Of a stretch of 64,000 nt of DNA, positions 1 through 64,000 are shown one piece after another (positions within the stretch are counted from its first letter, which is position 1; the number at the start of each line of letters is the position of its first letter). The stretch comes from Lutibacter agarilyticus. Its GTDB lineage: Bacteria > Bacteroidota > Bacteroidia > Flavobacteriales > Flavobacteriaceae. The notes under the pieces are model-generated. The model was not told where the DNA came from. It made no database searches and saw nothing but the letters and a program-made list of their open reading frames with translations. The stretch is taken from assembly GCF_900188235.1 (NCBI RefSeq), contig NZ_FZNT01000009.1, forward strand, positions 1 to 64,000. Reading direction: 5' to 3'. A program made the position numbers and the translations under genes.

Positions 1-54
1 CTATCAGCGCAGATGGTACTGCCACTATGGTGGGAGAGTATGTCACCGCCTTTC
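1..54 (+). rRNA. rrf: 5S ribosomal RNA, 3' end (partial)
   Basis: The first bases match the 3' part of bacterial 5S rRNA: the segment reading gatggtactgcc, then the conserved gggagagtatgtcaccgcc end. The 5' part lies before the window, so an rRNA operon ends here. A strong hairpin terminator follows within 10 nt. The exact 3' end is uncertain by a few bases. Confidence 0.85.
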
Positions 55-60
55 TTTTGA

Positions 61-95
61 AAAACCTTCAACTTAAACGTTGAAGGTTTTTTTTT
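61..95 (+). terminator. Rho-independent terminator of the rRNA operon
   Basis: A 12-bp stem (positions 61-72 with 79-90) has a 6-nt loop and is followed by a run of T. It lies directly after the 5S rRNA end and closes the rRNA transcript. The following 260 bases, up to the tRNA promoter, hold no gene that I can see. Confidence 0.9.
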
Positions 96-355
96 GTCAA
101 AAACTTAAGGTTTATTGCTTTTATTGGGCTTTAAAGTAAGAGATAATAGTTGATTAAGTCATTAAGTTGCGGAGTAACTAAAAATACAATTATTGAAAGT
201 TCTAAAAAACGATAGTACTCATTAAAAACTAATAATATTAAATACTTTTTAAGGTGATTTGTGAAAATGATTAAACTTTAAATAATTTAATTCTGATTTT
301 TGAAATTTACACGGATTCTATGAGATTGTTTATTTTTATATTTTTAATAAAAAAA

Positions 356-386
356 TTTGTCAGAACCAAAATAGATACTATATTTG
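356..386 (+). promoter_or_regulatory. Bacteroidota sigma-A type promoter of tRNA-Val
   Basis: TTTG at 356-359 is separated by 19 nt from TATATTTG at 379-386. This is an exact match to the Bacteroidota TTTG / TAnnTTTG promoter pattern. The tRNA begins 11 nt further on. The sequence identifies the phylum-type promoter and calibrates the -7 elements reported elsewhere in this window. Confidence 0.75.
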
Positions 387-396
387 CAACCGCTTA

Positions 397-474
397 GGGC
401 AATTAGCTCAGTTGGTTCAGAGCACCTCGTTTACACCGAGGGGGTCGGGGGTTCGAATCCCTCATTGCCCACCA
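397..474 (+). tRNA. tRNA-Val (anticodon TAC)
   Basis: The cloverleaf is complete. The acceptor stem gggcaat pairs with attgccc, and the anticodon stem cctcg/cgagg encloses the loop tttacac, giving anticodon TAC. The T-arm carries ggttcgaatcc, and discriminator A plus an encoded CCA end the gene at 474. It is transcribed from the promoter just upstream and followed by a terminator hairpin. Confidence 0.95.
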
Positions 475-480
475 AAGTTT

Positions 481-510
481 AAAAGCTTCCTTTTTGGGAA
501 GCTTTTTTTA
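481..510 (+). terminator. Rho-independent terminator after tRNA-Val
   Basis: A 10-bp stem (481-490 with 497-506) has a 6-nt loop and ends in a T run. It lies 6 nt after the tRNA CCA end, so the tRNA is a single-gene transcript. Confidence 0.85.
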
Positions 511-580
511 TGCTTTTAATTTTTTCTTAAAAATCTAAATATTGTTTCATTAATTATATAGCACTTTTAATTTTGATCCA

Positions 581-997
581 TTAAGCGCTTATATTCTGTT
601 CATCCAAGAAAAATTTAATAATATCAGCAGTTGAAACGATACCTACAATTTTTTTATTTTCAACAATAGGTACAGCATGATAATTTCCTTTTGCTAAAAC
701 ACTTGCTACTTCCTGAATTGATGCATCTGTTGTTAGATAAAAAGGTTTAGGAGTCATTATATCTTTGACTTTTAATTTTTTATAAATGATGTGATCATCA
801 TTGATTCCAGCACCAGCAATATTGTACATAAAATCTACTAAACTAATCATTCCAACCAAATTTCCATTTTTAGTCACAGGTATGTGATGATGAAATTTTT
901 TTTTCTCATAAATATGTTTTACATCTAAAAGGTTTTGTTCGGTTGAAACACAAACAACATTTTTAGTCATAATTGATGTTATAGGTTTTGATTTCAT
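581..997 (-). CDS. CBS-pair domain protein
   Basis: The small cytoplasmic protein consists of two CBS domains, roughly residues 10-65 and 80-138 of the longer reading. Each holds the typical 'IPV..NG.LVG(M/I)(I/V)S..D' signature. CBS pairs bind adenine nucleotides, so an energy-sensing role is plausible, but the ligand cannot be read from sequence. An ATG at 1018 would add seven residues. I choose the ATG at 997 because the -7 element at 1021-1028 puts the transcript start at about 1012-1015, downstream of the 1018 codon. The gene is divergent from the 1121 operon and shares its Crp/Fnr-type box. The closest functional parallel is the single CBS-pair protein Hrp1 of the mycobacterial DosR regulon. 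Confidence 0.85.
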   Translation of the reverse strand: MKSKPITSIMTKNVVCVSTEQNLLDVKHIYEKKKFHHHIPVTKNGNLVGMISLVDFMYNIAGAGINDDHIIYKKLKVKDIMTPKPFYLTTDASIQEVASVLAKGNYHAVPIVENKKIVGIVSTADIIKFFLDEQNISA

Positions 998-1020
998 GAT
1001 TTTGGTATTATTTTTCACTT

Positions 1021-1094
1021 TAAATTTAACGTAAAGTTGTAATCTCCAAAATGAGGAATATCATTTTAGAATTTTTTTTTTAATCATAAATTTA
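1021..1094. promoter_or_regulatory. Divergent promoters sharing one Crp/Fnr-type box
   Basis: The inverted repeat AAAATGA-N6-TCATTTT spans 1048-1067 (core TGA 1052-1054, TCA 1061-1063, centre 1057.5). Exactly 33 bp to each side lies the same -7 octamer, TAAATTTA, at 1087-1094 for the rightward genes and at 1021-1028 on the minus strand for the CBS gene. This mirror symmetry of one operator with two -7 elements is strong evidence for a bidirectional class II promoter. Confidence 0.75.
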
Positions 1095-1120
1095 ATAGTG
1101 ACTTCTAAAATTCAAATCTT

Positions 1121-1492
1121 ATGAAAACCAAATCAATATTAGAATTACTTACATTGAGCTCTAGCTTGTATATATTGGCGAGAGATACTGAACTTTTAAA
1201 TAGAATTAAAGAATTATCAGAAAAAGGAATAGATGAAATTAATAAAATAGTTTCAGAGTCTAAATTGGATAAAAATGGTAATGAGTTAGAGTTTGTAGAT
1301 AAGATTATTCTTAAAACTCTTGAACTTAAGGAAGAGTTAAATGATAATTTGGAAGAATTGGTGGTTAAGTTCTATAAAAAAATAAATGTAGCACATCTAG
1401 AAGAAATTAATGCACTCAATAAAAAAATTGAAAAATCGGATATGGCTATTGCATTATTAGAGGCTCGATTAAATAAATTAGAAGCAACATAA
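1121..1492 (+). CDS. Phasin-like coiled-coil protein
   Basis: The 123-residue protein has no signal peptide. It is mostly helical, with a leucine-rich N-terminus (LELLTLSSSLYILARDTELL) and a heptad-like C-terminal segment around residues 90-121 (INALNKKIEKSDMAIALLEARLNKLE). The C-terminal coiled coil resembles that of polyhydroxyalkanoate granule-associated phasin-like proteins. I infer only the family resemblance, because no PHA synthase is in the window. It is the first gene of the 1121-3197 operon, one nucleotide ahead of an AarF/UbiB kinase, and is controlled by the box at 1048-1067. A scaffold or chaperone-like role with the kinase is possible but unproven. Confidence 0.6.
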   Translation: MKTKSILELLTLSSSLYILARDTELLNRIKELSEKGIDEINKIVSESKLDKNGNELEFVDKIILKTLELKEELNDNLEELVVKFYKKINVAHLEEINALNKKIEKSDMAIALLEARLNKLEAT

Positions 1493-1493
1493 A

Positions 1494-3197
1494 ATGGGAA
1501 TTTTAAAAGGAATTAGAGATAATTTTAGATCGATCTCTAGATATAATCAAATATTAAGAGTCTTGATAAAATATGGCTACGAAGATTTGGTTTACTATCT
1601 AGATGAAAATAAGCGCTATACTTTTATTCAAAAATTAATTCCGAAGGCTTCACGAAAACATGCATTGTTATATACCAAATGGGCAAAAATGAGATTGGTT
1701 TGCGAAGAATTGGGACCCACTTTTATAAAGTTTGGTCAAATATTAAGCAATCGACCTGATTTAGTTCCTTTAGAATTAACTTTTGAGCTAGAGAAACTAC
1801 AAGATAGTGTACCTCCAATGTCTAAAATGGGGGCAAAAGAAGTTGTTGAATTTGAATTAAAAGACACTGTTGAAAACTTATTTGCATGGTTTGATCTAAT
1901 TCCTTTTGCTTCAGCATCAATGGCTCAAGTACATAAGGTAACGTTGCATTCGGGAAAAAGAGTGGCTTTAAAAGTACAAAGGGTAGGTATATTTGAAATT
2001 ATAATGGAAGACATAAAGGTAATGTACAAAATTGCTGAAGTTTTAGAAAATAGAATTCCGTCTATAAAAAGTTTTGATCCTACTGGGCTAGTTAAAAATT
2101 TTGAATATGCTATATTGAAGGAGCTCGATTTTATAAATGAGTCTATCAATGTGGAACGTTTTTATAACAATTTAGAAGCAGATGAAGCTAAAGATCACTA
2201 CTCATTAGCACCTAAAGTGTATCATGAATTTACAACATCAAAAGTATTAGCTTTAGAGTTTATTTCTGGTATTAAAATTGATAAAATTGAGGAATTACAA
2301 GCTCAGGGTTTTAATACAAAAACTATAGCTTATAGGTTAGCTGTTAGTTACTATAAACAAATTTTTGAATATGGTTTTTTTCATGCAGATCCTCATCCAG
2401 GGAATTTATTGGTACTCCTCAATGGAAAAATTGGTTATTTAGATTTTGGTATGATGGGAAGCATGCTGCCCAGAGATATTGCCATATTTGGAAAGTTATT
2501 TATTGCCGTTATAAACAAAGATGTAACTGAAATTATTAAAGCACTTCAAAAACTATCAAACCATATTGTGATACCAAATATGAGGAGTTTAGAATTTGAT
2601 ATTAATGAATTTGTAGAAAAATATTATGTGAGAACTGTTCATGAGAATGAAATGAGTACTATTTTATTGGAACTAAAAGATATTATTACGAACCATGGTT
2701 TAAAGGTGCCAACTTACTTTTTCCTTTTTGTACGATCATTGGTAACTCTTGAAGGAGTTATTAAAAAGTTAGATCCAGACTTTGATCAATTTGAAATAGT
2801 GAAACCGTATTTAATTAAAAGTACTACAAAAAAAATTAACCCAATAAAAATAGGAAAGAAGGTTGTAAACTCAATAATTGAATTTACCGATTATATGGAG
2901 GATTTTCCGGTAGATTTAAGAAATGCTATCAGAAAAATAAATTCAGGTCTTGTAAAAGTAGATTTAACACATATAGGTGTTGATCCAATGGTACATACCT
3001 TGCAACGTATTACAAAACAGTTGATTACCGCTTTTATTATGGTTGCTTTAATTTTAAGTGCCGCATTGTTTATTATTTATAAAGTTCATCCGCTATGGAA
3101 GGGTATTTCTGTGATTGGTATATTAAGTTTTTGTTTATCAATACTTTTTGGAATTAGAATGGTTATTAATATAAGAAAAGGCGATTATGATTATTAA
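1494..3197 (+). CDS. ABC1/AarF/UbiB family atypical protein kinase
   Basis: The 567 residues cover the full ABC1 family. The KxGQ motif is at about 77-82 (FIKFGQ), the Ala-rich nucleotide loop at 139-145 (ASASMAQVH), the invariant Lys at about 160 (VALKVQR), the catalytic HADPHPGN motif near 300 and the metal-binding DFG (LDFGMMG) near 317. Two hydrophobic helices at the C-terminus (about 510-560) anchor it in the membrane. UbiB/AarF proteins support isoprenoid-quinone synthesis or lipid homeostasis through an ATPase-like activity. This copy has no quinone gene nearby and instead sits in the stress regulon behind a phasin-like gene, with 1 nt between the two. Confidence 0.9.
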   Translation: MGILKGIRDNFRSISRYNQILRVLIKYGYEDLVYYLDENKRYTFIQKLIPKASRKHALLYTKWAKMRLVCEELGPTFIKFGQILSNRPDLVPLELTFELEKLQDSVPPMSKMGAKEVVEFELKDTVENLFAWFDLIPFASASMAQVHKVTLHSGKRVALKVQRVGIFEIIMEDIKVMYKIAEVLENRIPSIKSFDPTGLVKNFEYAILKELDFINESINVERFYNNLEADEAKDHYSLAPKVYHEFTTSKVLALEFISGIKIDKIEELQAQGFNTKTIAYRLAVSYYKQIFEYGFFHADPHPGNLLVLLNGKIGYLDFGMMGSMLPRDIAIFGKLFIAVINKDVTEIIKALQKLSNHIVIPNMRSLEFDINEFVEKYYVRTVHENEMSTILLELKDIITNHGLKVPTYFFLFVRSLVTLEGVIKKLDPDFDQFEIVKPYLIKSTTKKINPIKIGKKVVNSIIEFTDYMEDFPVDLRNAIRKINSGLVKVDLTHIGVDPMVHTLQRITKQLITAFIMVALILSAALFIIYKVHPLWKGISVIGILSFCLSILFGIRMVINIRKGDYDY

Positions 3198-3406
3198 TAC
3201 ACAAAAGACACTATCGCAAAAGTAAGATTTTCGTCAACTCTAACTAAAATTTCTAAACTCAATCTTCGGTTTTTGTAGCCTATACTATTTTAAAAAATAA
3301 GTATGATGAGATTATGAAATGACTTCGACTCACTTAGTTGCCAATTCAGAATTGGGGGTTTAGAAATTTTCAGTTAGCCTCACAGTACTCTTAGGAAGCA
3401 AATTTG

Positions 3407-4009
3407 TTATGAATTTGAAAATGCTTTTTTAAAATGACTAAAGGCTTCGTTTATTTCTTTTTGAAAATGCTCTAATTTACTTTCTTCTTTTTTCTTCGAA
3501 TATTTAGCTGTTATCTTGTCAATAAATGAATTGAACTCTTTTTTTCCTCTTTGAAATGAACTTTTTGTTTCTTTTTTCTCATTCTGGTATTTTTTCTCTA
3601 ATATTTCAAGCTTAATTTTAAATTGTTCAATTTCAATTAAGGTTACGGCGTATATGCGATTTAAAGCTTTGTTATTTTTTATTTTAACTTCAATTTCATG
3701 AAGAGTTATAAGCAGTTGTTTTTTTTGTTTTTTAAAAGCATCAATAGTTTCAGCTTTTCCTAATACTAACTGTATATGTAACTCATCAAACTTAGCTTTC
3801 AAATCTTCAATATTTTCTTTTACCTCTTTAATTTTGTATTCACTATCATGAATAAATGAGTTAAATTCCTTTTTAACTTCCTCATACTTATCTTTAGCTT
3901 CAGCTTTGCCTAAAGCGGTTTTAACCTGAAATTCCTCTAAATTAACGGCAGCTTTTCTCAGTGCAACAATAACTTTATCTATAAATTGATTTGGATCTAT
4001 ATTTTTCAT
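3407..4009 (-). CDS. Lysine/glutamate-rich coiled-coil protein with internal repeats
   Basis: I do not recognise this 200-residue protein. It has no signal peptide or membrane segment and is almost entirely charged helix. A motif L-G-K-A-E followed by an amphipathic helix occurs near residues 29 and 81, and a related piece, RGKKEFNSFI, occurs near 155. The phrase KKEFNSFI is itself repeated, near residue 45 and near 158. This suggests growth by duplication of an apolipoprotein-like helix. It has its own Crp/Fnr-type promoter (4034-4076) and is divergent from the HtrA-like gene, so it belongs to the same regulon. Lipid binding or a desiccation/stress-type helical protein are guesses. Confidence 0.7.
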   Translation of the reverse strand: MKNIDPNQFIDKVIVALRKAAVNLEEFQVKTALGKAEAKDKYEEVKKEFNSFIHDSEYKIKEVKENIEDLKAKFDELHIQLVLGKAETIDAFKKQKKQLLITLHEIEVKIKNNKALNRIYAVTLIEIEQFKIKLEILEKKYQNEKKETKSSFQRGKKEFNSFIDKITAKYSKKKEESKLEHFQKEINEAFSHFKKAFSNS

Positions 4010-4033
4010 AATATTTTAGATTTATAATGAAAC

Positions 4034-4076
4034 TAAATTTCAAAATATTTTTTTAAAAATGGAATGAGTAATATCA
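4034..4076 (-). promoter_or_regulatory. Crp/Fnr-type box and weak -7 element, coiled-coil gene
   Basis: The core AATGA-GTAATA-TCATT lies at 4063-4078 (centre 4070.5), 61 bp from the start codon at 4009. At the standard 33-bp distance the minus strand reads GAAATTTA (4041 to 4034), matching only four of the six fixed positions of TAnnTTTG. The box is good but the -7 element is the weakest of the set. Confidence 0.55.
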
Positions 4077-4249
4077 TTTTACAAAAGTTTTTTAAATAAA
4101 TATCACTTATACCAACTCCTTTTAATTGGCTATCTAAACTTTTCTAGGTGTTGTCTAATTGTTTGTGATAAAGAGGTTTTGATAGGTTTTGATATTTTTT
4201 TAACATAAGTCTTAAAATGATAAATTTCAGTAATATCATTGCTCAAATT

Positions 4250-4292
4250 TGATAATGGTCATTTGAATGTTCATAAAATAGTGTTCAATTTG
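4250..4292 (+). promoter_or_regulatory. Crp/Fnr-type box and -7 element, HtrA-like operon
   Basis: TTTGATAATGGTCATTTG has core TGA 4250-4252 and TCA 4259-4261 (centre 4255.5). The -7 octamer TCAATTTG (4285-4292) is centred exactly 33 bp downstream. Two additional partial boxes lie just upstream: TGA-N6-TCA at 4218-4229, and GTAATATCATT at 4230-4240, which repeats the sequence of the 4063 box. The 315-nt divergent region therefore holds at least two operators and no gene. Confidence 0.65.
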
Positions 4293-4324
4293 TAAATAAG
4301 AGGTTCGTCTTTAAAATTTCAACA

Positions 4325-5359
4325 ATGAAAAACACCATTTTAATAATAAGTCTTTTGTTTTTTTCAACAGGGTATTGTCAAAATATTGGTGAGCTGTATG
4401 AAAAATCAAAAGAAGCAGTGGTGCTTATTAAAACGTCTGAATCAGAGGTTGTTGGTGACGGGTATCAAAAATTAATGCTAAATGTGAAAGGAATAGGGTC
4501 AGGCTTCGTTGTTTCAAAAGATGGAGAAATAATGACAGCTTCTCACGTGGTTCAAACGGCTCAAAATATTATTGTAAAATTCTCAGATGGCGAAGAGATT
4601 TACGCAGAAGTAGTTAGTTCTTATCCGCCAGCTGATGTTGCTTTAATAAAATTAACTTCAGTAAAAAAAACACCTTTAAAAGTTGTTAAATTAAGCAACT
4701 CAGATAATGTTAAAGTGGGCGATCAAATTTTTGTGATTGGAGCGCCTTTTGGTTTAGGGAATTCGCTATCGGTTGGCTATGTTGGGGGAAGATATATTAA
4801 TAAAATAGATGGAGGTTTTGTAATGGCAGAAGTTATCCAAACTGATGCGGCTATAAACGAAGGAAGTTCAGGAGCACCTATGTTTAATTTAAAGGGTGAA
4901 GTAGTTGGTATTTCTAGTTTTATATTAAGCAATTCAAAAGGATTTCAAGGTTTAGGTTTTGCTACAACATCAAATATTGCAAAAAACATTTTATTAGATG
5001 AGCGTTCTGTTTTTACAGGTATTGATGCGCATTTGATTACAGGTACACTGGCTAGAATTTTAAATATTCCTCAAGAAGGTGGTGTTTTAGTGCAAAAAGT
5101 AGCTAAATTTTCATTAGGTGATATGATGGGGATAGAAGGGGGGACTTCTAGAATTTATTTTGAAGGAGGTGAGTTAATAGTTGGAGGAGATATTATACTT
5201 TCTATTGAACATATTGCATTGACAAATCAAGAAAATTTACATAAGGCTTGGCAGCTTATTCAAAATTTAAATTCAGGAGATATTTTACAGTTTACAATTT
5301 TACGAAAGGGTACTGTTTTAAAAATTGCGAAAGCAATTCCTATATCAATTTTAAAATAA
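4325..5359 (+). CDS. HtrA/DegP-like trypsin-family serine protease, exported
   Basis: The protein is 344 residues. Residues 1-19 are a signal peptide (ending TGYCQ), so it acts in the periplasm. The catalytic triad is visible: His74 in TASHVV, Asp104 in PADVALIKL and Ser182 in NEGSSGAP. The usual GNSGGP is changed to GSSGAP. About 110 C-terminal residues (230-344) resemble one degenerate PDZ domain (GGVLVQKVA... GDIILSIE...). HtrA proteases degrade or refold damaged envelope proteins. It is the first gene of a two-gene unit with the AI-2E family permease and is controlled by the 4250 box. Confidence 0.88.
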   Translation: MKNTILIISLLFFSTGYCQNIGELYEKSKEAVVLIKTSESEVVGDGYQKLMLNVKGIGSGFVVSKDGEIMTASHVVQTAQNIIVKFSDGEEIYAEVVSSYPPADVALIKLTSVKKTPLKVVKLSNSDNVKVGDQIFVIGAPFGLGNSLSVGYVGGRYINKIDGGFVMAEVIQTDAAINEGSSGAPMFNLKGEVVGISSFILSNSKGFQGLGFATTSNIAKNILLDERSVFTGIDAHLITGTLARILNIPQEGGVLVQKVAKFSLGDMMGIEGGTSRIYFEGGELIVGGDIILSIEHIALTNQENLHKAWQLIQNLNSGDILQFTILRKGTVLKIAKAIPISILK

Positions 5360-5405
5360 TAAATAGTTTAAACAATATACAGCATCATTGAAAATTCAAG
5401 TACTT

Positions 5406-6515
5406 ATGGTACAAATCATAAAAACACTCGTTCCTATCCTTCCAAATAGAAAGTTTTCTATTCTTGAAATTTTGATATATACAGTGCTAATTTCAATAGT
5501 GCTCTACTTTGGGCAAACACTTTTTATTCCGCTTAGTTTTTCAATGCTCATTAGTTTTATTCTTTATCCATTATGCAATTGGATGGAAAAAAAAGGAATC
5601 AATAAAACCGTGAGCATTTTATTATCTGTTTCTACGTTATTTGTGCTATTTACGGGTATTGCCTATTTACTATTTTTACAAATTGATGGATTTTTACAGG
5701 AGTGGCAAGCATTTAAGACTAAGTTTTTAGAATTTTTGGTGCAATTGGATGCTTTTTTGGAAGAACACTATAGCATAAGCACGAATGTCTTGTCTGAATT
5801 ACCAGAAAAAATGATTAACAACTCTGGAACGCAAGTCTTTTATTCGCTAATTAACACTGCTTATTCAATTTCTATGACATTCTTTTTTCTGATTATTATT
5901 CCGGTTTTTTCGGTTTTTATACTTTATTATCGCCAGATGCTAACAAATGTGCTATACAATTTCTTCCCTTCAAATAAAAAAAATGACATTAGAGAAATCC
6001 TTACCGAAACAATTCATACCTATTATAATTTTGTAAAGGGGATGTTATTGGTTTATTTAATTGTAGGTATTTTAAATAGCATAGGTTTAGCTATTATGGG
6101 AATTCCAAACCCCATTGCTTACGGATTTATTGCTTCAATACTTACATTCATTCCGTATGTTGGAATTATTATTTCCTCGCTTTTACCAATTGCAATTTCC
6201 TGGGTAACATTTGATTCTATGTGGTATCCATTGGGTATAATTTTGGTTTTTACCATTGTTCAAATATTGGAAGCAAACATTATATTCCCTTTAGTTGTAG
6301 GTAATCGTTTAAAATTAAATCCGTTAGTTATTATTATTGTAATTATTTCTGGTGGAATTTTATGGGGAACTGCAGGTTTAATTTTATTCATTCCGTTTAT
6401 AAGCATTGTAAAATTAATTGCCGATCGCACAGAAAGTTTAAAAACCTTGTCCTTATTATTAGGCGAAAACTTTCAATCAAGAAAAATGAATAAAGTGAAA
6501 AATAGTTCATTATAG
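5406..6515 (+). CDS. AI-2E family transporter (TqsA/PerM-like permease)
   Basis: The integral inner-membrane protein has about eight hydrophobic segments. The family layout is clear: paired N-terminal helices, a soluble loop around 85-130, then the conserved C-terminal block containing PNPIAYGFIASILTFIPYVG and LKLNPLVIIIVI. Members include TqsA (AI-2 exporter) and Na+/H+ antiporter-like proteins, so the substrate cannot be predicted. A TTG at 5388 would extend it by six residues; I prefer the ATG at 5406. It follows the protease with a short gap and no terminator, so it is probably cotranscribed. Confidence 0.85.
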   Translation: MVQIIKTLVPILPNRKFSILEILIYTVLISIVLYFGQTLFIPLSFSMLISFILYPLCNWMEKKGINKTVSILLSVSTLFVLFTGIAYLLFLQIDGFLQEWQAFKTKFLEFLVQLDAFLEEHYSISTNVLSELPEKMINNSGTQVFYSLINTAYSISMTFFFLIIIPVFSVFILYYRQMLTNVLYNFFPSNKKNDIREILTETIHTYYNFVKGMLLVYLIVGILNSIGLAIMGIPNPIAYGFIASILTFIPYVGIIISSLLPIAISWVTFDSMWYPLGIILVFTIVQILEANIIFPLVVGNRLKLNPLVIIIVIISGGILWGTAGLILFIPFISIVKLIADRTESLKTLSLLLGENFQSRKMNKVKNSSL

Positions 6516-6614
6516 AAGTTAATTGTATTTAGTTGTTTTTGGATGCTGTCGCATCTGTGAAAATCTATAAAAATGATATAAATCAATTTATTTACTTCAT
6601 AAAGAGTAAAATTA

Positions 6615-6657
6615 TGATATCCATTATTTATTTATAAATGTATTGTCAATAAATTTA
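6615..6657 (+). promoter_or_regulatory. Crp/Fnr-type box (one mismatch) and -7 element, GH130-GT operon
   Basis: ATGATATCCATTAT (TGA 6615-6617, imperfect TTA 6624-6626, centre 6620.5) lies 33 bp from TAAATTTA at 6650-6657. A better inverted repeat, AATGATATAAATCAAT, lies 41 bp further upstream (TGA 6574-6576, TCA 6583-6585). It lacks a -7 element at the right distance and may be a second operator. The predicted transcript would start near 6661. Confidence 0.5.
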
Positions 6658-6888
6658 TACAAGTGTTCAAATAATTATTCTTAATGATAGATTGGTTTTT
6701 TGTTATTAGTTATGAAACATCTCTTTATATGATTTTTTGAAGTTAGGGTTCAATTTCATTTAATAAAAACGAATATCTCAATTTTTTTAAGAAACAGTTA
6801 ATTTTTAGAAATTCTTAGAATAATTCCTATTTCAAATTTAAAATAATGAGTGGTCTAAAATTCAGTTCAATAGCAAATATTTTTTAAA
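6658..6888 (+). other. Long 5' leader of the GH130-GT operon
   Basis: If the promoter above is right, about 225 nt separate the transcript start from the GH130 start codon. Most other boxes in this regulon leave 15-40 nt. The leader is AT-rich, holds no convincing reading frame and shows no strong hairpin by eye. A leader this long could carry post-transcriptional control. Confidence 0.35.
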
Positions 6889-7926
6889 ATGATTAAAGTA
6901 AAAAAACACGGAGTTATTTTAGAGAAAACAGCCACTAGTTTTGAAAATGAAGGCATTTTTAATCCTGCAATATACCAAGATAATAATACAGTACATGTAT
7001 TTTATAGAGCAGTTAGAAAGGGAAATTTTTCATGTATAGGCTATTGTAAATTAGACGGACCGCTAAAAGTAATTGAAAAGTTAAAGGAGCCTTTGCTTGT
7101 TCCTGAAACAAGTGAAGAGTTTAAAGGTATTGAAGATCCAAGAATAACAAAAATAGAAGATACCTATTATTTAACCTATACCGCTTATGATGGTATTAAT
7201 GTTTTTGGAGCATACGCAACTTCAACAGATTTGAAAAATTTTGAAAAAAAAGGCATCATTACACCCAAATTTACTTTTGAAGAATATGCTGCATTGATAA
7301 CAAAGAATTATGATCAAATAAAAAAAACACATTATTTGTTTTATGAACTTTTTTCTCGGTACAAAATTTCAGAATTAATGAAGGGTAAAATTTATGTTTG
7401 GGATAAAAATTTAGCTTTTTTTCCAAAGAAAATTCAAGGGAAATTTGCCGTATTACATAGGTTACACCCATCTATCCAGTTACTGTGTTTTAAAGACCCA
7501 AATGAGTTAACACACAGCTTTTGGGAAGAATATATTTCTAGTTTAGGAAAACATATTGTATTGCTACCAAAATTGAAACATGAAAATAGCCATATAGGTG
7601 CTGGTTGTCCTCCTATTGAAACAAAAAAAGGATGGTTAATTATATACCATGCAGCTCAAGCCACAACTAGTGGCTTAATTTACCATGCGTGTGCTGCTTT
7701 ATTAGATATAAACAATCCTTTAAAAGTAATTGGAAGATTAAAACAACCTTTATTTTCTCCTACGGAAGAGTATGAATTAAAAGGAAACGTAAACAATGTT
7801 GTTTTTCCTACAGGAACAGCACTTTTTAATGATGAACTTTATATTTATTATGGAGCAGCAGATAGTTGTGTAGCTGTAGCTTCTTTAAATTTAAATAACC
7901 TATTGAATAAACTTTTAAAACAATAA
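6889..7926 (+). CDS. GH130 family glycosidase/phosphorylase (beta-mannoside type)
   Basis: The protein is 345 residues, the usual size for a compact GH130 five-bladed propeller. Typical blocks are visible: FNPAIYQDNN near the start, the catalytic-region GIEDPRIT...YYLTYTAYDG near residues 82-103, the phosphate/substrate-side GCPPIETKKGWLIIYH near 242-257, and YYGAADSCVAVA near the end. GH130 enzymes phosphorolyse or hydrolyse beta-mannosides. It has no signal peptide, so it acts in the cytoplasm. The next gene, a GT4 glycosyltransferase, starts 3 nt after its stop. The pair probably makes and recycles one mannose-containing glycan; specificity is not readable. Confidence 0.88.
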   Translation: MIKVKKHGVILEKTATSFENEGIFNPAIYQDNNTVHVFYRAVRKGNFSCIGYCKLDGPLKVIEKLKEPLLVPETSEEFKGIEDPRITKIEDTYYLTYTAYDGINVFGAYATSTDLKNFEKKGIITPKFTFEEYAALITKNYDQIKKTHYLFYELFSRYKISELMKGKIYVWDKNLAFFPKKIQGKFAVLHRLHPSIQLLCFKDPNELTHSFWEEYISSLGKHIVLLPKLKHENSHIGAGCPPIETKKGWLIIYHAAQATTSGLIYHACAALLDINNPLKVIGRLKQPLFSPTEEYELKGNVNNVVFPTGTALFNDELYIYYGAADSCVAVASLNLNNLLNKLLKQ

Positions 7927-7928
7927 TA

Positions 7929-10202
7929 ATGAAACAAGAATTACTAAAAACAAAAATTGCTTTTGTTACCACATTTCCGCCAACGCAATGTGGTATTGCT
8001 ACATTTACAAAGGACCTTATTTCGGCCATAAATAATTCGTTTAACAAAACATTAAACTGTGTTATTTGTGAAATTGGCACAAAGACAAAAAAAACGGATG
8101 TAGTGGAATTTACATTAAATCCCAATATTAAAGAAGAATACAAATTAGTTGCTGAAGAAATTAATAACAATAGTGCAATTAAAATTGTGCATATTCAACA
8201 TGAATTTGGGCTATTTGGTGGTTCTTACGGAAACTATTTAATTGCATTTTTAGAAACCATAAATAAACCAGTCACTTTTACATTTCACAGTGTAATACCT
8301 AAGCCTAATAACGAATTAAAACTGGTAGTAAATACGCTAATATCCAAGTCAAATTTGGTATTTGTAATGACAAAACAATCTCAAAAAATATTAATGGAAG
8401 ATTATGATATTCCAGAGAATTTAATAATATATATACCTCACGGTACTCATATTGTAGATTATGAAAATACCAGTGAAATAAAAAAACAATTCAATTTAGA
8501 AAACCGTACTATACTTTCAACTTTTGGTCTTTTAAGTCATGGTAAAAGTATTGAAACAGCCTTGAAAGCATTACCTGATATTGTAGCGCATACACCCAAT
8601 GTTTTATATTTAATAATTGGTAAAACACACCCAAATTCTATTAAAAATAATACCGATACATATCGCAATTATTTAGAAGAATTGGTTGAAGAATTACACC
8701 TTAAAAATCATGTACGCTTTATTGATAAGTATCTTGAAATTAATGAGTTGTTGGATTATTTGAGAGCAACAGATTTATATTTATTTACCTCAAAAGACCC
8801 AAACCAAGCCGTTAGCGGAACGTTTTCTTACGCTATGAGTTGTGCCTGTCCAATTGTAGCAACAGCAATACCACATACTAAAGAAGTGCTTACAGAAGAT
8901 GCCGGTTTATTGGTAGCTATTGAAAATCATGAACAATTAGCCCAAGCCACTAAAAAGCTACTGGCAAATAAAGATTTACTGCAATCTATGGCAATTTCGG
9001 CATTTCAAAAAACAAGAGAATCTTCTTGGGAGAATGTTGCAATAAAACATGTGAACGCCTACAACAAATTGATTGATAAAAAAAGAGCCATAAAATATAA
9101 TTATCCTCCAATAAAATTGAATCATCTTAAAAAAATGACGACGGAGTTGGGAATTATTCAATTTTGTAAAATATCTCAACCAGATCACTCGTCAGGTTAT
9201 ACGTTAGATGATAACGCTCGTGCTTTAATAGCAATGAGTTTGCATTATAAATTATTTCATAAAAAGGAAGATTTACAGCTTATAAATACGTATTTAAATT
9301 TTATTCTACGTTGTCAAAAACCATCAGGTACGTTTATAAATTATATTGATGAAAACAATTTTGAACATATTAAAAATAGCTATATAAATCTAGAAGATTC
9401 CAATGCAAGAGCTGTTTGGGCACTTGGAAAGGTAATTTCGTTGAAAGATTATTTACCTGAATATATTATAGATAAGGCGATTATTTGCTTTATGGATAGT
9501 TTGCCATGGGTAAAGAATATTTTATCTCCAAGAGCCATTGGTTTTGCAATTAAAGGATTGTATTTGTATTACTCAGTTACTAAACAGCCAGAAATTATAT
9601 ATGTTATTGAAAAATTAGCAAATAATTTAATCTCAAATTATGATTTAACTGAAACCAAGAATTGGAAATGGTTTGAAAATTATTTAACCTATGCCAATAG
9701 TGTTTTACCAGAGGCTATGTTGTATGCCTATTTAGTTACTGGAAAATCAAACTATAAAAGTGTAGCCATTGATTCCTTTGATTTTTTATTGTCTAAGCTA
9801 TTTGTTAAGAATCAGTTTAAAGTGATTTCAAATAATGGATGGTTTCATAAAGGAATAGCATCTAATATGTACGGAGAACAACCTATTGATGTTTCTTACA
9901 CCATACAAACATTAGAGTTGTTTTACAAAACAACAAAAGATATTACGTATAAAAATTTGCAAAAAAAAGCGTTTAATTGGTTTTTAGGAAAGAACCATTT
10001 AAATCAAACCATGTACAATCCAATAACCGGAGGATGTTATGACGGGTTAGAGAAAACGCATGTTAATTTAAATCAAGGAGCAGAATCAACTATTTGTTAT
10101 CTTATTGCGCGACTTATCATGGAAAAAGAAACTGTTATAAAGCCAAAATATAGTAGAAATAGACGGGTAGTAAAACAATTTGAAATTGAAAATAATATTT
10201 AA
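7929..10202 (+). CDS. GT4 glycosyltransferase fused to a C-terminal (alpha/alpha)-barrel-like domain
   Basis: Of 757 residues, about 1-375 form a GT4 glycosyltransferase. It has the N-terminal nucleotide-fold start TFPPTQCGIATFTKDL, a HEFGLFGG segment, and the nucleotide-sugar motif region around SGTFSYAMSCACPIVATAIPHTKEVL. Residues from about 400 to 735 are a separate helical domain (SSGYTLDDNARALIAMSL... RAVWALGKV... NPITGGCYDGL), resembling (alpha/alpha)6 barrels of glycoside-processing enzymes. The fusion, together with the GH130 gene 2 nt upstream, suggests synthesis and trimming of one intracellular oligosaccharide. It converges on the ATPase gene with a 17-bp gap. Confidence 0.82.
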   Translation: MKQELLKTKIAFVTTFPPTQCGIATFTKDLISAINNSFNKTLNCVICEIGTKTKKTDVVEFTLNPNIKEEYKLVAEEINNNSAIKIVHIQHEFGLFGGSYGNYLIAFLETINKPVTFTFHSVIPKPNNELKLVVNTLISKSNLVFVMTKQSQKILMEDYDIPENLIIYIPHGTHIVDYENTSEIKKQFNLENRTILSTFGLLSHGKSIETALKALPDIVAHTPNVLYLIIGKTHPNSIKNNTDTYRNYLEELVEELHLKNHVRFIDKYLEINELLDYLRATDLYLFTSKDPNQAVSGTFSYAMSCACPIVATAIPHTKEVLTEDAGLLVAIENHEQLAQATKKLLANKDLLQSMAISAFQKTRESSWENVAIKHVNAYNKLIDKKRAIKYNYPPIKLNHLKKMTTELGIIQFCKISQPDHSSGYTLDDNARALIAMSLHYKLFHKKEDLQLINTYLNFILRCQKPSGTFINYIDENNFEHIKNSYINLEDSNARAVWALGKVISLKDYLPEYIIDKAIICFMDSLPWVKNILSPRAIGFAIKGLYLYYSVTKQPEIIYVIEKLANNLISNYDLTETKNWKWFENYLTYANSVLPEAMLYAYLVTGKSNYKSVAIDSFDFLLSKLFVKNQFKVISNNGWFHKGIASNMYGEQPIDVSYTIQTLELFYKTTKDITYKNLQKKAFNWFLGKNHLNQTMYNPITGGCYDGLEKTHVNLNQGAESTICYLIARLIMEKETVIKPKYSRNRRVVKQFEIENNI

Positions 10203-10219
10203 AAAAGAGTCTTTAAAAA

Positions 10220-12871
10220 TTAAATAGTACAGCCTATACGCTTCATAAACTGAGCCAATAATAAAGAACCAAATCCAAATAATAAAATGGTAGTTAATTT
10301 GTAGGTTGTTAATGGCGAAAGAGAAAGTGCAATTGCAACTGGAGGTGTAAAATAAGCAATGGAGGTTAATACAATGCATACTACAATTGCAACCCAAATC
10401 CATATATTTGAAGTTACTTCATTCTTAAAAAATGAGACATGACGTTTAGGTAAATTAAAAACATTTAGTAATTGAGCAAAAATTAAGGTAAAAAAGGCCA
10501 TATTATTAATCTCATTGGTTGGTAATTTTAGGATATAATTTGAATATAATGTTATGCCTAAAACGCTCGCAGTTACGCACAATCCATAAATAATGGTGGC
10601 ATTCCATAATTTAGCGGTCATAATAGGTTCATTAGGTAGTCTTGGAGGTTTTTTCATAAGATCTTTTTCACCTTTACCAAGTCCTAATGCCAAGGCAGGA
10701 AAGATATCGGTAATTAGGTTTAAAAATAATATTTGTAAAGGCAATAGCGGAGAAGGTAAATTCAACAATGCGGCAATACCTACTGAAATTATTTCGGCCA
10801 AATTACTAGATAATAAGTACACTACAAACTGACGAATATTTTGAAAAATAGCCCTTCCTTGGTGTATGGAAAGTTCTATAGATGTAAACTTATCATCCTT
10901 TAAAATAACATCTGCTGATGCTCTTGCCGCTTCTGTACCTCTTATACCCATGGCAATTCCTATGTCTGCTTTTTTTAAAGCGGGAACATCGTTTACACCG
11001 TCTCCAATCATTCCTACTATAGCATTGTTTTCTTGAAAAAGTGAAACAATTTCTAATTTTTGTTTTGGTATAACCCTTGCAAATACCACTGTATTTAATA
11101 ATGCTTCTTTTTGTTTTTTAGAAAGTTGATCAATAGTTGAAAAATCTTTTCCTAAGGTTACAGATCCTTTTACAATAGGAGTTGGTAATAAGCCTATTTC
11201 TTGTGCAATTTTTTTAGCTGTCCCAGGATGATCTCCAGTCATCATAACAACACGAATTCCTGCATTTTTATAGGTAGTAATTGTAGCTTTCACATCTTTT
11301 CTTGCAGGATCTATAAAACCGATAATTCCAATAAAAGTAAGCTGTTGTAAAAAGTTTTCATACGCTGGAATTGTGTCTAAATCTTTATAAGCAAAGGCTA
11401 ATACTCTTAACCCTTTCGAAGCTAAATTATCAACCTTTTTTATCCATTCTTCTTTATTATTAAAAGGAATTAGTTCACCATTTTTAATAATTGTATCGCA
11501 GCAGGCAGCAATGCTTTCAAAGGCTCCTTTCGCATATATTTTAAATTTTGTATTGTATTGGTTTACCGTCGCCATCATTTTACGTTCTGTATCAAAAGCA
11601 ATTTCCATTTTTTCGGGATATTTTTTCTGCATGAGTTGGGGTTTGTAACCTATAAATTCGGCAAAATCAATTAAAGCTAAATCAATGGCATCTCCGTGTT
11701 TATGTTCATTAGAAAGCAGCACGTCATTGCATAAAATACCCGTGAGTATCATTTCTTCATATTCCTTTGTGTTTTTTTCTTCAATGTTGAAATTATTTTT
11801 TTTATTGAAATTGTTTTCAAATACAAGTGCATGTACCTTCATTTTATCTTCAGTAAGGGTTCCTGTTTTATCTGTGCAAATTATAGTGGTTGCTCCCAAC
11901 GTTTGAACAGCTTCTAATTTTTTAATAATCACTTGCTTTTTAGAGAGCCTTAACATGCCTTGTGCCAGGGCAATTGTTGCTACAATAGGCAAACCTTCAG
12001 GAATGGAAGCTACGGCCAAAGCAATCCCAGTTTGAAGCATTAAAATAAAATTATTCCCCCTAAAATATCCAGTTATTATAATAAGAATGGTTAAAATAAG
12101 GGTTAATAAAATAAGGTGTTTACTTAAATTATTTAACTTTTTTTCTAAGGGTGTTTGTCTTTTTTTTGAACTAATTCCTAATTGTTGAATTTCACCAAGT
12201 TGGGTATTTTTTCCGGTTGCTATAACAATTGCTTTGGCCATTCCTTTAGTTACTAATGTACCTCTAAAAACCATATTATTCAATTCAGAAATAGGGGTAT
12301 TGGGTGGTAATACAGCTATTTTTTTTTCAATAGGAAAACTTTCACCAGTTAAAACAGCTTCTTTTACGGTTAAGTTTTCGGAATAAATTAAACGTGCATC
12401 AGCAGTAACTACATCTCCAGCTTCCAAAATAACAATATCTCCAGGAACAAGTAATGAAGACTTCAAATGTAACAAGATGCCATCTCGTAAAACTTTTGTG
12501 ATTGATTGCCCCATTTTTTGAAGCGTTTCTAAAGAACGTAACGCTTGTAATTCCATAAAAAAACCAATCGCAACAGTAATTATTATCACAATAATAATGG
12601 CAATTCCTTCTAGCCAATCTCTAAAAACCAACGCCAAGAACGCTGCAATTAATAGAATGTATATAATAGGATTCAAAAGCTGCTCAAAAAGAATAGTAAA
12701 AGGGCTTTTTGATTTTTCTTCAGGTAATTTGTTTTTGCCAAATAGATCAATTCGGACTTTTACCTGTTTGGCCGTTAAACCTAAAGTTAAATCACTTTCT
12801 AATTGTTTAACAACTTCTGAAGGTATTAAAGTTTGCGGATTTTGAATTATTTTTTGAGATGCTAATGCCAT
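10220..12871 (-). CDS. P2-type cation-transporting ATPase (Ca2+-type)
   Basis: The 883 residues are a complete P-type ATPase: actuator TGES at 175-178, PEGLP in TM4 at 291-295, phosphorylated Asp334 in CTDKTGTLT, the TGD hinge in MMTGDHPGTAKK, and GDGVNDVPALKKADIG. The residues that coordinate Ca2+ in SERCA-type pumps are present: Asn and Glu in SSNLAEII (TM5) and Asn and Asp in LNLITDIFPA (TM6). Ca2+ or Mn2+ export across the inner membrane is the best reading. It is transcribed alone from the box at 12936. The DosR-controlled CtpF of mycobacteria is the family analogue. Confidence 0.92.
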   Translation of the reverse strand: MALASQKIIQNPQTLIPSEVVKQLESDLTLGLTAKQVKVRIDLFGKNKLPEEKSKSPFTILFEQLLNPIIYILLIAAFLALVFRDWLEGIAIIIVIIITVAIGFFMELQALRSLETLQKMGQSITKVLRDGILLHLKSSLLVPGDIVILEAGDVVTADARLIYSENLTVKEAVLTGESFPIEKKIAVLPPNTPISELNNMVFRGTLVTKGMAKAIVIATGKNTQLGEIQQLGISSKKRQTPLEKKLNNLSKHLILLTLILTILIIITGYFRGNNFILMLQTGIALAVASIPEGLPIVATIALAQGMLRLSKKQVIIKKLEAVQTLGATTIICTDKTGTLTEDKMKVHALVFENNFNKKNNFNIEEKNTKEYEEMILTGILCNDVLLSNEHKHGDAIDLALIDFAEFIGYKPQLMQKKYPEKMEIAFDTERKMMATVNQYNTKFKIYAKGAFESIAACCDTIIKNGELIPFNNKEEWIKKVDNLASKGLRVLAFAYKDLDTIPAYENFLQQLTFIGIIGFIDPARKDVKATITTYKNAGIRVVMMTGDHPGTAKKIAQEIGLLPTPIVKGSVTLGKDFSTIDQLSKKQKEALLNTVVFARVIPKQKLEIVSLFQENNAIVGMIGDGVNDVPALKKADIGIAMGIRGTEAARASADVILKDDKFTSIELSIHQGRAIFQNIRQFVVYLLSSNLAEIISVGIAALLNLPSPLLPLQILFLNLITDIFPALALGLGKGEKDLMKKPPRLPNEPIMTAKLWNATIIYGLCVTASVLGITLYSNYILKLPTNEINNMAFFTLIFAQLLNVFNLPKRHVSFFKNEVTSNIWIWVAIVVCIVLTSIAYFTPPVAIALSLSPLTTYKLTTILLFGFGSLLLAQFMKRIGCTI

Positions 12872-12904
12872 TTAAGTTTGATGAATGAATGTCAGTTTAA
12901 ATGA

Positions 12905-12947
12905 TTAAGGTATCGCTAACAGTCGGTTTAATAAATGATGGCCATCA
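12905..12947 (-). promoter_or_regulatory. Crp/Fnr-type box and -7 element, P-type ATPase
   Basis: AAATGATGGCCATCAGTT has core TGA 12936-12938 and TCA 12945-12947 (centre 12941.5), with a fully palindromic TGATGGCCATCA centre. The minus strand reads TACCTTAA at 12912-12905, centred exactly 33 bp away, matching four of six fixed positions. The box centre is 70 bp from the start codon. Confidence 0.6.
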
Positions 12948-13015
12948 GTTGAATGTGTTAAATGTTTTTTAACGAAATATATTTATTTTTTAAAAACACT
13001 AGCATTAAGGTTAAA

Positions 13016-13040
13016 ATAGCGCCTGTTTTAAAGGCGCTAT
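13016..13040. other. GC-rich hairpin between divergent promoters
   Basis: An 8-bp perfect stem (13016-13023 atagcgcc with 13033-13040) encloses a 9-nt loop in an otherwise AT-rich region. It lies between the ATPase and BON promoters and upstream of both. No long T run follows on either strand, so it is not a clear terminator. It may insulate the two promoters or be a relic. Confidence 0.35.
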
Positions 13041-13102
13041 ACTTTAACATTTTAATTCAAAACGGATTTTTAAATGAATTTTTTGAATAAAAACGGTAGA
13101 CT

Positions 13103-13145
13103 TGATGTGTATCATTTTGTCTTTTTTATATAGTAGTTAATTTTA
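13103..13145 (+). promoter_or_regulatory. Crp/Fnr-type box and -7 element, BON-domain gene
   Basis: CTTGATGTGTATCATTTT has core TGA 13103-13105 and TCA 13112-13114 (centre 13108.5). TAATTTTA at 13138-13145 is centred exactly 33 bp downstream and matches five of six fixed positions. The transcript should start near 13150. Confidence 0.7.
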
Positions 13146-13187
13146 CAATGATTAAAAGTTATAATGTTTAATTTAAATTTTTTTATT

Positions 13188-13841
13188 ATGAAAAGTGATA
13201 GTGCAATTAAAGAAGATGTTCTTGATGAATTAATGTGGCAACCAAATATTGATGAGACTCAAATTGGAGTTATTGTTGAAAATAGTGTAGTAACACTAAC
13301 AGGAATTGTTGATAGTTATTCTAAAAAACTAGCCGCTGAAAAAGCTGTAAAAAATGTAAAAGGTGTTAAAGCCGTAGCTGATGATATTGAGGTTAAATAT
13401 GGTGCAGCATACAAAAAAACGGATAAAGAAATAGCCAAAGCAGCTGTAAATGCTTTAAAATGGAACGCATCTGTACCTGAAGACAAAGTTACTATTGAAG
13501 TGCGTGATGGTTGGGTTTATTTATCAGGAGAACTTAAATGGTTTTACCAAAAAGAAGCAGCAGTAAAATCAATTGAAGCTTTATTAGGTGTTAAAAAAGT
13601 AGTAAATAATATTACGTTAAAACAAGCTATAGAACCTACGGAAATTAAATCTAAAATAACCAAAGCATTTGAACGTTTGGCAGATATAGATGCCAAGAAT
13701 ATTCAAGTTGATGTTGAAGGTCATACAGTGAAATTAAAAGGAAAAGTTCACTCGTATGTTGAAAAAGATGAAGCTAAAAAAACTGCCTATGCAGCACCAG
13801 GTGTTTATGAAGTTGAAAACGAGATTGAAGTAGTGCTATAA
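13188..13841 (+). CDS. Protein with three BON domains (OsmY-like)
   Basis: The protein holds three consecutive BON domains of about 68 residues each. Each has the recurring pattern 'I...V.(N/D)G.V.L.G.V.....K..A......GV..V.N.I'. There is no signal peptide, so unlike periplasmic OsmY it appears cytoplasmic. BON domains are linked to phospholipid binding and osmotic or envelope stress. An ATG at 13164 would add eight hydrophobic residues (MFNLNFFI); I prefer 13188, where the sequence starts MKSDSAIKEDV. It has its own Crp/Fnr-type promoter and a terminator 24 nt downstream, so it is a single-gene unit. Confidence 0.88.
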   Translation: MKSDSAIKEDVLDELMWQPNIDETQIGVIVENSVVTLTGIVDSYSKKLAAEKAVKNVKGVKAVADDIEVKYGAAYKKTDKEIAKAAVNALKWNASVPEDKVTIEVRDGWVYLSGELKWFYQKEAAVKSIEALLGVKKVVNNITLKQAIEPTEIKSKITKAFERLADIDAKNIQVDVEGHTVKLKGKVHSYVEKDEAKKTAYAAPGVYEVENEIEVVL

Positions 13842-13864
13842 CTTCAATTTTATACAAAAAAAGT

Positions 13865-13900
13865 GAGACTGTTTAATTTATTTTTTCAGTCTCGTTTTTT
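13865..13900 (+). terminator. Rho-independent terminator after BON gene
   Basis: The 7-bp stem gagactg/cagtctc (13865-13871 with 13887-13893) has a 15-nt loop and is followed by a T run. It separates the BON gene from exonuclease III. Confidence 0.7.
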
Positions 13901-13945
13901 TGAAAAACGAATTTCAATAGTTATTGAACCTATAAAAATAAACTC

Positions 13946-14719
13946 ATGAATATTATTTCATGGAATATCAATGGAATTAGAGCAATTACTAAAAGTAATT
14001 TTTACGATTGGGTGTTAAAACTTAATCCAGATATTTTATGCCTGCAGGAAACAAAAGCAACAAATGAGCAAACAATTCAATTATTAAAAGCTTTTGAAAA
14101 CTTTAATATTTTTTCTAATTCAGCTGATAAAAAGGGGTATTCTGGCACTGCTTTACTAAGTAGAATAAAACCAATAGTAGTAACAAGGTCTAATGAGTTT
14201 ATGAAAATTGACAAAGAGGGAAGAGCTATTTGTGCGGAGTTTTCAAACTTTTTTTTAATAAATGTATATACTCCAAATTCTGGACTAAAATTGAAAAGAC
14301 TTGATTATAGAAAAACATGGGATTCGGATTTTTTAAAGTATATAACGCGCTTAAAAAAACAAAAACCGGTACTTATTTGTGGTGATTTAAATGTAGCCCA
14401 TCAGGCAATTGATTTAAAAAATGATAAGGCAAACTACAATAAAATTGCAGGATATACTCAAGTTGAAATTGATGGGATAAACAATGTTTTAAATAGTGGT
14501 TTTGCGGATTCTTTTAGGCATTTATATCCTCATAAAATAGCATATACCTTCTGGAATTATCGATTCAATGCAAGAGCTAACAATAGTGGTTGGCGTATAG
14601 ATTATATTTTAGTTGACGATGTTTTAAAGAATCGAATAAAAGAAGCTAGCATATTTTCTGATGTTCTAGGATCAGACCATTGTCCAATAGGTATAGAACT
14701 AGATTTACCTTTTGTTTAA
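13946..14719 (+). CDS. xth: Exodeoxyribonuclease III (AP endonuclease)
   Basis: The 257-residue protein is the full ExoIII/APE1 fold. Visible motifs are NIISWNINGIRA at the N-terminus, LQETKA with the metal-binding Glu, YTPNSG, GDLNVAH with the catalytic Asp-Asn pair, the AP-site region RIDYILVDD, and the final SDHCPIGIEL with the catalytic Asp-His. It cleaves DNA at abasic sites and trims 3' ends in base-excision repair. Unlike its neighbours it has no visible Crp/Fnr-type box in the 46 nt after the preceding terminator, so its inclusion in the regulon is uncertain. Confidence 0.93.
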   Translation: MNIISWNINGIRAITKSNFYDWVLKLNPDILCLQETKATNEQTIQLLKAFENFNIFSNSADKKGYSGTALLSRIKPIVVTRSNEFMKIDKEGRAICAEFSNFFLINVYTPNSGLKLKRLDYRKTWDSDFLKYITRLKKQKPVLICGDLNVAHQAIDLKNDKANYNKIAGYTQVEIDGINNVLNSGFADSFRHLYPHKIAYTFWNYRFNARANNSGWRIDYILVDDVLKNRIKEASIFSDVLGSDHCPIGIELDLPFV

Positions 14720-14722
14720 ATA

Positions 14723-14753
14723 AAAATATCGAGGTTTTTAGCCTCGATATTTT
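14723..14753. terminator. Bidirectional terminator between xth and hsp20
   Basis: A 12-bp stem (14723-14734 with 14742-14753) and 7-nt loop lie between the convergent xth and Hsp20 genes. A-rich and T-rich flanks serve both strands. Confidence 0.85.
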
Positions 14754-14794
14754 AATTCGTTTTCATAAAACAATAAATTCCCCTTTTAAAGAAA

Positions 14795-15235
14795 TTACGA
14801 AATTTCAATTACTTTTGGTTTTTGTTTTTTTGCTTCTTCTTTTTTAGCTAAACTAAATCTTAAGATTCCATTGTCGTATTTTGCTTTTATTTTTTCATCA
14901 GCAATGCTATCAGGTAATTGTAAAGATCTTTCAAAAGATGTGGCGCTAAACTCTTTACGAGTATAATTTTCACCTTTTTTTTCTTTGGTTTCTTCTTTCT
15001 TTGCTGAAATATTTAAACAACCATCGTCAATGGTAACTTCAAAATCTTTCTTATTGTATCCAGGTGCTGCCAATTCAATTTCAAACTCATCTTTTGTTTC
15101 TTTGATATTCAAAGCAGGTTCATTCATTTTTTTTAACCAAAGTTTATCGTTGAATAAATTGTTTGTGTTAAAATCTAAAAAATCTGGTGTAAGCAAATTT
15201 TCTAACGGACTTTTTCTAAATTTTACTAGTGACAT
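14795..15235 (-). CDS. Small heat shock protein, Hsp20/alpha-crystallin family
   Basis: The 146-residue protein has a short N-terminal arm, an alpha-crystallin domain (about 40-135; PALNIKETKDEFEIELAAPG, then FERSLQLPDSI, then the NGILRFSLAKK block), and a C-terminal tail with the V-I-E-I motif used for oligomer contacts. Hsp20 holds unfolding proteins without ATP. It is monocistronic, with a Crp/Fnr-type promoter whose -7 element is a perfect match, which suggests strong inducible expression. HspX/Acr is the hallmark of the mycobacterial dormancy regulon, so the parallel is informative. Confidence 0.93.
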   Translation of the reverse strand: MSLVKFRKSPLENLLTPDFLDFNTNNLFNDKLWLKKMNEPALNIKETKDEFEIELAAPGYNKKDFEVTIDDGCLNISAKKEETKEKKGENYTRKEFSATSFERSLQLPDSIADEKIKAKYDNGILRFSLAKKEEAKKQKPKVIEIS

Positions 15236-15269
15236 AATTATATATTTTAAATTAAACTTATTATTTACT

Positions 15270-15312
15270 CAAATGTATTTCTAATATCAATTTCTCGAAA
15301 TGATTTCCCTCA
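15270..15312 (-). promoter_or_regulatory. Crp/Fnr-type box and perfect -7 element, hsp20
   Basis: AAATGATTTCCCTCAATT has core TGA 15301-15303 and TCA 15310-15312 (centre 15306.5). On the minus strand TACATTTG (15277-15270) is a perfect TAnnTTTG centred exactly 33 bp away. The start codon at 15235 is about 30 nt from the predicted transcript start. A second TGA-N6-TCA at 15333-15344 has no -7 element at the right distance and may be an auxiliary site. Confidence 0.75.
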
Positions 15313-15389
15313 ATTTCAAGGGAATTAATAAATGATTTTTTTCACGAAATACAATGGTAAGTTTAAGTACTGTTTTTAGAATTGGGCAC

Positions 15390-15421
15390 AAAAAAAACAG
15401 GAAGCCTTAGCTTCCTGTTTT
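15390..15421 (-). terminator. Strong terminator at the end of the repeat array
   Basis: A 12-bp stem (15394-15405 with 15410-15421) with a 4-nt loop is followed on the minus strand by eight T. On the plus strand only a short T run follows. It therefore stops leftward transcription arriving from the repeat array. Its stem sequence acaggaagc is shared with the hairpin inside each repeat. Confidence 0.75.
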
Positions 15422-15522
15422 CTAAAGGGTTTAATATGTTAACAATAGCTACGTAATTTCTTATGTTATTCTTAACTTAATAAAACTGAAATTAGTCTTT
15501 GTAATTATTAAATACCTTAACC

Positions 15523-16314
15523 CTTCATTTCAATCTCCATCGTTTTTCAAGAATGAAGATTTAATTTTTTAGAAACAGGAAGCCTAAACTTCCTGTTTCC
15601 TGAAGCATTTACAGCTTTTTAATACTTTCAAACAATTTCAATATCAAGTTATTACTAAAATAATATTAAAACCATTTTGCCATACCAAACGCTTTTAAAT
15701 CCTTCATTTCAATCTCCATTTTTTTTCAAGAATGAAGATTTAATTTTTTAGAAACAGGAAGCCTAAACTTCCTGTTTCCTGAAGCATTTACAGCTTTTGA
15801 ATACTTTCAAACAATTTCAACATCAAGTTATTTCTAAAATAATATTAAAACCATTTTACCATACCAAATGCTTTTAAATCCTCCATTTCAATCTCCATCG
15901 TTTTTCAAGAATGAAGATTTAATTTTTTAGAAACAGGAAGCCTAAACTTCCTGTTTCCTGAAGCATTTACAGCTTTTTAATACTTTCAAACAATTTCAAC
16001 ATCAAGTTATTTCTAAAATAATATTAAAACCATTTTGCCATACCAAATGCTTTTAAATCCTCCATTTCAATCTCCATCGTTTTTCAAGAATGAAGATTTA
16101 ATTTTTTAGAAACAGGAAGCCTAAACTTCCTGTTTCCTGAAGCATTTACAGCTTTTTAATACTTTCAAACAATTTCAACATCAAGTTATTTCTAAAATAA
16201 TATTAAAACCATTTTGCCATACCAAATGCTTTTAAATCCTTCATTTCAATCTCCATTTTTTTTCAAGAATGAAGATCTATTTTTTAGAAACAGGAAGCCT
16301 AAACTTCCTGTTTC
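15523..16314. repeat. Tandem repeat array, five units of 179 bp with hairpins
   Basis: Units start at 15523, 15702, 15881, 16060 and 16239, an exact 179-bp period; the fifth is cut short after its hairpin. The copies differ at only a few positions. Each holds an inverted repeat gaaacaggaag / cttcctgtttc with the loop cctaaa, at 15572-15599, 15751-15778, 15930-15957, 16109-16136 and 16287-16314. Upstream of it lies a second weaker inverted repeat, cttcatt...aatgaag. There are no unique spacers, so this is not a CRISPR array, and no open frame runs through it. Confidence 0.95.
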
Positions 16315-16474
16315 CTCCTGAAAAGACTTTGGTAACTTAGTGATATTGAAATAATCTTTCAAAAAATTTTTATCTCTAAAAATTAGAATGATAACCTACA
16401 ACTTCCATCAAAAAGTAGCTAAACCTCCTCAGTATAATTTACATATTGTTTCAAAGAGCTTTTAATTAATACAT

Positions 16475-16517
16475 CAAATTTAAGAGTTAAATAACTGTTG
16501 TTTTATGATGGACATCA
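16475..16517 (-). promoter_or_regulatory. Crp/Fnr-type box and perfect -7 element, no gene downstream
   Basis: TTATGATGGACATCATTTT has core TGA 16506-16508 and TCA 16515-16517 (centre 16511.5). TAAATTTG on the minus strand (16482-16475) is a perfect -7 element centred exactly 33 bp away. It lies downstream of the GH130 stop codon and points into the repeat array. A second TGA-N6-TCA at 16528-16539 has no -7 element at the right distance. Confidence 0.65.
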
Positions 16518-16561
16518 TTTTCGTATATGATTGATGTCAGAATTACTATTTATTTGAATTT

Positions 16562-18034
16562 TTAGTCATTGTTGGCTTTTAATTCAGTAAGGAGTGCTTC
16601 TAAATTTACAGTCGCAAATGAAGAAGCATAGTCAGACATTGCATACGGAATGCAAAGGATGCCATTATGAATTATTGAGCCACAAGAATAGATTACATTA
16701 GGTACATAACCCTCTCTTTCTATTTCATTTGGAATCATTAACGGCATGTTTAAGCGTCCAATTTCTATCTCAGGATTGTCTAAATCAAATAAGGATGCGC
16801 CCATTACATACTCTCTCATTTGCCCCACAGCGTGGGTAATTACAAGCCATCCATCTTTTGTTTCAATAGGAGATCCACAGTTACCAACCTGAACAAATTC
16901 CCAAGGATATTTTGGTTTTTGCAATAATTTAGCCTCATTCCATCTATTCAAATCGTCGGAAAACGAGATGTAATTATTGATGCCATCAATTCTACAAAGC
17001 ATTGCAAACTTTCCATTTATTTTTCGTGGAAACAACGCCATTCCTTTATTTCTACCTACTTGACCATTTATTGGTGTAATTTTAAAATGGTAAAAGTTTT
17101 TAGTGGTCATTAATTTAGGTAAAATGGTAATTCCATCATAAGCAGTATACGTAGCATAGTAAGTTATTTCGCCATTATCATCCGTGAATTTTACAAACCT
17201 AGCATCTTCAATTCCATTTTTTTCATTGTCAGAAATTGGAAAAATAACCCTTTCGGAAATATCAGTATCTAATGAAAATATAATTTCATAATGAGAAGAT
17301 GCTAACCACATAATTTCATCACAAAGTATTTCACCTGATAAGCATAAATTAAGTTCTTTTTTTGTTGTTTTTACAACTCGATCCAATTCACCATAAGAAA
17401 AATCTTCAGGGAGTTTAGAAAAGATGTTGGATTTTATTTCTTGATCATTTTCATGCAATTCAGAAAGTTCAGAAAAAAAATGTTTTTTATTATAAGCATG
17501 TCTTTTTATGTTTTTTGCTTCATTTAACATTTTGCCAGAACCTTTAACTTGTAAGTTACAGTTTTCGTCAAGTATTCCTCCTCTAAACACAATGGATGAA
17601 ATATGACCTTCTCCAGTAGCTCTAAAGCTAAAAATGACTCTTTTCTCTCCTTTTTGCACCACACTTTGATCTGGATCTTCAACCATAGATGGGTTGAAAA
17701 ATGCTGCCGATTCAATTGAATATTCTTTTGTGAAATAGGAGCCAATGAGCGTTTTCATTACATTGCTAATATCATGTGTGTTGATATTGAGTTCCTTTAA
17801 AAGATGCGATAACTTATTGAAATGATGTTCAAATATGCTTGAAATATTCCGATGACGTTTAGAGTAACCTCTAAGTACCTTTACCAATTCTTCTTTAGCT
17901 TGCTCTTCTGATAGTTCAAGAATTTTTAGAATAATCCCTTTACTTTTTTCATCACCAGAATAATTAAATCGGGCAATTACTCTGCTAGAATCTGGACTGA
18001 AAACGATGTTTTTTCTATTAACTTTTATTTGCAT
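16562..18034 (-). CDS. GH130 family enzyme with N-terminal extension
   Basis: Of 490 residues, about 1-190 are an extra helical region (KILELSEEQAKEELVKVLRG... IFEHHFNKLSHLL) and the rest is a GH130 propeller. The propeller shows NGIEDARFVKF...YYATYTAYDG, KGMALFPRKINGKFAMLCR, GSPIETKDGWLVITHAVG and a final IPYAMSDYASSFATV. The long form is typical of one GH130 group and differs from the compact protein at 6889. A mannoside phosphorylase or hydrolase role is likely; the substrate is unknown. It lacks a standard Crp/Fnr-type promoter; the only palindrome just upstream is TTGATTAATCAT at 18063-18074, with spacing 4 instead of 6. Confidence 0.87.
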   Translation of the reverse strand: MQIKVNRKNIVFSPDSSRVIARFNYSGDEKSKGIILKILELSEEQAKEELVKVLRGYSKRHRNISSIFEHHFNKLSHLLKELNINTHDISNVMKTLIGSYFTKEYSIESAAFFNPSMVEDPDQSVVQKGEKRVIFSFRATGEGHISSIVFRGGILDENCNLQVKGSGKMLNEAKNIKRHAYNKKHFFSELSELHENDQEIKSNIFSKLPEDFSYGELDRVVKTTKKELNLCLSGEILCDEIMWLASSHYEIIFSLDTDISERVIFPISDNEKNGIEDARFVKFTDDNGEITYYATYTAYDGITILPKLMTTKNFYHFKITPINGQVGRNKGMALFPRKINGKFAMLCRIDGINNYISFSDDLNRWNEAKLLQKPKYPWEFVQVGNCGSPIETKDGWLVITHAVGQMREYVMGASLFDLDNPEIEIGRLNMPLMIPNEIEREGYVPNVIYSCGSIIHNGILCIPYAMSDYASSFATVNLEALLTELKANND

Positions 18035-18090
18035 TTACCAGAGTGTTTTTTGGATATAAAAATTGATTAATCATATAAATTAAGAGTAAA

Positions 18091-18123
18091 AAGCAGTTTA
18101 AAATAAACTAAACTAAACTGCTT
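18091..18123 (-). terminator. Terminator after dodecin gene
   Basis: A 10-bp stem, aagcagttta (18091-18100) with 18114-18123, has a 13-nt loop. On the minus strand it is followed by a short T-rich stretch (TTTACTCTT). It lies between the dodecin stop and the GH130 start and makes dodecin a likely single-gene unit. Confidence 0.55.
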
Positions 18124-18194
18124 CTGTCAAATAATAGAACTTCTAGTGTTGAACACTAAATTACAGCCTACTGAGCCTGATGATTAGGTAAAAT

Positions 18195-18401
18195 TTATTC
18201 ATCTAAAATTCCAAAACAAACTTTAGTGTTCACTCTAAATTCACTAATTTTATTATTAGTTACTTTTACCTGCATTTCTTTTACATACACAGATTTAATG
18301 TTTTTTACAGATTTTGATGCTTCATTTACTACATTTTGTACCGCATCTTCAAAACTTACTGTGGAATTCCCTAATACTTCTATAACTTTTAAAACTGACA
18401 T
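18195..18401 (-). CDS. Dodecin family protein
   Basis: The 68-residue protein matches dodecins across its length: KVIEVLGNSTVSFEDAVQN, the helix VVNEASKSVKNIKS, and the C-terminal strands ISEFRVNTKVCFGI. Dodecins form hollow dodecamers that store flavin or CoA-related ligands. The Trp that stacks on flavin in archaeal dodecin, normally just after the 'NI(R/K)' turn, is replaced here by Ser-Val-Tyr, so flavin binding may be altered. It has its own Crp/Fnr-type promoter. In this setting it may buffer flavins released when metabolism slows; that is inference. Confidence 0.88.
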   Translation of the reverse strand: MSVLKVIEVLGNSTVSFEDAVQNVVNEASKSVKNIKSVYVKEMQVKVTNNKISEFRVNTKVCFGILDE

Positions 18402-18430
18402 AATATGTTATTTTTATGATTAATATGCTA

Positions 18431-18473
18431 TGAAATTAGGGGTGATTACTGAGCTGTCAAATGATTTTCATCA
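18431..18473 (-). promoter_or_regulatory. Crp/Fnr-type box and -7 element, dodecin gene
   Basis: AAATGATTTTCATCAATTT has core TGA 18462-18464 and TCA 18471-18473 (centre 18467.5). TAATTTCA on the minus strand (18438-18431) is centred exactly 33 bp away and matches four of six fixed positions. The box centre is 66 bp from the start codon. Confidence 0.65.
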
Positions 18474-18521
18474 ATTTCAGTTTCTTTTTCAATATTTTTA
18501 GTGCTCTTTTTTTGTTATATT

Positions 18522-19691
18522 TTAATATCTAAAAATAGCGTTCAATGGTCTGCCTTTTACAGGCATCTCTTCAGGGTCTAACATAAACACATTCCCCTTA
18601 TTTAAAAATGTTTGCACCGCAGCCAAGTTGGTAAGTGAACTATTTTGAATTTCTTTTTTAGTGTCTAATAGTAGTTTTCCGTTTTCAATATTATATAGGC
18701 CAAATTCATCTGAGTTTTTTTCAACAAATAAGGTGTCTATTTTCCCTGAAAGCGCTGCGGGAATAATTTCATTTATTTGGTATGATGTTTTAGGGGTGTG
18801 GTATAATTCCTGAAATTGAGTTAGTTGCTGTTTTTTAGTTGCTTCAAAATAAGGCTTTATTAATTTTAAAGAGGCTTCATGTAAGTCTGTTTTATTTTTA
18901 AATTCGGGATCGCCTTTACAATTTTTAGCATAAAGGTTTGGATACGTGTTTACTTGCTTGTAGGTGTTAAATACGTTATTTGTACTCGCAATAATTAAAG
19001 GAGCTTTTTTGTTTGTAATAGCTTGGTTTACTGCTTTGTCAATAATATTTAAGAAATTTAATATTTCCTTTTGGTCATCATCTTTACCTTCACCGTGTCC
19101 ATGAAAGGAACCAGTACTAAATGCATCCTGACCACTTCTAAATTGTAACATTTTTTGTTTGAAATCAAATCCTACGGCTTTTTCCAAGGTGTCTGGCGCT
19201 AAACTTTTAATGTGAAGGTTGGTTAAGCCAAATGCTGAAGCTTCATATAATTTTACATAATCCTGACTCAATTCAAGTAAATAATAAATTTCTTCCTCTT
19301 GAAATAAGGGGAGCAAAGGTGTTAAATAAAAGGAGCTTGCTACTTGTGTTTTAGCAATAAAAGGAATAGGAAGTGTATAATAATTCAACCCTTTTTTGTT
19401 TAAAAAAATAGCCAAACCTTCTGATGGGTTTCTCCATAGTTCAATATCAGTAATTAACGCTTCAATAGGTTTTAAATAAGCAATTATTTCAGGATCACTT
19501 AGTTGGTATTTTTGAAGTGTTTTATGCACATCTTTAATACATTTTTTTAATACCTCTTGGGCTAAGTGTTCATTTTGCTCTTTCCCTTTTTTATGCATAG
19601 GAACATATATTGAAACACAATGTAGCGCATGATTTGCTGCTAAAGTCTCAAAAGTTTTTATTGGTAACGGATGATATTTAGAAGTATTCAT
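18522..19691 (-). CDS. baeRF-type protein (bacterial homologue of archaeal/eukaryotic release factor eRF1)
   Basis: The 389-residue cytoplasmic protein has a three-part layout. The N-terminal segment contains CVSIYVPMHKKGKEQNEHLAQ. A middle RNase-H-like domain runs from about 140 to 260, ending in FHGHGEGKDDDQKEILNFLN. The C-terminal domain is Pelota/L7Ae-like (about 275-389). The GHGEGKDDDQK stretch is characteristic of the baeRF group seen near stress genes. baeRF proteins are proposed to act at the ribosome under stress; no direct activity is established that I can name. It lies 58 nt after PEP synthase and is probably the last gene of the USP-PEP synthase operon. Confidence 0.75.
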   Translation of the reverse strand: MNTSKYHPLPIKTFETLAANHALHCVSIYVPMHKKGKEQNEHLAQEVLKKCIKDVHKTLQKYQLSDPEIIAYLKPIEALITDIELWRNPSEGLAIFLNKKGLNYYTLPIPFIAKTQVASSFYLTPLLPLFQEEEIYYLLELSQDYVKLYEASAFGLTNLHIKSLAPDTLEKAVGFDFKQKMLQFRSGQDAFSTGSFHGHGEGKDDDQKEILNFLNIIDKAVNQAITNKKAPLIIASTNNVFNTYKQVNTYPNLYAKNCKGDPEFKNKTDLHEASLKLIKPYFEATKKQQLTQFQELYHTPKTSYQINEIIPAALSGKIDTLFVEKNSDEFGLYNIENGKLLLDTKKEIQNSSLTNLAAVQTFLNKGNVFMLDPEEMPVKGRPLNAIFRY

Positions 19692-19749
19692 AATTTGTTG
19701 TTTTTAAGTTATATATAAAACTTGAGTTTTTTTTTAATAGTGAATTGAA

Positions 19750-22137
19750 TTAATGCATATCAAGAACCTTTTTTTGTTCGGCTTTATTTGTGTTTTCAAT
19801 ACCTTTCAACAATGCGTCAGGATTGAATGAAATACTATCAATTTCTTGGTTTACTAAGAACTCAGCAAAATCTGGGAAATCACTTGGAGCTTGTCCACAA
19901 AAACCTATTTTAGTAGTTGTTTTATGCGCTTTTTCAATGGCCATTGCAATCATAGTTTTAGCAGCTTTGTCATGCTCGTCAAACAATTCGTTCATAAATT
20001 CAGAATCTCTGTCAACTCCTAATGTGAGTTGTGTTAAATCATTAGATCCAATAGAAAAGCCATCAAATATTGTTGCAAAATCTTCGGCTAAAATTACATT
20101 GCTAGGTATTTCAACCATGGTATAAACTTCCAATCCATTTTTACCTTGTTCTAATTCAAAATCAGTCATAATTTTAATCACTTTTTTGCCTTCTTCAACA
20201 GTTCTACAGAAAGGAATCATTACTTTTAGATTGCTTAACCCCATATGTTCTCTAACTTTTTTTATGGCTTTACATTCCAATCCAAAACCATCTTTATATA
20301 ACTCATGATAGTATCTTGAGGCACCTCTAAAACCTAACATAGGATTTTGTTCTTTTGGTTCAAATTGTTTTCCACCAATTAAATTTGCGTACTCATTGGT
20401 TTTAAAATCACTCATTCTAACAATTACTTCCTTCGGATAAAAAGCAGCCGCAATTGTTGCAATTCCTTCAGCAAGTTGATCAATAAAATAGGTTTCTTTA
20501 TTGGTGTAATTCTCAGTTAGTTTTTCAATTTCTTTTTTAGCATTTGCATCTTTAAGTTCATTAAATTTAATCAAAGCCATAGGGTGAATTTTTACGCTGT
20601 GGGTGATTATAAATTCCATACGCAATAAACCAACACCATTATTTGGATAAGCAGCCAATTGAAATGCTTTATCAGGATCTGCCAAAATTAATTTCATTTC
20701 AGTTTTCGGCATTTTAATCGCTGAAAAATCAAGTGCTTTTTTTTCAAAAGGGAGGTTGCCTTTATAAATGTATCCAGTTTTGCCTTCAGCACAAGAAATA
20801 GTGATGATATGTCCATTGGCAATTGTTTCAGTAGCATTGCCACAGCCTACAACTGCTGGTACTCCTAATTCCCTTGCAACTATGGAGGCGTGACTTGTTC
20901 GTCCTCCTTTATTTGTAATAATTCCACCCGATTTTTTTAAAATTGGGTCCCAATCTGGAGTAATGGTATTTGTGACAATAATTTCCCCTTCTTGCAATTT
21001 AGAAGCATCTTTTGGAGCATTTAAAACCCTGGCTGTTCCTACAATTATTTTAGATCCTACAGCATTTCCTGTGCTAAGAATTTCGCTTTTTTCAATCAAT
21101 TTATATTCAAAAAACACCTTTTTATTTTTTGTTTGATGCACTGTTTCAGGACGTGCTTGTATAATGTATAATTGATTGTTAACACCATCTTTAGCCCATT
21201 CAATATCCATCGCTTTTTTATAGTGTTCTTCAATTATCAAGGCCCATTTAGCGAGTTGTTGTATTTCATCATCTTCTAAAACAAATTGTTTTTGTTTGTT
21301 TAAAGGTGTTTCAAGATTTAGCAAAGAAGAATGACTATTAGATTCGGCATAAACCATTGTTTTTTCTTTTGAACCCAGTTTTTTTTGAATGATTCCTTTT
21401 TTACCGAGTTTAAGGGTAGGCTTAAACACATAAAATTCATCAGGTGTTACCGTTCCTTGAACAATATTTTCGCCCAAACCCCAAACTCCTGAAAGTAAGA
21501 TAATGTTTTCGAATCCAGATTCTGGCTCTAAAGTAAATCCAACGCCCGAGCAGCCAATATCTGAGCGAACCATTTTTTGAATGCCTACAGATATCGAAAT
21601 ATCACTGTGAATAAACCCTTTGTCTTCTCTATACTTAATGGCTCGGTTTGTGTATAAGGAAGCAAAGCAATTTTTAACAGCAGTTAGTAAATTTTCTTCA
21701 CCTAAAATATTCAAAAACGATTCATGTTGTCCTGCAAAACTCGCTTCAGGAAGATCTTCAGCAGTTGCACTACTTCTAACAGCAACTTCAAAATAAGAAC
21801 CTTCGCATAAAGTTTTATAAGCATCAACAATAGCTGTTGAAAATTCACTTGAAAAAGTAGCGTTTAAAATTAAATCTCTGGCTTTTTTACCAATATCATT
21901 TAAATTTGAGTAATCGTTTCGGTTTAATTGACTTAAATTATTGTTGAGTGCAATTTGTAAATTATTTTCATTTAAAAATTCATTAAAGGCAAAAGAAGTG
22001 GTGGCAAACCCATTAGGAACAGAAATCCCTTCATGAACCAATTCATTATACATTTCACCCAATGAGGCGTTTTTACCTCCAACAAGTGCTACATCATGTA
22101 TGCCTATTTCGCTAAATTTTTTTATGAATGATTTCAT
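19750..22137 (-). CDS. ppsA: Phosphoenolpyruvate synthase
   Basis: The 795 residues give the full PEP synthase layout. The N-terminal ATP-grasp domain shows GGKNASLGEM and RSSATAEDLPEASFAGQHES. The swivelling phosphohistidine domain carries the catalytic His in GGRTSHASIVARELGVPAVVG. The C-terminal TIM barrel includes NPMLGFRGASRY, MVEIPSN, GSNDLTQLTLGVDRD and the active-site Cys in GFCGQAP. It converts pyruvate and ATP to PEP, AMP and phosphate. It lies 11 nt behind a universal stress protein in a Crp/Fnr-controlled operon, so it probably serves carbon recycling or energy adjustment when respiration is limited rather than routine gluconeogenesis. Confidence 0.95.
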   Translation of the reverse strand: MKSFIKKFSEIGIHDVALVGGKNASLGEMYNELVHEGISVPNGFATTSFAFNEFLNENNLQIALNNNLSQLNRNDYSNLNDIGKKARDLILNATFSSEFSTAIVDAYKTLCEGSYFEVAVRSSATAEDLPEASFAGQHESFLNILGEENLLTAVKNCFASLYTNRAIKYREDKGFIHSDISISVGIQKMVRSDIGCSGVGFTLEPESGFENIILLSGVWGLGENIVQGTVTPDEFYVFKPTLKLGKKGIIQKKLGSKEKTMVYAESNSHSSLLNLETPLNKQKQFVLEDDEIQQLAKWALIIEEHYKKAMDIEWAKDGVNNQLYIIQARPETVHQTKNKKVFFEYKLIEKSEILSTGNAVGSKIIVGTARVLNAPKDASKLQEGEIIVTNTITPDWDPILKKSGGIITNKGGRTSHASIVARELGVPAVVGCGNATETIANGHIITISCAEGKTGYIYKGNLPFEKKALDFSAIKMPKTEMKLILADPDKAFQLAAYPNNGVGLLRMEFIITHSVKIHPMALIKFNELKDANAKKEIEKLTENYTNKETYFIDQLAEGIATIAAAFYPKEVIVRMSDFKTNEYANLIGGKQFEPKEQNPMLGFRGASRYYHELYKDGFGLECKAIKKVREHMGLSNLKVMIPFCRTVEEGKKVIKIMTDFELEQGKNGLEVYTMVEIPSNVILAEDFATIFDGFSIGSNDLTQLTLGVDRDSEFMNELFDEHDKAAKTMIAMAIEKAHKTTTKIGFCGQAPSDFPDFAEFLVNQEIDSISFNPDALLKGIENTNKAEQKKVLDMH

Positions 22138-22148
22138 ATTTAATTATT

Positions 22149-22991
22149 TCAGTAATTAACTTCATTGTAACTTATTAGGGGTATTGTGCTTTTAGATCCC
22201 ATTTTTTTTACCAAATCTCTATGGAATATTTTTTTAAGGATATTCTTTTTTTCTCTTTCAAGCATCGCCAATAAATCAGCGTTTGCTTCCTCTAAATAGG
22301 CTTTTAAAACATCATAGGTGTCTTCATAAAACAGCAAATCAAATTCTAATTTTTCATAGGTAACTTTTTGTTTTAGAAGTTCTTTAAACCACTCCATTTC
22401 TTGTAAGCCATGGGTTTCTTTTTTTGAAGAAACATGTACCACTTTAATAGTCGCATTGAAAATTTTGGCAATTTGAGATAGTTTAAAAATGGCACTAATA
22501 TCTTCTTCCTCAAAATCTGTTGCGTACACAATAGTTTCCAATTTCTGCAACTTGGTATGTTTTGGAATAATAAGCACCGGGCAAGGTGCTTTTTCAATCA
22601 ATTGTTTAATAGTGTTACCAGTTAAAAGTTCTTCAAGAGCGCTTTTACCTTTTGCACCAGTAACTATTATTGATGCATTAATCTCTTTCACTTTTGAAAT
22701 AATTCCTTTAGCAACATTTTTATGTTCAACAGCGCTCATTTTTAGCTGGGTAGTTTTGTAGTTACTTCCTAAATGAGTTTCACAAAACTGTTTTAATTTC
22801 TTGTTTTTTTGTTCAAGAGTTTCTTTAAAAGGCAATAAATAAGTTTCATTTAAATCCGAACTTAAGGTAGAAGTATCAAAAACATGAATCACATACAAAC
22901 TGGCATTCATTTTTAAGCATAGTGTATGCGCGTATTTCAATGCTTCAATCGCATTTTCTGAAAAATCAGTGGCGTGCAAAATAGTTTTCAT
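22149..22991 (-). CDS. Tandem universal stress protein (two UspA domains)
   Basis: The 280 residues hold two UspA domains (about 1-145 and 150-278). The first has the start ILHATDFSENAIEALKYA and the ATP-loop GAKG-N9-GNT followed by CPVLIIP. The second is degenerate and lacks an intact G-2x-G-9x-G loop, a common arrangement. Tandem Usps bind nucleotides and help cells survive growth arrest. It is the promoter-proximal gene of a three-gene operon with PEP synthase and the baeRF protein, controlled by the box at 23058. Confidence 0.92.
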   Translation of the reverse strand: MKTILHATDFSENAIEALKYAHTLCLKMNASLYVIHVFDTSTLSSDLNETYLLPFKETLEQKNKKLKQFCETHLGSNYKTTQLKMSAVEHKNVAKGIISKVKEINASIIVTGAKGKSALEELLTGNTIKQLIEKAPCPVLIIPKHTKLQKLETIVYATDFEEEDISAIFKLSQIAKIFNATIKVVHVSSKKETHGLQEMEWFKELLKQKVTYEKLEFDLLFYEDTYDVLKAYLEEANADLLAMLEREKKNILKKIFHRDLVKKMGSKSTIPLISYNEVNY

Positions 22992-23026
22992 TTAATAATA
23001 ATTTTAAATTACTAAAAGAGGTTTGT

Positions 23027-23069
23027 TAAAGTTAAAAATCAATGTTCTTACCGTAAATGATATCTCTCA
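23027..23069 (-). promoter_or_regulatory. Crp/Fnr-type box and -7 element, USP-ppsA-baeRF operon
   Basis: AAATGATATCTCTCATTA has core TGA 23058-23060 and TCA 23067-23069 (centre 23063.5). TAACTTTA on the minus strand (23034-23027) is centred exactly 33 bp away and matches five of six fixed positions. Confidence 0.7.
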
Positions 23070-23088
23070 TTATGGGTTGATTTCTAAA

Positions 23089-23131
23089 TGACTGTAGTCA
23101 TTTTTTTCAAAAGACGTGTTTTATACATTTA
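23089..23131 (+). promoter_or_regulatory. Crp/Fnr-type box and -7 element, exporter-FtsH operon
   Basis: AAATGACTGTAGTCATTTT has core TGA 23089-23091 and TCA 23098-23100 (centre 23094.5). TACATTTA (23124-23131) is centred exactly 33 bp downstream and matches five of six fixed positions. The 5' leader to the start at 23212 is about 75 nt. Its operator lies 31 bp from the one for the divergent USP operon, so the two units are controlled separately. Confidence 0.7.
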
Positions 23132-23211
23132 TAAGAGTTAATAAACACTTCAATTATGGGTTGTTGGTGTTATTAAATAATAAATGAAATATTCTCTATA
23201 TAAATTGTAAA

Positions 23212-23667
23212 ATGAGCGATTTTAGAAACAGGCCTAACGGAAATTACATTTATAGTGCAAATTGGCATGAATTATATGTGCTTACTGAACATTGGAAATC
23301 AGATTTGATGTTTTACAAAGATGACTTGATGTTTTTAGATAAGCTTATTGATACACATGTGCTGTGGATTTCAAAGGAAGAAGATTTGGAACAGGTACGT
23401 GCCATTGAAAAAAGTATTGTTGAAACAAATAACAAATGTATCATCTTATTGGAACGCGTTCAACTGCATTTAACCCATTTAGCGAATTTAATAGACAATC
23501 CTTTTACGTACGATGCCCAAAAATTTAGAAATGAACACCAGCAATTAGAAGATGATTTTACGGCATTTTTAAAAATATTTAGAACCAATAGAAAAGAAGT
23601 TTTTGAAATAACAGAATATCTTATTGAAAGTGATAAATTAATTAGACTATTGACTAAAAATAGTTGA
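23212..23667 (+). CDS. Small helical protein, W-[DE]-F-[DN]E family (paralogue 1)
   Basis: I do not recognise a named family for this 151-residue protein, which has no signal peptide or membrane segment. It shares with the proteins at 28895, 32938 and 33534 a motif W-x2-[DE]-[LIF]-x-F-x2-[DN]-[ED]-[LI]-x-[FS]-[LF], beginning here at Trp28. A central helical hairpin and a C-terminal helix with a hydrophobic/charged rhythm follow (FTAFLKIFRTNRKEVFEITE). The predicted fold is a helical bundle. It heads the MacAB-FtsH operon. All four paralogues are in this regulon, so a shared stress function is likely but unknown. Confidence 0.75.
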   Translation: MSDFRNRPNGNYIYSANWHELYVLTEHWKSDLMFYKDDLMFLDKLIDTHVLWISKEEDLEQVRAIEKSIVETNNKCIILLERVQLHLTHLANLIDNPFTYDAQKFRNEHQQLEDDFTAFLKIFRTNRKEVFEITEYLIESDKLIRLLTKNS

Positions 23668-23709
23668 TCAAAAGGGGCTCTTTTTTTCAACTAAAAACAG
23701 CTACGTATT

Positions 23710-24927
23710 ATGAAAAAGTGGAGGTGGATTGTATTTGGAGTTTTATGTATTTCTGCAATTGTATATTTCAAAGTTAAACCAGCTTTAAAAGTAAAAAATT
23801 TAGAGTTTACATATACTTTTTTAGAAAAAGGAACTATAGAATCTATGGTATCAAGCACTGGTACTTTAGAGGCCATAAATACGGTTGAAGTGGGTACTCA
23901 AATCTCAGGAACAATTAAAAAAATATATGTAGATTATAACGACAAAGTTACTGCAGGGCAACTTTTGGCAGAAATGGATTTAAAATTATTGAAGACTAAT
24001 TTAAGCAGCGCACAAGCAAATTTAGCCGTTAGTTTAGCGCAGCTCAATTATGCAAAGGATGAACTTGAACGGGACAAAAAACTATTTAAACTAGGAGTAA
24101 TTTCAGATAAGGAATTTCAAAATTCAAAATACAATTTTGAACAAGCTGAAAGTGCTCATAAAGCAGCATTGGCAGCTGTAAAAAATATTGATGTTTCTAT
24201 AGGATATGCACATATTACTTCGCCAATAAACGGTACAATTACTGAAAGAAGTGTTGAAGAGGGGCAAACTGTAGCGGCTTCTTTTGCAACTCCAACCATG
24301 TTTATCATCGCTGAAGATTTGTCTAAAATGCAAATTTTAGCTGATGTTGATGAAAGCGATATAGGATATATTAAAAATGGAATGAAAGCTCGCTTTACGG
24401 TTCAAACCTATCCTAAAAAAGAGTTTTATGGGCAAGTAAGTCAAATTAGAATGCAGCCCATAAAAATAAATAATGTAGTAAATTATCAGGTGGTTATTGA
24501 TGTTGATAATAAAGAAAAATTACTACTTCCAGGAATGACAACAAGTATAGAGTTTATTATTAATGTTGCTAACAACGTACTGCTTATTAACAATTCAGCA
24601 TTGCGGTTTAGACCTAATGAAGTTATGTTAAATGAAATGAAAACTAGACTATTAGCTGACGGAAAAGCGTTTTTACCAGATTCTATTCAATCAAATTTTA
24701 TGAAAGGAATTGAGAATGAAGAATTGTATACACCTGCAACTTTCAAAAAAAAATTACCTCCAAAGATTGATGGTTTTTTTATGAAGAGTGACAAAGGAAA
24801 ATTGGAATTTAAATTTATTGAAATAGGGATAAAAACAGGATTGCAGTCTGAAATAAAAAGTTTTTTAGATGCTATTCCTTTAGAAGAGGGCACAAAAGTA
24901 ATTAATGGTATAAAATCAAAAGAATGA
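23710..24927 (+). CDS. MacA/HlyD-type periplasmic adaptor (RND/ABC efflux subunit)
   Basis: The 405-residue protein has an N-terminal membrane anchor (about 5-25). Then come the first half of a lipoyl domain (TLEAINTVEVGTQISGTIKKI), a helical hairpin (about 95-150), the second lipoyl half (AHITSPINGTITERSVEEGQTV) and beta-barrel domains. It bridges an inner-membrane ABC transporter and an outer-membrane channel. Its stop codon overlaps the start of the ATPase gene by four bases (ATGA), so translational coupling is likely. No TolC-like gene is nearby. Substrates of MacAB-type systems include macrolides, lipids and peptides; none can be assigned here. Confidence 0.9.
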   Translation: MKKWRWIVFGVLCISAIVYFKVKPALKVKNLEFTYTFLEKGTIESMVSSTGTLEAINTVEVGTQISGTIKKIYVDYNDKVTAGQLLAEMDLKLLKTNLSSAQANLAVSLAQLNYAKDELERDKKLFKLGVISDKEFQNSKYNFEQAESAHKAALAAVKNIDVSIGYAHITSPINGTITERSVEEGQTVAASFATPTMFIIAEDLSKMQILADVDESDIGYIKNGMKARFTVQTYPKKEFYGQVSQIRMQPIKINNVVNYQVVIDVDNKEKLLLPGMTTSIEFIINVANNVLLINNSALRFRPNEVMLNEMKTRLLADGKAFLPDSIQSNFMKGIENEELYTPATFKKKLPPKIDGFFMKSDKGKLEFKFIEIGIKTGLQSEIKSFLDAIPLEEGTKVINGIKSKE

Positions 24928-25667
24928 CAGCTAAAAAAGTCATAGAAACCAAAAATTTAAGTCGTGTTTTTAAAAATGGCGATATTGAAGTTTATGCGCT
25001 TACCAATGTTAATATTTCAATAGAAGAGGGTGAATTTGTAGCCATTATGGGTGCTTCAGGCTCTGGGAAATCTACGCTGTTAAATATTTTAGGGTGTTTA
25101 GATAAACCTACTTCTGGAGACTATTATTTGGATGGAATTCATGTAAACAAATTAAATAAGAATGAATTGGCAGCGGTTAGAAACCAAAAAATTGGATTTA
25201 TTTTTCAAAGTTATAATTTATTATCTCGCACTTCAGCCATTGAAAATGTTGAATTGCCACTAATTTATAATAGAACAGGGAAATTTACCAACCCCAAAAA
25301 ACTGGCGGAAAAAGCGTTGGAACAAGTTGGTTTAAAAAGTAGAATTTATCATAAAACAAATGAGCTTTCGGGAGGTGAGCAACAGCGTGTAGCAATTGCA
25401 AGAGCTTTGGTAAACGATCCTGCACTTATTCTATCAGACGAAGCTACAGGGAATTTGGATAGTAAAACAAGCATTGATGTAGCTGATTTGTTTGTAAAAT
25501 TAAACAATGAAGGAAAAACGATATTAATGATTACTCATGAACATGATATTGCTCAGTTTGCAAAACGCATCATTTATTTAAGAGATGGATCTGTGTTAAC
25601 TGATGAACTTATAAAAAACAGAAGCACCAAGGAAAGTGCTTTAAAAGAGTTAGCATTAACAACATAA
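24924..25667 (+). CDS. MacB-type ABC transporter ATP-binding protein
   Basis: The 247 residues form a complete LolD/MacB-type ATPase. Walker A is GASGSGKST near 43-51, the Q-loop is FIFQSYNLL, the signature is LSGGEQQRVAIARAL, Walker B is ALILSDEATGNLD and the H-loop His is in MITHEH. In MacB the ATPase and permease are fused; here they are two genes, the usual arrangement in Bacteroidota. The start codon overlaps the adaptor stop, and the permease follows after 12 nt. Confidence 0.93.
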   Translation: MTAKKVIETKNLSRVFKNGDIEVYALTNVNISIEEGEFVAIMGASGSGKSTLLNILGCLDKPTSGDYYLDGIHVNKLNKNELAAVRNQKIGFIFQSYNLLSRTSAIENVELPLIYNRTGKFTNPKKLAEKALEQVGLKSRIYHKTNELSGGEQQRVAIARALVNDPALILSDEATGNLDSKTSIDVADLFVKLNNEGKTILMITHEHDIAQFAKRIIYLRDGSVLTDELIKNRSTKESALKELALTT

Positions 25668-25679
25668 TTAACACTAACA

Positions 25680-26897
25680 ATGCAACAGTTTTTTAAAACT
25701 TTTAAGGTAGCCTTTCAGGCAATTAATAAAAACCGATCACGTAGTTTACTTACCGTGTTAGGAATTATTATTGGTGTAGCCGCTGTAATTATGACTATTT
25801 CTGCAGGTGAAGGAGCTACGTTAGAAGTTCAAAAACAAATATCTGGTTTAGGAACAAATTTATTAATGATTTATACAAAAACCGAGCATAGAGCCGGCGC
25901 TCATGTAAGAATGGGAAAACCGGTAAATAAAAAAGATTTTGATATGTTACAACATAACGCTGTTTGGATTTCAAAATTATCGCCTTTAATTGTAGACGTA
26001 GCCCAAGCTATTGGTCCTAATGGCTATAAGTCCATAGCAATTTATGGCGTTTCCGATCAATATTTTGATATTTTGAGTAGGGATTTAGCTTCAGGTGAAT
26101 TTTTTAAAGAAGAAGAAGTAACAACAGCAGGTAAAGTATGTGTAATAGGTAAAACGTTGAAAGACGAATTGTTTTCAGATTTAGATCCTATTGGTAGGCA
26201 AATTAGAATAGATAAAATCCCATTTACAGTAATTGGTTTACTAAAAGAAGAAGGGAAAGGAGCCATGGGACAAGATCAAGACGATATTATTTTGGCACCC
26301 TACACCACCATTCAAAATAGATTGCACGGACATAGAAGAGGGTATGATATTATTATGGCAAGTGCCATAAATGAAGATCATATTATTGATGCTGAAATTG
26401 AAGCTACTGAGTTAATGCGGGAATCTCACAAAATTTTAGAAGGCGAAGAAGATGATTTTGAAATTACAACTCAAATAGAATTACAAGAAATTACGGGGAA
26501 TGTTACGGGCATTTTAACCATTCTATTAGGTGCTATTGCTAGTATTTCATTAATAGTAGGTGGCATAGGTATTATGAATATTATGTTGGTTTCGGTAACC
26601 GAAAGAACACGGGAAATTGGAACCCGTTTAGCTATTGGGGCAAGAGAAAGTGATATTTTAACCCAGTTTTTAATTGAAGCAATTGTATTGAGTTTAGCAG
26701 GTGGTGTTTTAGGAGTTGTTTTAGGCATTGCAGGAAATCAAATAATTTATAAACTCACCAATTTTTTTATTCCAACAGCGCTGTATTCAATTTTAATTGG
26801 TTTTGGTTTTGCCGCCCTGGTGGGCATTGCATTTGGGTATTTTCCTGCCAGAAAAGCCGCAAAATTAAACCCTATAGATGCCTTGAGATATGAATAA
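25680..26897 (+). CDS. MacB/FtsX-type ABC transporter permease
   Basis: The 405-residue protein has one N-terminal membrane helix (about 20-42; SLLTVLGIIIGVAAVIMTIS), a large periplasmic MacB-PCD domain (about 45-270) and three C-terminal helices (about 280-395). The ends of the helices carry typical motifs (GGIGIMNIMLVSVTERTREI and the final PARKAAKLNPIDALRYE). It uses ATP hydrolysis by the preceding subunit to drive mechanotransmission rather than transport through the membrane helices. It lies 11 nt ahead of FtsH. Confidence 0.93.
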   Translation: MQQFFKTFKVAFQAINKNRSRSLLTVLGIIIGVAAVIMTISAGEGATLEVQKQISGLGTNLLMIYTKTEHRAGAHVRMGKPVNKKDFDMLQHNAVWISKLSPLIVDVAQAIGPNGYKSIAIYGVSDQYFDILSRDLASGEFFKEEEVTTAGKVCVIGKTLKDELFSDLDPIGRQIRIDKIPFTVIGLLKEEGKGAMGQDQDDIILAPYTTIQNRLHGHRRGYDIIMASAINEDHIIDAEIEATELMRESHKILEGEEDDFEITTQIELQEITGNVTGILTILLGAIASISLIVGGIGIMNIMLVSVTERTREIGTRLAIGARESDILTQFLIEAIVLSLAGGVLGVVLGIAGNQIIYKLTNFFIPTALYSILIGFGFAALVGIAFGYFPARKAAKLNPIDALRYE

Positions 26898-26908
26898 TAA
26901 TTTCAAAA

Positions 26909-28861
26909 ATGAAAAAACAAGACAAGTTATATAGTACAAATTCTTCAGAAGAAAAGCAAACACAAGCTCCTTCTCCAAAAGGTTTTAAAATGTATTGGTT
27001 GTACTTGTTGTTTTTAGGGTTCATGATTTTTTTTATGTTTTTCGGACAAACATTTAATACAAAAGAAATTGGCTGGATAGAGTTTGAGCAAACAATGTTA
27101 CATACCCATGATGTTGAAAAAATTATAGTTGTAAATAAAGAAATTGCGGAGGTATTTATTAAAAGTGAAAAACTAAAAGATCCTAAATATCAAAATATTC
27201 CGAAGGGTAAATTTATTTCAAACACATCTCCACATTATATCATTTCAATAGGTTCTGTTGATAGTTTTGAAAATAAATTGCAGCAAGCTCAAAAGGATTT
27301 TTCACCATCAGAATTAGTTGATGTACGCTATGTAAATAGAACTAATTGGTGGAGTACTATTGTTTGGATACTTCCATTCGGACTCTTAATTTTATTTTGG
27401 ATGTATCTGTTTCGAGGCTTGGGAAAATCAACTATGGGAGGTGCTGTTTTTAACTTTGGAAAATCAACAGCAAAATTGCTAGATAAGGATACTAAAAGCA
27501 CTGTAACTTTTAAAGATGTAGCAGGTTTAAAAGAAGCTAAAAAAGAGGTCGAAGAAATTGTTGATTTTTTAAAAAATCCTGCTACTTATACCAAGCTTGG
27601 AGCAAAAATTCCAAAAGGGGTAATGTTGGTAGGTCCTACCGGAACAGGTAAAACATTAATGGCTAAAGCAGTTGCAGGTGAAGCCAATGTTCCTTTTTTT
27701 TCTTTATCTGGTTCAGAATTTGTTGAAATGTTTGTGGGTGTTGGAGCCTCAAGGGTTCGAGATTTATTTAAACAAGCAAAACAAAAAGCGCCAAGCATTA
27801 TTTTTATTGATGAAATTGATGCTGTTGGCCGTTCACGTAGTAAATTAAATTCCTTTCAATCTAATGATGAAAGAGAGAATACCTTAAACCAGCTTTTAAC
27901 AGAACTTGATGGCTTTGGAACCAATACTGGCGTTATTGTTTTAGCAGCAACCAACAGAGCTGATATTTTAGACAAAGCCTTATTGAGACCAGGAAGATTT
28001 GATCGTCATATTTATTTAGAATTACCAAATAAACAGGAGCGCATAGAAATATATGAAGTTCATTTAAAACCCATAAAAAAAGCAAAGGATGTTGATGTTC
28101 AATTACTAGCATCTTTAAGTCCGGGGTTTTCTGGAGCAGATATCGCCAATATTTGTAATGAAGCAGCTTTAATAGCTGCACGTAAAAAACAGCAAGCAGT
28201 TTTTCAAGAAGATTTTATGGAAGCCAGAGATCGTGTGGTTGGTGGTTTGGAACGGCGAGGTAAAATTATTTCACCTAAAGAAAAGAAAATTGTAGCGTAT
28301 CATGAGGCTGGTCATGCCATAGCGAGTTGGTATTTAAAAAATGTAGATTCCCTTGTAAAAGTTTCAATTATTCCTAGAGGAAAATCTTTGGGAGGTGCTT
28401 GGTACCTTCCTGAAGAGCACCAAATTATCACCAAATCACAATTTACGGATCAGCTTTGTGCTTCTTTGGGAGGAAGAGCAGCCGAAGAAATTATTTTTAA
28501 GGAAGCTTCTTCGGGCGCATTAGACGATTTGGAAAAAGTAACAAAACAGGCGTATACAATGGTAGCTTATTATGGTTTAAATACAAAAATGGGCCCCATG
28601 AGTTTTTACGATTCTACTGGTGAGAATGAGCGTTTTTTAGGAAAACCTTACAGCGAAAAGATGGCTGAGCTTATTGATAAGGAGGTGCAGGATTTAATAA
28701 ATTTAAGCTATGAGAAGGTGTCTAAATTATTAATAACCCACCAAAAAGAGCTTGAAGTTCTTGCTAAATTATTGTTGAAGAAAGAAGTAGTATACTTAGA
28801 AGATCTTGAACAAATATTAGGGGAAAGAATCAATGAAACGCCTATAAATATAGCTGATTAA
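26909..28861 (+). CDS. ftsH: ATP-dependent zinc metalloprotease FtsH
   Basis: The protein is 650 residues. Two membrane helices (about 29-47 and 150-168) flank a periplasmic domain. The AAA domain has Walker A GPTGTGKT at 242-249, Walker B IIFIDEID at 297-304 and the second region of homology ending RPGRFDR. The zinc protease motif HEAGH is at 465-469. FtsH degrades damaged membrane proteins. Flavobacterial housekeeping FtsH is usually not next to an ABC exporter, so this is probably an additional, stress-specific copy; that needs the whole genome. It is the fifth gene in the operon from 23212 and is followed closely by paralogue 2 of the small helical family. Confidence 0.95.
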
Positions 28862-28894
28862 AGTATTGAAATAATAACTTAAAAATTAAATATC

Positions 28895-29281
28895 ATGAAA
28901 AAAGAACTTATTTTTAATTCAGACTTACATTTTGAACATAAACTTTGGAGACGTGAACTTTTCTTTTGGGAAGATGAATTAAAATCGTTTCAAAATAGGT
29001 TGAAAGAACTTGTAAAACGTTGGGATGATAAAGAAATGTTAGCTCAATTAGAACATTATCAAAATCAATTTATGATACAGGAAAATGCAATTGATAAATT
29101 GCAAGATCATATCAATGTTCACGAAACAATTATTGCGAATTCAAGTAAAAAAGGAAAAGATGTGTTAGATATTAGCCTGGTGAAAATGCACGTAGAATTT
29201 AGAAATAAAATGGAGGTTCAGCGGCATATTTACAGAGACCTTAAAGATGAGTTTTTCAAATTTCTTACTAAATATATGTAA
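28895..29281 (+). CDS. Small helical protein, W-[DE]-F-[DN]E family (paralogue 2)
   Basis: The 128-residue protein is unrecognised. The family motif starts at Trp18 (WRRELFFWEDELKSF). Two further helices follow, and the C-terminus ends in a helix with LKDEFFKFLTKY. It is soluble and charged. It closes the 23212-29281 operon, so two members of the family bracket the MacAB-FtsH genes. The position suggests a partner or adaptor for that machinery, but nothing in the sequence proves it. Confidence 0.72.
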   Translation: MKKELIFNSDLHFEHKLWRRELFFWEDELKSFQNRLKELVKRWDDKEMLAQLEHYQNQFMIQENAIDKLQDHINVHETIIANSSKKGKDVLDISLVKMHVEFRNKMEVQRHIYRDLKDEFFKFLTKYM

Positions 29282-29309
29282 GTAATAAACACATTCAATT
29301 TTAATTGAT

Positions 29310-29352
29310 TGATATGAATCATTTTACTTTTGAATATTTCATTTTAAATTAG
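29310..29352 (+). promoter_or_regulatory. Crp/Fnr-type box and -7 element, second USP gene
   Basis: ATTGATATGAATCATTTT has core TGA 29310-29312 and TCA 29319-29321 (centre 29315.5). TAAATTAG (29345-29352) is centred exactly 33 bp downstream and matches five of six fixed positions. The transcript would start about 20 nt before the ATG at 29377. Confidence 0.7.
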
Positions 29353-29376
29353 TGTATAATTTAAATAACTGCAAAA

Positions 29377-30225
29377 ATGAAAGACATATTAATTCCTACA
29401 GACTTTTCAGAAAATTCATGGAATGCAATTGAGTATGCACTTCATTTTTTTAAAGATATACCTTGTAATTTTTATTTGCTTCATGTAACATTAATTAAGC
29501 ATTATGGTGCAAGCGAATTTCCATTATTTCTTTCAGGTGATGTTGTAGATGTTGTATTGGAAAAGCAAGGGGAAATAGCCTTAAAAAATGTATTGAAAAA
29601 AATTAAGAAACACTATCCCAATCCTCTTCATAATTTCCAACTGATAAATACTTATAATTTGTTTATACATTCAGTAAAAGAAGTTATAAAAGAAAAAGGT
29701 ATTGATTTAGTTGTTATGGGGACAAAAGGTGCGTCAGGTTTAAGTGAAATAATAGTTGGGAGTAATACGGGGGATTTAATAACCCAAGTAGAATGTCCAG
29801 TTCTTGTAGTGCCTGAAAAAGGAGTTTTTAAAATTCCTGAGGAAATTGCTTTTCCTACAGATTATAATATTTTTTATCCTACCGCTATTTTAAATGAAAT
29901 AGATAAGCTTTCGGCAATGTTCAATGCTTCAATTAGAATTTTATACATTCAAAAAAAGGAGGAGCATTTAACAAAATTTCAATTGGAGAATAAAGCGTAT
30001 TTACACGATTTTTTTTTCGATAAAAAGCATAGTTTTCATAAAATTATAAATAAAAAAATTGAGGCTGGTGTGCAGTGCTTTCTAGAGAGTAGAAATATCG
30101 ACTTAATTGTGATGGTTGCTAAAAATATAAATCTTTTCCAGCGTATATTGTTTAGACCCACTATTGAAGAGATTAGTTATCATACTGATGTTCCTTTTTT
30201 AGTGTTGCATGAACCTAATTTATAA
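29377..30225 (+). CDS. Tandem universal stress protein (two UspA domains)
   Basis: The protein is 282 residues. The first domain is well conserved: ILIPTDFSENSWNAIEYALHF, then the nucleotide loop GTKGASGLSEIIVGSNTGDL, then CPVLVVPEKG. The second half (about 150-280) retains the fold outline (IAFPTDY..., DVPFLVL) but has lost the glycine loop. It is a single-gene unit with its own Crp/Fnr-type promoter and is the second tandem Usp in the window. The paralogues differ clearly, so they are not a recent duplication. Confidence 0.92.
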   Translation: MKDILIPTDFSENSWNAIEYALHFFKDIPCNFYLLHVTLIKHYGASEFPLFLSGDVVDVVLEKQGEIALKNVLKKIKKHYPNPLHNFQLINTYNLFIHSVKEVIKEKGIDLVVMGTKGASGLSEIIVGSNTGDLITQVECPVLVVPEKGVFKIPEEIAFPTDYNIFYPTAILNEIDKLSAMFNASIRILYIQKKEEHLTKFQLENKAYLHDFFFDKKHSFHKIINKKIEAGVQCFLESRNIDLIVMVAKNINLFQRILFRPTIEEISYHTDVPFLVLHEPNL

Positions 30226-30396
30226 GCTGTAGAAAATAGTTTCATTTTTTTTACCATTTTAAGTTTTAATGATAAATGATCATAACAAATTTTTAAAGAT
30301 TATTAAAAGAAGATAATATCAGCTGTGTTTTTCAGTGTTAAAAGGACAAGATTAGTAGTTAGCTATCTAAACGAATTCAATTATGAGGTAGCTTAC

Positions 30397-31023
30397 TTAG
30401 GCTAATTCATGCAGTATTTCTAAAACTTCGTTATCACTAACTTGATTGAAATTTTCATAAAATTGTCCTACAGCATTGAAATTAGCAGGTGTTAGTAAAC
30501 AAATGATATTGGTTACTGATGTTAAACTTTTAATCCTTCTAATTGCATTTTTTGGAGCAACAGGCAATGCCACAATAATTTTCGAAGGGTTTTCCTTTTC
30601 AATAAGTTGAATACTTGATATTAATGTATTTCCAGTGGCAACACCATCATCAACAACAATTATTATTTTATTGTTAAAAGTTTTGGGTTTAGCATCACCA
30701 TAATACCATTGCTGTCTTTTTTGTAATAATTGTTTAACGCGTTGTGTTTCTTCTTCAATATATGTTTTGGAAACACCTTGAATATTGTCTGTAATAACAC
30801 TATTTTTTAAGGTTACTGCCCCAATTGCATATTCTTTATTTATAGGATGTCCAATTTTTTTTGAGAGTACAATTTCTAAAGGTACATTTAATTTTTCAGC
30901 AATTGCAGCTCCAACAGGAACACCGCCTCTTGGAATGGCCACAATTAAAACATCTTTATGATTACTATACTTTGTTAGTTGTTTTGCTAGTAAGTTTCCT
31001 GCCTCAGTTCTATTTGTAAACAT
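30397..31023 (-). CDS. Phosphoribosyltransferase family protein
   Basis: The 208-residue protein has a type I phosphoribosyltransferase fold. The PRPP-binding motif is VIVVDDGVATGNT near residues 123-135, with the preceding strand at about 24-32 (VLIVAIPRGGVPVG). Proteins of this group occur beside or fused to alpha/beta hydrolases in low-oxygen stress regulons, for example the fused Rv0571c of mycobacteria. Its base substrate is unknown. The hydrolase gene lies 6 nt upstream, and both are probably transcribed from the promoter at 32771-32813. Confidence 0.85.
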   Translation of the reverse strand: MFTNRTEAGNLLAKQLTKYSNHKDVLIVAIPRGGVPVGAAIAEKLNVPLEIVLSKKIGHPINKEYAIGAVTLKNSVITDNIQGVSKTYIEEETQRVKQLLQKRQQWYYGDAKPKTFNNKIIIVVDDGVATGNTLISSIQLIEKENPSKIIVALPVAPKNAIRRIKSLTSVTNIICLLTPANFNAVGQFYENFNQVSDNEVLEILHELA

Positions 31024-31029
31024 AATTAC

Positions 31030-31677
31030 TTATTTTAGATAGTTATTAAACCATTCAATAGTTAGATTTGCAACCATTTCTAATTTTCCAGGTTCAGAGA
31101 ATAAATGTGACGCACCATCAATGATTTTAAGTTCACATGTCCCTTTAATTTTTGCTTTTGCGAGTTTATTTAAATCAATTACAATACCATCATTACCACC
31201 AACAATTAAAAGGCTAGGAATATTTACATTGCTTAAAATATCAGATGCCAAGTCTGGTCTTCCTCCTCTAGAAACGATGGCTTTTACTGTTTTATTTAGT
31301 TTCTCAGCAGCACAAAATGCTGATGCTGCGCCTGTACTAGCACCAAAATAACCAATTGGTAATTGTTTTTGTTGAAGGTTGTTTTGAACCCATTTAGTTA
31401 CCTTTATAAGTCGTTCGGTAAGCAATTTAATATTAAACCTATTTTCATAAATAGCATCTTCCTTTGGTGTTAACAAATCAAAAAGTAAACTTGAAAATCC
31501 TTTATTCAAAAGTAAATCTGCAACATAATTATTTCTTACACTCAACCTACTACTTCCGCTTCCATGAGAAAATATGATAATTCCTTTTCCTTCATCAGCC
31601 ATTCTTAAATTACCTTTTAAAATAATGGCGTCTAGCTTTATTTCAACGTCTTTATACGTTTTTTGAATAGTGTTCAT
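31030..31677 (-). CDS. Alpha/beta hydrolase, dienelactone hydrolase-like
   Basis: The 215-residue cytoplasmic protein has an alpha/beta hydrolase core. The oxyanion region is FSHGSGSSRLS, the nucleophile elbow Gly-Ala-Ser-Thr-Gly is in GYFGASTGAASAF (Ser near 114), an acid Asp lies in GGNDGIV, and the catalytic His is in GASHLFSEPG near 193. The substrate is unknown. Its tight pairing with the phosphoribosyltransferase, which is fused to a similar hydrolase in other bacteria, implies a joint function. Confidence 0.85.
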   Translation of the reverse strand: MNTIQKTYKDVEIKLDAIILKGNLRMADEGKGIIIFSHGSGSSRLSVRNNYVADLLLNKGFSSLLFDLLTPKEDAIYENRFNIKLLTERLIKVTKWVQNNLQQKQLPIGYFGASTGAASAFCAAEKLNKTVKAIVSRGGRPDLASDILSNVNIPSLLIVGGNDGIVIDLNKLAKAKIKGTCELKIIDGASHLFSEPGKLEMVANLTIEWFNNYLK

Positions 31678-31687
31678 AATTAGCTAT

Positions 31688-32131
31688 TTAAATTAAGAAC
31701 TCTTCAAATATTAAAGATTTTAATTCTTTAGGAAGTTCGGTTCTAATATCTTTTAGCTCACCATGTGAAATGTATTTTCGCAACACTAAAAATGTTGTTT
31801 TTATTTGTTTTGTAGTTTCCTCATCTGAGCCAAAATCATTTACAGCTGTAACACCATCAAACCTGTTTATTAAGTCGATAAATTCAATCAGGCTTTTAAC
31901 CCGTTGTTTTTTATGACTAGACCATCCGTTTACATAAACGGCTTTTAAAAACATTGGTAACTGAGCGATAAATTGTAATGATTCTTCTGTTGAAATAACT
32001 TCTCTTAAACCATGTAATATAGCAGATAGCATACGGCCTGCTTTATTTTTATCTTCAATATTTAATTTTTCAGCATACTCTTTCATAAAAGTATTTGCAT
32101 CGGCTGCGTATTGGTTGAAATTTAGTGCCAT
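31688..32131 (-). CDS. DUF2267 domain protein
   Basis: The 147-residue soluble helical protein carries the DUF2267 pattern: AGRMLSAILHGLREVISTEE, then AQLPMFLKAVYVNGW. The domain's function is unknown; it is often found in stress clusters with Usp, CBS or phosphoribosyltransferase genes. The hydrolase follows 10 nt downstream and the WG-repeat gene lies 12 nt upstream, so the four genes read as one operon. Confidence 0.8.
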   Translation of the reverse strand: MALNFNQYAADANTFMKEYAEKLNIEDKNKAGRMLSAILHGLREVISTEESLQFIAQLPMFLKAVYVNGWSSHKKQRVKSLIEFIDLINRFDGVTAVNDFGSDEETTKQIKTTFLVLRKYISHGELKDIRTELPKELKSLIFEEFLI

Positions 32132-32143
32132 GAGTTTTTTTAA

Positions 32144-32749
32144 TTAAAATTTATAAATGTCCCATTTTTGATCTTTCTTTTTAACAGCAATTACATTGGG
32201 GGCAATAAATTTTGAATAAAAAACAGGTGGTTTTTTAGGGGAATCATTATTTCTTGGGTTTTCCAAATATTTAATAATTTCACCTTTAGGACTTATAATG
32301 AATTCTTCAATTTTGGAAGAAACAATATTCTTTTTTAGAACTTCATTATACCCAATAATATCTTTTGAAGTTAAAATAACAATGGCATAACCATTTTCAA
32401 AATTTGTAGCATTTAAATACATTGGTTCAATAACTACATTTCCTTTTTTATCTATAAAACCAAAGTAATAAGTTTTGTCAATTAATTTTTTAATCAAACA
32501 TCTCTTATTTTTGAAAACTGGATATGATGAGATAATTCCTTTAGAAGAAGGGATATCTGTTAAAACAAAATCGCTTCTAAAGTCAATAACTAATGTGCCA
32601 TTTTTATCAATAAATCCCCATTGATTTCCTTTTTTTACTGCTGCAATATCTCCTTGAAAAGGCGTAGCTTCATCAATGTCATTAAAAATTTGTGCAAATG
32701 AAACAACATGAAGTTGTAAGCAAATAACGATGATTATAAAACGTTTCAT
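32144..32749 (-). CDS. Exported WG-repeat protein
   Basis: The protein starts with a signal peptide (MKRFIIIVICLQLHVVSFAQ) and has at least two WG repeats (QWGFIDKNGTLVID and YYFGFIDKKGNVVIEPMY). WG repeats form small beta structures of unclear function. An ATG at 32770 would add seven residues. The promoter at 32771-32813 places the transcript start near 32765, below that codon, so 32749 is the better start. It is odd that the leader gene of an otherwise cytoplasmic operon encodes an exported protein. Confidence 0.8.
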   Translation of the reverse strand: MKRFIIIVICLQLHVVSFAQIFNDIDEATPFQGDIAAVKKGNQWGFIDKNGTLVIDFRSDFVLTDIPSSKGIISSYPVFKNKRCLIKKLIDKTYYFGFIDKKGNVVIEPMYLNATNFENGYAIVILTSKDIIGYNEVLKKNIVSSKIEEFIISPKGEIIKYLENPRNNDSPKKPPVFYSKFIAPNVIAVKKKDQKWDIYKF

Positions 32750-32770
32750 GATGTAATTTATTTTATACAC

Positions 32771-32813
32771 TAAAGCTATTAATACTATAAATTTTACAAA
32801 ATGATATTGCTCA
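32771..32813 (-). promoter_or_regulatory. Crp/Fnr-type box and -7 element, WG-DUF2267-hydrolase-PRTase operon
   Basis: AAATGATATTGCTCAGTA has core TGA 32802-32804 and TCA 32811-32813 (centre 32807.5). TAGCTTTA on the minus strand (32778-32771) is centred exactly 33 bp away and matches five of six fixed positions. Confidence 0.68.
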
Positions 32814-32872
32814 GTATTGCAAAAAATAAATTGATTGAATAGTATCCTTTGTGAAAATTAAACGTAAATGTT

Positions 32873-32916
32873 TGAGATTAATCATTTTATATTGTTCATA
32901 ATTTGATTTAATTTCA
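32873..32916 (+). promoter_or_regulatory. Crp/Fnr-type box and -7 element, paralogue 3
   Basis: TTTGAGATTAATCATTTT has core TGA 32873-32875 and TCA 32882-32884 (centre 32878.5), 59 bp from the start codon at 32938. The best -7 match is TAATTTCA at 32909-32916, 34 bp away, with four of six fixed positions. Confidence 0.6.
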
Positions 32917-32937
32917 AGTGAATAAATAACTTGTATT

Positions 32938-33348
32938 ATGGATCCAATAGTTTCTTATAAAGCTTTTCAAATTAACAAGAGTTATAGTGATGTTGTTTAT
33001 GATTCTTCAATCTGGATTTCAGATTTTAATTTCATTAAAAATGAATTGTTTTTTTTAAAAACAGTCATAAAATCGAACGCGTTTAAAGCAACAATTCCTA
33101 ATTTATTTGAGAGACTTCAACTATTAGTTAAAGATATTAATAGGTTAAATGAAGACGTTAATTTAATTAAAGAAAAAATTGAAAAGTATAAGTATAAAGT
33201 CACTGAAACTATAAATAGTGATGTTTTTAGTTTTAGTGAAGATTATTTTGAGGGTTATAAAAGTTTAGGAAAAGAAATTTTTGAGTTTGATCAAAAATAT
33301 AAAAATTTCAAGATGCATCTTTATGAATTTTTAATTGAGATTTTTTAA
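32938..33348 (+). CDS. Small helical protein, W-[DE]-F-[DN]E family (paralogue 3)
   Basis: The 136-residue protein is unrecognised. The family motif begins at Trp26 (WISDFNFIKNELFFL). A coiled-coil-like stretch (NRLNEDVNLIKEKIEKYKYK) and a C-terminal helix (YKSLGKEIFEFDQKYKNFKM) follow. It is closest in sequence to paralogue 4 just downstream. It has its own Crp/Fnr-type promoter, and its stop codon lies inside a 46-nt perfect palindrome that carries the next gene's operator. Confidence 0.72.
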   Translation: MDPIVSYKAFQINKSYSDVVYDSSIWISDFNFIKNELFFLKTVIKSNAFKATIPNLFERLQLLVKDINRLNEDVNLIKEKIEKYKYKVTETINSDVFSFSEDYFEGYKSLGKEIFEFDQKYKNFKMHLYEFLIEIF

Positions 33349-33392
33349 TTAAAGTACTCAAAATGATGTACATCATTTTGAGTACTTTAATT
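33347..33392. repeat. 46-nt perfect palindrome overlapping a stop codon and an operator
   Basis: Two 23-nt arms (33347-33369 and 33370-33392) are exact reverse complements with no loop. The centre is the Crp/Fnr-type core TGATGTACATCA. The left end overlaps the TAA stop of paralogue 3. As RNA it would form a long hairpin able to end or stabilise the upstream transcript; as DNA it is a fully symmetrical operator. T content after the stem is only moderate. Confidence 0.9.
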
Positions 33393-33406
33393 CCGTTTTA
33401 CCTTTA
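33364..33406 (+). promoter_or_regulatory. Crp/Fnr-type box and -7 element, paralogue 4
   Basis: AAAATGATGTACATCATTTT has core TGA 33364-33366 and TCA 33373-33375 (centre 33369.5), the most symmetrical box of the set. TACCTTTA (33399-33406) is centred exactly 33 bp downstream and matches five of six fixed positions. The leader to the ATG at 33534 is about 120 nt. Confidence 0.7.
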
Positions 33407-33533
33407 ATACAACTAAAAATGAATTATCCATCATAAAAATAAAAGTTTGTAATTAATAAAATTTTTCATTGCAATTTTTAGTAGATAATTTATTTGATTC
33501 AGATAATATTTTAACCATTTAAATTTCTGTAAA

Positions 33534-33974
33534 ATGAAAAGTAAAATTCTTAAAGATTGGCAAAATAGAGAGAAAAGCATTGAAGAATTACACAATGATT
33601 CTATAGTATGGATTTCAGAAATAAATTTTATAAGAGATGAAATACGTTTTTTAGAGCACTTACTAAAAGATAATTATATTGATTGTTTATCAGCCGGTTT
33701 GTATAAAAAAATAGAAACATTAGTCAATCAAATGTCTTTTGAAAGAGTTGCTGGGAAAACACTTGAAATTGTTATTAAAGAACAGGAAGCTGTTTTATCA
33801 AATTTAATTAAAACGAATAGCGTTTTAAGCAATAAAAATTATTTAGATAATCATCGGAAATTAGAATTTGAGATGGATTCCTTTGCTGCAAAATACAAAC
33901 GAATTAAAAAGGAAATTTTTGAAATTATTGAAAATGTGATGAAACAAAAAGAACAAAAAAAATTGCTTAGTTAA
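33534..33974 (+). CDS. Small helical protein, W-[DE]-F-[DN]E family (paralogue 4)
   Basis: The 146-residue protein is unrecognised. The family motif starts at Trp26 (WISEINFIRDEIRFL). Helices of mixed hydrophobic/charged pattern and a C-terminal segment (KLEFEMDSFAAKYKRIKKEI) follow. It shares W-I-S-[DE] and the [DN]-E-[LI]-x-F-L core with paralogue 3, which suggests a tandem duplication. It is the last gene of the region that carries Crp/Fnr-type boxes. Confidence 0.72.
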   Translation: MKSKILKDWQNREKSIEELHNDSIVWISEINFIRDEIRFLEHLLKDNYIDCLSAGLYKKIETLVNQMSFERVAGKTLEIVIKEQEAVLSNLIKTNSVLSNKNYLDNHRKLEFEMDSFAAKYKRIKKEIFEIIENVMKQKEQKKLLS

Positions 33975-34387
33975 TTAAGGGGATTTCTTATGCGTTTTAG
34001 TAAGGTTTTTTATATCTATGATAACTTACCTAGAACTATTTGGAGTTATTGTATTTATTAGAGTATTCGTTATAACTATTTAAACAAAGGCACTAGTTTA
34101 TCACATCAGAAGAATTTGTAGCATATAGTTGGATTAACTAGGGAATAGTACATTTGTGTTTTATTAAGCCCTAAAAATATATTAAAATATTTTGTAGCAG
34201 CTAAGTTTAAAGCGTTTTTATTATTGCCGAAAAAAAGCCGTAAACGAAAAACAATTTATTTGAAACCTATTAAAATTATGCCTTAAGTTTAAAAAAACAA
34301 TTTGGCTAATAAGGTAAATGTTTGAATAGAAAAAGAATTATGTATATTCACAAAACTAAATTCAAACTAACTTTATAACTATTTAAT
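33975..34387 (+). other. 413-nt intergenic region, no gene seen
   Basis: The region is AT-rich and holds no Crp/Fnr-type box, no clear terminator and no convincing reading frame; the longest piece is a 22-residue hydrophobic frame at 34018. It marks the border between the stress-gene block and ordinary genes. I see no integrase, direct repeat or tRNA fragment that would mark an island end. Confidence 0.5.
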
Positions 34388-34867
34388 ATGAAATCATTTT
34401 TTTTAGCCTTAGCATTCATAGTTACTTGCTCAACAATAAATGCCCAATACAACGTAGAATCGTATAAATATAAAATTGCCTTTACAACCACCGAAAAACT
34501 AGATAGGTACGAAACTGAAGCTGAAACCGTATTGGGATACGAAAACAACGACTATGCTGTGGATATTGAAATATTTCCTTTGAGCGAGCAATCATCAGAA
34601 TTTATAGCATCTCAAAAATACGGTGCAGTTTACACAGCTGAAGCTCTTAGTTTAGAAGATGCTAAGCTAGGAGGGCGAGTAGATAATATTCCGGGAGCTT
34701 ATTATGCAATTGCTTATGATAATTATGATGGTGAACGTAGTATTGTTTATGTAATAGCGGCACTTAATAAAAAGCTTGGGATTTCATATGAAGCTACAAT
34801 TTACTGTTATAACAACAATTCAGAAGAAGGTAAAAGAATAGCAAAAAGTTTTAGATTGTTAGATTAA
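34388..34867 (+). CDS. Exported protein of unknown function
   Basis: The 159-residue protein has a signal peptide (about 1-18; MKSFFLALAFIVTCSTINAQ). I do not recognise the mature part, which looks like mixed alpha/beta (YKYKIAFTTTEKLDRYETEA... GGRVDNIPGAYYAIAYDNYDGE). It has no lipobox, so it is probably periplasmic or secreted. It stands alone, 53 nt before the MtfA-like gene on the same strand; cotranscription is possible. Confidence 0.7.
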   Translation: MKSFFLALAFIVTCSTINAQYNVESYKYKIAFTTTEKLDRYETEAETVLGYENNDYAVDIEIFPLSEQSSEFIASQKYGAVYTAEALSLEDAKLGGRVDNIPGAYYAIAYDNYDGERSIVYVIAALNKKLGISYEATIYCYNNNSEEGKRIAKSFRLLD

Positions 34868-34920
34868 TAATGGTAAACAAATGAGTTGTCAGTAAAAACT
34901 ATCAATCATAGATTTTTAAT

Positions 34921-35808
34921 ATGAACTTCACTATATTTATAATTATTTCAGTATCAATTGGTTTTGTAATATTCAAATGGAACCGTAGAAATAATTCAAA
35001 ATGGGTTTTACCAAAAGAATCTTTTCCAACCGATTGGAGAATTATATTATTTAACAATGTATCTTTTTACAATGCTTTATCTGAGGATGAAAAGAAGAAG
35101 TTTGAATACAAAATTCAAGAGTTTTTATTGAATTGCAGAATCACAGGTATAAAAACGAATATTGATGCTACAGATAAAATTTTGGTGGCTTCTAGTGGTG
35201 TTATTCCCATATTTAAATTTGATAATTGGAAATACGCAAATCTTTATGAAGTATTAATTTATCCATCAACGTTTAATGAAGAATATGAAATAGAAGGCTC
35301 TAATAGAAGGGTTTTAGGAATGGTTGGAAACGGAGCGATGGAAGGTATTATGATATTGTCTCAGCAAGCTCTAAAACACGGATTTAAGAATGAGTCTGAC
35401 AAGAAGAATACAGCAATACATGAGTTTGTTCATTTAATAGATAAAACAGGAGGTCCAATTGATGGAATCCCTTCGGTATTAATGGAAAAGCAATATGCAA
35501 TTCCGTGGTTAGATTTGATAAATAAAAAGATTGATGAAATATATGAAGGAGCATCAGACATCAATCCGTATGGAGGAACAAATAGAGCTGAATTTTTCTC
35601 GGTTGCAAGTGAATATTTTTTTGAACGACCAAAGTTACTTGAAAGAAAACACCCAGATTTATATAACCTTTTAGAGAAGGTATTTAAACAAGATATGTCC
35701 TCCAGAAATTTAAGTAAAAGTAAAGTAACTATTGGACGTAATAGCCCTTGCCCTTGTAATAGTGGTAATAAATACAAAAAGTGTTGCGGACAGGTACACT
35801 TTAATTAA
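34921..35808 (+). CDS. MtfA-like zinc peptidase with C-terminal SEC-C motif
   Basis: The 295-residue protein has an N-terminal membrane helix (about 3-19) and then an MtfA (Mlc titration factor A) peptidase domain with the zinc motif HEFVH at 167-171 and a downstream Glu in RAEFFSVASEYFFE. The last 25 residues are a SEC-C zinc-binding tail (GRNSPCPCNSGNKYKKCCG), as found at the end of SecA. E. coli MtfA has neither the anchor nor the SEC-C tail. The tail suggests delivery to ribosomes, SecA-like partners or another protein. No Mlc gene is visible in the window. Confidence 0.85.
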   Translation: MNFTIFIIISVSIGFVIFKWNRRNNSKWVLPKESFPTDWRIILFNNVSFYNALSEDEKKKFEYKIQEFLLNCRITGIKTNIDATDKILVASSGVIPIFKFDNWKYANLYEVLIYPSTFNEEYEIEGSNRRVLGMVGNGAMEGIMILSQQALKHGFKNESDKKNTAIHEFVHLIDKTGGPIDGIPSVLMEKQYAIPWLDLINKKIDEIYEGASDINPYGGTNRAEFFSVASEYFFERPKLLERKHPDLYNLLEKVFKQDMSSRNLSKSKVTIGRNSPCPCNSGNKYKKCCGQVHFN

Positions 35809-36034
35809 ATTAGTCTATAGTATTGTAGTAAATTACGCCGATGCTATAAATTACTTTCATAGATGTTGAAAGTAATTAGTATTAAATACAGTTTATTTTT
35901 AAGAATCTTCAATTTAAGTAAGAGTTTTTCCAATCAATATCTAACCAATATGAGATAAATTATAGTTTACGTATTAAATAAAATCTATTTTAGATTTAAA
36001 ATAAATTGTAATTTTTATTTGTATATATAAGCTA

Positions 36035-36067
36035 AAAAAACCACTTCCACCCAGGAAGTGGTTTTTT
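36035..36067 (-). terminator. Rho-independent terminator after the T9SS cargo gene
   Basis: A 14-bp stem (36035-36048 with 36054-36067) has a 5-nt loop and is flanked by A and T runs, so it works on both strands. It lies 20 nt after the stop codon of the leftward gene at 36088. Confidence 0.9.
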
Positions 36068-36087
36068 GCTAAGTATGTATCGTAAAA

Positions 36088-36927
36088 TTATTTTACAATT
36101 AATTTTCGTGTAGCTATTTTTTCTTCTTCTTCAACTTTTACTAAATATAAACCCGTTGTTAAATTTGAAATATCAATTGTTTGATTTGACTTTACTTTTT
36201 TGGAGTAAACTAGCTCGCCATTCACTGAGAATATTTCAATATTTTTTTCTACACCATTAGCTGAGCTAATTATAAACGCTCTATTGGTAACGGGATTTGG
36301 GTATAATGCAAAACCTTCAATTTGGTTCTCTACAATTCCAGCTACAGCAGCAGCATAAGAGGCTGTTGGAAAAGGGGTGGCTGCAGAAGCGTTTGATGTT
36401 TGATTGTCAAAGGCGTTTATACCGCTAAAAGTCCAATTTCCTACTTCAAAAGTACTTCCGTCAGGAGCTGTTTTATTAACTCTATAAGCCCATCCATCTA
36501 AATACTCCCAATCTTTTCCGGAACCATCGGTGTTAATGTCTCCAAAAACATCTACAACAACACCGTTTTTAAATAACTCTATAGCATCATCACCATTAAT
36601 TGCCATTGCGCCTGAAGTATAATTAGGACTGAATCCGAAAAAAATATTGAAATAAGTAGCTTCTGAAGCAACATAAATAAAGTCACCAGCACTTGCTGTA
36701 GCATTTGGAAAAGTAAATTCCTCTCCATCTGTTCCTCCGCCATTATTAGCAGCGCCAAGTCCATAAATACTTAAATCTGCTATGTCGTTAGAAACATAAA
36801 GTTCTACACCTTTTGGTGTTCCACCTGTTAAAGAACCGTCAAATACCCCTGTAATAATTAAATTACTTTGCCCAAAAGAGGCAAATGAAATTACAGATAA
36901 TAATAAAAAAGTAATGTTTTTTTTCAT
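36088..36927 (-). CDS. Secreted lamin-tail-like protein with T9SS C-terminal sorting domain
   Basis: The protein is 279 residues. The signal peptide covers about 1-19. A beta-sandwich of lamin-tail type follows (about 20-165; NLIITGVFDGSLTGGTPKGV, then NGDDAIELFKNGVVVDVFGD). The C-terminal 75 residues are a type A sorting domain of the type IX secretion system (FALYPNPVTNRAFI... YSKKV... LTTGLYLVKV... KLIVK). It is exported through the outer membrane by T9SS, a Bacteroidota-only route. The domain is often joined to extracellular nucleases or proteases; here it stands alone. Surface adhesion is a guess. Confidence 0.88.
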   Translation of the reverse strand: MKKNITFLLLSVISFASFGQSNLIITGVFDGSLTGGTPKGVELYVSNDIADLSIYGLGAANNGGGTDGEEFTFPNATASAGDFIYVASEATYFNIFFGFSPNYTSGAMAINGDDAIELFKNGVVVDVFGDINTDGSGKDWEYLDGWAYRVNKTAPDGSTFEVGNWTFSGINAFDNQTSNASAATPFPTASYAAAVAGIVENQIEGFALYPNPVTNRAFIISSANGVEKNIEIFSVNGELVYSKKVKSNQTIDISNLTTGLYLVKVEEEEKIATRKLIVK

Positions 36928-37613
36928 AATAATTTATTTTTTGATTAAATTCAAAAATAAGCTAAAATATAGAATAAAAAAATGAAATATTTAATAAAAT
37001 TTAGTTTTAGGTGTGAAATAAATATTGTTTTCGGGGTTGTTTAATATTTTGTGCAAAAAATATATAAAATGGAGAATTAACGATTGTAATTAAAATTAGG
37101 ATTGTTTTATGAATTTGTAAAATTATATGAGGGTATTTAAATCAGATTCACAAAAATGCCATATATCTTTTTAATATGTTCTCTCTGATACAACCAACAA
37201 ATATTCGTCATATCAAAAAAAAACCAAAATTACATGAATTTTAGTTTTACTCTTCAATAAAACCTTAACCTGGGTTAAGAATAAATAGCACATACTACTA
37301 CGACCTATTGTAAAGTGAATCTCTAATTTAACTTGGTAGAATAAATGATGATAATTGATTTTTTGGAGCTGTAATTGAGCATATTACCAATTTTTGGCTT
37401 GTTAGCATAATTTTACTCTTTTTATTTAGACTTAAATACGATTGTAAACCATCTACTTTTTGAGGGAATGTTTTATGGAGAATTTTAACCACATAAAACA
37501 CAAAATAGTAAGGGCAATGGGGATTATAAATTACGAATGATTACTTTTGCTTTGAATTCAGAATAACAATAAGCTAGAGGAAATTAGCTAAACTAAATTT
37601 TAATTCAAAGTAT
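36928..37613. other. 686-nt intergenic region, no gene seen
   Basis: The region holds no convincing gene on either strand. A short perfect inverted repeat, cttaacc-tg-ggttaag (37264-37279), is the only structure I noted. The sequence is strongly AT-rich and may include decayed coding sequence, but I recognise no fragment. It contains the promoters of the two divergent genes that flank it. Confidence 0.5.
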
Positions 37614-38330
37614 ATGTCTAACAAACCATTTCAATTTAAAGAATTTACCATTCAACAAGATAATACAGCAATGAAAGTAGGAACTGACGGAGTTTTACTA
37701 GGAGCTTGGGTAGCATTAAAATCGTCATATTTTAGTGTGTTAGATATAGGGGCAGGAACCGGATTAATTGCTTTAATGTTGGCGCAAAAAAGCAATGCTG
37801 AAGTAATTGATGCTATTGAATTGAATGACGAAGCTTACGAACAAACTGTAGCAAATTTTGAACAAAGTAATTGGGGCGATCGTTTATTTTGCTACCATGC
37901 ATCATTGCAAGAATTTATTGAAGAAATTGATGATGAATACGATTTAATAATTTCTAATCCGCCATTTTATACTTCAACCTATAAAAATATTTCCGAAGAA
38001 AGAGCGATGGCGCGCCATACAGAAAGTCTAAGCTATTTTGAATTGTTAGAAGGTACTTCAAAATTATTGTCAGAGATTGGAAGTTGTGCTTTTATAATTC
38101 CTTTTTCAGAAGAAGAAAACTTTATTGAAATAGCTGAATCTTATAAGCTATTTCCAAACAGGATTACAAGAGTAAAAGGAGCCAAGCACACTGCTATAAA
38201 AAGAAGTTTATTGCAATTTTCATTTGTTAAAACAGAAATCGAAATCTCAGAACTTACTATTGAAATTGAGCGTCATAAATACACGCAAGATTATATTGAT
38301 TTGGTAAAAGATTATTATATAAAAATGTAA
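37614..38330 (+). CDS. trmN6: tRNA1(Val) (adenine37-N6)-methyltransferase
   Basis: The 238-residue SAM-dependent methyltransferase shows the family start FQFKEFTIQQDNTAMKVGTDGVLLGAW, the SAM-binding LDIGAGTGLIALMLAQ, and the catalytic NPPF (ISNPPFYTS) near 115-123. It methylates A37 next to the anticodon of tRNA-Val. It is monocistronic and converges on the saccharopine dehydrogenase-family gene with a 3-nt gap. Confidence 0.9.
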   Translation: MSNKPFQFKEFTIQQDNTAMKVGTDGVLLGAWVALKSSYFSVLDIGAGTGLIALMLAQKSNAEVIDAIELNDEAYEQTVANFEQSNWGDRLFCYHASLQEFIEEIDDEYDLIISNPPFYTSTYKNISEERAMARHTESLSYFELLEGTSKLLSEIGSCAFIIPFSEEENFIEIAESYKLFPNRITRVKGAKHTAIKRSLLQFSFVKTEIEISELTIEIERHKYTQDYIDLVKDYYIKM

Positions 38331-38333
38331 TGT

Positions 38334-39704
38334 TTAACTAGCTATAATTTCAGGATTGTATCCTAAATACGGCACTTTTTTTTCAGTAAAAACAATGCCG
38401 TTTTCTTTAAGCTCTTCTAAAATAGGTTCATATACTTCTTTTTTAATTGGAATTTGAACACCTGGTTTTTTAATTTCACCATTCAATATTTTTAAAGTTG
38501 CAATGGCAACTGGCAATCCAACGGTTTTTGCCATAGCAGTGTACACTTGGTCGTCACCAATACACACCATACTACTTACAATTTGTTTTTTTTCGCCATT
38601 TAATTCATAACCAAACAAATGCTGCATTACAATCATATCCTTGTCACCTTCATTTAAGGTCCAAGTCTCTTTTAATATTTTTTCTAAAATTTGAGCAGGT
38701 GTCGCATTTTTTAGCCCTACCATTTTAGTTGAGCTAAAAATATCAAGTTCTAATAGTTTTTCCCAAATAATATCGTCTTGATCAATTTTCAAGTAATGGC
38801 GCAGTTTTAATTCAACAGAATCACTTGGGCTATAAGCTAAAAATGAGTTGGTAAAATCACGGTAGCTCATATTTTCAGAATCCTCAATAGTATAGCTATC
38901 ATCCGTCATACCAAGTTGAACAAAAATATTCCAAGCTCTTGAAAATCCAACTTTGCGAATAGTACCACGGTATAAGGTTAAAATATCATTTAAACCATAA
39001 ACATTTTTATATTTTAAAGAATCTCTATTGGCATAACCTTCAAATTTTCCATAACCATCAATGGTTAATATTTCAGTGCGTCTAAATAATTTGTGGTACG
39101 GAATGTATTTGTATTTTCCTTCTTGTAAAAACTTTGAAGCACCACCTTGACCGGCCAATACCACATTTCTAGGATTCCAAGTAAATTTATAGTTCCATAA
39201 ATTATGATCGCTTTCAGGAGCTACCAACCCTCCGCAAAACGATTCAAATAATAAGATTTTACCACCTTTTTCTTTAATTGCATCCAGCACCTTCATAGCA
39301 CTCATGTGGTCAATACCAGGATCTAAACCAATTTCATTCATAAAAATGAGCTTCTTTTTAGTTGCTTCAGCATGCAACGCTTTCATTTCGTTTGAAATGT
39401 AAGAAGCGGAAACCATATTTTTATTAAATTTTAGGCAGTCTTTGGCAACATTTAAATGCAAGTGAGCGGGTAACATAGAAACTACAATATCAGCTTTCTG
39501 AATGGTTTTTTCTCGTTCTGTCTTGTTTGAAATATCAAGCGTAATAGCAGTGCCGTTTTTATGATTTTTAATTTTACTTTCAGCAACTACTAAAGAAACA
39601 TCAGCAACGGTAATATGTAAATTCTCAACAACAGATTTATTTAGTAAATATGTTATTAATGATGAAGAAGATTTTCCCGCGCCAATAACCAAAATATTTC
39701 TCAT
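38334..39704 (-). CDS. Saccharopine dehydrogenase family protein
   Basis: The 456-residue protein has an N-terminal Rossmann domain with the dinucleotide-binding GAGKSSSSLITYLL, then VSMLPAHLHLNVAKDCL, then the saccharopine-reductase block (NEIGLDPGIDHMSAMKVLD, SFCGGLVAPESDHN). The C-terminal domain resembles lysine-ketoglutarate/saccharopine enzymes. In Bacteroidota this protein is common and is presumed to act in lysine catabolism or a related carboxynorspermidine-type reaction; which one cannot be decided here. Confidence 0.85.
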   Translation of the reverse strand: MRNILVIGAGKSSSSLITYLLNKSVVENLHITVADVSLVVAESKIKNHKNGTAITLDISNKTEREKTIQKADIVVSMLPAHLHLNVAKDCLKFNKNMVSASYISNEMKALHAEATKKKLIFMNEIGLDPGIDHMSAMKVLDAIKEKGGKILLFESFCGGLVAPESDHNLWNYKFTWNPRNVVLAGQGGASKFLQEGKYKYIPYHKLFRRTEILTIDGYGKFEGYANRDSLKYKNVYGLNDILTLYRGTIRKVGFSRAWNIFVQLGMTDDSYTIEDSENMSYRDFTNSFLAYSPSDSVELKLRHYLKIDQDDIIWEKLLELDIFSSTKMVGLKNATPAQILEKILKETWTLNEGDKDMIVMQHLFGYELNGEKKQIVSSMVCIGDDQVYTAMAKTVGLPVAIATLKILNGEIKKPGVQIPIKKEVYEPILEELKENGIVFTEKKVPYLGYNPEIIAS

Positions 39705-39772
39705 AATTATAAAATTTCAGTGCGTACTATTAGGTTTTAAAATACAAATAAAATAATTTAAAACATTATGTA

Positions 39773-40006
39773 TTAGCTGTTGTTTTCTGCAACCTCAGCA
39801 AGTATTTTTTGTGCTTGCTCTAAATCGGCTTTATCAACTTTTAATTTGTAACCTTCAACAAAGGCCGTGCCAATGGTTGATGCTATATTCTCGTCGATGA
39901 TATAACTTTCAATGCCATGATTTGCCAAAAGTGTTTTCGCAATGTGAATTTCATGGATTAAACTAGCTGTTAAAAGCGTAACTAAAGTGTTTGAATGATT
40001 TTCCAT
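39773..40006 (-). CDS. DUF2007 family small protein
   Basis: The 77-residue protein matches the DUF2007 'putative signal transducing' family: an IHEIHIAKTLLANHGIESYI helix-strand pair, then YKLKVDKADLEQAQKILAE, a small ferredoxin-like fold. Its function is unknown; family members bind other proteins. It precedes, on the same strand, the saccharopine dehydrogenase-family gene by 69 nt. Confidence 0.82.
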   Translation of the reverse strand: MENHSNTLVTLLTASLIHEIHIAKTLLANHGIESYIIDENIASTIGTAFVEGYKLKVDKADLEQAQKILAEVAENNS

Positions 40007-40087
40007 ATCCTTTTAATTTTATTAAATATACGTATTATTAAATTTGTTTGTTAAATTTAAGCTTTAAACCTTAAAAAAATCTTTAAG

Positions 40088-40462
40088 ATGAATAAAATTT
40101 TAAGCTTAGTAGCTTTTTTAGGAGCTATTACTATTGTATTAGGAGCATTTGGAGCACATTCCTTACAAGAAATTTTAAGCGCCCAACAATTAAAGAGTTT
40201 TGAAACAGGAGTTCGTTACCAAATGTATCATATACTTGCATTGCTTTTTGTAAATACTTATGCTAAATTTTCTTCAAAAGAGAAAGTAACATTGAATTAC
40301 TTATTTTTAGGCGGCATTTTATTGTTTTCTGGATCAATTTATGCAATAACTTTTGGTGTGCCAGCACAAACAATTTGGTTTGTAACACCCTTAGGAGGAT
40401 TGCTATTTATTTTAGGATGGTTAAAAATGGCTATTTCTTTTTTTAAAAACACTAGTAATTAA
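40088..40462 (+). CDS. DUF423 family membrane protein
   Basis: The 124-residue protein has four hydrophobic helices. The family signature is clear: GAITIVLGAFGAHSL at the N-terminus, FETGVRYQMYHILALL, then a glycine-rich last pair (VTPLGGLLFILGWLKMA). DUF423 proteins (YgdD, TMEM256-like) have no known activity. It is divergent from the DUF2007 gene with 81 nt between. Confidence 0.88.
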   Translation: MNKILSLVAFLGAITIVLGAFGAHSLQEILSAQQLKSFETGVRYQMYHILALLFVNTYAKFSSKEKVTLNYLFLGGILLFSGSIYAITFGVPAQTIWFVTPLGGLLFILGWLKMAISFFKNTSN

Positions 40463-40703
40463 TATTAATTACTTTATAATTATTCGGTCTCCTTTTTTAA
40501 TTAAATACTGTATCTTTATAGTGTGTTTAAAGTGCTGTTATATAGGGTTGTAATTTTACGAAAACGTTTTAGGTGGGTAGATGTATTTTATGTTAGTTGT
40601 AATTAATGTAATCTATTATTTATTCTCGAATTTACATAATAAATATTTAATAATAACCATAAAAAAATAATGAGTTGATTAGTAATAAATAATATTAAAC
40701 TGT

Positions 40704-42326
40704 ATGGAAGTTCTAAACAAATCAATCGTAGCGTCTTTAAACGACTTAGGTATTAAAGATGTAAAAGAAGTTTTTCATAACCCGTCTTTTAAAGTTCTTT
40801 ATGAAGAAGAAATGAGACCTGAATTAGTAGGTTTTGAAAAAGCAAAGTTGACAAAATTAGGTGCTGTTAGCGTTATGACAGGTAAATTTACGGGGCGTTC
40901 TCCAAAAGATAAATTTATTGTAAAAGATGACATTACTAAAGATACTGTTTGGTGGACTTCAGAAAAGGCTCCGAATGATAATAAACCTACATCACAAGCT
41001 GTTTGGAACGATTTAAAAGCCATGGCAGCAAAAGAGTTATCAGGTAAAAAACTATATGTAATTGATACCTTTTGTGGTGCTAATGAAGATACAAGATTAA
41101 AAGTGAGATTTGTAGTGGAAGTCCCTTGGCAAGCACATTTTGTAAAAAATATGTTTATTCGTCCTACTAATGAAGAATTAGAAGTGTATGGTGAGCCAGA
41201 TTTTATTGTACTAAACAGTTCTGAAACTCAAAATAACAAATGGAGAGAACACGGATTAAATTCTGAAGTATTTACAGTATTTAACTTAACTGAAAAAATG
41301 CAAGTTATTGGTGGCTCTTGGTATGGTGGCGAAATGAAAAAAGGAATGTTTGCTATGATGAACTATTATTTACCATTAAAAGGTATTGTAGGAATGCATT
41401 GTTCAGCTAATGTAGGTGAAGATGGAAAAACGGCTATTTTCTTTGGTTTATCGGGTACAGGTAAAACTACCTTGTCAACCGATCCAAATAGGCAATTAAT
41501 TGGTGATGATGAACATGGATGGGATGATGAAGGTGTATTTAACTTTGAAGGTGGATGCTATGCTAAAACTATAAACTTAGATCCAGATGCTGAACCAGAT
41601 ATTTATGGAGCAATTAAAAGAGATGCTTTATTAGAAAACGTTAGTGTTGATACTAATGGTGAAGTTGATTTTACAGATGGTTCAATAACGCAAAATACCC
41701 GTGTATCTTACCCAATTTATCATATTGAAAATATTGTAAAACCAGTTTCTAAAGCTGGTCCTGCAAGTAAAGTAATATTTTTAACAGCTGATGCGTTTGG
41801 TGTAATGCCTCCTGTATCTAAGTTAACTCCTGAACAAACTAAATACCACTTCTTATCTGGATTTACAGCTAAATTAGCAGGTACTGAAAGAGGTGTAACG
41901 GAACCACAACCAACTTTCTCAGCTTGTTTTGGTGAAGCATTTTTAACTTTACACCCAACTAAATATGGTGAAGAATTGGTACGAAAAATGGAAGCTAACG
42001 GAGCAGAAGCTTATTTAGTAAATACAGGTTGGAATGGAACAGGGAAAAGAATTTCAATCAAGGATACTAGAGCAATTATCGACAGAATTTTAGATGGTTC
42101 AATTGAAAAAGCTAAAACTAAAATAATTCCAGTGTTTAATTTAGAAGTGCCAACTTCTTTAGAAGGTGTAAATACTGAAATTTTAGATCCAAGAGATACC
42201 TATATAAATTCAGTTGATTGGAATAAAAGAGCTATTAAATTAGCGAGGTTATTTACCGAGAACTTTGAGAAATATACAGACAATGAAGAAGGTAAAGCTT
42301 TGGTAGCCGCAGGGCCACAATTTTAA
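40704..42326 (+). CDS. pckA: Phosphoenolpyruvate carboxykinase (ATP)
   Basis: The 540 residues match ATP-type PEP carboxykinase throughout: [10 protein letters not shown], the oxaloacetate/metal region ([11 protein letters not shown]), the kinase-1a P-loop [13 protein letters not shown], the kinase-2 LIGDDEHGW, and the adenine-binding region [14 protein letters not shown]. It converts oxaloacetate and ATP to PEP and CO2 and drives gluconeogenesis from amino acids. Together with PEP synthase in this window it points to growth on non-sugar carbon. About 240 nt without a gene precede it, so the 5' leader may be long. Confidence 0.96.
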
Positions 42327-42344
42327 TGAAGTTATACATATTTC

Positions 42345-42373
42345 AAAAAAGCCTCACATTGGGAGGCTTTTTT
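42345..42373 (+). terminator. Rho-independent terminator after pckA
   Basis: The stem aaaaagcctc/gaggcttttt (42346-42355 with 42363-42372) has a 7-nt loop and a T tail. It lies 19 nt after the pckA stop. Confidence 0.85.
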
Positions 42374-42417
42374 GTTTATTTTTGTTTTTCTATTTTAGGA
42401 TATCTAAATAACAACCT

Positions 42418-43722
42418 ATGAAGCGAATTAGTGTACCGTTAAAGAATTTTATTCAAAAAGAAACCTCATCTAGTATAATTCTTTTTGCAGTTTCTATAAT
42501 AGCCATTGTTTGGGCAAATTCTTCCTATGGTTATATTTATGAAGATTTATGGCATCACAAATTTACAATTGGCTTTGCTGATAATGAATTACATTTATCA
42601 AAACCACTAATTCTTTGGATTAATGATGGTTTAATGGCTGTATTCTTTTTTGTGATTGGGTTGGAAGTTAAAAGAGAAGTATTACTTGGAGAACTAACAA
42701 CATTAAGAAAGGCTTCGTTACCTATTTTTGCAGCCATAGGAGGTATGTTGTTTCCGGTATTGATATTTCTTTTTTTAAACAACGGTAAAATAGGAGGTGA
42801 AGGCTGGGGAATACCAATGGCAACTGATATTGCTTTTACGCTTGGTATTTTAACAATATTAGGAAAACGGGTACCATTAGGACTAAAAATATTTTTAACA
42901 GCTTTTGCAATTGTTGATGATATTGGTGCCGTAATAGTAATTGCAATATTTTACAGTTCAAATATTCAATGGGATTTATTATTGTATGCCATGATTTTAA
43001 TTGGTTTTGTAGGCTTTTTGAGTTATAAAAAAATATATTCTCAATATTTTTATTACATCATAGGGTTTATAGTTTGGTTTTTGTTTTTAAAATCGGGAGT
43101 TCATCCAACAATTTCAGGTGTTTTAATGGCGTTTACTTTTCCAATAACCAGAAGTGTTGATTTAGGCGATTATTTAAAATCTGTTACAAGTCAATTATCA
43201 ATTTTTAACGTAGCTAAAGAAGAAGATTCAGATTTGTTAGACCATGATGAAATTAAAGCATTAGATTCCGTGGAGTATATGTCTAAACAGTTGGTTTCAC
43301 CACTTCAGCATTTAGAGCATACGTTACACGGTTGGGTTTCTTATTTAATTATGCCAATTTTTGCCCTCGCAAATGCAGGAGTGGTTATTAGTTTTGAAGG
43401 GTTAGGTGCGTTTAGTCATATTAGTTATAATGTAGCCTTAGCATTGGTTTTTGGGAACACAATTGGTATTATGCTATTGTCGTTTTTTGCAATAAAATTG
43501 AAATGGGCTGATTTACCTGAAAATGTAAATTACGTTCAATTATTTGGAGTGAGCTTGTTGGGTGGACTTGGATTTACAATGTCGCTATTTATATCAAACT
43601 TAGCTTTTGAAGATGAAAACCTAGTTACTGCTGCTAAAATGGGTGTAATAATAGGGTCTTTAGTTGCAGGTGCTTTAGGATATATAGTTTTGCGTTTAAG
43701 CTTAAAAGTCAAAAAATACTAA
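42418..43722 (+). CDS. nhaA: Na+/H+ antiporter NhaA
   Basis: The 434-residue protein has about 12 membrane helices. The essential Asp pair lies in TAFAIVDDIGAVIVIAIFYSS near residues 160-170, as in E. coli NhaA (D163-D164), with PMATDIAFTLGIL just before it. It exchanges internal Na+ for external protons and supports life in seawater. A soluble insertion (about 250-285; KEEDSDLLDHDEIKALDSVE) enlarges the central loop as in other Bacteroidota forms. It stands alone behind the pckA terminator. Confidence 0.95.
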   Translation: MKRISVPLKNFIQKETSSSIILFAVSIIAIVWANSSYGYIYEDLWHHKFTIGFADNELHLSKPLILWINDGLMAVFFFVIGLEVKREVLLGELTTLRKASLPIFAAIGGMLFPVLIFLFLNNGKIGGEGWGIPMATDIAFTLGILTILGKRVPLGLKIFLTAFAIVDDIGAVIVIAIFYSSNIQWDLLLYAMILIGFVGFLSYKKIYSQYFYYIIGFIVWFLFLKSGVHPTISGVLMAFTFPITRSVDLGDYLKSVTSQLSIFNVAKEEDSDLLDHDEIKALDSVEYMSKQLVSPLQHLEHTLHGWVSYLIMPIFALANAGVVISFEGLGAFSHISYNVALALVFGNTIGIMLLSFFAIKLKWADLPENVNYVQLFGVSLLGGLGFTMSLFISNLAFEDENLVTAAKMGVIIGSLVAGALGYIVLRLSLKVKKY

Positions 43723-43723
43723 G

Positions 43724-44128
43724 CTAAAAAACTTCTTTATACTTATATTCAACAAATTTAAAATAGTTGTAAAGTTTATAATTCACTTCTAATCCATAAT
43801 TAGTATTGAAGTCGTAGTCTATCCTATTCTCATAAATATCAGGATTATATTTAAAAGGATTATTCACACGAATATTCCATTCGGTTACATAGAATTTATT
43901 TTTAATTTCTAAAAATTCTTGTGAGTAATACCACTCAGGCTTTGCAATGGTTTTTAAATACGTTTCATAACCAATATCAAAAATAATGATTTCGTATTCT
44001 AAAGAGTCATTGGCAATTCGAACGGCTCCTTCGGGCAAGTTGGTGTCATTTTTTACAGTTGTTTTTGAAGTTGATCCACAACTAACTATAAGAAATCCAA
44101 TTGTGATATAAAAGAATAAATTTTTCAT
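43724..44128 (-). CDS. DUF6146-type lipoprotein
   Basis: The protein starts MKNLFFYITIGFLIVSCGSTSK, a lipoprotein signal with the Cys in I-V-S-C. The mature part (EIIIFDIGYETYLKTIAKPEW..., IDYDFNTNYGLEVNYKLYNYF) matches a small flavobacterial lipoprotein family (DUF6146) of unknown function. An ATG three codons earlier (44137) is possible, but the signal peptide is better from 44128. It ends 2 nt from the nhaA stop. Confidence 0.78.
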   Translation of the reverse strand: MKNLFFYITIGFLIVSCGSTSKTTVKNDTNLPEGAVRIANDSLEYEIIIFDIGYETYLKTIAKPEWYYSQEFLEIKNKFYVTEWNIRVNNPFKYNPDIYENRIDYDFNTNYGLEVNYKLYNYFKFVEYKYKEVF

Positions 44129-44219
44129 AATAAGCAAGTTTAACCATATTAAATTTACAAATTAATTTTGAATTTCATCTTTAATTTTTTTTATATTGTT
44201 CAATAAATAAATTATAAAA

Positions 44220-44783
44220 ATGGATAAAAATAGATGTGCTTGGTGTGGAAATGATCCGCTATATATAGAATACCACGATACAGAATGGGGTGTGCCAGTT
44301 TATGATGATGCAAAACTATTTGAGTTTCTAATATTAGAGACATTTCAAGCTGGTTTAAGTTGGATTACAGTGTTAAAAAAGCGAGAAAATTTTAGAACGG
44401 CTTTTGATAATTTCGACTATAAAAAAATAGCAAATTATAACAAAAATAAATACGAAGAGTTATTGCTAAATGCAGGGATAATTCGCAATAAATTAAAAAT
44501 AAAAGCCACCATTTCAAATGCAACAGCATTTATAAATATTCAAAAGGAATTTGGATCTTTTTCTAAATATATTTGGAGTTTTACCAATGGAAAACCAATT
44601 AAAAATAAGGCTTCAAATTTAAATGAAGTACCTGCAACAACAGAGCTTTCGGATTGTATTTCAAAAGACTTAAAAAAGCGAGGTTTTAAGTTTGTTGGTT
44701 CAACTGTAATTTATGCGCATATGCAAGCAACAGGTATGGTGAATGACCATGTTACAACCTGTTTTAGATACCACGAAGTTTAA
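44220..44783 (+). CDS. tag: DNA-3-methyladenine glycosylase I
   Basis: The 187 residues equal the length of E. coli Tag. Conserved features are RCAWCGNDPLYIEYHDTEWGVP with the zinc-binding Cys and His, FQAGLSWITVLKKRENF, and the end KKRGFKFVGSTVIYAHMQAT followed by NDHVTTC, which supplies the other zinc ligands. It excises 3-methyladenine from alkylated DNA. It is a single gene, convergent with the next one by 1 nt. Confidence 0.95.
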   Translation: MDKNRCAWCGNDPLYIEYHDTEWGVPVYDDAKLFEFLILETFQAGLSWITVLKKRENFRTAFDNFDYKKIANYNKNKYEELLLNAGIIRNKLKIKATISNATAFINIQKEFGSFSKYIWSFTNGKPIKNKASNLNEVPATTELSDCISKDLKKRGFKFVGSTVIYAHMQATGMVNDHVTTCFRYHEV

Positions 44784-44784
44784 G

Positions 44785-45795
44785 TTACAGTATTGGAATA
44801 TAAATCTCAGTTAACCACTCAGTTGGGTTGTCAGTATCTTCAGCACTTATTGTATATATTTCAAATGAAGATCCTTTTTGTACAGCTTCAAAACCACTTT
44901 CTTCTAAAGTTTTATAAATATCAGGCCAAATTGTCGGTAAGAACTTGTAATTGCCTTTAAAAATAGCTTTAAATGTTTTTTGTGGCGCTAAAAAGCCAGT
45001 TAAAATAGTTCCTTCAGTAACAATACGTTCTTTTACAGGAATACAAACTGAAAACATAACGGTGTTATTCAATAAATCTACTTGATGATTTAACTTAAAA
45101 GGTTTTCCTGAAGCTTCAATATGGTTCATTTTCATATAAGCAACAATTTCAGGAAGTATTTTGGTTGTGTGTTTTGCAGCATCTTCGGTTCTACAAGAAA
45201 CCGTTTGGTATAAATAATAACCACCACCGTAATCAACTTCATTCTTAAACTCAACACTGTGTTTATCCATTTCTTTTACCAATTGTATTTCTAATAGTTC
45301 TAAGCCTCTTTTATACATTGGCTGCATATTTTTTTCAATACCTCCTTTGATAAGCCAATAAATTTTTTCGCTAAAACTACTAATTCCTCGCATTCCCCAA
45401 ATAACTTCGGTACTATCTTTAGTTGAATTAAAATTCCAATAAACTTCAGGAGTGGTTCCAGAACCAAAATCTATTTGTTGTATAATTTCTTTATGTTTAA
45501 TTACAGCTATCGTTTTTATAGATCCAGTACCATCTTTTCCAGTCCAAGAATAGGATGCGCCAATACCTGAGGTTTTTTCAGGATATGTAGCAATAATAGT
45601 TGAGTCTAACTCGTACCACGGACCCCAATCTTCCCAATTTTTAAAGTCGTTAATATTTTTATAAACAACGCTTAAAGGCACTTTCATGGTTTTTGATTCA
45701 TGAATATCATAGTTTCCATTTAAAGTTGCTATATAAACTGAACTACCTATAATTGCTATTAAAATTAAAAAGAAAATGTATTTTAATGATTTCAT
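44785..45795 (-). CDS. SRPBCC-GyrI-like two-domain protein
   Basis: The 336-residue protein has an N-terminal membrane helix (about 5-24), an SRPBCC/polyketide-cyclase-like domain (about 30-165; SVVYKNINDFKNWEDWGPW, then SYSWTGKDGTGSIK), and a C-terminal GyrI-like effector-binding domain (about 170-335). Both folds bind small hydrophobic molecules. The ligand is unknown. This pairing is common in Bacteroidota and not usually linked to a fixed neighbour. Confidence 0.78.
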   Translation of the reverse strand: MKSLKYIFFLILIAIIGSSVYIATLNGNYDIHESKTMKVPLSVVYKNINDFKNWEDWGPWYELDSTIIATYPEKTSGIGASYSWTGKDGTGSIKTIAVIKHKEIIQQIDFGSGTTPEVYWNFNSTKDSTEVIWGMRGISSFSEKIYWLIKGGIEKNMQPMYKRGLELLEIQLVKEMDKHSVEFKNEVDYGGGYYLYQTVSCRTEDAAKHTTKILPEIVAYMKMNHIEASGKPFKLNHQVDLLNNTVMFSVCIPVKERIVTEGTILTGFLAPQKTFKAIFKGNYKFLPTIWPDIYKTLEESGFEAVQKGSSFEIYTISAEDTDNPTEWLTEIYIPIL

Positions 45796-45907
45796 TTTTT
45801 TGGTTATATGCTATTTAATACAGCTAATTTAATAAATATAATAATTAAAATAAGCTTATTGAAATAACTTCCTTAGAAAAAATGTATCTTATTCCTTTAG
45901 AAAAAAA

Positions 45908-46093
45908 TTAATGAAGTGAAAAAGTAATTAGTGCAAAAATAACTACAATTAAAAAGAAGCCAATAAGAATTAAAAAAGTGTTTTTATAATACTTTTTATG
46001 AATTTTTATATCTTTTCTGTAACTCCAAACCATTGCAATACTAAAAGCAATTACAAAAAATACTGCAAAAATTAACTGTCCTTTACTAAACAT
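45908..46093 (-). CDS. Small two-helix membrane protein
   Basis: The 61-residue protein, starting MFSKGQLIFAVFFVIAF, has two membrane helices separated by a basic loop (YRKDIKIHKKYYKN). A frame open to 46135 would add an unlikely MIFYVLLMLNIHIY extension. Short proteins of this layout are widespread in flavobacteria and unnamed. No function can be inferred. It is divergent from the MazG-like gene. Confidence 0.6.
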   Translation of the reverse strand: MFSKGQLIFAVFFVIAFSIAMVWSYRKDIKIHKKYYKNTFLILIGFFLIVVIFALITFSLH

Positions 46094-46154
46094 ATAAATG
46101 TGTATATTTAGCATCAAAAGTACATAAAATATCAACTTATAAAGATAATTCTTA

Positions 46155-46541
46155 ATGAAAAATAAATTAAAAGCAGTTCAAGAATTTCACCAAGCCTTCG
46201 GATTAGGAATTCAACATAGCCCAACAACCAATTTAAATAGCGATAAAATAAAACTACGTTTTAATTTAATGGCTGAAGAAAATGAAGAATATTTAGAAGC
46301 CGCAGAAGCAAATGATTTAGTTGAAGTAGCTGATGCTTTAGGTGATATGTTGTATATTTTATGTGGTACTATTTTAGAGCACGGAATGCAACACAAAATT
46401 GAAGCCGTTTTTAATGAAATTCAACGGAGTAATATGAGTAAATTAGGTGCAGACGGTAAGCCAATTTACCGTGAAGACGGAAAAGTAATGAAGGGACCAA
46501 ATTATTTCAAACCCAATATTCCAGAAATAATTAATAAATAA
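46155..46541 (+). CDS. MazG/PRA-PH-like nucleotide pyrophosphohydrolase
   Basis: The 128-residue all-helical protein has the signature metal-binding acids: LMAEENEEYLEAAE (E-E-x-x-E) and ADALGDMLYILCGTILEHG (E/D-x-x-D). Such enzymes hydrolyse non-canonical NTPs to NMP and pyrophosphate. The C-terminus (SKLGADGKPIYREDGKVMKG) is typical of the phage/bacterial subgroup of this superfamily. The substrate is not predictable from sequence. Confidence 0.85.
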   Translation: MKNKLKAVQEFHQAFGLGIQHSPTTNLNSDKIKLRFNLMAEENEEYLEAAEANDLVEVADALGDMLYILCGTILEHGMQHKIEAVFNEIQRSNMSKLGADGKPIYREDGKVMKGPNYFKPNIPEIINK

Positions 46542-46638
46542 TCATGATGTTGTTTGTGTTAAAAATTAGATAAAAAGTCGTTATTTTGTGTATTAATGTC
46601 TTAAAATTGCAAAACAATCAATTAATCAATCTAAAATT

Positions 46639-48735
46639 ATGGAAATTTCATTTAAAAAATTAATGCGAATAGCTTCAGTAGCATTTATAGCTACGTTAGC
46701 TTCTTGTGGTAGTAATGCTAAAGTTGAAGAGGAACAAATACCGGGAATTATTGTTGAAAATATGGACACTTCAGTACGTCCTAATGATGATTTCTTTAGA
46801 TACGTAAACGGAACTTGGTTTGATAAAACGGAGATTCCAGCAGATAGAACTTCTTGGGGAGGTTTTAATGAGCTTCGTAAAAACACAGATGAAGATGTAC
46901 TTCAAATATTAAATGAAGCAATTATTCAAGACAATTTTCCGAAGTTAAAAGATGCCCAAGGAAACTTAACATTAGAATCTGACCAAAAAAAAGCGGTAAA
47001 TTTTTATGAGTCTATAATGGATACTGTTGCAAGAGATGCGCAAGGTATTGAGCCAATAAAGCCATTTTTAGCAAAGATTGATGCGGTACAAAACTTAGTA
47101 GATTTAGAAACCTTATTAATTGAAATGGCGCCTTATGGTGGTGCTGGTTTTTTCGATTTTTCTGTTTTTAACGATTTAAAAGATAGTAAAATGAATGCGG
47201 GTTATATTTCAGCCGCAGGTCTAGGTTTATCTCGCGATTATTATGTAGATCAAGATGAAAATACCAAAGGAAAGCGTGTAAAGTATATTGAACACATTGC
47301 AAGAATGTTACAGTTTTTTGGAGATACAGCTGAAGAAGCTGCGATAAATGCTGATAAAATATTTAAATACGAATACAATTTAGCAGAACCGCGTTTAACA
47401 AAGGAAGAGTCTAGAGATACAAGAAAATTGTACAATCCTAAAACAATGGATGAATTAACAGCTCTTGTACCTTCAATTCACTGGGATGCTTATTTTAAAG
47501 GATTAGGAATTGATAATTTAGAAAGAGTTATTGTGATGCAGCCAAAATATATGGAAGCCGTAAACACTATTTTAACTTCAAATTCAATTGAAGATGTGAA
47601 GTTGTATTTACGTTGGACTGCTATTGATAGAGCAGCAGGTAAATTAAATAGAGAAATTGAAAATGCCAATTGGGATTTTTATAGCAAAGAATTACGTGGT
47701 GCTAAACAACAATTACCAAGAGATGAAAGAGCATTAGCATCTTTAAATGGAAATATTGGTGAAGCTTTAGGAAAATTATATGTTGATGCTAAATTCCCAC
47801 CAGAAGCAAAAGCAAAAGCAGAGGAAATGATTGCAAATGTAATGCTAGGTTTCGAAAAAAGAATCAATGCTTTGGAATGGATGAGTCCAGAAACAAAACT
47901 AAAAGCAATTGAGAAATTGAACAAAATGACGGTTAAAATTGCATATCCTGATACTTGGAAAGATTATTCAACTTTAGATGTAAAAGGAACAAAAGATGGC
48001 GGTTCATATTTTCAAAATTCAATAAATATTTCAAAATGGAATTTTAATAAAGATATTGAGAAGTTAGGTAAGGAAGTTGACAGATCTGAATGGGGAATGG
48101 CACCACAAATTGTGAATGCTTATTTTAATCCTGTAAATAATGAAATTGTGTTTCCAGCAGCTATTTTACAACCACCTTTTTATAATTATACGGCTGATGA
48201 GGCTGTAAATTATGGTGGAATTGGAGCCGTAATTGGACACGAAATTTCTCACTGTTTTGACGATCAGGGTGCGCGATTTGATGCCGATGGAAATTTATCA
48301 AACTGGTGGACAGAAGAAGATGCAGCACAATTTGCAGTGTTAGGAAAAAAATTAGTAGATCAATACAGTAATGTAGTTGCTATTGGCGATGTAAATTTAA
48401 ATGGTGAATTTACATTAGGTGAAAATATTGGAGATTTAGGAGGTATAAATGCAGCGTATGACGGGTTGCAAATTTTTTATGAAAAAAATGGAAGACCTGC
48501 TGATATTGACGGATTTACTGCTGAACAACGTTTTTATATGTCTTGGGGAACTATTTGGAGAACTAAAACTAGAGACGAAGCCTTAAAAAATCAAATAAAA
48601 ACAGATCCACACGCTCCTGGATTTTACAGAGCTTTTATGCCACTTCAAAATGTAGATGCATTTTATACTGCGTTTAATATTGTTGAAGGTGATGAAATGT
48701 ATTTAAAACCTGAAGACAGAGTAAAGATTTGGTAA
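46639..48735 (+). CDS. M13 family metallopeptidase (neprilysin/PepO-like), lipoprotein
   Basis: The 698-residue protein has a lipoprotein signal (FIATLASC near residue 28). The M13 catalytic domain shows NAYFNPVNNEIVFPAAILQPP, zinc motif VIGHEISHCFDDQGARFD (HExxH near 535) and the third ligand in GENIGDLGGINAAY. The C-terminal CxxW is replaced by KIW. It cleaves oligopeptides in the periplasm or at the cell surface. With the M3 peptidase at 52363 and the POT-like transporter at 56241 it suggests peptide feeding. Confidence 0.93.
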   Translation: MEISFKKLMRIASVAFIATLASCGSNAKVEEEQIPGIIVENMDTSVRPNDDFFRYVNGTWFDKTEIPADRTSWGGFNELRKNTDEDVLQILNEAIIQDNFPKLKDAQGNLTLESDQKKAVNFYESIMDTVARDAQGIEPIKPFLAKIDAVQNLVDLETLLIEMAPYGGAGFFDFSVFNDLKDSKMNAGYISAAGLGLSRDYYVDQDENTKGKRVKYIEHIARMLQFFGDTAEEAAINADKIFKYEYNLAEPRLTKEESRDTRKLYNPKTMDELTALVPSIHWDAYFKGLGIDNLERVIVMQPKYMEAVNTILTSNSIEDVKLYLRWTAIDRAAGKLNREIENANWDFYSKELRGAKQQLPRDERALASLNGNIGEALGKLYVDAKFPPEAKAKAEEMIANVMLGFEKRINALEWMSPETKLKAIEKLNKMTVKIAYPDTWKDYSTLDVKGTKDGGSYFQNSINISKWNFNKDIEKLGKEVDRSEWGMAPQIVNAYFNPVNNEIVFPAAILQPPFYNYTADEAVNYGGIGAVIGHEISHCFDDQGARFDADGNLSNWWTEEDAAQFAVLGKKLVDQYSNVVAIGDVNLNGEFTLGENIGDLGGINAAYDGLQIFYEKNGRPADIDGFTAEQRFYMSWGTIWRTKTRDEALKNQIKTDPHAPGFYRAFMPLQNVDAFYTAFNIVEGDEMYLKPEDRVKIW

Positions 48736-48758
48736 TCTTATAATAGATCAATTTATAA

Positions 48759-48790
48759 AAAAAAAGGAGCTTTTAAAAGCTCCTTTTTTT
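48759..48790. terminator. Bidirectional terminator after M13 peptidase gene
   Basis: A perfect palindrome, aaaaaggagctttt joined to its complement with the centre between 48774 and 48775, is followed by a T run. It closes the M13 gene. Confidence 0.85.
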
Positions 48791-48887
48791 ATGTCTTTTT
48801 TTAAGTTGTGCATAACATAAGTATTAGAGCTTGTAGTTTCATTCAAATTATATTTTATTAATATTGTGTTATCAAAAGGTATAATAA

Positions 48888-49049
48888 ATGAATAAGAAGT
48901 ATAAATGCGGAGATTGTAGTTGGCAGGGCAAAGAAGACGAGCTAGAATACGATGTAACTGAGACTTGTTTTGGGAGCGATAACATAGAAATATGCCCTAA
49001 ATGTGGAGGTTATTATATTAAAGTTACTTTTGAGTCTGAAAACAACTAG
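48888..49049 (+). CDS. 53-residue zinc-ribbon protein
   Basis: This very short gene encodes a protein starting MNKKYKCGDCSWQG and containing CPKCGG near residue 40. The two CxxC pairs (Cys7/Cys10 and Cys38/Cys41) form a rubredoxin-like zinc ribbon, with acidic residues between. It probably binds one zinc or iron and contacts nucleic acid or protein. ATG and TAG are in frame across 54 codons. It lies between two convergent-type terminator-bounded genes and has no evident partner. Confidence 0.65.
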   Translation: MNKKYKCGDCSWQGKEDELEYDVTETCFGSDNIEICPKCGGYYIKVTFESENN

Positions 49050-49079
49050 TTAAAACCTTTTTTTAACTAAAAACTACAA

Positions 49080-49553
49080 TTAATTCATTAAAATAATTGG
49101 TAATGTAAATTCAGTAGTAACAGGCACATTTCGTTTAATAGCTGGTTGTAATGCCGGTAAATTTTGAATGCTAATTTTTACAAGGCTATCAAATTCAGGA
49201 ATTAATTGCTCAGTTTTTTTCGAAATAAGAATTTTAGAAAGACTTGTTTTTCCTAAGTTATCAATCTTTAATTTAATTAAAACCGTATCGTTTATGGCTT
49301 CCGAAGTATTTAACGAATAAGCTTTTAAGCTAGCATAAATATGTTTTGACATTTCTACTTGAAAACAAATTTGTTGTTTATCTCGAGACGGAATAGCAGA
49401 ACAATCTGGAAATAATGGAAATGCATCAACAGAATTAAAATCTACAATAGTATCTACTTTCTGAATTGGTTTACTTTTGGATTTATTTTCAAAAAAAGAG
49501 CATGAAACCGCAAGGAAACTGCAAAATAGAATGATAATAAATTGTTTTAACAT
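49080..49553 (-). CDS. Lipoprotein with TonB-C-like domain
   Basis: The 157-residue protein has a lipoprotein signal (LFCSFLAVSC near 18). The mature part matches flavobacterial proteins with a TonB C-terminal-like fold: DAFPLFPDCSAIPSRDKQQ, ICFQVEMSKHIYASLKAY, KLKIDNLGKTSLSKI, and ending VPVTTEFTLPI. It lacks the proline-rich arm and N-terminal anchor of a true energy transducer. A role in the cell envelope is all that can be said. Confidence 0.75.
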   Translation of the reverse strand: MLKQFIIILFCSFLAVSCSFFENKSKSKPIQKVDTIVDFNSVDAFPLFPDCSAIPSRDKQQICFQVEMSKHIYASLKAYSLNTSEAINDTVLIKLKIDNLGKTSLSKILISKKTEQLIPEFDSLVKISIQNLPALQPAIKRNVPVTTEFTLPIILMN

Positions 49554-49726
49554 GAGTTCTTATTTCAAAAAGTGAAAATACAACTTTTTATGTAAGAAAC
49601 AATTTCAAATAAAAAAATCCGAAGATTTAGATTGTTTGAAAAAATCCTAATAAATCATTTATTAATTTTGGTTTGAAAATTTTATAGATTGTTTTTGAAA
49701 ACGCAATTGAAAGATTAAATTCGCGT

Positions 49727-50227
49727 ATGGATATATTTTTGCTAATTAGTGGATTTTTACTTGCCTTATTAGGTATTGTAGGTGCTTTTTTACCTGTATT
49801 ACCAGGGCCAATAACAAGTTGGGTAGGTTTATTGTTATTGTATTTAACCAGTGCAGTTCCTATGAATTCAACTTTTTTAATAATAACCCTAATTGTTGCA
49901 ATTATAATTTGGTTGTTAGATTATTTAATTCCCGCTATGGGCACTAAAAGATTTGGAGGTACAAAATATGGTGTAAATGGTTCAATTATAGGTTTAATAC
50001 TTGGAATGCTATTTTTCCCGCCCTTAGGAATTATCATCGGACCCTTTTTAGGTGCTTTTATTGGAGAATTAATAAAGAATCCTAAAGATGTTAAAAGAGC
50101 ACTAAAAGCTGCAATTGGTTCATTTATAGGTTTTTTAACGTCAACTTTTTTGAAATTTATGGCTGCTTTTGTGTATGCCTGTTTTTACGTTTTCATCTTT
50201 TTTGAGAATATAGAAGCCTTCTTTTAA
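49727..50227 (+). CDS. DUF456 family membrane protein
   Basis: The 166-residue, glycine-rich protein has four hydrophobic segments. The DUF456 signature is clear: LLALLGIVGAFLPVLPGPI, then YLIPAMGTKRFGGTKYGVNG, then FFPPLGIIIGPFLGAFIGEL. Function is unknown. The start codon lies almost at the predicted transcript start (-7-like TAAATTCG at 49716-49723), so the mRNA may be leaderless or nearly so. Confidence 0.88.
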   Translation: MDIFLLISGFLLALLGIVGAFLPVLPGPITSWVGLLLLYLTSAVPMNSTFLIITLIVAIIIWLLDYLIPAMGTKRFGGTKYGVNGSIIGLILGMLFFPPLGIIIGPFLGAFIGELIKNPKDVKRALKAAIGSFIGFLTSTFLKFMAAFVYACFYVFIFFENIEAFF

Positions 50228-50255
50228 AGTGAAATTACAAAACATTATAAAATAA

Positions 50256-50285
50256 AAAAAGCGTCCCGGTTTTTCGGGAAGCTTT
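50256..50285 (+). terminator. Terminator-like hairpin after DUF456 gene
   Basis: aaagc-gt-cccg-loop-cggg-aa-gcttt forms a stem with one internal loop. It follows the stop codon by about 30 nt. A second hairpin with ttgacg/cgtcaa arms lies at about 50306-50325. Confidence 0.6.
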
Positions 50286-50436
50286 CCATTGGTTTAAAAA
50301 ACCTATTGACGTTTTTACACGTCAAACAACACAACTAAACTGCTTAAAAAGCAGTAAGCAAATATAAGAAATTTTAGTTGATTACAAATTCTAAACACTT
50401 TTTCTTTCTAAATTATTTATTTAATTTAAATGAATG

Positions 50437-50444
50437 TATCTTTG
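50437..50444 (+). promoter_or_regulatory. -7 element of the lysS promoter
   Basis: TATCTTTG is a perfect TAnnTTTG match about 38 nt before the lysS start codon. The upstream -33 region is only a partial TTTG match. No Crp/Fnr-type box lies 33 bp upstream, in contrast to the left half of the window. Confidence 0.55.
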
Positions 50445-50482
50445 CAAACTGTTTATAAAAAGTAAATTTTAAAAATAAAAGC

Positions 50483-52183
50483 ATGCAATTATCAGCACTT
50501 GAAATAGTTAGGAGAGAATCACTAGCAAAACTTCGTGAATTAGGAATCAATCCGTACCCAGCAGAAGAGTTTAAAACAACAGCAACTATTGGAGAAATAG
50601 TTTCAAAGTTCGACGAATTTGAAGGTAAACAGGTGGTTTTAGCTGGAAGAATGATGAGTAGAAGAATTATGGGGAAAGCTTCTTTTGCTGAATTGAAGGA
50701 TGCAAGTGGAAGAATGCAAATTTACGTCAATCGTGATGAAATTTCTTCCGAAGAAGATCCTACAATGTACAATACTGTATTCAAAAAATTATTGGATATG
50801 GGTGATATTATTGGAATTAGAGGTGAAGTTTTTAAAACAAAAGTTGGAGAAGTTTCAGTTAACGTAAAAGAGTTAACGGTACTTTCAAAAAGTTTGCGTC
50901 CGTTGCCTGTTGTTAAAACAGATGCTGACGGAAAAATACACGATGCTTTTTCTGATGCAGAGCAACGTTACCGTCAACGTTATGTTGATTTAATTGTAAA
51001 TGATCACGTAAAAGAAACGTTTATTAAGCGTACAAAAATTACCACTTCAATGCGTAATTTCTTTAATGATCGCGGCTATTTAGAAGTTGAAACTCCAATT
51101 TTACAACCAATTCCAGGAGGAGCAGCTGCGCGTCCGTTTATGACACATCACAATGCATTAGATATGCCATTGTATTTGCGTATTGCCAATGAATTGTATT
51201 TAAAAAGATTAATTGTAGGTGGTTTTGATGCTGTGTATGAGTTTGCCAAAGACTTTAGAAATGAAGGAATGGACAGAACACACAATCCTGAATTTACAGT
51301 AATGGAATTGTATGTTGCATACAAAGATTACAACTGGATGATGAACATGACGGAAGAATTGTTAGAAAAAATAGCAATAGATTCTAACGGAACTACAGAA
51401 TTACAAATTGGCGACAACGAAGTGAGTTTTAAAGCTCCTTATGCACGTGTGCCAATTTTAGAAGCCATAAAAATTCACACAGGTTTTGATGTATCCGGAA
51501 TGGGTGAAGTTGAATTACGTGAAGTTTGTACTAAAGTAGGAATTGAAGTAGACGAAACGATGGGGGTTGGTAAATTAATAGACGAGTTGTTTGGTGAAAA
51601 ATGTGAGCACCATTATATACAACCAACATTTATTACCGATTATCCAAAAGAAATGAGTCCGTTAACAAAAGAGCACAGAACAAATCCTGCGTTAACAGAA
51701 CGTTTTGAATTAATGGTAAATGGAAAAGAATTAGCAAATGCATATTCTGAGTTAAATGACCCTATTGACCAACGTGAGCGTTTTGAAGACCAACTTTCGT
51801 TATCAGAAAAAGGAGATGATGAAGCAATGTTTATAGATCAAGACTTTATTAGAGCTTTAGAATACGGAATGCCTCCAACATCAGGAATTGGTATTGGAAT
51901 AGACCGTTTAGTGATGTTTATGACTAACAATGCATCCATACAAGAAGTATTATTCTTTCCTCAAATGAAACCAGAAAAACAAGCACCTTCAGTTGAATTA
52001 AACGATGAAGAAAAAGCAGTTTATGAGATTTTGAAAAAAGTTGAAAAAATTCTATTAAATGATTTAAAATCTCAAAGTGGTTTAAGTAACAAAAAATGGG
52101 ATAAAACCTTAAAAGGCTTAACAAAATATAACCTAGCTAAGGTACATAACACTGATGGAGGTTTGTTTGTAGAGATAGTTTAA
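50483..52183 (+). CDS. lysS: Lysyl-tRNA synthetase (class II)
   Basis: The protein is 566 residues. The OB-fold anticodon-binding domain (about 55-150; [20 protein letters not shown]) is followed by the class II catalytic core. The core has motif 1 in [15 protein letters not shown], motif 2 in [20 protein letters not shown], and motif 3 in [13 protein letters not shown]-terminal extension of about 65 residues (about 500-566; [20 protein letters not shown]) goes beyond the usual LysRS end and resembles a small helical domain seen in some Bacteroidota. It charges tRNA-Lys. Confidence 0.96.
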
Positions 52184-52193
52184 ATTAAACGTC

Positions 52194-52214
52194 ATGCTGA
52201 ACTTGTTTCAGCAT
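52194..52214. repeat. Short REP-like hairpin
   Basis: atgctgaa and ttcagcat (52194-52201 with 52207-52214) form an 8-bp hairpin with a 5-nt loop. The phrase gtcatgctgaacttgtttc is of a type found dispersed between genes in Bacteroidota genomes. It lies between the lysS stop and its terminator. Confidence 0.5.
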
Positions 52215-52226
52215 CTCATCATATTT

Positions 52227-52259
52227 AAAAGGAATTACTTAATTGTAGTTCCTTTTTTT
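52227..52259 (+). terminator. Rho-independent terminator after lysS
   Basis: The 12-bp stem (52227-52238 with 52245-52256, one G-U pair) is followed by seven T. The sequence aaaaggaattacttaattgt is repeated almost exactly in the terminator at 57643. Confidence 0.85.
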
Positions 52260-52362
52260 GTATAAAATACTGCTTTTTTAAAATCATTCTAAACTACACA
52301 GCTCTATATTTAATACGTCTTAATTTGTTAATTTTGAAGTCAAATAATTCAAGATTATATTT

Positions 52363-54516
52363 ATGAGATTAAATTCTAATTCTGTGGCTTCAAAGCCAAT
52401 GATAGTTTTATGTATATTAGTAACTTTAATAAGTTGCAATAACAACTCAAAACAACTAGATAATATGAGTGAAAATATTCTTTTACAAGAGTGGACAGGT
52501 CCTTTTCAAGGAGTGCCAGCATTTGATAAAATGAATTTAAAAGATTTAAAGCCTGCACTTGAAAAAGGAATGGAGTTAAAACTGAAAGAAATTGATGCTA
52601 TTGCATTAACTAAAGAAGCACCTACTTTTGAAAACACCATAGTTCCTTTAGAAAAATCGGGAGAAGTGTTAGATAGAGTTTTGGTGTATTACAGAATCTT
52701 TAGTTCAAACGTATCTTCACCTGAATACAGAGAAGTTCAAGCTGAAATGGTGCCTAAATTATCTGAATTTGATTCTAAAATTCAACAAAACGAAGCGCTT
52801 TTTAAAAGAATTAAAACAGTTTATGACAATTCATTAATAACACCGTTAGAAAATGATCAGCAACGAGTTGTTCAATTAATATACGAAGGTTTTGCAATGA
52901 ATGGTGCAGAATTAGATGAAATTAAAAAGAAACGATATGCGGCAATTAATAAAGAACTTTCATCACTTTACACCAACTTCGCTAATAATGTTTTAGCCGA
53001 TGAAGAAAATTATGTAGTGTATTTAACCAAAGATGAATTAGGTGGTTTGTCTGATTCGTTTATTAAATCAATGGCTAAAATTGCTTCTGATAAAGGTGAA
53101 GAAGGAAAATATGCCGTTCCAAATACACGTTCTTATATGGATCCGTTTTTAACTTATTCAACAGAAAGAACAAAACGCGAGCAAGTTTGGAAAAATTATT
53201 ATTCGAGAGGAGATAATGGCGATGAATTTGATAACAATAAAAACGTTGTAAAAATATTACAACTAAGAAAAGAACGAGTAGAATTGTTAGGTTTTGATAA
53301 TTTTGGTGATTGGAGATTACAAAACAGAATGGCAAAAACACCTGAGAATGCTATGAATTTATTGAATGCCGTTTGGCCTTCAGCTATTGCCAGAGTTGCT
53401 GAAGAAGTTGCCGATATGCAAGCGGTTGCCAATGCTGAAGGAGCAAACATTACAATTGAACCTTGGGATTATCGTTTTTATGCTGAAAAAGTAAGAAAAC
53501 AAAAATACGATTTAGATTCTGATGAAGTAAAGCAATATTTACAACTAAATAAACTAACTGAAGCATTATTTTTTGTAGCTGCTGAAGTTTTTAATTACGA
53601 TTTTAAACCTGTAGCAGAAGGAAGTGTACCTGTTTTTAATGAAGATGTAAAAGTTTGGGAAGTAACCAATAAAACGACTGGTGAGCATATTGGATTGTGG
53701 TATTTAGATCCATTTGCACGAAAAGGAAAAAGATCAGGAGCTTGGGCAACAACTTACAGAGATTATTCAACATTTAACGGAAAAAAGAATGTATTGGCAT
53801 CCAATAATTCAAATTTTGTAAAACCTGCGCCCGGTGAAGCATTATTAGTTTCTTGGGATGATGCAACTACATTTTTACACGAATTTGGACACGCACTACA
53901 CTTCTTTGCTTCAAACGTAAAATATCCAACATTGAATAATGGTGTTAGGGATTATACCGAGTTTCAATCTCAAATATTGGAAAGATGGTTGTCTACTGAT
54001 AAAGTAATCAATCAGTTTTTAGTTCATTATAAAACTGGAGAAGCAATTCCTGCGGAATTAGTTAAGAAAATTAAAAACGCAGCGACTTTCAATCAAGGTT
54101 TTGTAACTACTGAATATTTAGCTTCGGCAATTATGGATATGAAATTTCATATGGCAGATCCAACAAAGTTAGATGTGGATGCTTTTGAAAAAGAAACTTT
54201 AGCAGCATTGAATATGCCAAAAGAATTGGTGATGAGGCATAGAACACCGCATTTTGGACATGTTTTTTCGAGTGAAGGATATGCAACTGCTTATTACGGC
54301 TATATGTGGGCTGATGTTTTAACAGCGGATGCCGCCGAAGCTTTTACTGAAGCTCCAGAAGGTTTTTATGATAAAGAATTGGCTGAAAAAATGGTTCGCT
54401 ATTTATTTGCACCAAGAAACGCAATGGATCCTGCAGAAGCTTATCGTTTGTTTAGAGGAAGAGACGCTGAAATTGACGCTTTAATGAGAGATCGTGGTTT
54501 TCCTGTTTCAAAATAA
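52363..54516 (+). CDS. M3 family metallopeptidase (Dcp-like dipeptidyl carboxypeptidase), lipoprotein
   Basis: The 717-residue protein has a lipoprotein signal (LCILVTLISC near residue 25). The M3 core has the zinc motif FLHEFGHALHFF (HEFGH near 506) and the downstream block EFQSQILERWL with the third ligand Glu. Substrate-binding tyrosines occur in FSSEGYATAYYGYMWADVL. Dcp-type enzymes release dipeptides from peptide C-termini. A perfect -7 element, TAATTTTG, lies at 52329-52336. Confidence 0.94.
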   Translation: MRLNSNSVASKPMIVLCILVTLISCNNNSKQLDNMSENILLQEWTGPFQGVPAFDKMNLKDLKPALEKGMELKLKEIDAIALTKEAPTFENTIVPLEKSGEVLDRVLVYYRIFSSNVSSPEYREVQAEMVPKLSEFDSKIQQNEALFKRIKTVYDNSLITPLENDQQRVVQLIYEGFAMNGAELDEIKKKRYAAINKELSSLYTNFANNVLADEENYVVYLTKDELGGLSDSFIKSMAKIASDKGEEGKYAVPNTRSYMDPFLTYSTERTKREQVWKNYYSRGDNGDEFDNNKNVVKILQLRKERVELLGFDNFGDWRLQNRMAKTPENAMNLLNAVWPSAIARVAEEVADMQAVANAEGANITIEPWDYRFYAEKVRKQKYDLDSDEVKQYLQLNKLTEALFFVAAEVFNYDFKPVAEGSVPVFNEDVKVWEVTNKTTGEHIGLWYLDPFARKGKRSGAWATTYRDYSTFNGKKNVLASNNSNFVKPAPGEALLVSWDDATTFLHEFGHALHFFASNVKYPTLNNGVRDYTEFQSQILERWLSTDKVINQFLVHYKTGEAIPAELVKKIKNAATFNQGFVTTEYLASAIMDMKFHMADPTKLDVDAFEKETLAALNMPKELVMRHRTPHFGHVFSSEGYATAYYGYMWADVLTADAAEAFTEAPEGFYDKELAEKMVRYLFAPRNAMDPAEAYRLFRGRDAEIDALMRDRGFPVSK

Positions 54517-54540
54517 TAATAAAATACAATTTAATTAATG

Positions 54541-54572
54541 AAAAAGGAAGTGCTTAAAAGTGCTTCCTTTTT
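54541..54572 (+). terminator. Rho-independent terminator after M3 peptidase gene
   Basis: The stem aaaaaggaag/cttccttttt (54541-54550 with 54563-54572) has a 12-nt loop and a T tail, 24 nt after the stop. Confidence 0.8.
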
Positions 54573-54663
54573 TTGTTGTAGTGTTAAATAGTAAACTTAA
54601 CAAAAACAGTTTTTGTCATAATTTAAATTTAAAAAGAATTAAATTAGCCACAAAAATAAATCA

Positions 54664-56061
54664 ATGCTAAGTAAACGTTGTTTTACACTCTTCCTTTTTT
54701 TAATAAGTGCTCATTTAGTAGCACAGCGTGGTAATTATAAGTTTAATAATTACGGGAATAGTTCAATTTTACTTTCAGGGAATGTAACAGGAAGTGTTAG
54801 TGATATTGCACTAACGTATTACAACCCTGCCAGATTAACTGAGTTGGAGAGCACAAAATTTTCGTTTAACGCAAAGGCTTATGAATTTAGTTCCCTAAAG
54901 TTAAATCATTTAGCAGGAGATCAAACCACAGCAGCTGATAATAATTTTAATGGTGTTCCGTCAATTGCTGGTGGTACCTTTAATTTATTTGGTACTCGTT
55001 TTGCATATTCGGTAGTGTCTAAATCTAAAATAGATATTAGTATCAATTACTCAAGTAATTTTCATAATAACGAAAATTCTGATGTATTTGCTACTGATTC
55101 AGATGCTATAACAAAAGCTAAATTTAATACTAGAATTAAAGATGAATGGGTTGGACTAACTTGGGCAAAACAGCTAAACGAACAGCTTAGTATAGGTGTA
55201 TCGGGTTTTGCTTCTATATATAAAGAAAGGGGTGATACTTCGATAAATATAGCCAATCAAAATTCTAATGGGAGTGTTGCTTTTTACAATAACAATAATG
55301 GTTATAATATTGAATCTTATGGTTTGTTTTTTAAAATAGGAGCAAATTATCATTTACCAAAATTCGATATTGGTTTAAATGTAAACTTACCTTATTTAGA
55401 AGTATATCAAAAAGGAAAATACAATTATTCAAAAGTTGTTGCAGGTATATCATTGGATGATGATCAGTTATTTAATTATATTTTCAGAGATTTACAAACA
55501 CAAAGAAAAGAACCTTTGGGTGTTTCGGTTGGAGCTGGAATCCCTTTAGGGAAAAGTAAAGTACATTTAAATGTTGATTACATTGCAGGTTTATCTAGCT
55601 ATAATAGAATAGCAATACCTTCTTTTGAAACCGGTGGTGAAGAGCTTACTTCTGTATTATTTGCAGAAAAAAGAAAAGGAATTTTGAATTTTGGTGCCGG
55701 GATAGAGGTGTATATAAATGAACGGTTTTCATCTTTTGTAAGTTTTTCTACAGATTTTAATGCTATTGAAAACAGTGGTAATTTTTTTGATTTATCAGAT
55801 AATGGAGAAGTAAATAACGATTTTAATGAAAATTTTACTCATTTAGGTGGCGGTATAGATTGGACTTTAAAATGGGGAAGTGTTTCTTTTGGTGCAACCT
55901 ACACAACCGGATCTAGTAAACTTGATAGGTCTTTAAATCTTTCCTCAGAAACTGGCAATGATTTAGCGAATGTAAAATTCAATCGTTGGCAATTTATTGC
56001 AGGTATAGAAATTCCTTTTTTAAATAACAAAATAAATGACGTTATAAACATAAAGAAGTAA
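54664..56061 (+). CDS. Outer-membrane beta-barrel protein (OmpP1/FadL-like)
   Basis: The 465-residue protein has a signal peptide (ending HLVAQ near 21). The mature N-terminus resembles FadL/OmpP1-type barrels: GNVTGSVSDIALTYYNPARL, where the NPA motif is typical. Alternating-hydrophobic strands follow to the end, with repeats such as IGVSGFASIYKERGD and SVSFGATYTTGSSKLD. Likely role: uptake of hydrophobic compounds across the outer membrane. I cannot separate FadL-like from related barrels of the PorV type. Confidence 0.75.
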   Translation: MLSKRCFTLFLFLISAHLVAQRGNYKFNNYGNSSILLSGNVTGSVSDIALTYYNPARLTELESTKFSFNAKAYEFSSLKLNHLAGDQTTAADNNFNGVPSIAGGTFNLFGTRFAYSVVSKSKIDISINYSSNFHNNENSDVFATDSDAITKAKFNTRIKDEWVGLTWAKQLNEQLSIGVSGFASIYKERGDTSINIANQNSNGSVAFYNNNNGYNIESYGLFFKIGANYHLPKFDIGLNVNLPYLEVYQKGKYNYSKVVAGISLDDDQLFNYIFRDLQTQRKEPLGVSVGAGIPLGKSKVHLNVDYIAGLSSYNRIAIPSFETGGEELTSVLFAEKRKGILNFGAGIEVYINERFSSFVSFSTDFNAIENSGNFFDLSDNGEVNNDFNENFTHLGGGIDWTLKWGSVSFGATYTTGSSKLDRSLNLSSETGNDLANVKFNRWQFIAGIEIPFLNNKINDVINIKK

Positions 56062-56240
56062 AAAAGATGTATTTATATGAAAGCACTTCTTAAGTAGTTT
56101 ATTTATTTTTTTTTGCAGTAAAATTGTGCTATAACTATAAGAATTCGTTATTTAGTATTGATAATAGCTAATTTATGTTAATAATGAACTAGCTTAAATT
56201 CTTAACTTCGGTGCTTTTATAAATTTTTTAAAAACAACAC

Positions 56241-57620
56241 ATGTTTCAAAGATTAAAAGGATTTACGCGTGCATTTTGGACTGCAAATATTGTTGAACTT
56301 TTAGAGCGAGGTGCTTACTATGGAGTATTTATTGTAATTACACTTTACCTGTCAAGAGTTTTAGGTTTTACGGATGTTGAAGCCGCTTGGATTTCTGGTG
56401 CTTTTTCAGGAGGATTGTATTTATTACCAACTTTCTCGGGTGCTTTAGCTGATAAAATAGGTTTTAAATATTCACTTATTATAGCATTTTCATTATTAAG
56501 TTTAGGTTATTTTGGGTTAGGTATTTTGCCTACAGTATTAGAATCAATTGGTTTGGTTGATTACTCAAACGGAATTGAATTTACAGGTTTAATAGAATCT
56601 TCTCAAAGATGGGCTATTGTTCCAATTATGGTGGTAATTATGATTGGTGGTTCATTTATAAAATCGGTAATCACGGGAACAGTTGCCAAAGAAACTACAG
56701 AAGCGAATAGAGCTACTGGTTTTTCTATTTTTTATATGATGGTAAACATTGGCGCCTTTTCAGGAAAAACTATTGTAAAACCATTGCGTGCTTCAATGGG
56801 TGATATGGGATTAGTTTATATCAATTATTTTTCTACAGCTATGACGCTTTTAGCGTTGGTAATGATTATTTTATTTTATAAAAGTTCTAAACACGAAGGT
56901 GAAGGAAAAACATTTAACGACATTTGGAAAGGGTTTATCGGGGTAATTACAAATTTAAGATTGGTTTCGTTAATTGTGATAATTACGGGGTTTTGGATGG
57001 TGCAACACCAATTATATGCAACTATGCCAAAGTATGTTTTACGTATGGCGGGTGAAGCTGCTTCTCCATCTTGGTATGCAAACGTAAATCCGTTGGTAGT
57101 TTTTCTAACGGTTACATTTATAACCAGAATGATGGCTAGTAAAACACCATTATTTTCTATGACAGTTGGAATGTTCATTATGCCACTATCAGCAATAGCA
57201 ATGGCTGCAGGAAATTGGTTTTCAGGAGGTGAAATAGATCTTGGTTTTATGACAATGCATCCTGTTGCATTTATGATGATAGTTGGTATTGCTTTACAAG
57301 CTTTGGCAGAATCCTTTATATCACCACGTTTTTTAGAATTTTTCTCTTTCCAAGCACCTAAAGGTGAAGAAGGATTGTATTTAGGGTTTAGTCATTTACA
57401 CTCCTTTTTAGCATCTGTAATCGGGTTTGGTTTATCAGGTTATTTGTTGTCTAAATATTGTCCAGATCCAAAATTATTTGATACGCATGCGTCTTGGGAA
57501 CTAGCAGCTAGCAATGCACATTATATTTGGTATTATTTTGCTGTGATAGCGCTAGTATCTGCAATATCTTTAATTATCTATGGAAAAGTAATTGAAAAAC
57601 TTGATACTGAAAAAAAATAA
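56241..57620 (+). CDS. MFS transporter, POT/PTR-like (peptide transporter)
   Basis: The 459-residue protein has 12 or more membrane helices. The N-terminal ANIVELLERGAYYGVFIVITLYL fits the POT start ('E-R-x-x-Y-Y-G'), followed by GGLYLLPTFSGALADKIGFKYS (MFS loop motif). A cytoplasmic loop (about 215-225; KSSKHEGEGKTFND) separates the halves. POT proteins take up di- and tripeptides with protons. The substrate is inferred from similarity and from the nearby peptidase genes. Confidence 0.82.
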   Translation: MFQRLKGFTRAFWTANIVELLERGAYYGVFIVITLYLSRVLGFTDVEAAWISGAFSGGLYLLPTFSGALADKIGFKYSLIIAFSLLSLGYFGLGILPTVLESIGLVDYSNGIEFTGLIESSQRWAIVPIMVVIMIGGSFIKSVITGTVAKETTEANRATGFSIFYMMVNIGAFSGKTIVKPLRASMGDMGLVYINYFSTAMTLLALVMIILFYKSSKHEGEGKTFNDIWKGFIGVITNLRLVSLIVIITGFWMVQHQLYATMPKYVLRMAGEAASPSWYANVNPLVVFLTVTFITRMMASKTPLFSMTVGMFIMPLSAIAMAAGNWFSGGEIDLGFMTMHPVAFMMIVGIALQALAESFISPRFLEFFSFQAPKGEEGLYLGFSHLHSFLASVIGFGLSGYLLSKYCPDPKLFDTHASWELAASNAHYIWYYFAVIALVSAISLIIYGKVIEKLDTEKK

Positions 57621-57642
57621 ACGATTCTTTGAATAAAGATTT

Positions 57643-57674
57643 AAAAGGAATTACTTAATTGTGATTCCTTTTTT
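57643..57674 (+). terminator. Rho-independent terminator after POT-like gene
   Basis: The stem aaaaggaat/attcctttt (57643-57651 with 57664-57672) is followed by T. Its first 20 bases are identical to those of the lysS terminator 5.4 kb upstream. Confidence 0.8.
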
Positions 57675-57734
57675 ATTTTGCTAAAAATTAGTAACTTAGA
57701 TATACTAAATATTTTTATTTTAAACATAAATGTC

Positions 57735-59030
57735 ATGAGGAATTTAACTAAAACACTATTAAAAAGGAGTTTAACTACATCGGTTTTGTGTTTTATCTTT
57801 TTTATAGCAATTCATAATAATGGATATGCAACAAGTAAAATTGTAAACGATACTATTGGTTTTAATAGCTATAAAGGAATTATTGTTGAAGCGAATTCTA
57901 AAAAACCATTAGAGTTTGCTTCATTAAATGTAAATGGAACAAACATAAGTACAGTTTCGAATTCTAAAGGAGAATTTTTACTAAAGGTTCCAAAAAAGTT
58001 TCAACAAAATAGCGTTACAGTATCTTTTTTAGGGTATACAAGTAAAGTTTTGAGTTTGTCAGAATTTAATGATACCACTACAATTATTCAATTAGAAACC
58101 TATATTGAAGAGCTTTCAGAGATTAGTATTGCTGTAAAAGATGCTCCAACACTTGTTAAAGAAGTTCTAAAGCGAAGAACAGAAAATTACTCAAAAGATC
58201 ATTTGGTAATGACTGCTTTTTACAGGGAAGCTATCAAAAAAAGAAAAACCTATGTTTCTCTTTCTGAGGCAATTATTGAAATAAATAAACAACCATACAC
58301 CAACGATAGAAATGATGTTTTACAATTATATAAGTCAAGAAAAAGTACCGATTATAACAAGTTAGATACAGTGGCTTTAAAGCATCGAGGTGGTGCGCAT
58401 AGTATGGTACGATTAGATGTTATGAAAAATCCTGAGTTGCTATTAACTGAGGACGTTTTTCAAAATTATAAATTTAAATTTGAGAATTCAACAAAAATTG
58501 ATAATCGTGTAATTTACGTGGTTAACTTTAAACCAAATCAAAGTGTTGAAGATGCATTATTTTATGGTAAATTATATATTGATGCACAATCGTTGGCACT
58601 TGTAAGTGCTAAATTTGAATTAGATTTATCTGATATAGATAAAGCTAAACAGTTTTTTATTTTGAAAAAACCTGCAAGAGCTGATGTTACACCAATTCTT
58701 GCTAAATACCAAGTAGATTATAGAAAAAAAGGAAATAAATGGTATCATAATTACAGTAGAATTGAACTTGGATTTAAAATAAATTGGGAGAAAAAGTGGT
58801 TTAACTCTATTTATTATTCAACTACAGAAATGGCAATTACAGATTGGCACAAAGTAACCGATCCTAAAAATATAAAACAAAGAGATCGCTTAAAATCGTC
58901 AGTTATTTTAAGTGATGAGGCATCTGGTTTTTCTGATCCTGAGTTTTGGGGAGAATACAATTTAATTGAGCCCGAAAAACCTATTCATTCAGCTATTAAA
59001 AAAATTCAAAAGCAGTTAAAAAAGATATAA
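57735..59030 (+). CDS. CarboxypepD_reg-like domain outer-membrane-associated protein
   Basis: A start at 57735 (MRNLTKTLLKRSLTTSVLC) gives a good signal peptide; the upstream frame to 57678 would add 19 residues. The mature protein begins with a carboxypeptidase regulatory-like domain (about 45-125; YKGIIVEANSKKPLEFASL, then NGTNISTVSNSKGEFLLKV), as in TonB-dependent receptors. A large unrecognised domain follows (about 140-430; ERRTEN-type helix, then TAFYREAIKKRKTYVSLSEA). Proteins of this layout are widespread in flavobacteria without a known role. Confidence 0.75.
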   Translation: MRNLTKTLLKRSLTTSVLCFIFFIAIHNNGYATSKIVNDTIGFNSYKGIIVEANSKKPLEFASLNVNGTNISTVSNSKGEFLLKVPKKFQQNSVTVSFLGYTSKVLSLSEFNDTTTIIQLETYIEELSEISIAVKDAPTLVKEVLKRRTENYSKDHLVMTAFYREAIKKRKTYVSLSEAIIEINKQPYTNDRNDVLQLYKSRKSTDYNKLDTVALKHRGGAHSMVRLDVMKNPELLLTEDVFQNYKFKFENSTKIDNRVIYVVNFKPNQSVEDALFYGKLYIDAQSLALVSAKFELDLSDIDKAKQFFILKKPARADVTPILAKYQVDYRKKGNKWYHNYSRIELGFKINWEKKWFNSIYYSTTEMAITDWHKVTDPKNIKQRDRLKSSVILSDEASGFSDPEFWGEYNLIEPEKPIHSAIKKIQKQLKKI

Positions 59031-59050
59031 ATTGAACGATATTTTTTCAT

Positions 59051-59082
59051 AAAAAAAGACCTCAAATTTGAGGTCTTTTTTT
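59051..59082. terminator. Bidirectional terminator between convergent genes
   Basis: A 32-nt perfect palindrome (aaaaaaagacctcaaa and its complement) lies between the CarboxypepD_reg gene and the leftward TPR gene and can serve both strands. Confidence 0.9.
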
Positions 59083-59102
59083 GTGAAATATTTTAAAAAT
59101 AA

Positions 59103-59618
59103 TTAAATTTTCTTTAATTGATCTTTCATCATTTTAATTTGATCTTTTAAAACTCCTTGAGTATCTAACTTTTTAGCTTCGTTAATTAACATGGTAGCTT
59201 CACGTTTACGTCTTTTAGACATTGCAATACCACCTAATTGTAATTTTGCCATTGCAACATCATGACTCATACTTAAGCCTAAACTCAATGCTTTTTTAAA
59301 GAATTTTTCAGCCTGAGTTAAATTGGTTTGAGAAATCATAATTCCCTGTAAAAAATTATAATATCCTTCTTGTTTTTGAACTAGTGCTGTATGAGGATTT
59401 TTAATATAAGCTAACCATTTACTGGCACCTGCAAAATTTTGTTTTCTTAATTGCCAAAAAGCAAGTAAAATAAATTCGTTTTTAAAGTAAAATAAAACAA
59501 AAATACCAGCCAATAAAACCAAAGAGATTCCATTCATAATATTTCCTTCAATAAATTGAAATACTGACCAAACTAAGATTCCTGCTGCTAAAACTAATTT
59601 TATATATTTATTAAACAT
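59103..59618 (-). CDS. Membrane protein with TPR-like repeats
   Basis: The 171-residue protein has two membrane helices (about 5-22 and 28-48) and a soluble part with TPR-like helix pairs (GYYNFLQGIMISQTNLTQAE, then KFFKKALSLGLSMSHDVAMA). No catalytic motif is seen. It lies 51 nt downstream of the cytochrome c biogenesis gene on the same strand and may help that membrane machinery, by position only. Confidence 0.7.
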   Translation of the reverse strand: MFNKYIKLVLAAGILVWSVFQFIEGNIMNGISLVLLAGIFVLFYFKNEFILLAFWQLRKQNFAGASKWLAYIKNPHTALVQKQEGYYNFLQGIMISQTNLTQAEKFFKKALSLGLSMSHDVAMAKLQLGGIAMSKRRKREATMLINEAKKLDTQGVLKDQIKMMKDQLKKI

Positions 59619-59669
59619 TGATAGTTATTTTTAATAGGTTGCAAATTTACATTTTTGCAATGATTTTCT

Positions 59670-62600
59670 TTATTTTTTATAGTATTTTTTAAATTTAATA
59701 TAAGCAGCTACAGAAAGTACACCAACAAAAGCAATAGAATAATATACGAAAGTAGGTGTAATTGCTTTATCTCCACTTGCATACGAGTGTAAACCTGATA
59801 AGTAAAAATTTACTCCAAAGTAAGTCATTAAAATAGAAGCAAAGGCAGCTACAGACATTACGTTAAACGTAAACTTGCTTCGTAAACCAGGAACCAAACG
59901 TAAGTGTAACACAAAGGCATAAATCATAATACTAATTAAAGCCCAAGTTTCTTTAGGGTCCCAACCCCAGTAACGTCCCCAACTTTCGTTCGCCCATTGT
60001 CCGCCTAAAAAGTTTCCAATAGTTAACATTACCAAACCAACGGTTAAAGCCATTTCATTAATAATGGTAATTTCTTTAATCATTAATGTGATTTTTTTCT
60101 TATTCTTTTCGGTAGTTAACACCATTAATATCAATGCTATTAAACCTAAAATCATTCCTAAGGCAAAAGGTCCGTAACTTGCTACAATAATTGCCACGTG
60201 AATCATTAACCAATACGAATTTAAAACTGGTTGTAGGTTTGCAATTTCTGGATCCATCCAGTTCCAATGTGCTACCATTAAAATAAATGCGGTTAAAAAA
60301 GCAGTTGCAGCAATAGTCATAGAAGATTTTCTTCCGAAGATTAAACCAAATAGCATAGTAGCCCAACCAACGTAAATCATAGATTCGTAAGCATTACTCC
60401 AAGGCGCATGCCCACTAACAATCCAACGAGCAATTAAACCACCGGTGTGCATTAAAAATAAGCCTATAATGATAATTGCACATCCTTTAACTAAATAGTT
60501 TACAGCTTTACTGTTGTTGAAAATTTGAAAAATCACCAATAGAAACATTAAAGTTCCTATGTACATATAATAGCTGTATAATTTTTTAAATACATCGTAT
60601 TCATTATAAGCTATTTCTAAATTAATTTTATCTTCTGAAGGGTACACAGCACTACCATATTTTTTTTGAAAATTGGTAATTCCACCTAAAATTTCATCAG
60701 CAGTAATATAATCATTTGAAGTTTTAGCTTCAGCCAATGTTTGTATGTATATTGGTAAAATTTGACGTACAAATACGGAATCTTGTCCGTGAAACTTTGC
60801 TTGATTGATATCGTTGTGAGAAACCCAAGTGTTGTTAGCATCATTTGGAACAGGGAAAATTCTTAGGATAGAACCTGTAATTGCAGAATATAATAGGTTA
60901 ACTCTTTTATCAACATTAATAACATCCTTTTCAAACTTGCTTTTAATGTTACTTTTTTGAGCTTCAGCCTGTAATTCACCTAATTTATAATTTCCTTTTT
61001 CATCAAAACAACTGGCTAAGCTTGTGTATTTTTGTTCGTGTGGAATTCCTAAAATATCTCTTAACTTGGTATTTCCTTTTTCAACATAAATAATTGGAAT
61101 TTGAAACCAAGTTCGTGGGTTTTGTTGAATAGATAAAAATACCTGTGTAGCATTCATCCCTTCGTAGGTGTCTTTTTTGCTAACCTTTCTTAATAATTGA
61201 GAAGCATAGGTGTGTACCGGTTTCATTCTTCCGCCAGCATCTTGTATTACTACTTTGCTAAACTTTTCAGCATGCGCTACTGAAATTATATTTTTTGTTA
61301 AAACAGAATCTATTTGAGCATTCGTAAGCGTGTGATTGTGTTGTTGAGAAAATGCAACACTTGAAATAAATAACAGTCCAACAATTGACAAAGCGGTTTT
61401 TTTACTTCTTATTTTTTGAAGACTTTTTCGTAAGAAATCAAAACGTGTGTTTTTGGTGAACAATATTAAAATTAAACCAGCATACAACGCAAAATATCCA
61501 ATATATGTAATTAAAGAACCCCAATAATCATGGTTAACTGATAAATGTGTTTCTTCATATTCAGAAGTAATATTGTAACTTGATTGAAAGAATTTATATC
61601 CTTTGTAGTTTAAAATGTTATTCATAAATATTCTAAAATCAAATGTTTCACTTGGGTCAATTACAGTTACTTCACTGGCAAAAGACATTGGACTGTTTGA
61701 ACCAGGATATTTGTCTAACTGAAAATCGTTTAGTTTTATGCTAAACGGTAATTCCATTTGCATAGCTCCGTAGCTCATTCTAAAATTTAAATTTCCAACA
61801 GAAAATTGAGTTGGAGGCTGAATTGCAAATTTTTCGCCACGTAATTTTATGTGTTTTGTTTCATTATTTACCGTAACATCAAATTCTAATTGCGCATTGG
61901 TAAATTGATCGCCATCACCTGAAACAGTTTTATATTCACCTTTTACAGGTCCTTTTGGAACTACAAATTGTAAACCCGCAATATTATGAACCGCCAATAG
62001 TGAAAAATCTTGGACTGAATCTTTAGTAATAGTTCCATCAAATTGATCGGCCATTCTAAAATAGTTACCAGCAACCGCAGTTTCAATAGTTAAACCATCG
62101 TTAGTAGTTCTAAGGTCAATGGTATTTTTATTAGGTGCATCAAAACCAACTAAAACTCCATGAACCAATTCAGAGCTTCCCTTTTTTAAATAATGATTGT
62201 GTCTTCCGCCTCCGCCAGATTCCACAAATAATAAATATTCAGTTCCGGTTTCGCTTTCTTCAAAAACTTCTGAAGCATTAGGTATATAATCGGTTAATTT
62301 AATCGCAACATCAGTTCCTTTAAAATCAGTAGTATGGCTAAAACGATTGTTTCCCATTGCAGATAATAAAACAGGATAGTGCACAGGTTCTTTTTGTACA
62401 TTTCCATCATTCATAATGATGCTTATATAGGTTTTTTCAGAAAGAAATTTATTGCTAACATTCCCTTCTTTAATAGGCATAATACCCTCAAAACTAACAT
62501 AACGTGTAATTCCGGCACCAACAATAATAAAAATGAAAGAAACGTGAAATGCTAAAACCACTATTTTTTCTTTTCTAAATAACTTGTATTTAATAATGTT

Positions 62601-62789
62601 TCCAAAAAAGTTAATTACAAAAAATATCATAATACCCTCAAACCACCAAGAATTATAAATAAGTGCTTTTGCGGTTTCAGTTCCAAAATCATTTTCAATA
62701 AATGTAGCAACTCCCATTGCGAGTGCAAAAATTAAAAATAAAACAGCCATTAAGCGGGTTGAGTAAAAAAAGGTAAGAATTTTATTCAT
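59670..62789 (-). CDS. ccsBA: Fused cytochrome c biogenesis protein (ResB-CcsA)
   Basis: About 1,039 residues from the chosen start. The N-terminal half is ResB/CcsB-like (helices about 10-100, then a periplasmic domain). After a helix-rich junction (YWGSLITYIGYFALYAGLIL), a second periplasmic region and the CcsA core follow. The core has the haem-handling tryptophan-rich WWD segment (GGQWANESWGRYWGWDPKET) and flanking membrane helices. It attaches haem to c-type apocytochromes at the periplasmic face (System II). I use 62789 because a perfect -7 element, TATTTTTG, lies at 62831-62824 on the minus strand. The open frame to 62927 has no support. Confidence 0.92.
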   Translation of the reverse strand: MNKILTFFYSTRLMAVLFLIFALAMGVATFIENDFGTETAKALIYNSWWFEGIMIFFVINFFGNIIKYKLFRKEKIVVLAFHVSFIFIIVGAGITRYVSFEGIMPIKEGNVSNKFLSEKTYISIIMNDGNVQKEPVHYPVLLSAMGNNRFSHTTDFKGTDVAIKLTDYIPNASEVFEESETGTEYLLFVESGGGGRHNHYLKKGSSELVHGVLVGFDAPNKNTIDLRTTNDGLTIETAVAGNYFRMADQFDGTITKDSVQDFSLLAVHNIAGLQFVVPKGPVKGEYKTVSGDGDQFTNAQLEFDVTVNNETKHIKLRGEKFAIQPPTQFSVGNLNFRMSYGAMQMELPFSIKLNDFQLDKYPGSNSPMSFASEVTVIDPSETFDFRIFMNNILNYKGYKFFQSSYNITSEYEETHLSVNHDYWGSLITYIGYFALYAGLILILFTKNTRFDFLRKSLQKIRSKKTALSIVGLLFISSVAFSQQHNHTLTNAQIDSVLTKNIISVAHAEKFSKVVIQDAGGRMKPVHTYASQLLRKVSKKDTYEGMNATQVFLSIQQNPRTWFQIPIIYVEKGNTKLRDILGIPHEQKYTSLASCFDEKGNYKLGELQAEAQKSNIKSKFEKDVINVDKRVNLLYSAITGSILRIFPVPNDANNTWVSHNDINQAKFHGQDSVFVRQILPIYIQTLAEAKTSNDYITADEILGGITNFQKKYGSAVYPSEDKINLEIAYNEYDVFKKLYSYYMYIGTLMFLLVIFQIFNNSKAVNYLVKGCAIIIIGLFLMHTGGLIARWIVSGHAPWSNAYESMIYVGWATMLFGLIFGRKSSMTIAATAFLTAFILMVAHWNWMDPEIANLQPVLNSYWLMIHVAIIVASYGPFALGMILGLIALILMVLTTEKNKKKITLMIKEITIINEMALTVGLVMLTIGNFLGGQWANESWGRYWGWDPKETWALISIMIYAFVLHLRLVPGLRSKFTFNVMSVAAFASILMTYFGVNFYLSGLHSYASGDKAITPTFVYYSIAFVGVLSVAAYIKFKKYYKK

Positions 62790-62823
62790 TATTATTGGTT
62801 TTAATATGAAAATAAACAGATTG

Positions 62824-62831
62824 CAAAAATA
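62824..62831 (-). promoter_or_regulatory. -7 element of the ccsBA promoter
   Basis: On the minus strand TATTTTTG is a perfect TAnnTTTG match. It predicts a transcript start near 62820 and a 30-nt leader before the ATG at 62789, fixing the start choice. Confidence 0.55.
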
Positions 62832-62986
62832 CTGATAAATGTCATACGGTTTATCTAAAACGGTAAATTTAACGATATTAATTTTAAGCAAATTGTACTT
62901 TGTAAAGTTAAGAGTAACTTTTATCACAATTAGTGATTATTGTCATTAAAAACGGATGGATTTTATGATCAAAGAAATAAATAATG

Positions 62987-62994
62987 TAACTTTG
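62987..62994 (+). promoter_or_regulatory. -7 element upstream of tnaA and its leader frame
   Basis: TAACTTTG is a perfect TAnnTTTG match. The predicted transcript start near 63001 is 11 nt before the small frame at 63012 and about 140 nt before tnaA. No Crp/Fnr-type box lies 33 bp upstream. Confidence 0.55.
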
Positions 62995-63011
62995 TATAGA
63001 TTTTTTTTGAA

Positions 63012-63089
63012 ATGAAAGAACAAAATTTGCATCTGCCTTACTTTAATATTTATTTAAATATTAAACGTCCTGAAAGCTATTTGATATAG
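63012..63089 (+). CDS. Possible leader peptide of tnaA (25 residues)
   Basis: ATG at 63012 opens a 25-codon frame ending TAG at 63087-63089, 50 nt before tnaA. The peptide includes NLHLPYFNIYLNIKRP. By eye this faintly recalls E. coli TnaC, in which WFNI and a final HRP matter for tryptophan-dependent ribosome arrest. Here Tyr stands where TnaC has the essential Trp, there is no Trp at all, and five residues follow the Pro. It may be a leader with another rule, or chance. Confidence 0.35.
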   Translation: MKEQNLHLPYFNIYLNIKRPESYLI

Positions 63090-63139
63090 CACTTTTTTAG
63101 CCTTCATTATTTACTTTTTTTAACTTAAACTATACTCTT

Positions 63140-64000
63140 ATGGAATTGCCATATGCAGAACCCTATAAAATTAAAATGGTTGAACATATTAAACGTTCAA
63201 CAAAAGAACAACGCTTAAAATGGATTAAAGAAGCCAATTATAACTTGTTTAATTTGTCATCAGATAAAGTATTTATAGATTTACTAACCGATTCTGGAAC
63301 TGGTGCAATGAGCGATCAACAATGGGCTGAAATGATGATTGGGGATGAAAGCTATGCAGGTTCCTCATCATTTAAAAAATTAAAAAAATCGGTTAAAAAA
63401 ATCACAGGTTTTAAGTACTTTTTACCTACACATCAGGGGCGTGCTGCTGAAAACGTGCTGTTTTCAGCATTGGTAAAAGAAGGTGATGTTGTTCCTGGAA
63501 ATTCTCATTTTGATACCACAAAAGGTCATATTGAATTTAGAAAAGCCACAGCTGTAGATTGCACAATTGACGAAGCCTTTGACACATCTATAATTCATCC
63601 TTTTAAAGGTAATGTGGACTTAAAAAAGTTGAAAACTGTTTTTGAAAGTCATCCAAAAGAAAAAATTCCTTTTGTAATTATTACTATTACTTGTAATAGT
63701 GCCGGAGGTCAGCCAGTATCAGTTCAAAATATTAAAGAAGTTTCTACTTTGTGTAAACAGTATGAAATTCCACTATATTTTGATGCAGCTCGTTTTGCTG
63801 AAAATGCTTATTTCATTAAAAAAAGAGAGATAGGTTATCAAGATAAAACTATTAAAGAAATTGTAAAAGAAGTTTTTTCATATGGTGATGGAATGACCAT
63901 TAGTGCTAAAAAAGACGGCTTAGTTAATATGGGTGGTTTTATAGCATTAAATGATAAAGAAGTATTTAAACAAGCTACTGTTTTTAATATCATGTTTGAA
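63140..64000 (+). CDS. tnaA: Tryptophanase (3' end beyond the window)
   Basis: 287 codons are present before the window ends, about 60% of a typical 460-residue enzyme. The match to TnaA/tyrosine phenol-lyase is extensive: LPYAEPYKIKMVEHIKR, LLTDSGTGAMSDQQW, GDESYAGSSSF, LPTHQGRAAENVL, FDAARFAENAYFIK, and the PLP-lysine segment SAKKDGLVNMGGF. It cleaves tryptophan to indole, pyruvate and ammonia. I favour tryptophanase over tyrosine phenol-lyase from the overall start, but the residues that decide this are not all visible. Confidence 0.85.
   Translation, partial: MELPYAEPYKIKMVEHIKRSTKEQRLKWIKEANYNLFNLSSDKVFIDLLTDSGTGAMSDQQWAEMMIGDESYAGSSSFKKLKKSVKKITGFKYFLPTHQGRAAENVLFSALVKEGDVVPGNSHFDTTKGHIEFRKATAVDCTIDEAFDTSIIHPFKGNVDLKKLKTVFESHPKEKIPFVIITITCNSAGGQPVSVQNIKEVSTLCKQYEIPLYFDAARFAENAYFIKKREIGYQDKTIKEIVKEVFSYGDGMTISAKKDGLVNMGGFIALNDKEVFKQATVFNIMFE

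Follow-up and report, generated by a model that had tools for sequence, protein, structure and literature searches.

A tandem array of three-stem RNA modules behind a Crp/Fnr-type operator and a boxA-like element: a predicted non-coding RNA family of Flavobacteriaceae

Several classes of bacterial non-coding RNAs are, in one respect or another, similar to the locus studied here. CsrB, RsmZ and CrcZ are titrating RNAs that are switched by stress or nutrients and carry short GGA or CA-rich motifs; in CsrB and RsmZ, the GGA motifs are exposed in hairpin loops and bind CsrA/RsmA. FnrS of E. coli is an mRNA-pairing small RNA serving FNR, while OLE, GOLLD and ROOL are large ornate non-coding RNAs of unknown or only partly known function. 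BoxA elements are found in the leaders of CRISPR arrays as well as rRNA operons (PMC7862264, citing Stringer et al. 2020, eLife 9:e58182). Finally, the strongly structured sRNA Rfp18 of F. psychrophilum is needed for normal protease mRNA expression (PMC9723704).

Here, we studied a stretch of 64,000 nt from Lutibacter agarilyticus (the window), the minus strand of which holds from 16517 to 15390 a Crp/Fnr-type palindrome, then a -7 box and a boxA-like element, and finally six homologous units of about 180 nt with a T8 terminator. The predicted product is similar to CsrB, RsmZ and CrcZ in that it is a switched non-coding RNA with many repeated elements, which suggests multivalent protein binding. 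In contrast to these RNAs, its units are covarying three-stem folds of about 180 nt, its leader contains a boxA, and its repeated GGA lies within the paired P3 stem of each unit (97-99% of cells paired) and not in an exposed loop as in CsrB and RsmZ. With FnrS, the array shares a Crp/Fnr-type operator, an intrinsic terminator and, as predicted, a stand-alone transcript, but FnrS is a short single RNA whereas the array is a tandem of about 1.1 kb without a conserved single-stranded seed. Like boxA-led CRISPR arrays and rRNA operons, it would combine a long untranslated RNA with a leader boxA (e.g., GTTCTTTAAAA), yet it is not rRNA, and a CRISPR array was rejected since the 179-bp units are homologous end to end and no repeat-spacer layout is present. 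OLE, GOLLD and ROOL are likewise long and highly structured, but the array is a concatemer of one module, restricted to one family, preceded by a Crp-type promoter and without an Rfam match. Rfp18 is a structured sRNA from the same bacterial family; this comparison is by description only. The text of PMC9723704 names neither Crp nor Fnr, and its Rfp18 passages report no repeats.

Tandem Repeats Finder reports a 179-bp unit with 4.4 copies and 97% matches for positions 15522-16316. The initial annotation of this DNA had placed array, operator, -7 box and T8 terminator at the coordinates used here, which are right, and had described five 179-bp repeats with an 11-bp hairpin each. The periodicity is thus recovered, but not the count: four near-identical full copies are found by sequence and six units by structure, where the divergent ones are the first (leader) and the last (terminator-bearing). 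The hairpin is there as well, but spans 12-13 bp and is only one of three stems. Near-identical copies of this hairpin, P3 (ACAGGAAG-6-CTTCCTGT), begin at 15397, 15575, 15754, 15933, 16112 and 16290.

In order of transcription on the minus strand, the divergent leader unit 1 (16286-16454) is followed by four units with the complete P1-P2-P3 architecture, namely units 2 (16108-16285), 3 (15929-16107), 4 (15750-15928) and 5 (15571-15749), which score 129.7, 131.4, 129.7 and 130.4 bits, respectively, with our broader covariance model R2. Unit 6 (15393-15570) has a divergent P2, and its P3 is the terminator stem. The leader unit is matched with E-values of 4e-6 (model R1) and 1.5e-8 (R2) and the last unit with 1.6e-23 (R1), where all covariance-model E-values are rough due to a short calibration.

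The copy number is labile, i.e., the orthologous locus of Lutibacter litoralis has three units versus six in the window, which together with the four near-identical copies fits the recent tandem growth of the array that had been suspected initially. The own genome holds two array loci only, both behind the operator-promoter-boxA arrangement; the second one, on contig C21, comprises two units. At least seven P3-type hairpins are found in Lutibacter flavus (L027) with an irregular spacing of 137-408 nt, which suggests a rearranged or decaying array. In several distant genera (L057, L059, L076, L077), the P3 of the leader unit differs (AACCGG... paired with ...CCGGTT), and unit types thus vary inside one array.

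Each unit folds on the minus strand into three stems, i.e., P1 (about 12 bp), the long imperfect hairpin P2 (about 50 bp) and the terminator-like P3 (12-13 bp), with P1 and P2 making up the bulk of the unit. For unit 5 we computed an MFE of -59.2 kcal/mol compared to -27.7 +/- 3.4 for shuffled sequences (z = -9.3), which excludes chance, while the plus strand is weaker with -30.5. The strand preference holds throughout the family-wide set, in which 102/103 units fold better in sense than in antisense orientation; the RNA strand is therefore fixed. The tip of P2 is often a GNRA tetraloop with U-A closing pairs (TA-GNRA-TA in 56/103 units, where shuffles lead to an expectation of 5.5).

Covariation was assessed at two levels. 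Within the genus, sixty units were aligned by sequence (alignment A1). Here, 42/64 pairs show double-sided changes compared to 25 in shuffles, and 90% of the cells are paired versus 39-54% after sliding the partners, a comparison that favours the unslid version since the scored structure was predicted from the same alignment. At family level, double changes are observed at 62/64 pairs, with 1047 double-change cells versus 339 in shuffles; this alignment (A3) was fitted to the covariance model, such that its counts lean towards the structure. Most of the unit is paired. The paired columns covary, while just two adenines among the unpaired columns exceed 85% conservation. That is, conservation resides in the pairing and not in unpaired letters, which favours protein recognition of a repeated shape over an antisense seed. 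The P3 palindrome is in addition strongly conserved in sequence across the family alignment, which could alternatively serve termination or RNase III processing.

The Crp/Fnr-type operator TGATGTCCATCA is located at 16506-16517 (minus strand) and the Bacteroidetes-type -7 promoter element TAAATTTG at 16475-16482, from which a transcription start near 16471 and a transcript of about 1.08 kb ending at 15390 are predicted. The palindrome (TGAN6TCA) is thereby centred about 41 nt upstream of the predicted start, a geometry taken from the window sequence. At class II promoters, Crp/Fnr activators occupy this position, i.e., about 41 nt before the start. The boxA-like element GCTCTTTGAAA (16449-16459, minus strand) follows about 12 nt into the predicted transcript, between promoter and array.

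A module of TGAYNNNNRTCA and boxA precedes 64 of the 77 distinct arrays, where the boxA-like G(T/C)TC(T/A)TT motif lies 56-66 nt from the operator start. Within the same loci, the reverse complements used as a control yield 5 such modules and the downstream stretches none, and for a stricter operator-boxA pattern, Markov shuffles give a rate of 0.8 per 379 kb. Between operator and boxA, a TAnnTTwG box is present in 44/64 arrays and unmatched in the other 20. The initial annotation had counted the promoter among a set of such sites; this set was not reproduced with a strict pattern, as operator plus strict TAnnTTwG occurs in the 64-kb window at this site only. The operator-boxA module is likewise found once in the window. 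The check it had proposed, i.e., whether the order of promoter, array and terminator recurs in other genomes, came out positive for the promoter-array part; a terminal T-run is clear only in part of the Lutibacter arrays.

The window boxA sits early in the predicted transcript at a fixed distance and differs from the gamma-proteobacterial consensus GYTCTTTAANA (PMC5725501) by one mismatch, i.e., G for A at position 8. A CRISPR array of Legionella is preceded by the boxA GTTCTTTAAAA (PMC7862264), which some of the arrays studied here match exactly. The own rRNA leader carries AGTTCATTGA, which resembles the window boxA, and AAAGTTCATTGAAAA 118 nt before 16S; the rRNA leaders of several relatives show a near but non-identical boxA motif, while others are unmatched by the pattern used.

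At the other end, the P3 of the last unit forms with its T8 tract (15397-15390) an intrinsic terminator at 15390-15421 (minus strand), which agrees with the earlier remark that terminator stem and repeat hairpins share their sequence. Downstream of the inner P3 copies, TTCTAAAAAA is found and U-tracts are lacking, whereas the last one is followed by TTTTTTTG, such that only the last resembles a good terminator there; the T-run after the last P3 is found in the window's subgroup. Sigma-70-style promoter and terminator scans of the window were uninformative, the former because Bacteroidetes promoters differ, and the T8 terminator was absent from the scan output. In sum, the regulation of the array is strongly supported at the level of sequence.

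Homologous arrays were detected by DNA search in 26/38 Lutibacter genomes. Among 300 Flavobacteriaceae genomes, the covariance model R1 matches 52 and R2 54, the latter in 48/237 genera. About one fifth of the sampled genera thus give a match, which is to be read as a lower bound since the default filters, applied with R2 over 19-kb loci, lost known positives in these long loci. For the same reason, an empty R2 control run is left out of the evidence. In a class-wide search of 395 genomes, matches outside Flavobacteriaceae had E-values of 3e-4 or worse, i.e., chance level. Within the GTDB genome collection, the bare P3 pattern matched 64 loci, which by title belong to Flavobacteriaceae genera or to Flavobacteriales/Bacteroidetes MAGs without exception, and those then tested carried full-model matches, mostly in tandem. 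For the window region, a comparison with Rfam 15 (including 6S-Flavo, Flavo-1 and Bacteroidales-1) returned nothing relevant, and its best hit to 18 homologous loci was below gathering (E 0.058); its families were thus rejected as candidates. Plasmid and phage collections are without a match to the array, which led us to reject a mobile element.

The second array of the genome, on contig C21, is directly downstream of a gene set that encodes a histidine kinase with PAS domain, a regulator of the receiver-cNMP-HTH_Crp type, a Usp and a protein of 129 aa that has no Pfam match. This cassette (L171:4779-8398, about 8.8-12.4 kb of C21) adjoins arrays in many genera. Full-length regulators of 55-61% identity are encoded in 10 further array contexts, compared to receiver-domain fragments only in the control stretches. 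A receiver-cNMP-HTH_Crp gene is found at most 1.7 kb upstream on the same strand in 26/52 array loci, and the regulator is present in 49/54 array genomes versus 89/246 others (p = 4e-14). It is a good candidate for a redox/stress two-component Crp system of Flavobacteriaceae. In total, eight HTH_Crp matches were counted in the own genome. While the paralogous C21 array is adjacent to such a gene, the window array is not, and we thus infer its activator.

Furthermore, a Usp is encoded near 14/19 arrays versus 0/19 control stretches, and for 9/19 arrays at other loci, an Hsp20 gene is at most 10 kb away, versus 0/19 controls. In the window, an hsp20 gene (14795-15235, minus strand; Pfam HSP20 E 7e-24) is a conserved neighbour outside the RNA, starting 155 nt past the array end on the same strand. 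The wider surroundings (6889-34867) form a dense stress island with Usp genes, Hsp20, a BON-domain protein, dodecin, a PEP synthase-like enzyme, a P-type cation ATPase, DUF2267, a baeRF-family protein and two GH130 phosphorylases.

Considering all observations, we are very confident that both the RNA and its regulatory anatomy are conserved at the level of sequence features. The initially proposed reading as a regulated, leftward non-coding repeat RNA is supported by covariation, strand bias in folding, the missing coding signal and the same operator/boxA/array layout in other genera, and as far as Rfam 15 is concerned, its statement that no known RNA family fits is correct. The covariance search it had suggested for other flavobacteria did find the unit there. 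Its core thus stands, while the three-stem unit, boxA, the receiver-Crp locus and the family-wide distribution were absent from that picture. As the best explanation we consider a stand-alone, stress-activated and antiterminated structured non-coding RNA, the repeated shape of which binds a protein many times. We hold this combined reading to be probable, while protein binding as the function of the array RNA, taken on its own, is a more tentative proposal.

The array might instead be a precursor that is cut, e.g., by RNase III in P2/P3, into base-pairing sRNAs of about 180 nt that act on mRNAs, with several copies raising the dosage or broadening the target set. The Crp/Fnr-type control, as for FnrS, would fit such a precursor, as would the terminator-like stem closing each unit and the observation that units of one array can diverge; moreover, the structured Rfp18 is needed for protease mRNAs to be expressed normally (PMC9723704). 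Since the unit is mostly paired, with covarying paired columns and no conserved unpaired seed beyond the two adenines, we consider this alternative unlikely, though it deserves attention. A cis-acting leader, in which tandem terminator-like hairpins and boxA form an attenuator of the downstream gene (hsp20 in the window), draws on the closeness of hsp20 and on the order of array and hsp20 kept in Lutibacter litoralis. However, the T8 terminator separates array and hsp20, the inner hairpins have no U-tracts, and over the loci compared the downstream gene varies in kind and is encoded on the opposite strand in 8/21 cases, such that a cis leader is not general and, for hsp20, very improbable.

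Even less credence is given to the remaining readings. In a repeated short-peptide gene, the ATG-initiated frames MEIEMKDLKAFGMAKWF and MLKLFESIKKL, which recur in the near-identical units (15540-16260, minus strand), would be translated; they are open in each window copy and show a synonymous and some conservative changes, which we judge coincidental. Against translation, the first ATG (frame MEIEMKDLKAFGMAKWF) falls within the 3' arm of P1, the longest ORF per unit has on average 11.9 codons compared to 11.8 in shuffles (103 units), and unit lengths spread over all three residues modulo 3. We thus conclude that the array is not coding, no conserved frame running through it, and reject short-peptide genes on this strand as a most improbable reading. 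The strong sequence conservation of the P3 palindrome and the different copy numbers of close species would also fit a REP/BIME-like or attC-like hairpin repeat, selfish or scattered, without transcript function. Such an origin has hardly any probability left given the compensatory evolution across the whole unit, the fixed orientation behind the promoter and the missing plasmid and phage matches; REP/BIME-like dispersed repeats in particular were rejected based on the mere two loci of the own genome, both with the upstream arrangement described above.

For the favoured protein-binding array RNA, we envision the following course of events. When redox or oxygen stress sets in, the array would be turned on by an activator of the Crp/Fnr type, which is probably the receiver-Crp regulator linked to the PAS kinase. 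BoxA would recruit NusB/NusE such that RNA polymerase may pass the long untranslated RNA and the terminator-like inner hairpins, and it may mediate escape from Rho while the array is transcribed; boxA-dependent read-through and escape from Rho have been hypothesised for CRISPR arrays (PMC7862264). Transcription would end at P3 and T-run of the last unit. The resulting RNA of about 1.08 kb would display many copies of one shape, most likely titrating or scaffolding an RNA-binding protein, and would act in trans and not on neighbouring genes. In a more far-reaching version, which is speculative and on balance rather doubtful, the arrays constitute a new class of large modular RNA, around which Flavobacteriaceae under redox stress would assemble a multi-copy ribonucleoprotein, with tandem gain and loss of units, rRNA-style boxA antitermination and a receiver-Crp switch, and with a storage, ribosome-bound or polymerase-bound particle as the product.

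Searches of the open-licence literature yielded no prior description of this RNA or its promoter arrangement in Flavobacteriaceae. Judged from sequence, family and build appear new, with Rfp18 compared by description only, while the mode of action may be of a known kind. The arrays add to the biology of Flavobacteriaceae an RNA family with covariation support in dozens of genera that is missing from Rfam, and an unusual build, i.e., copies of one three-stem module strung together downstream of a Crp-type switch and of a boxA-like element, which is elsewhere a feature of rRNA operons and CRISPR arrays. They also connect a conserved PAS-kinase/receiver-Crp/Usp stress locus to a non-coding output. 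The targets of this two-component Crp system, boxA antitermination in stress RNAs and the reader of the repeated RNA shape thereby become testable.
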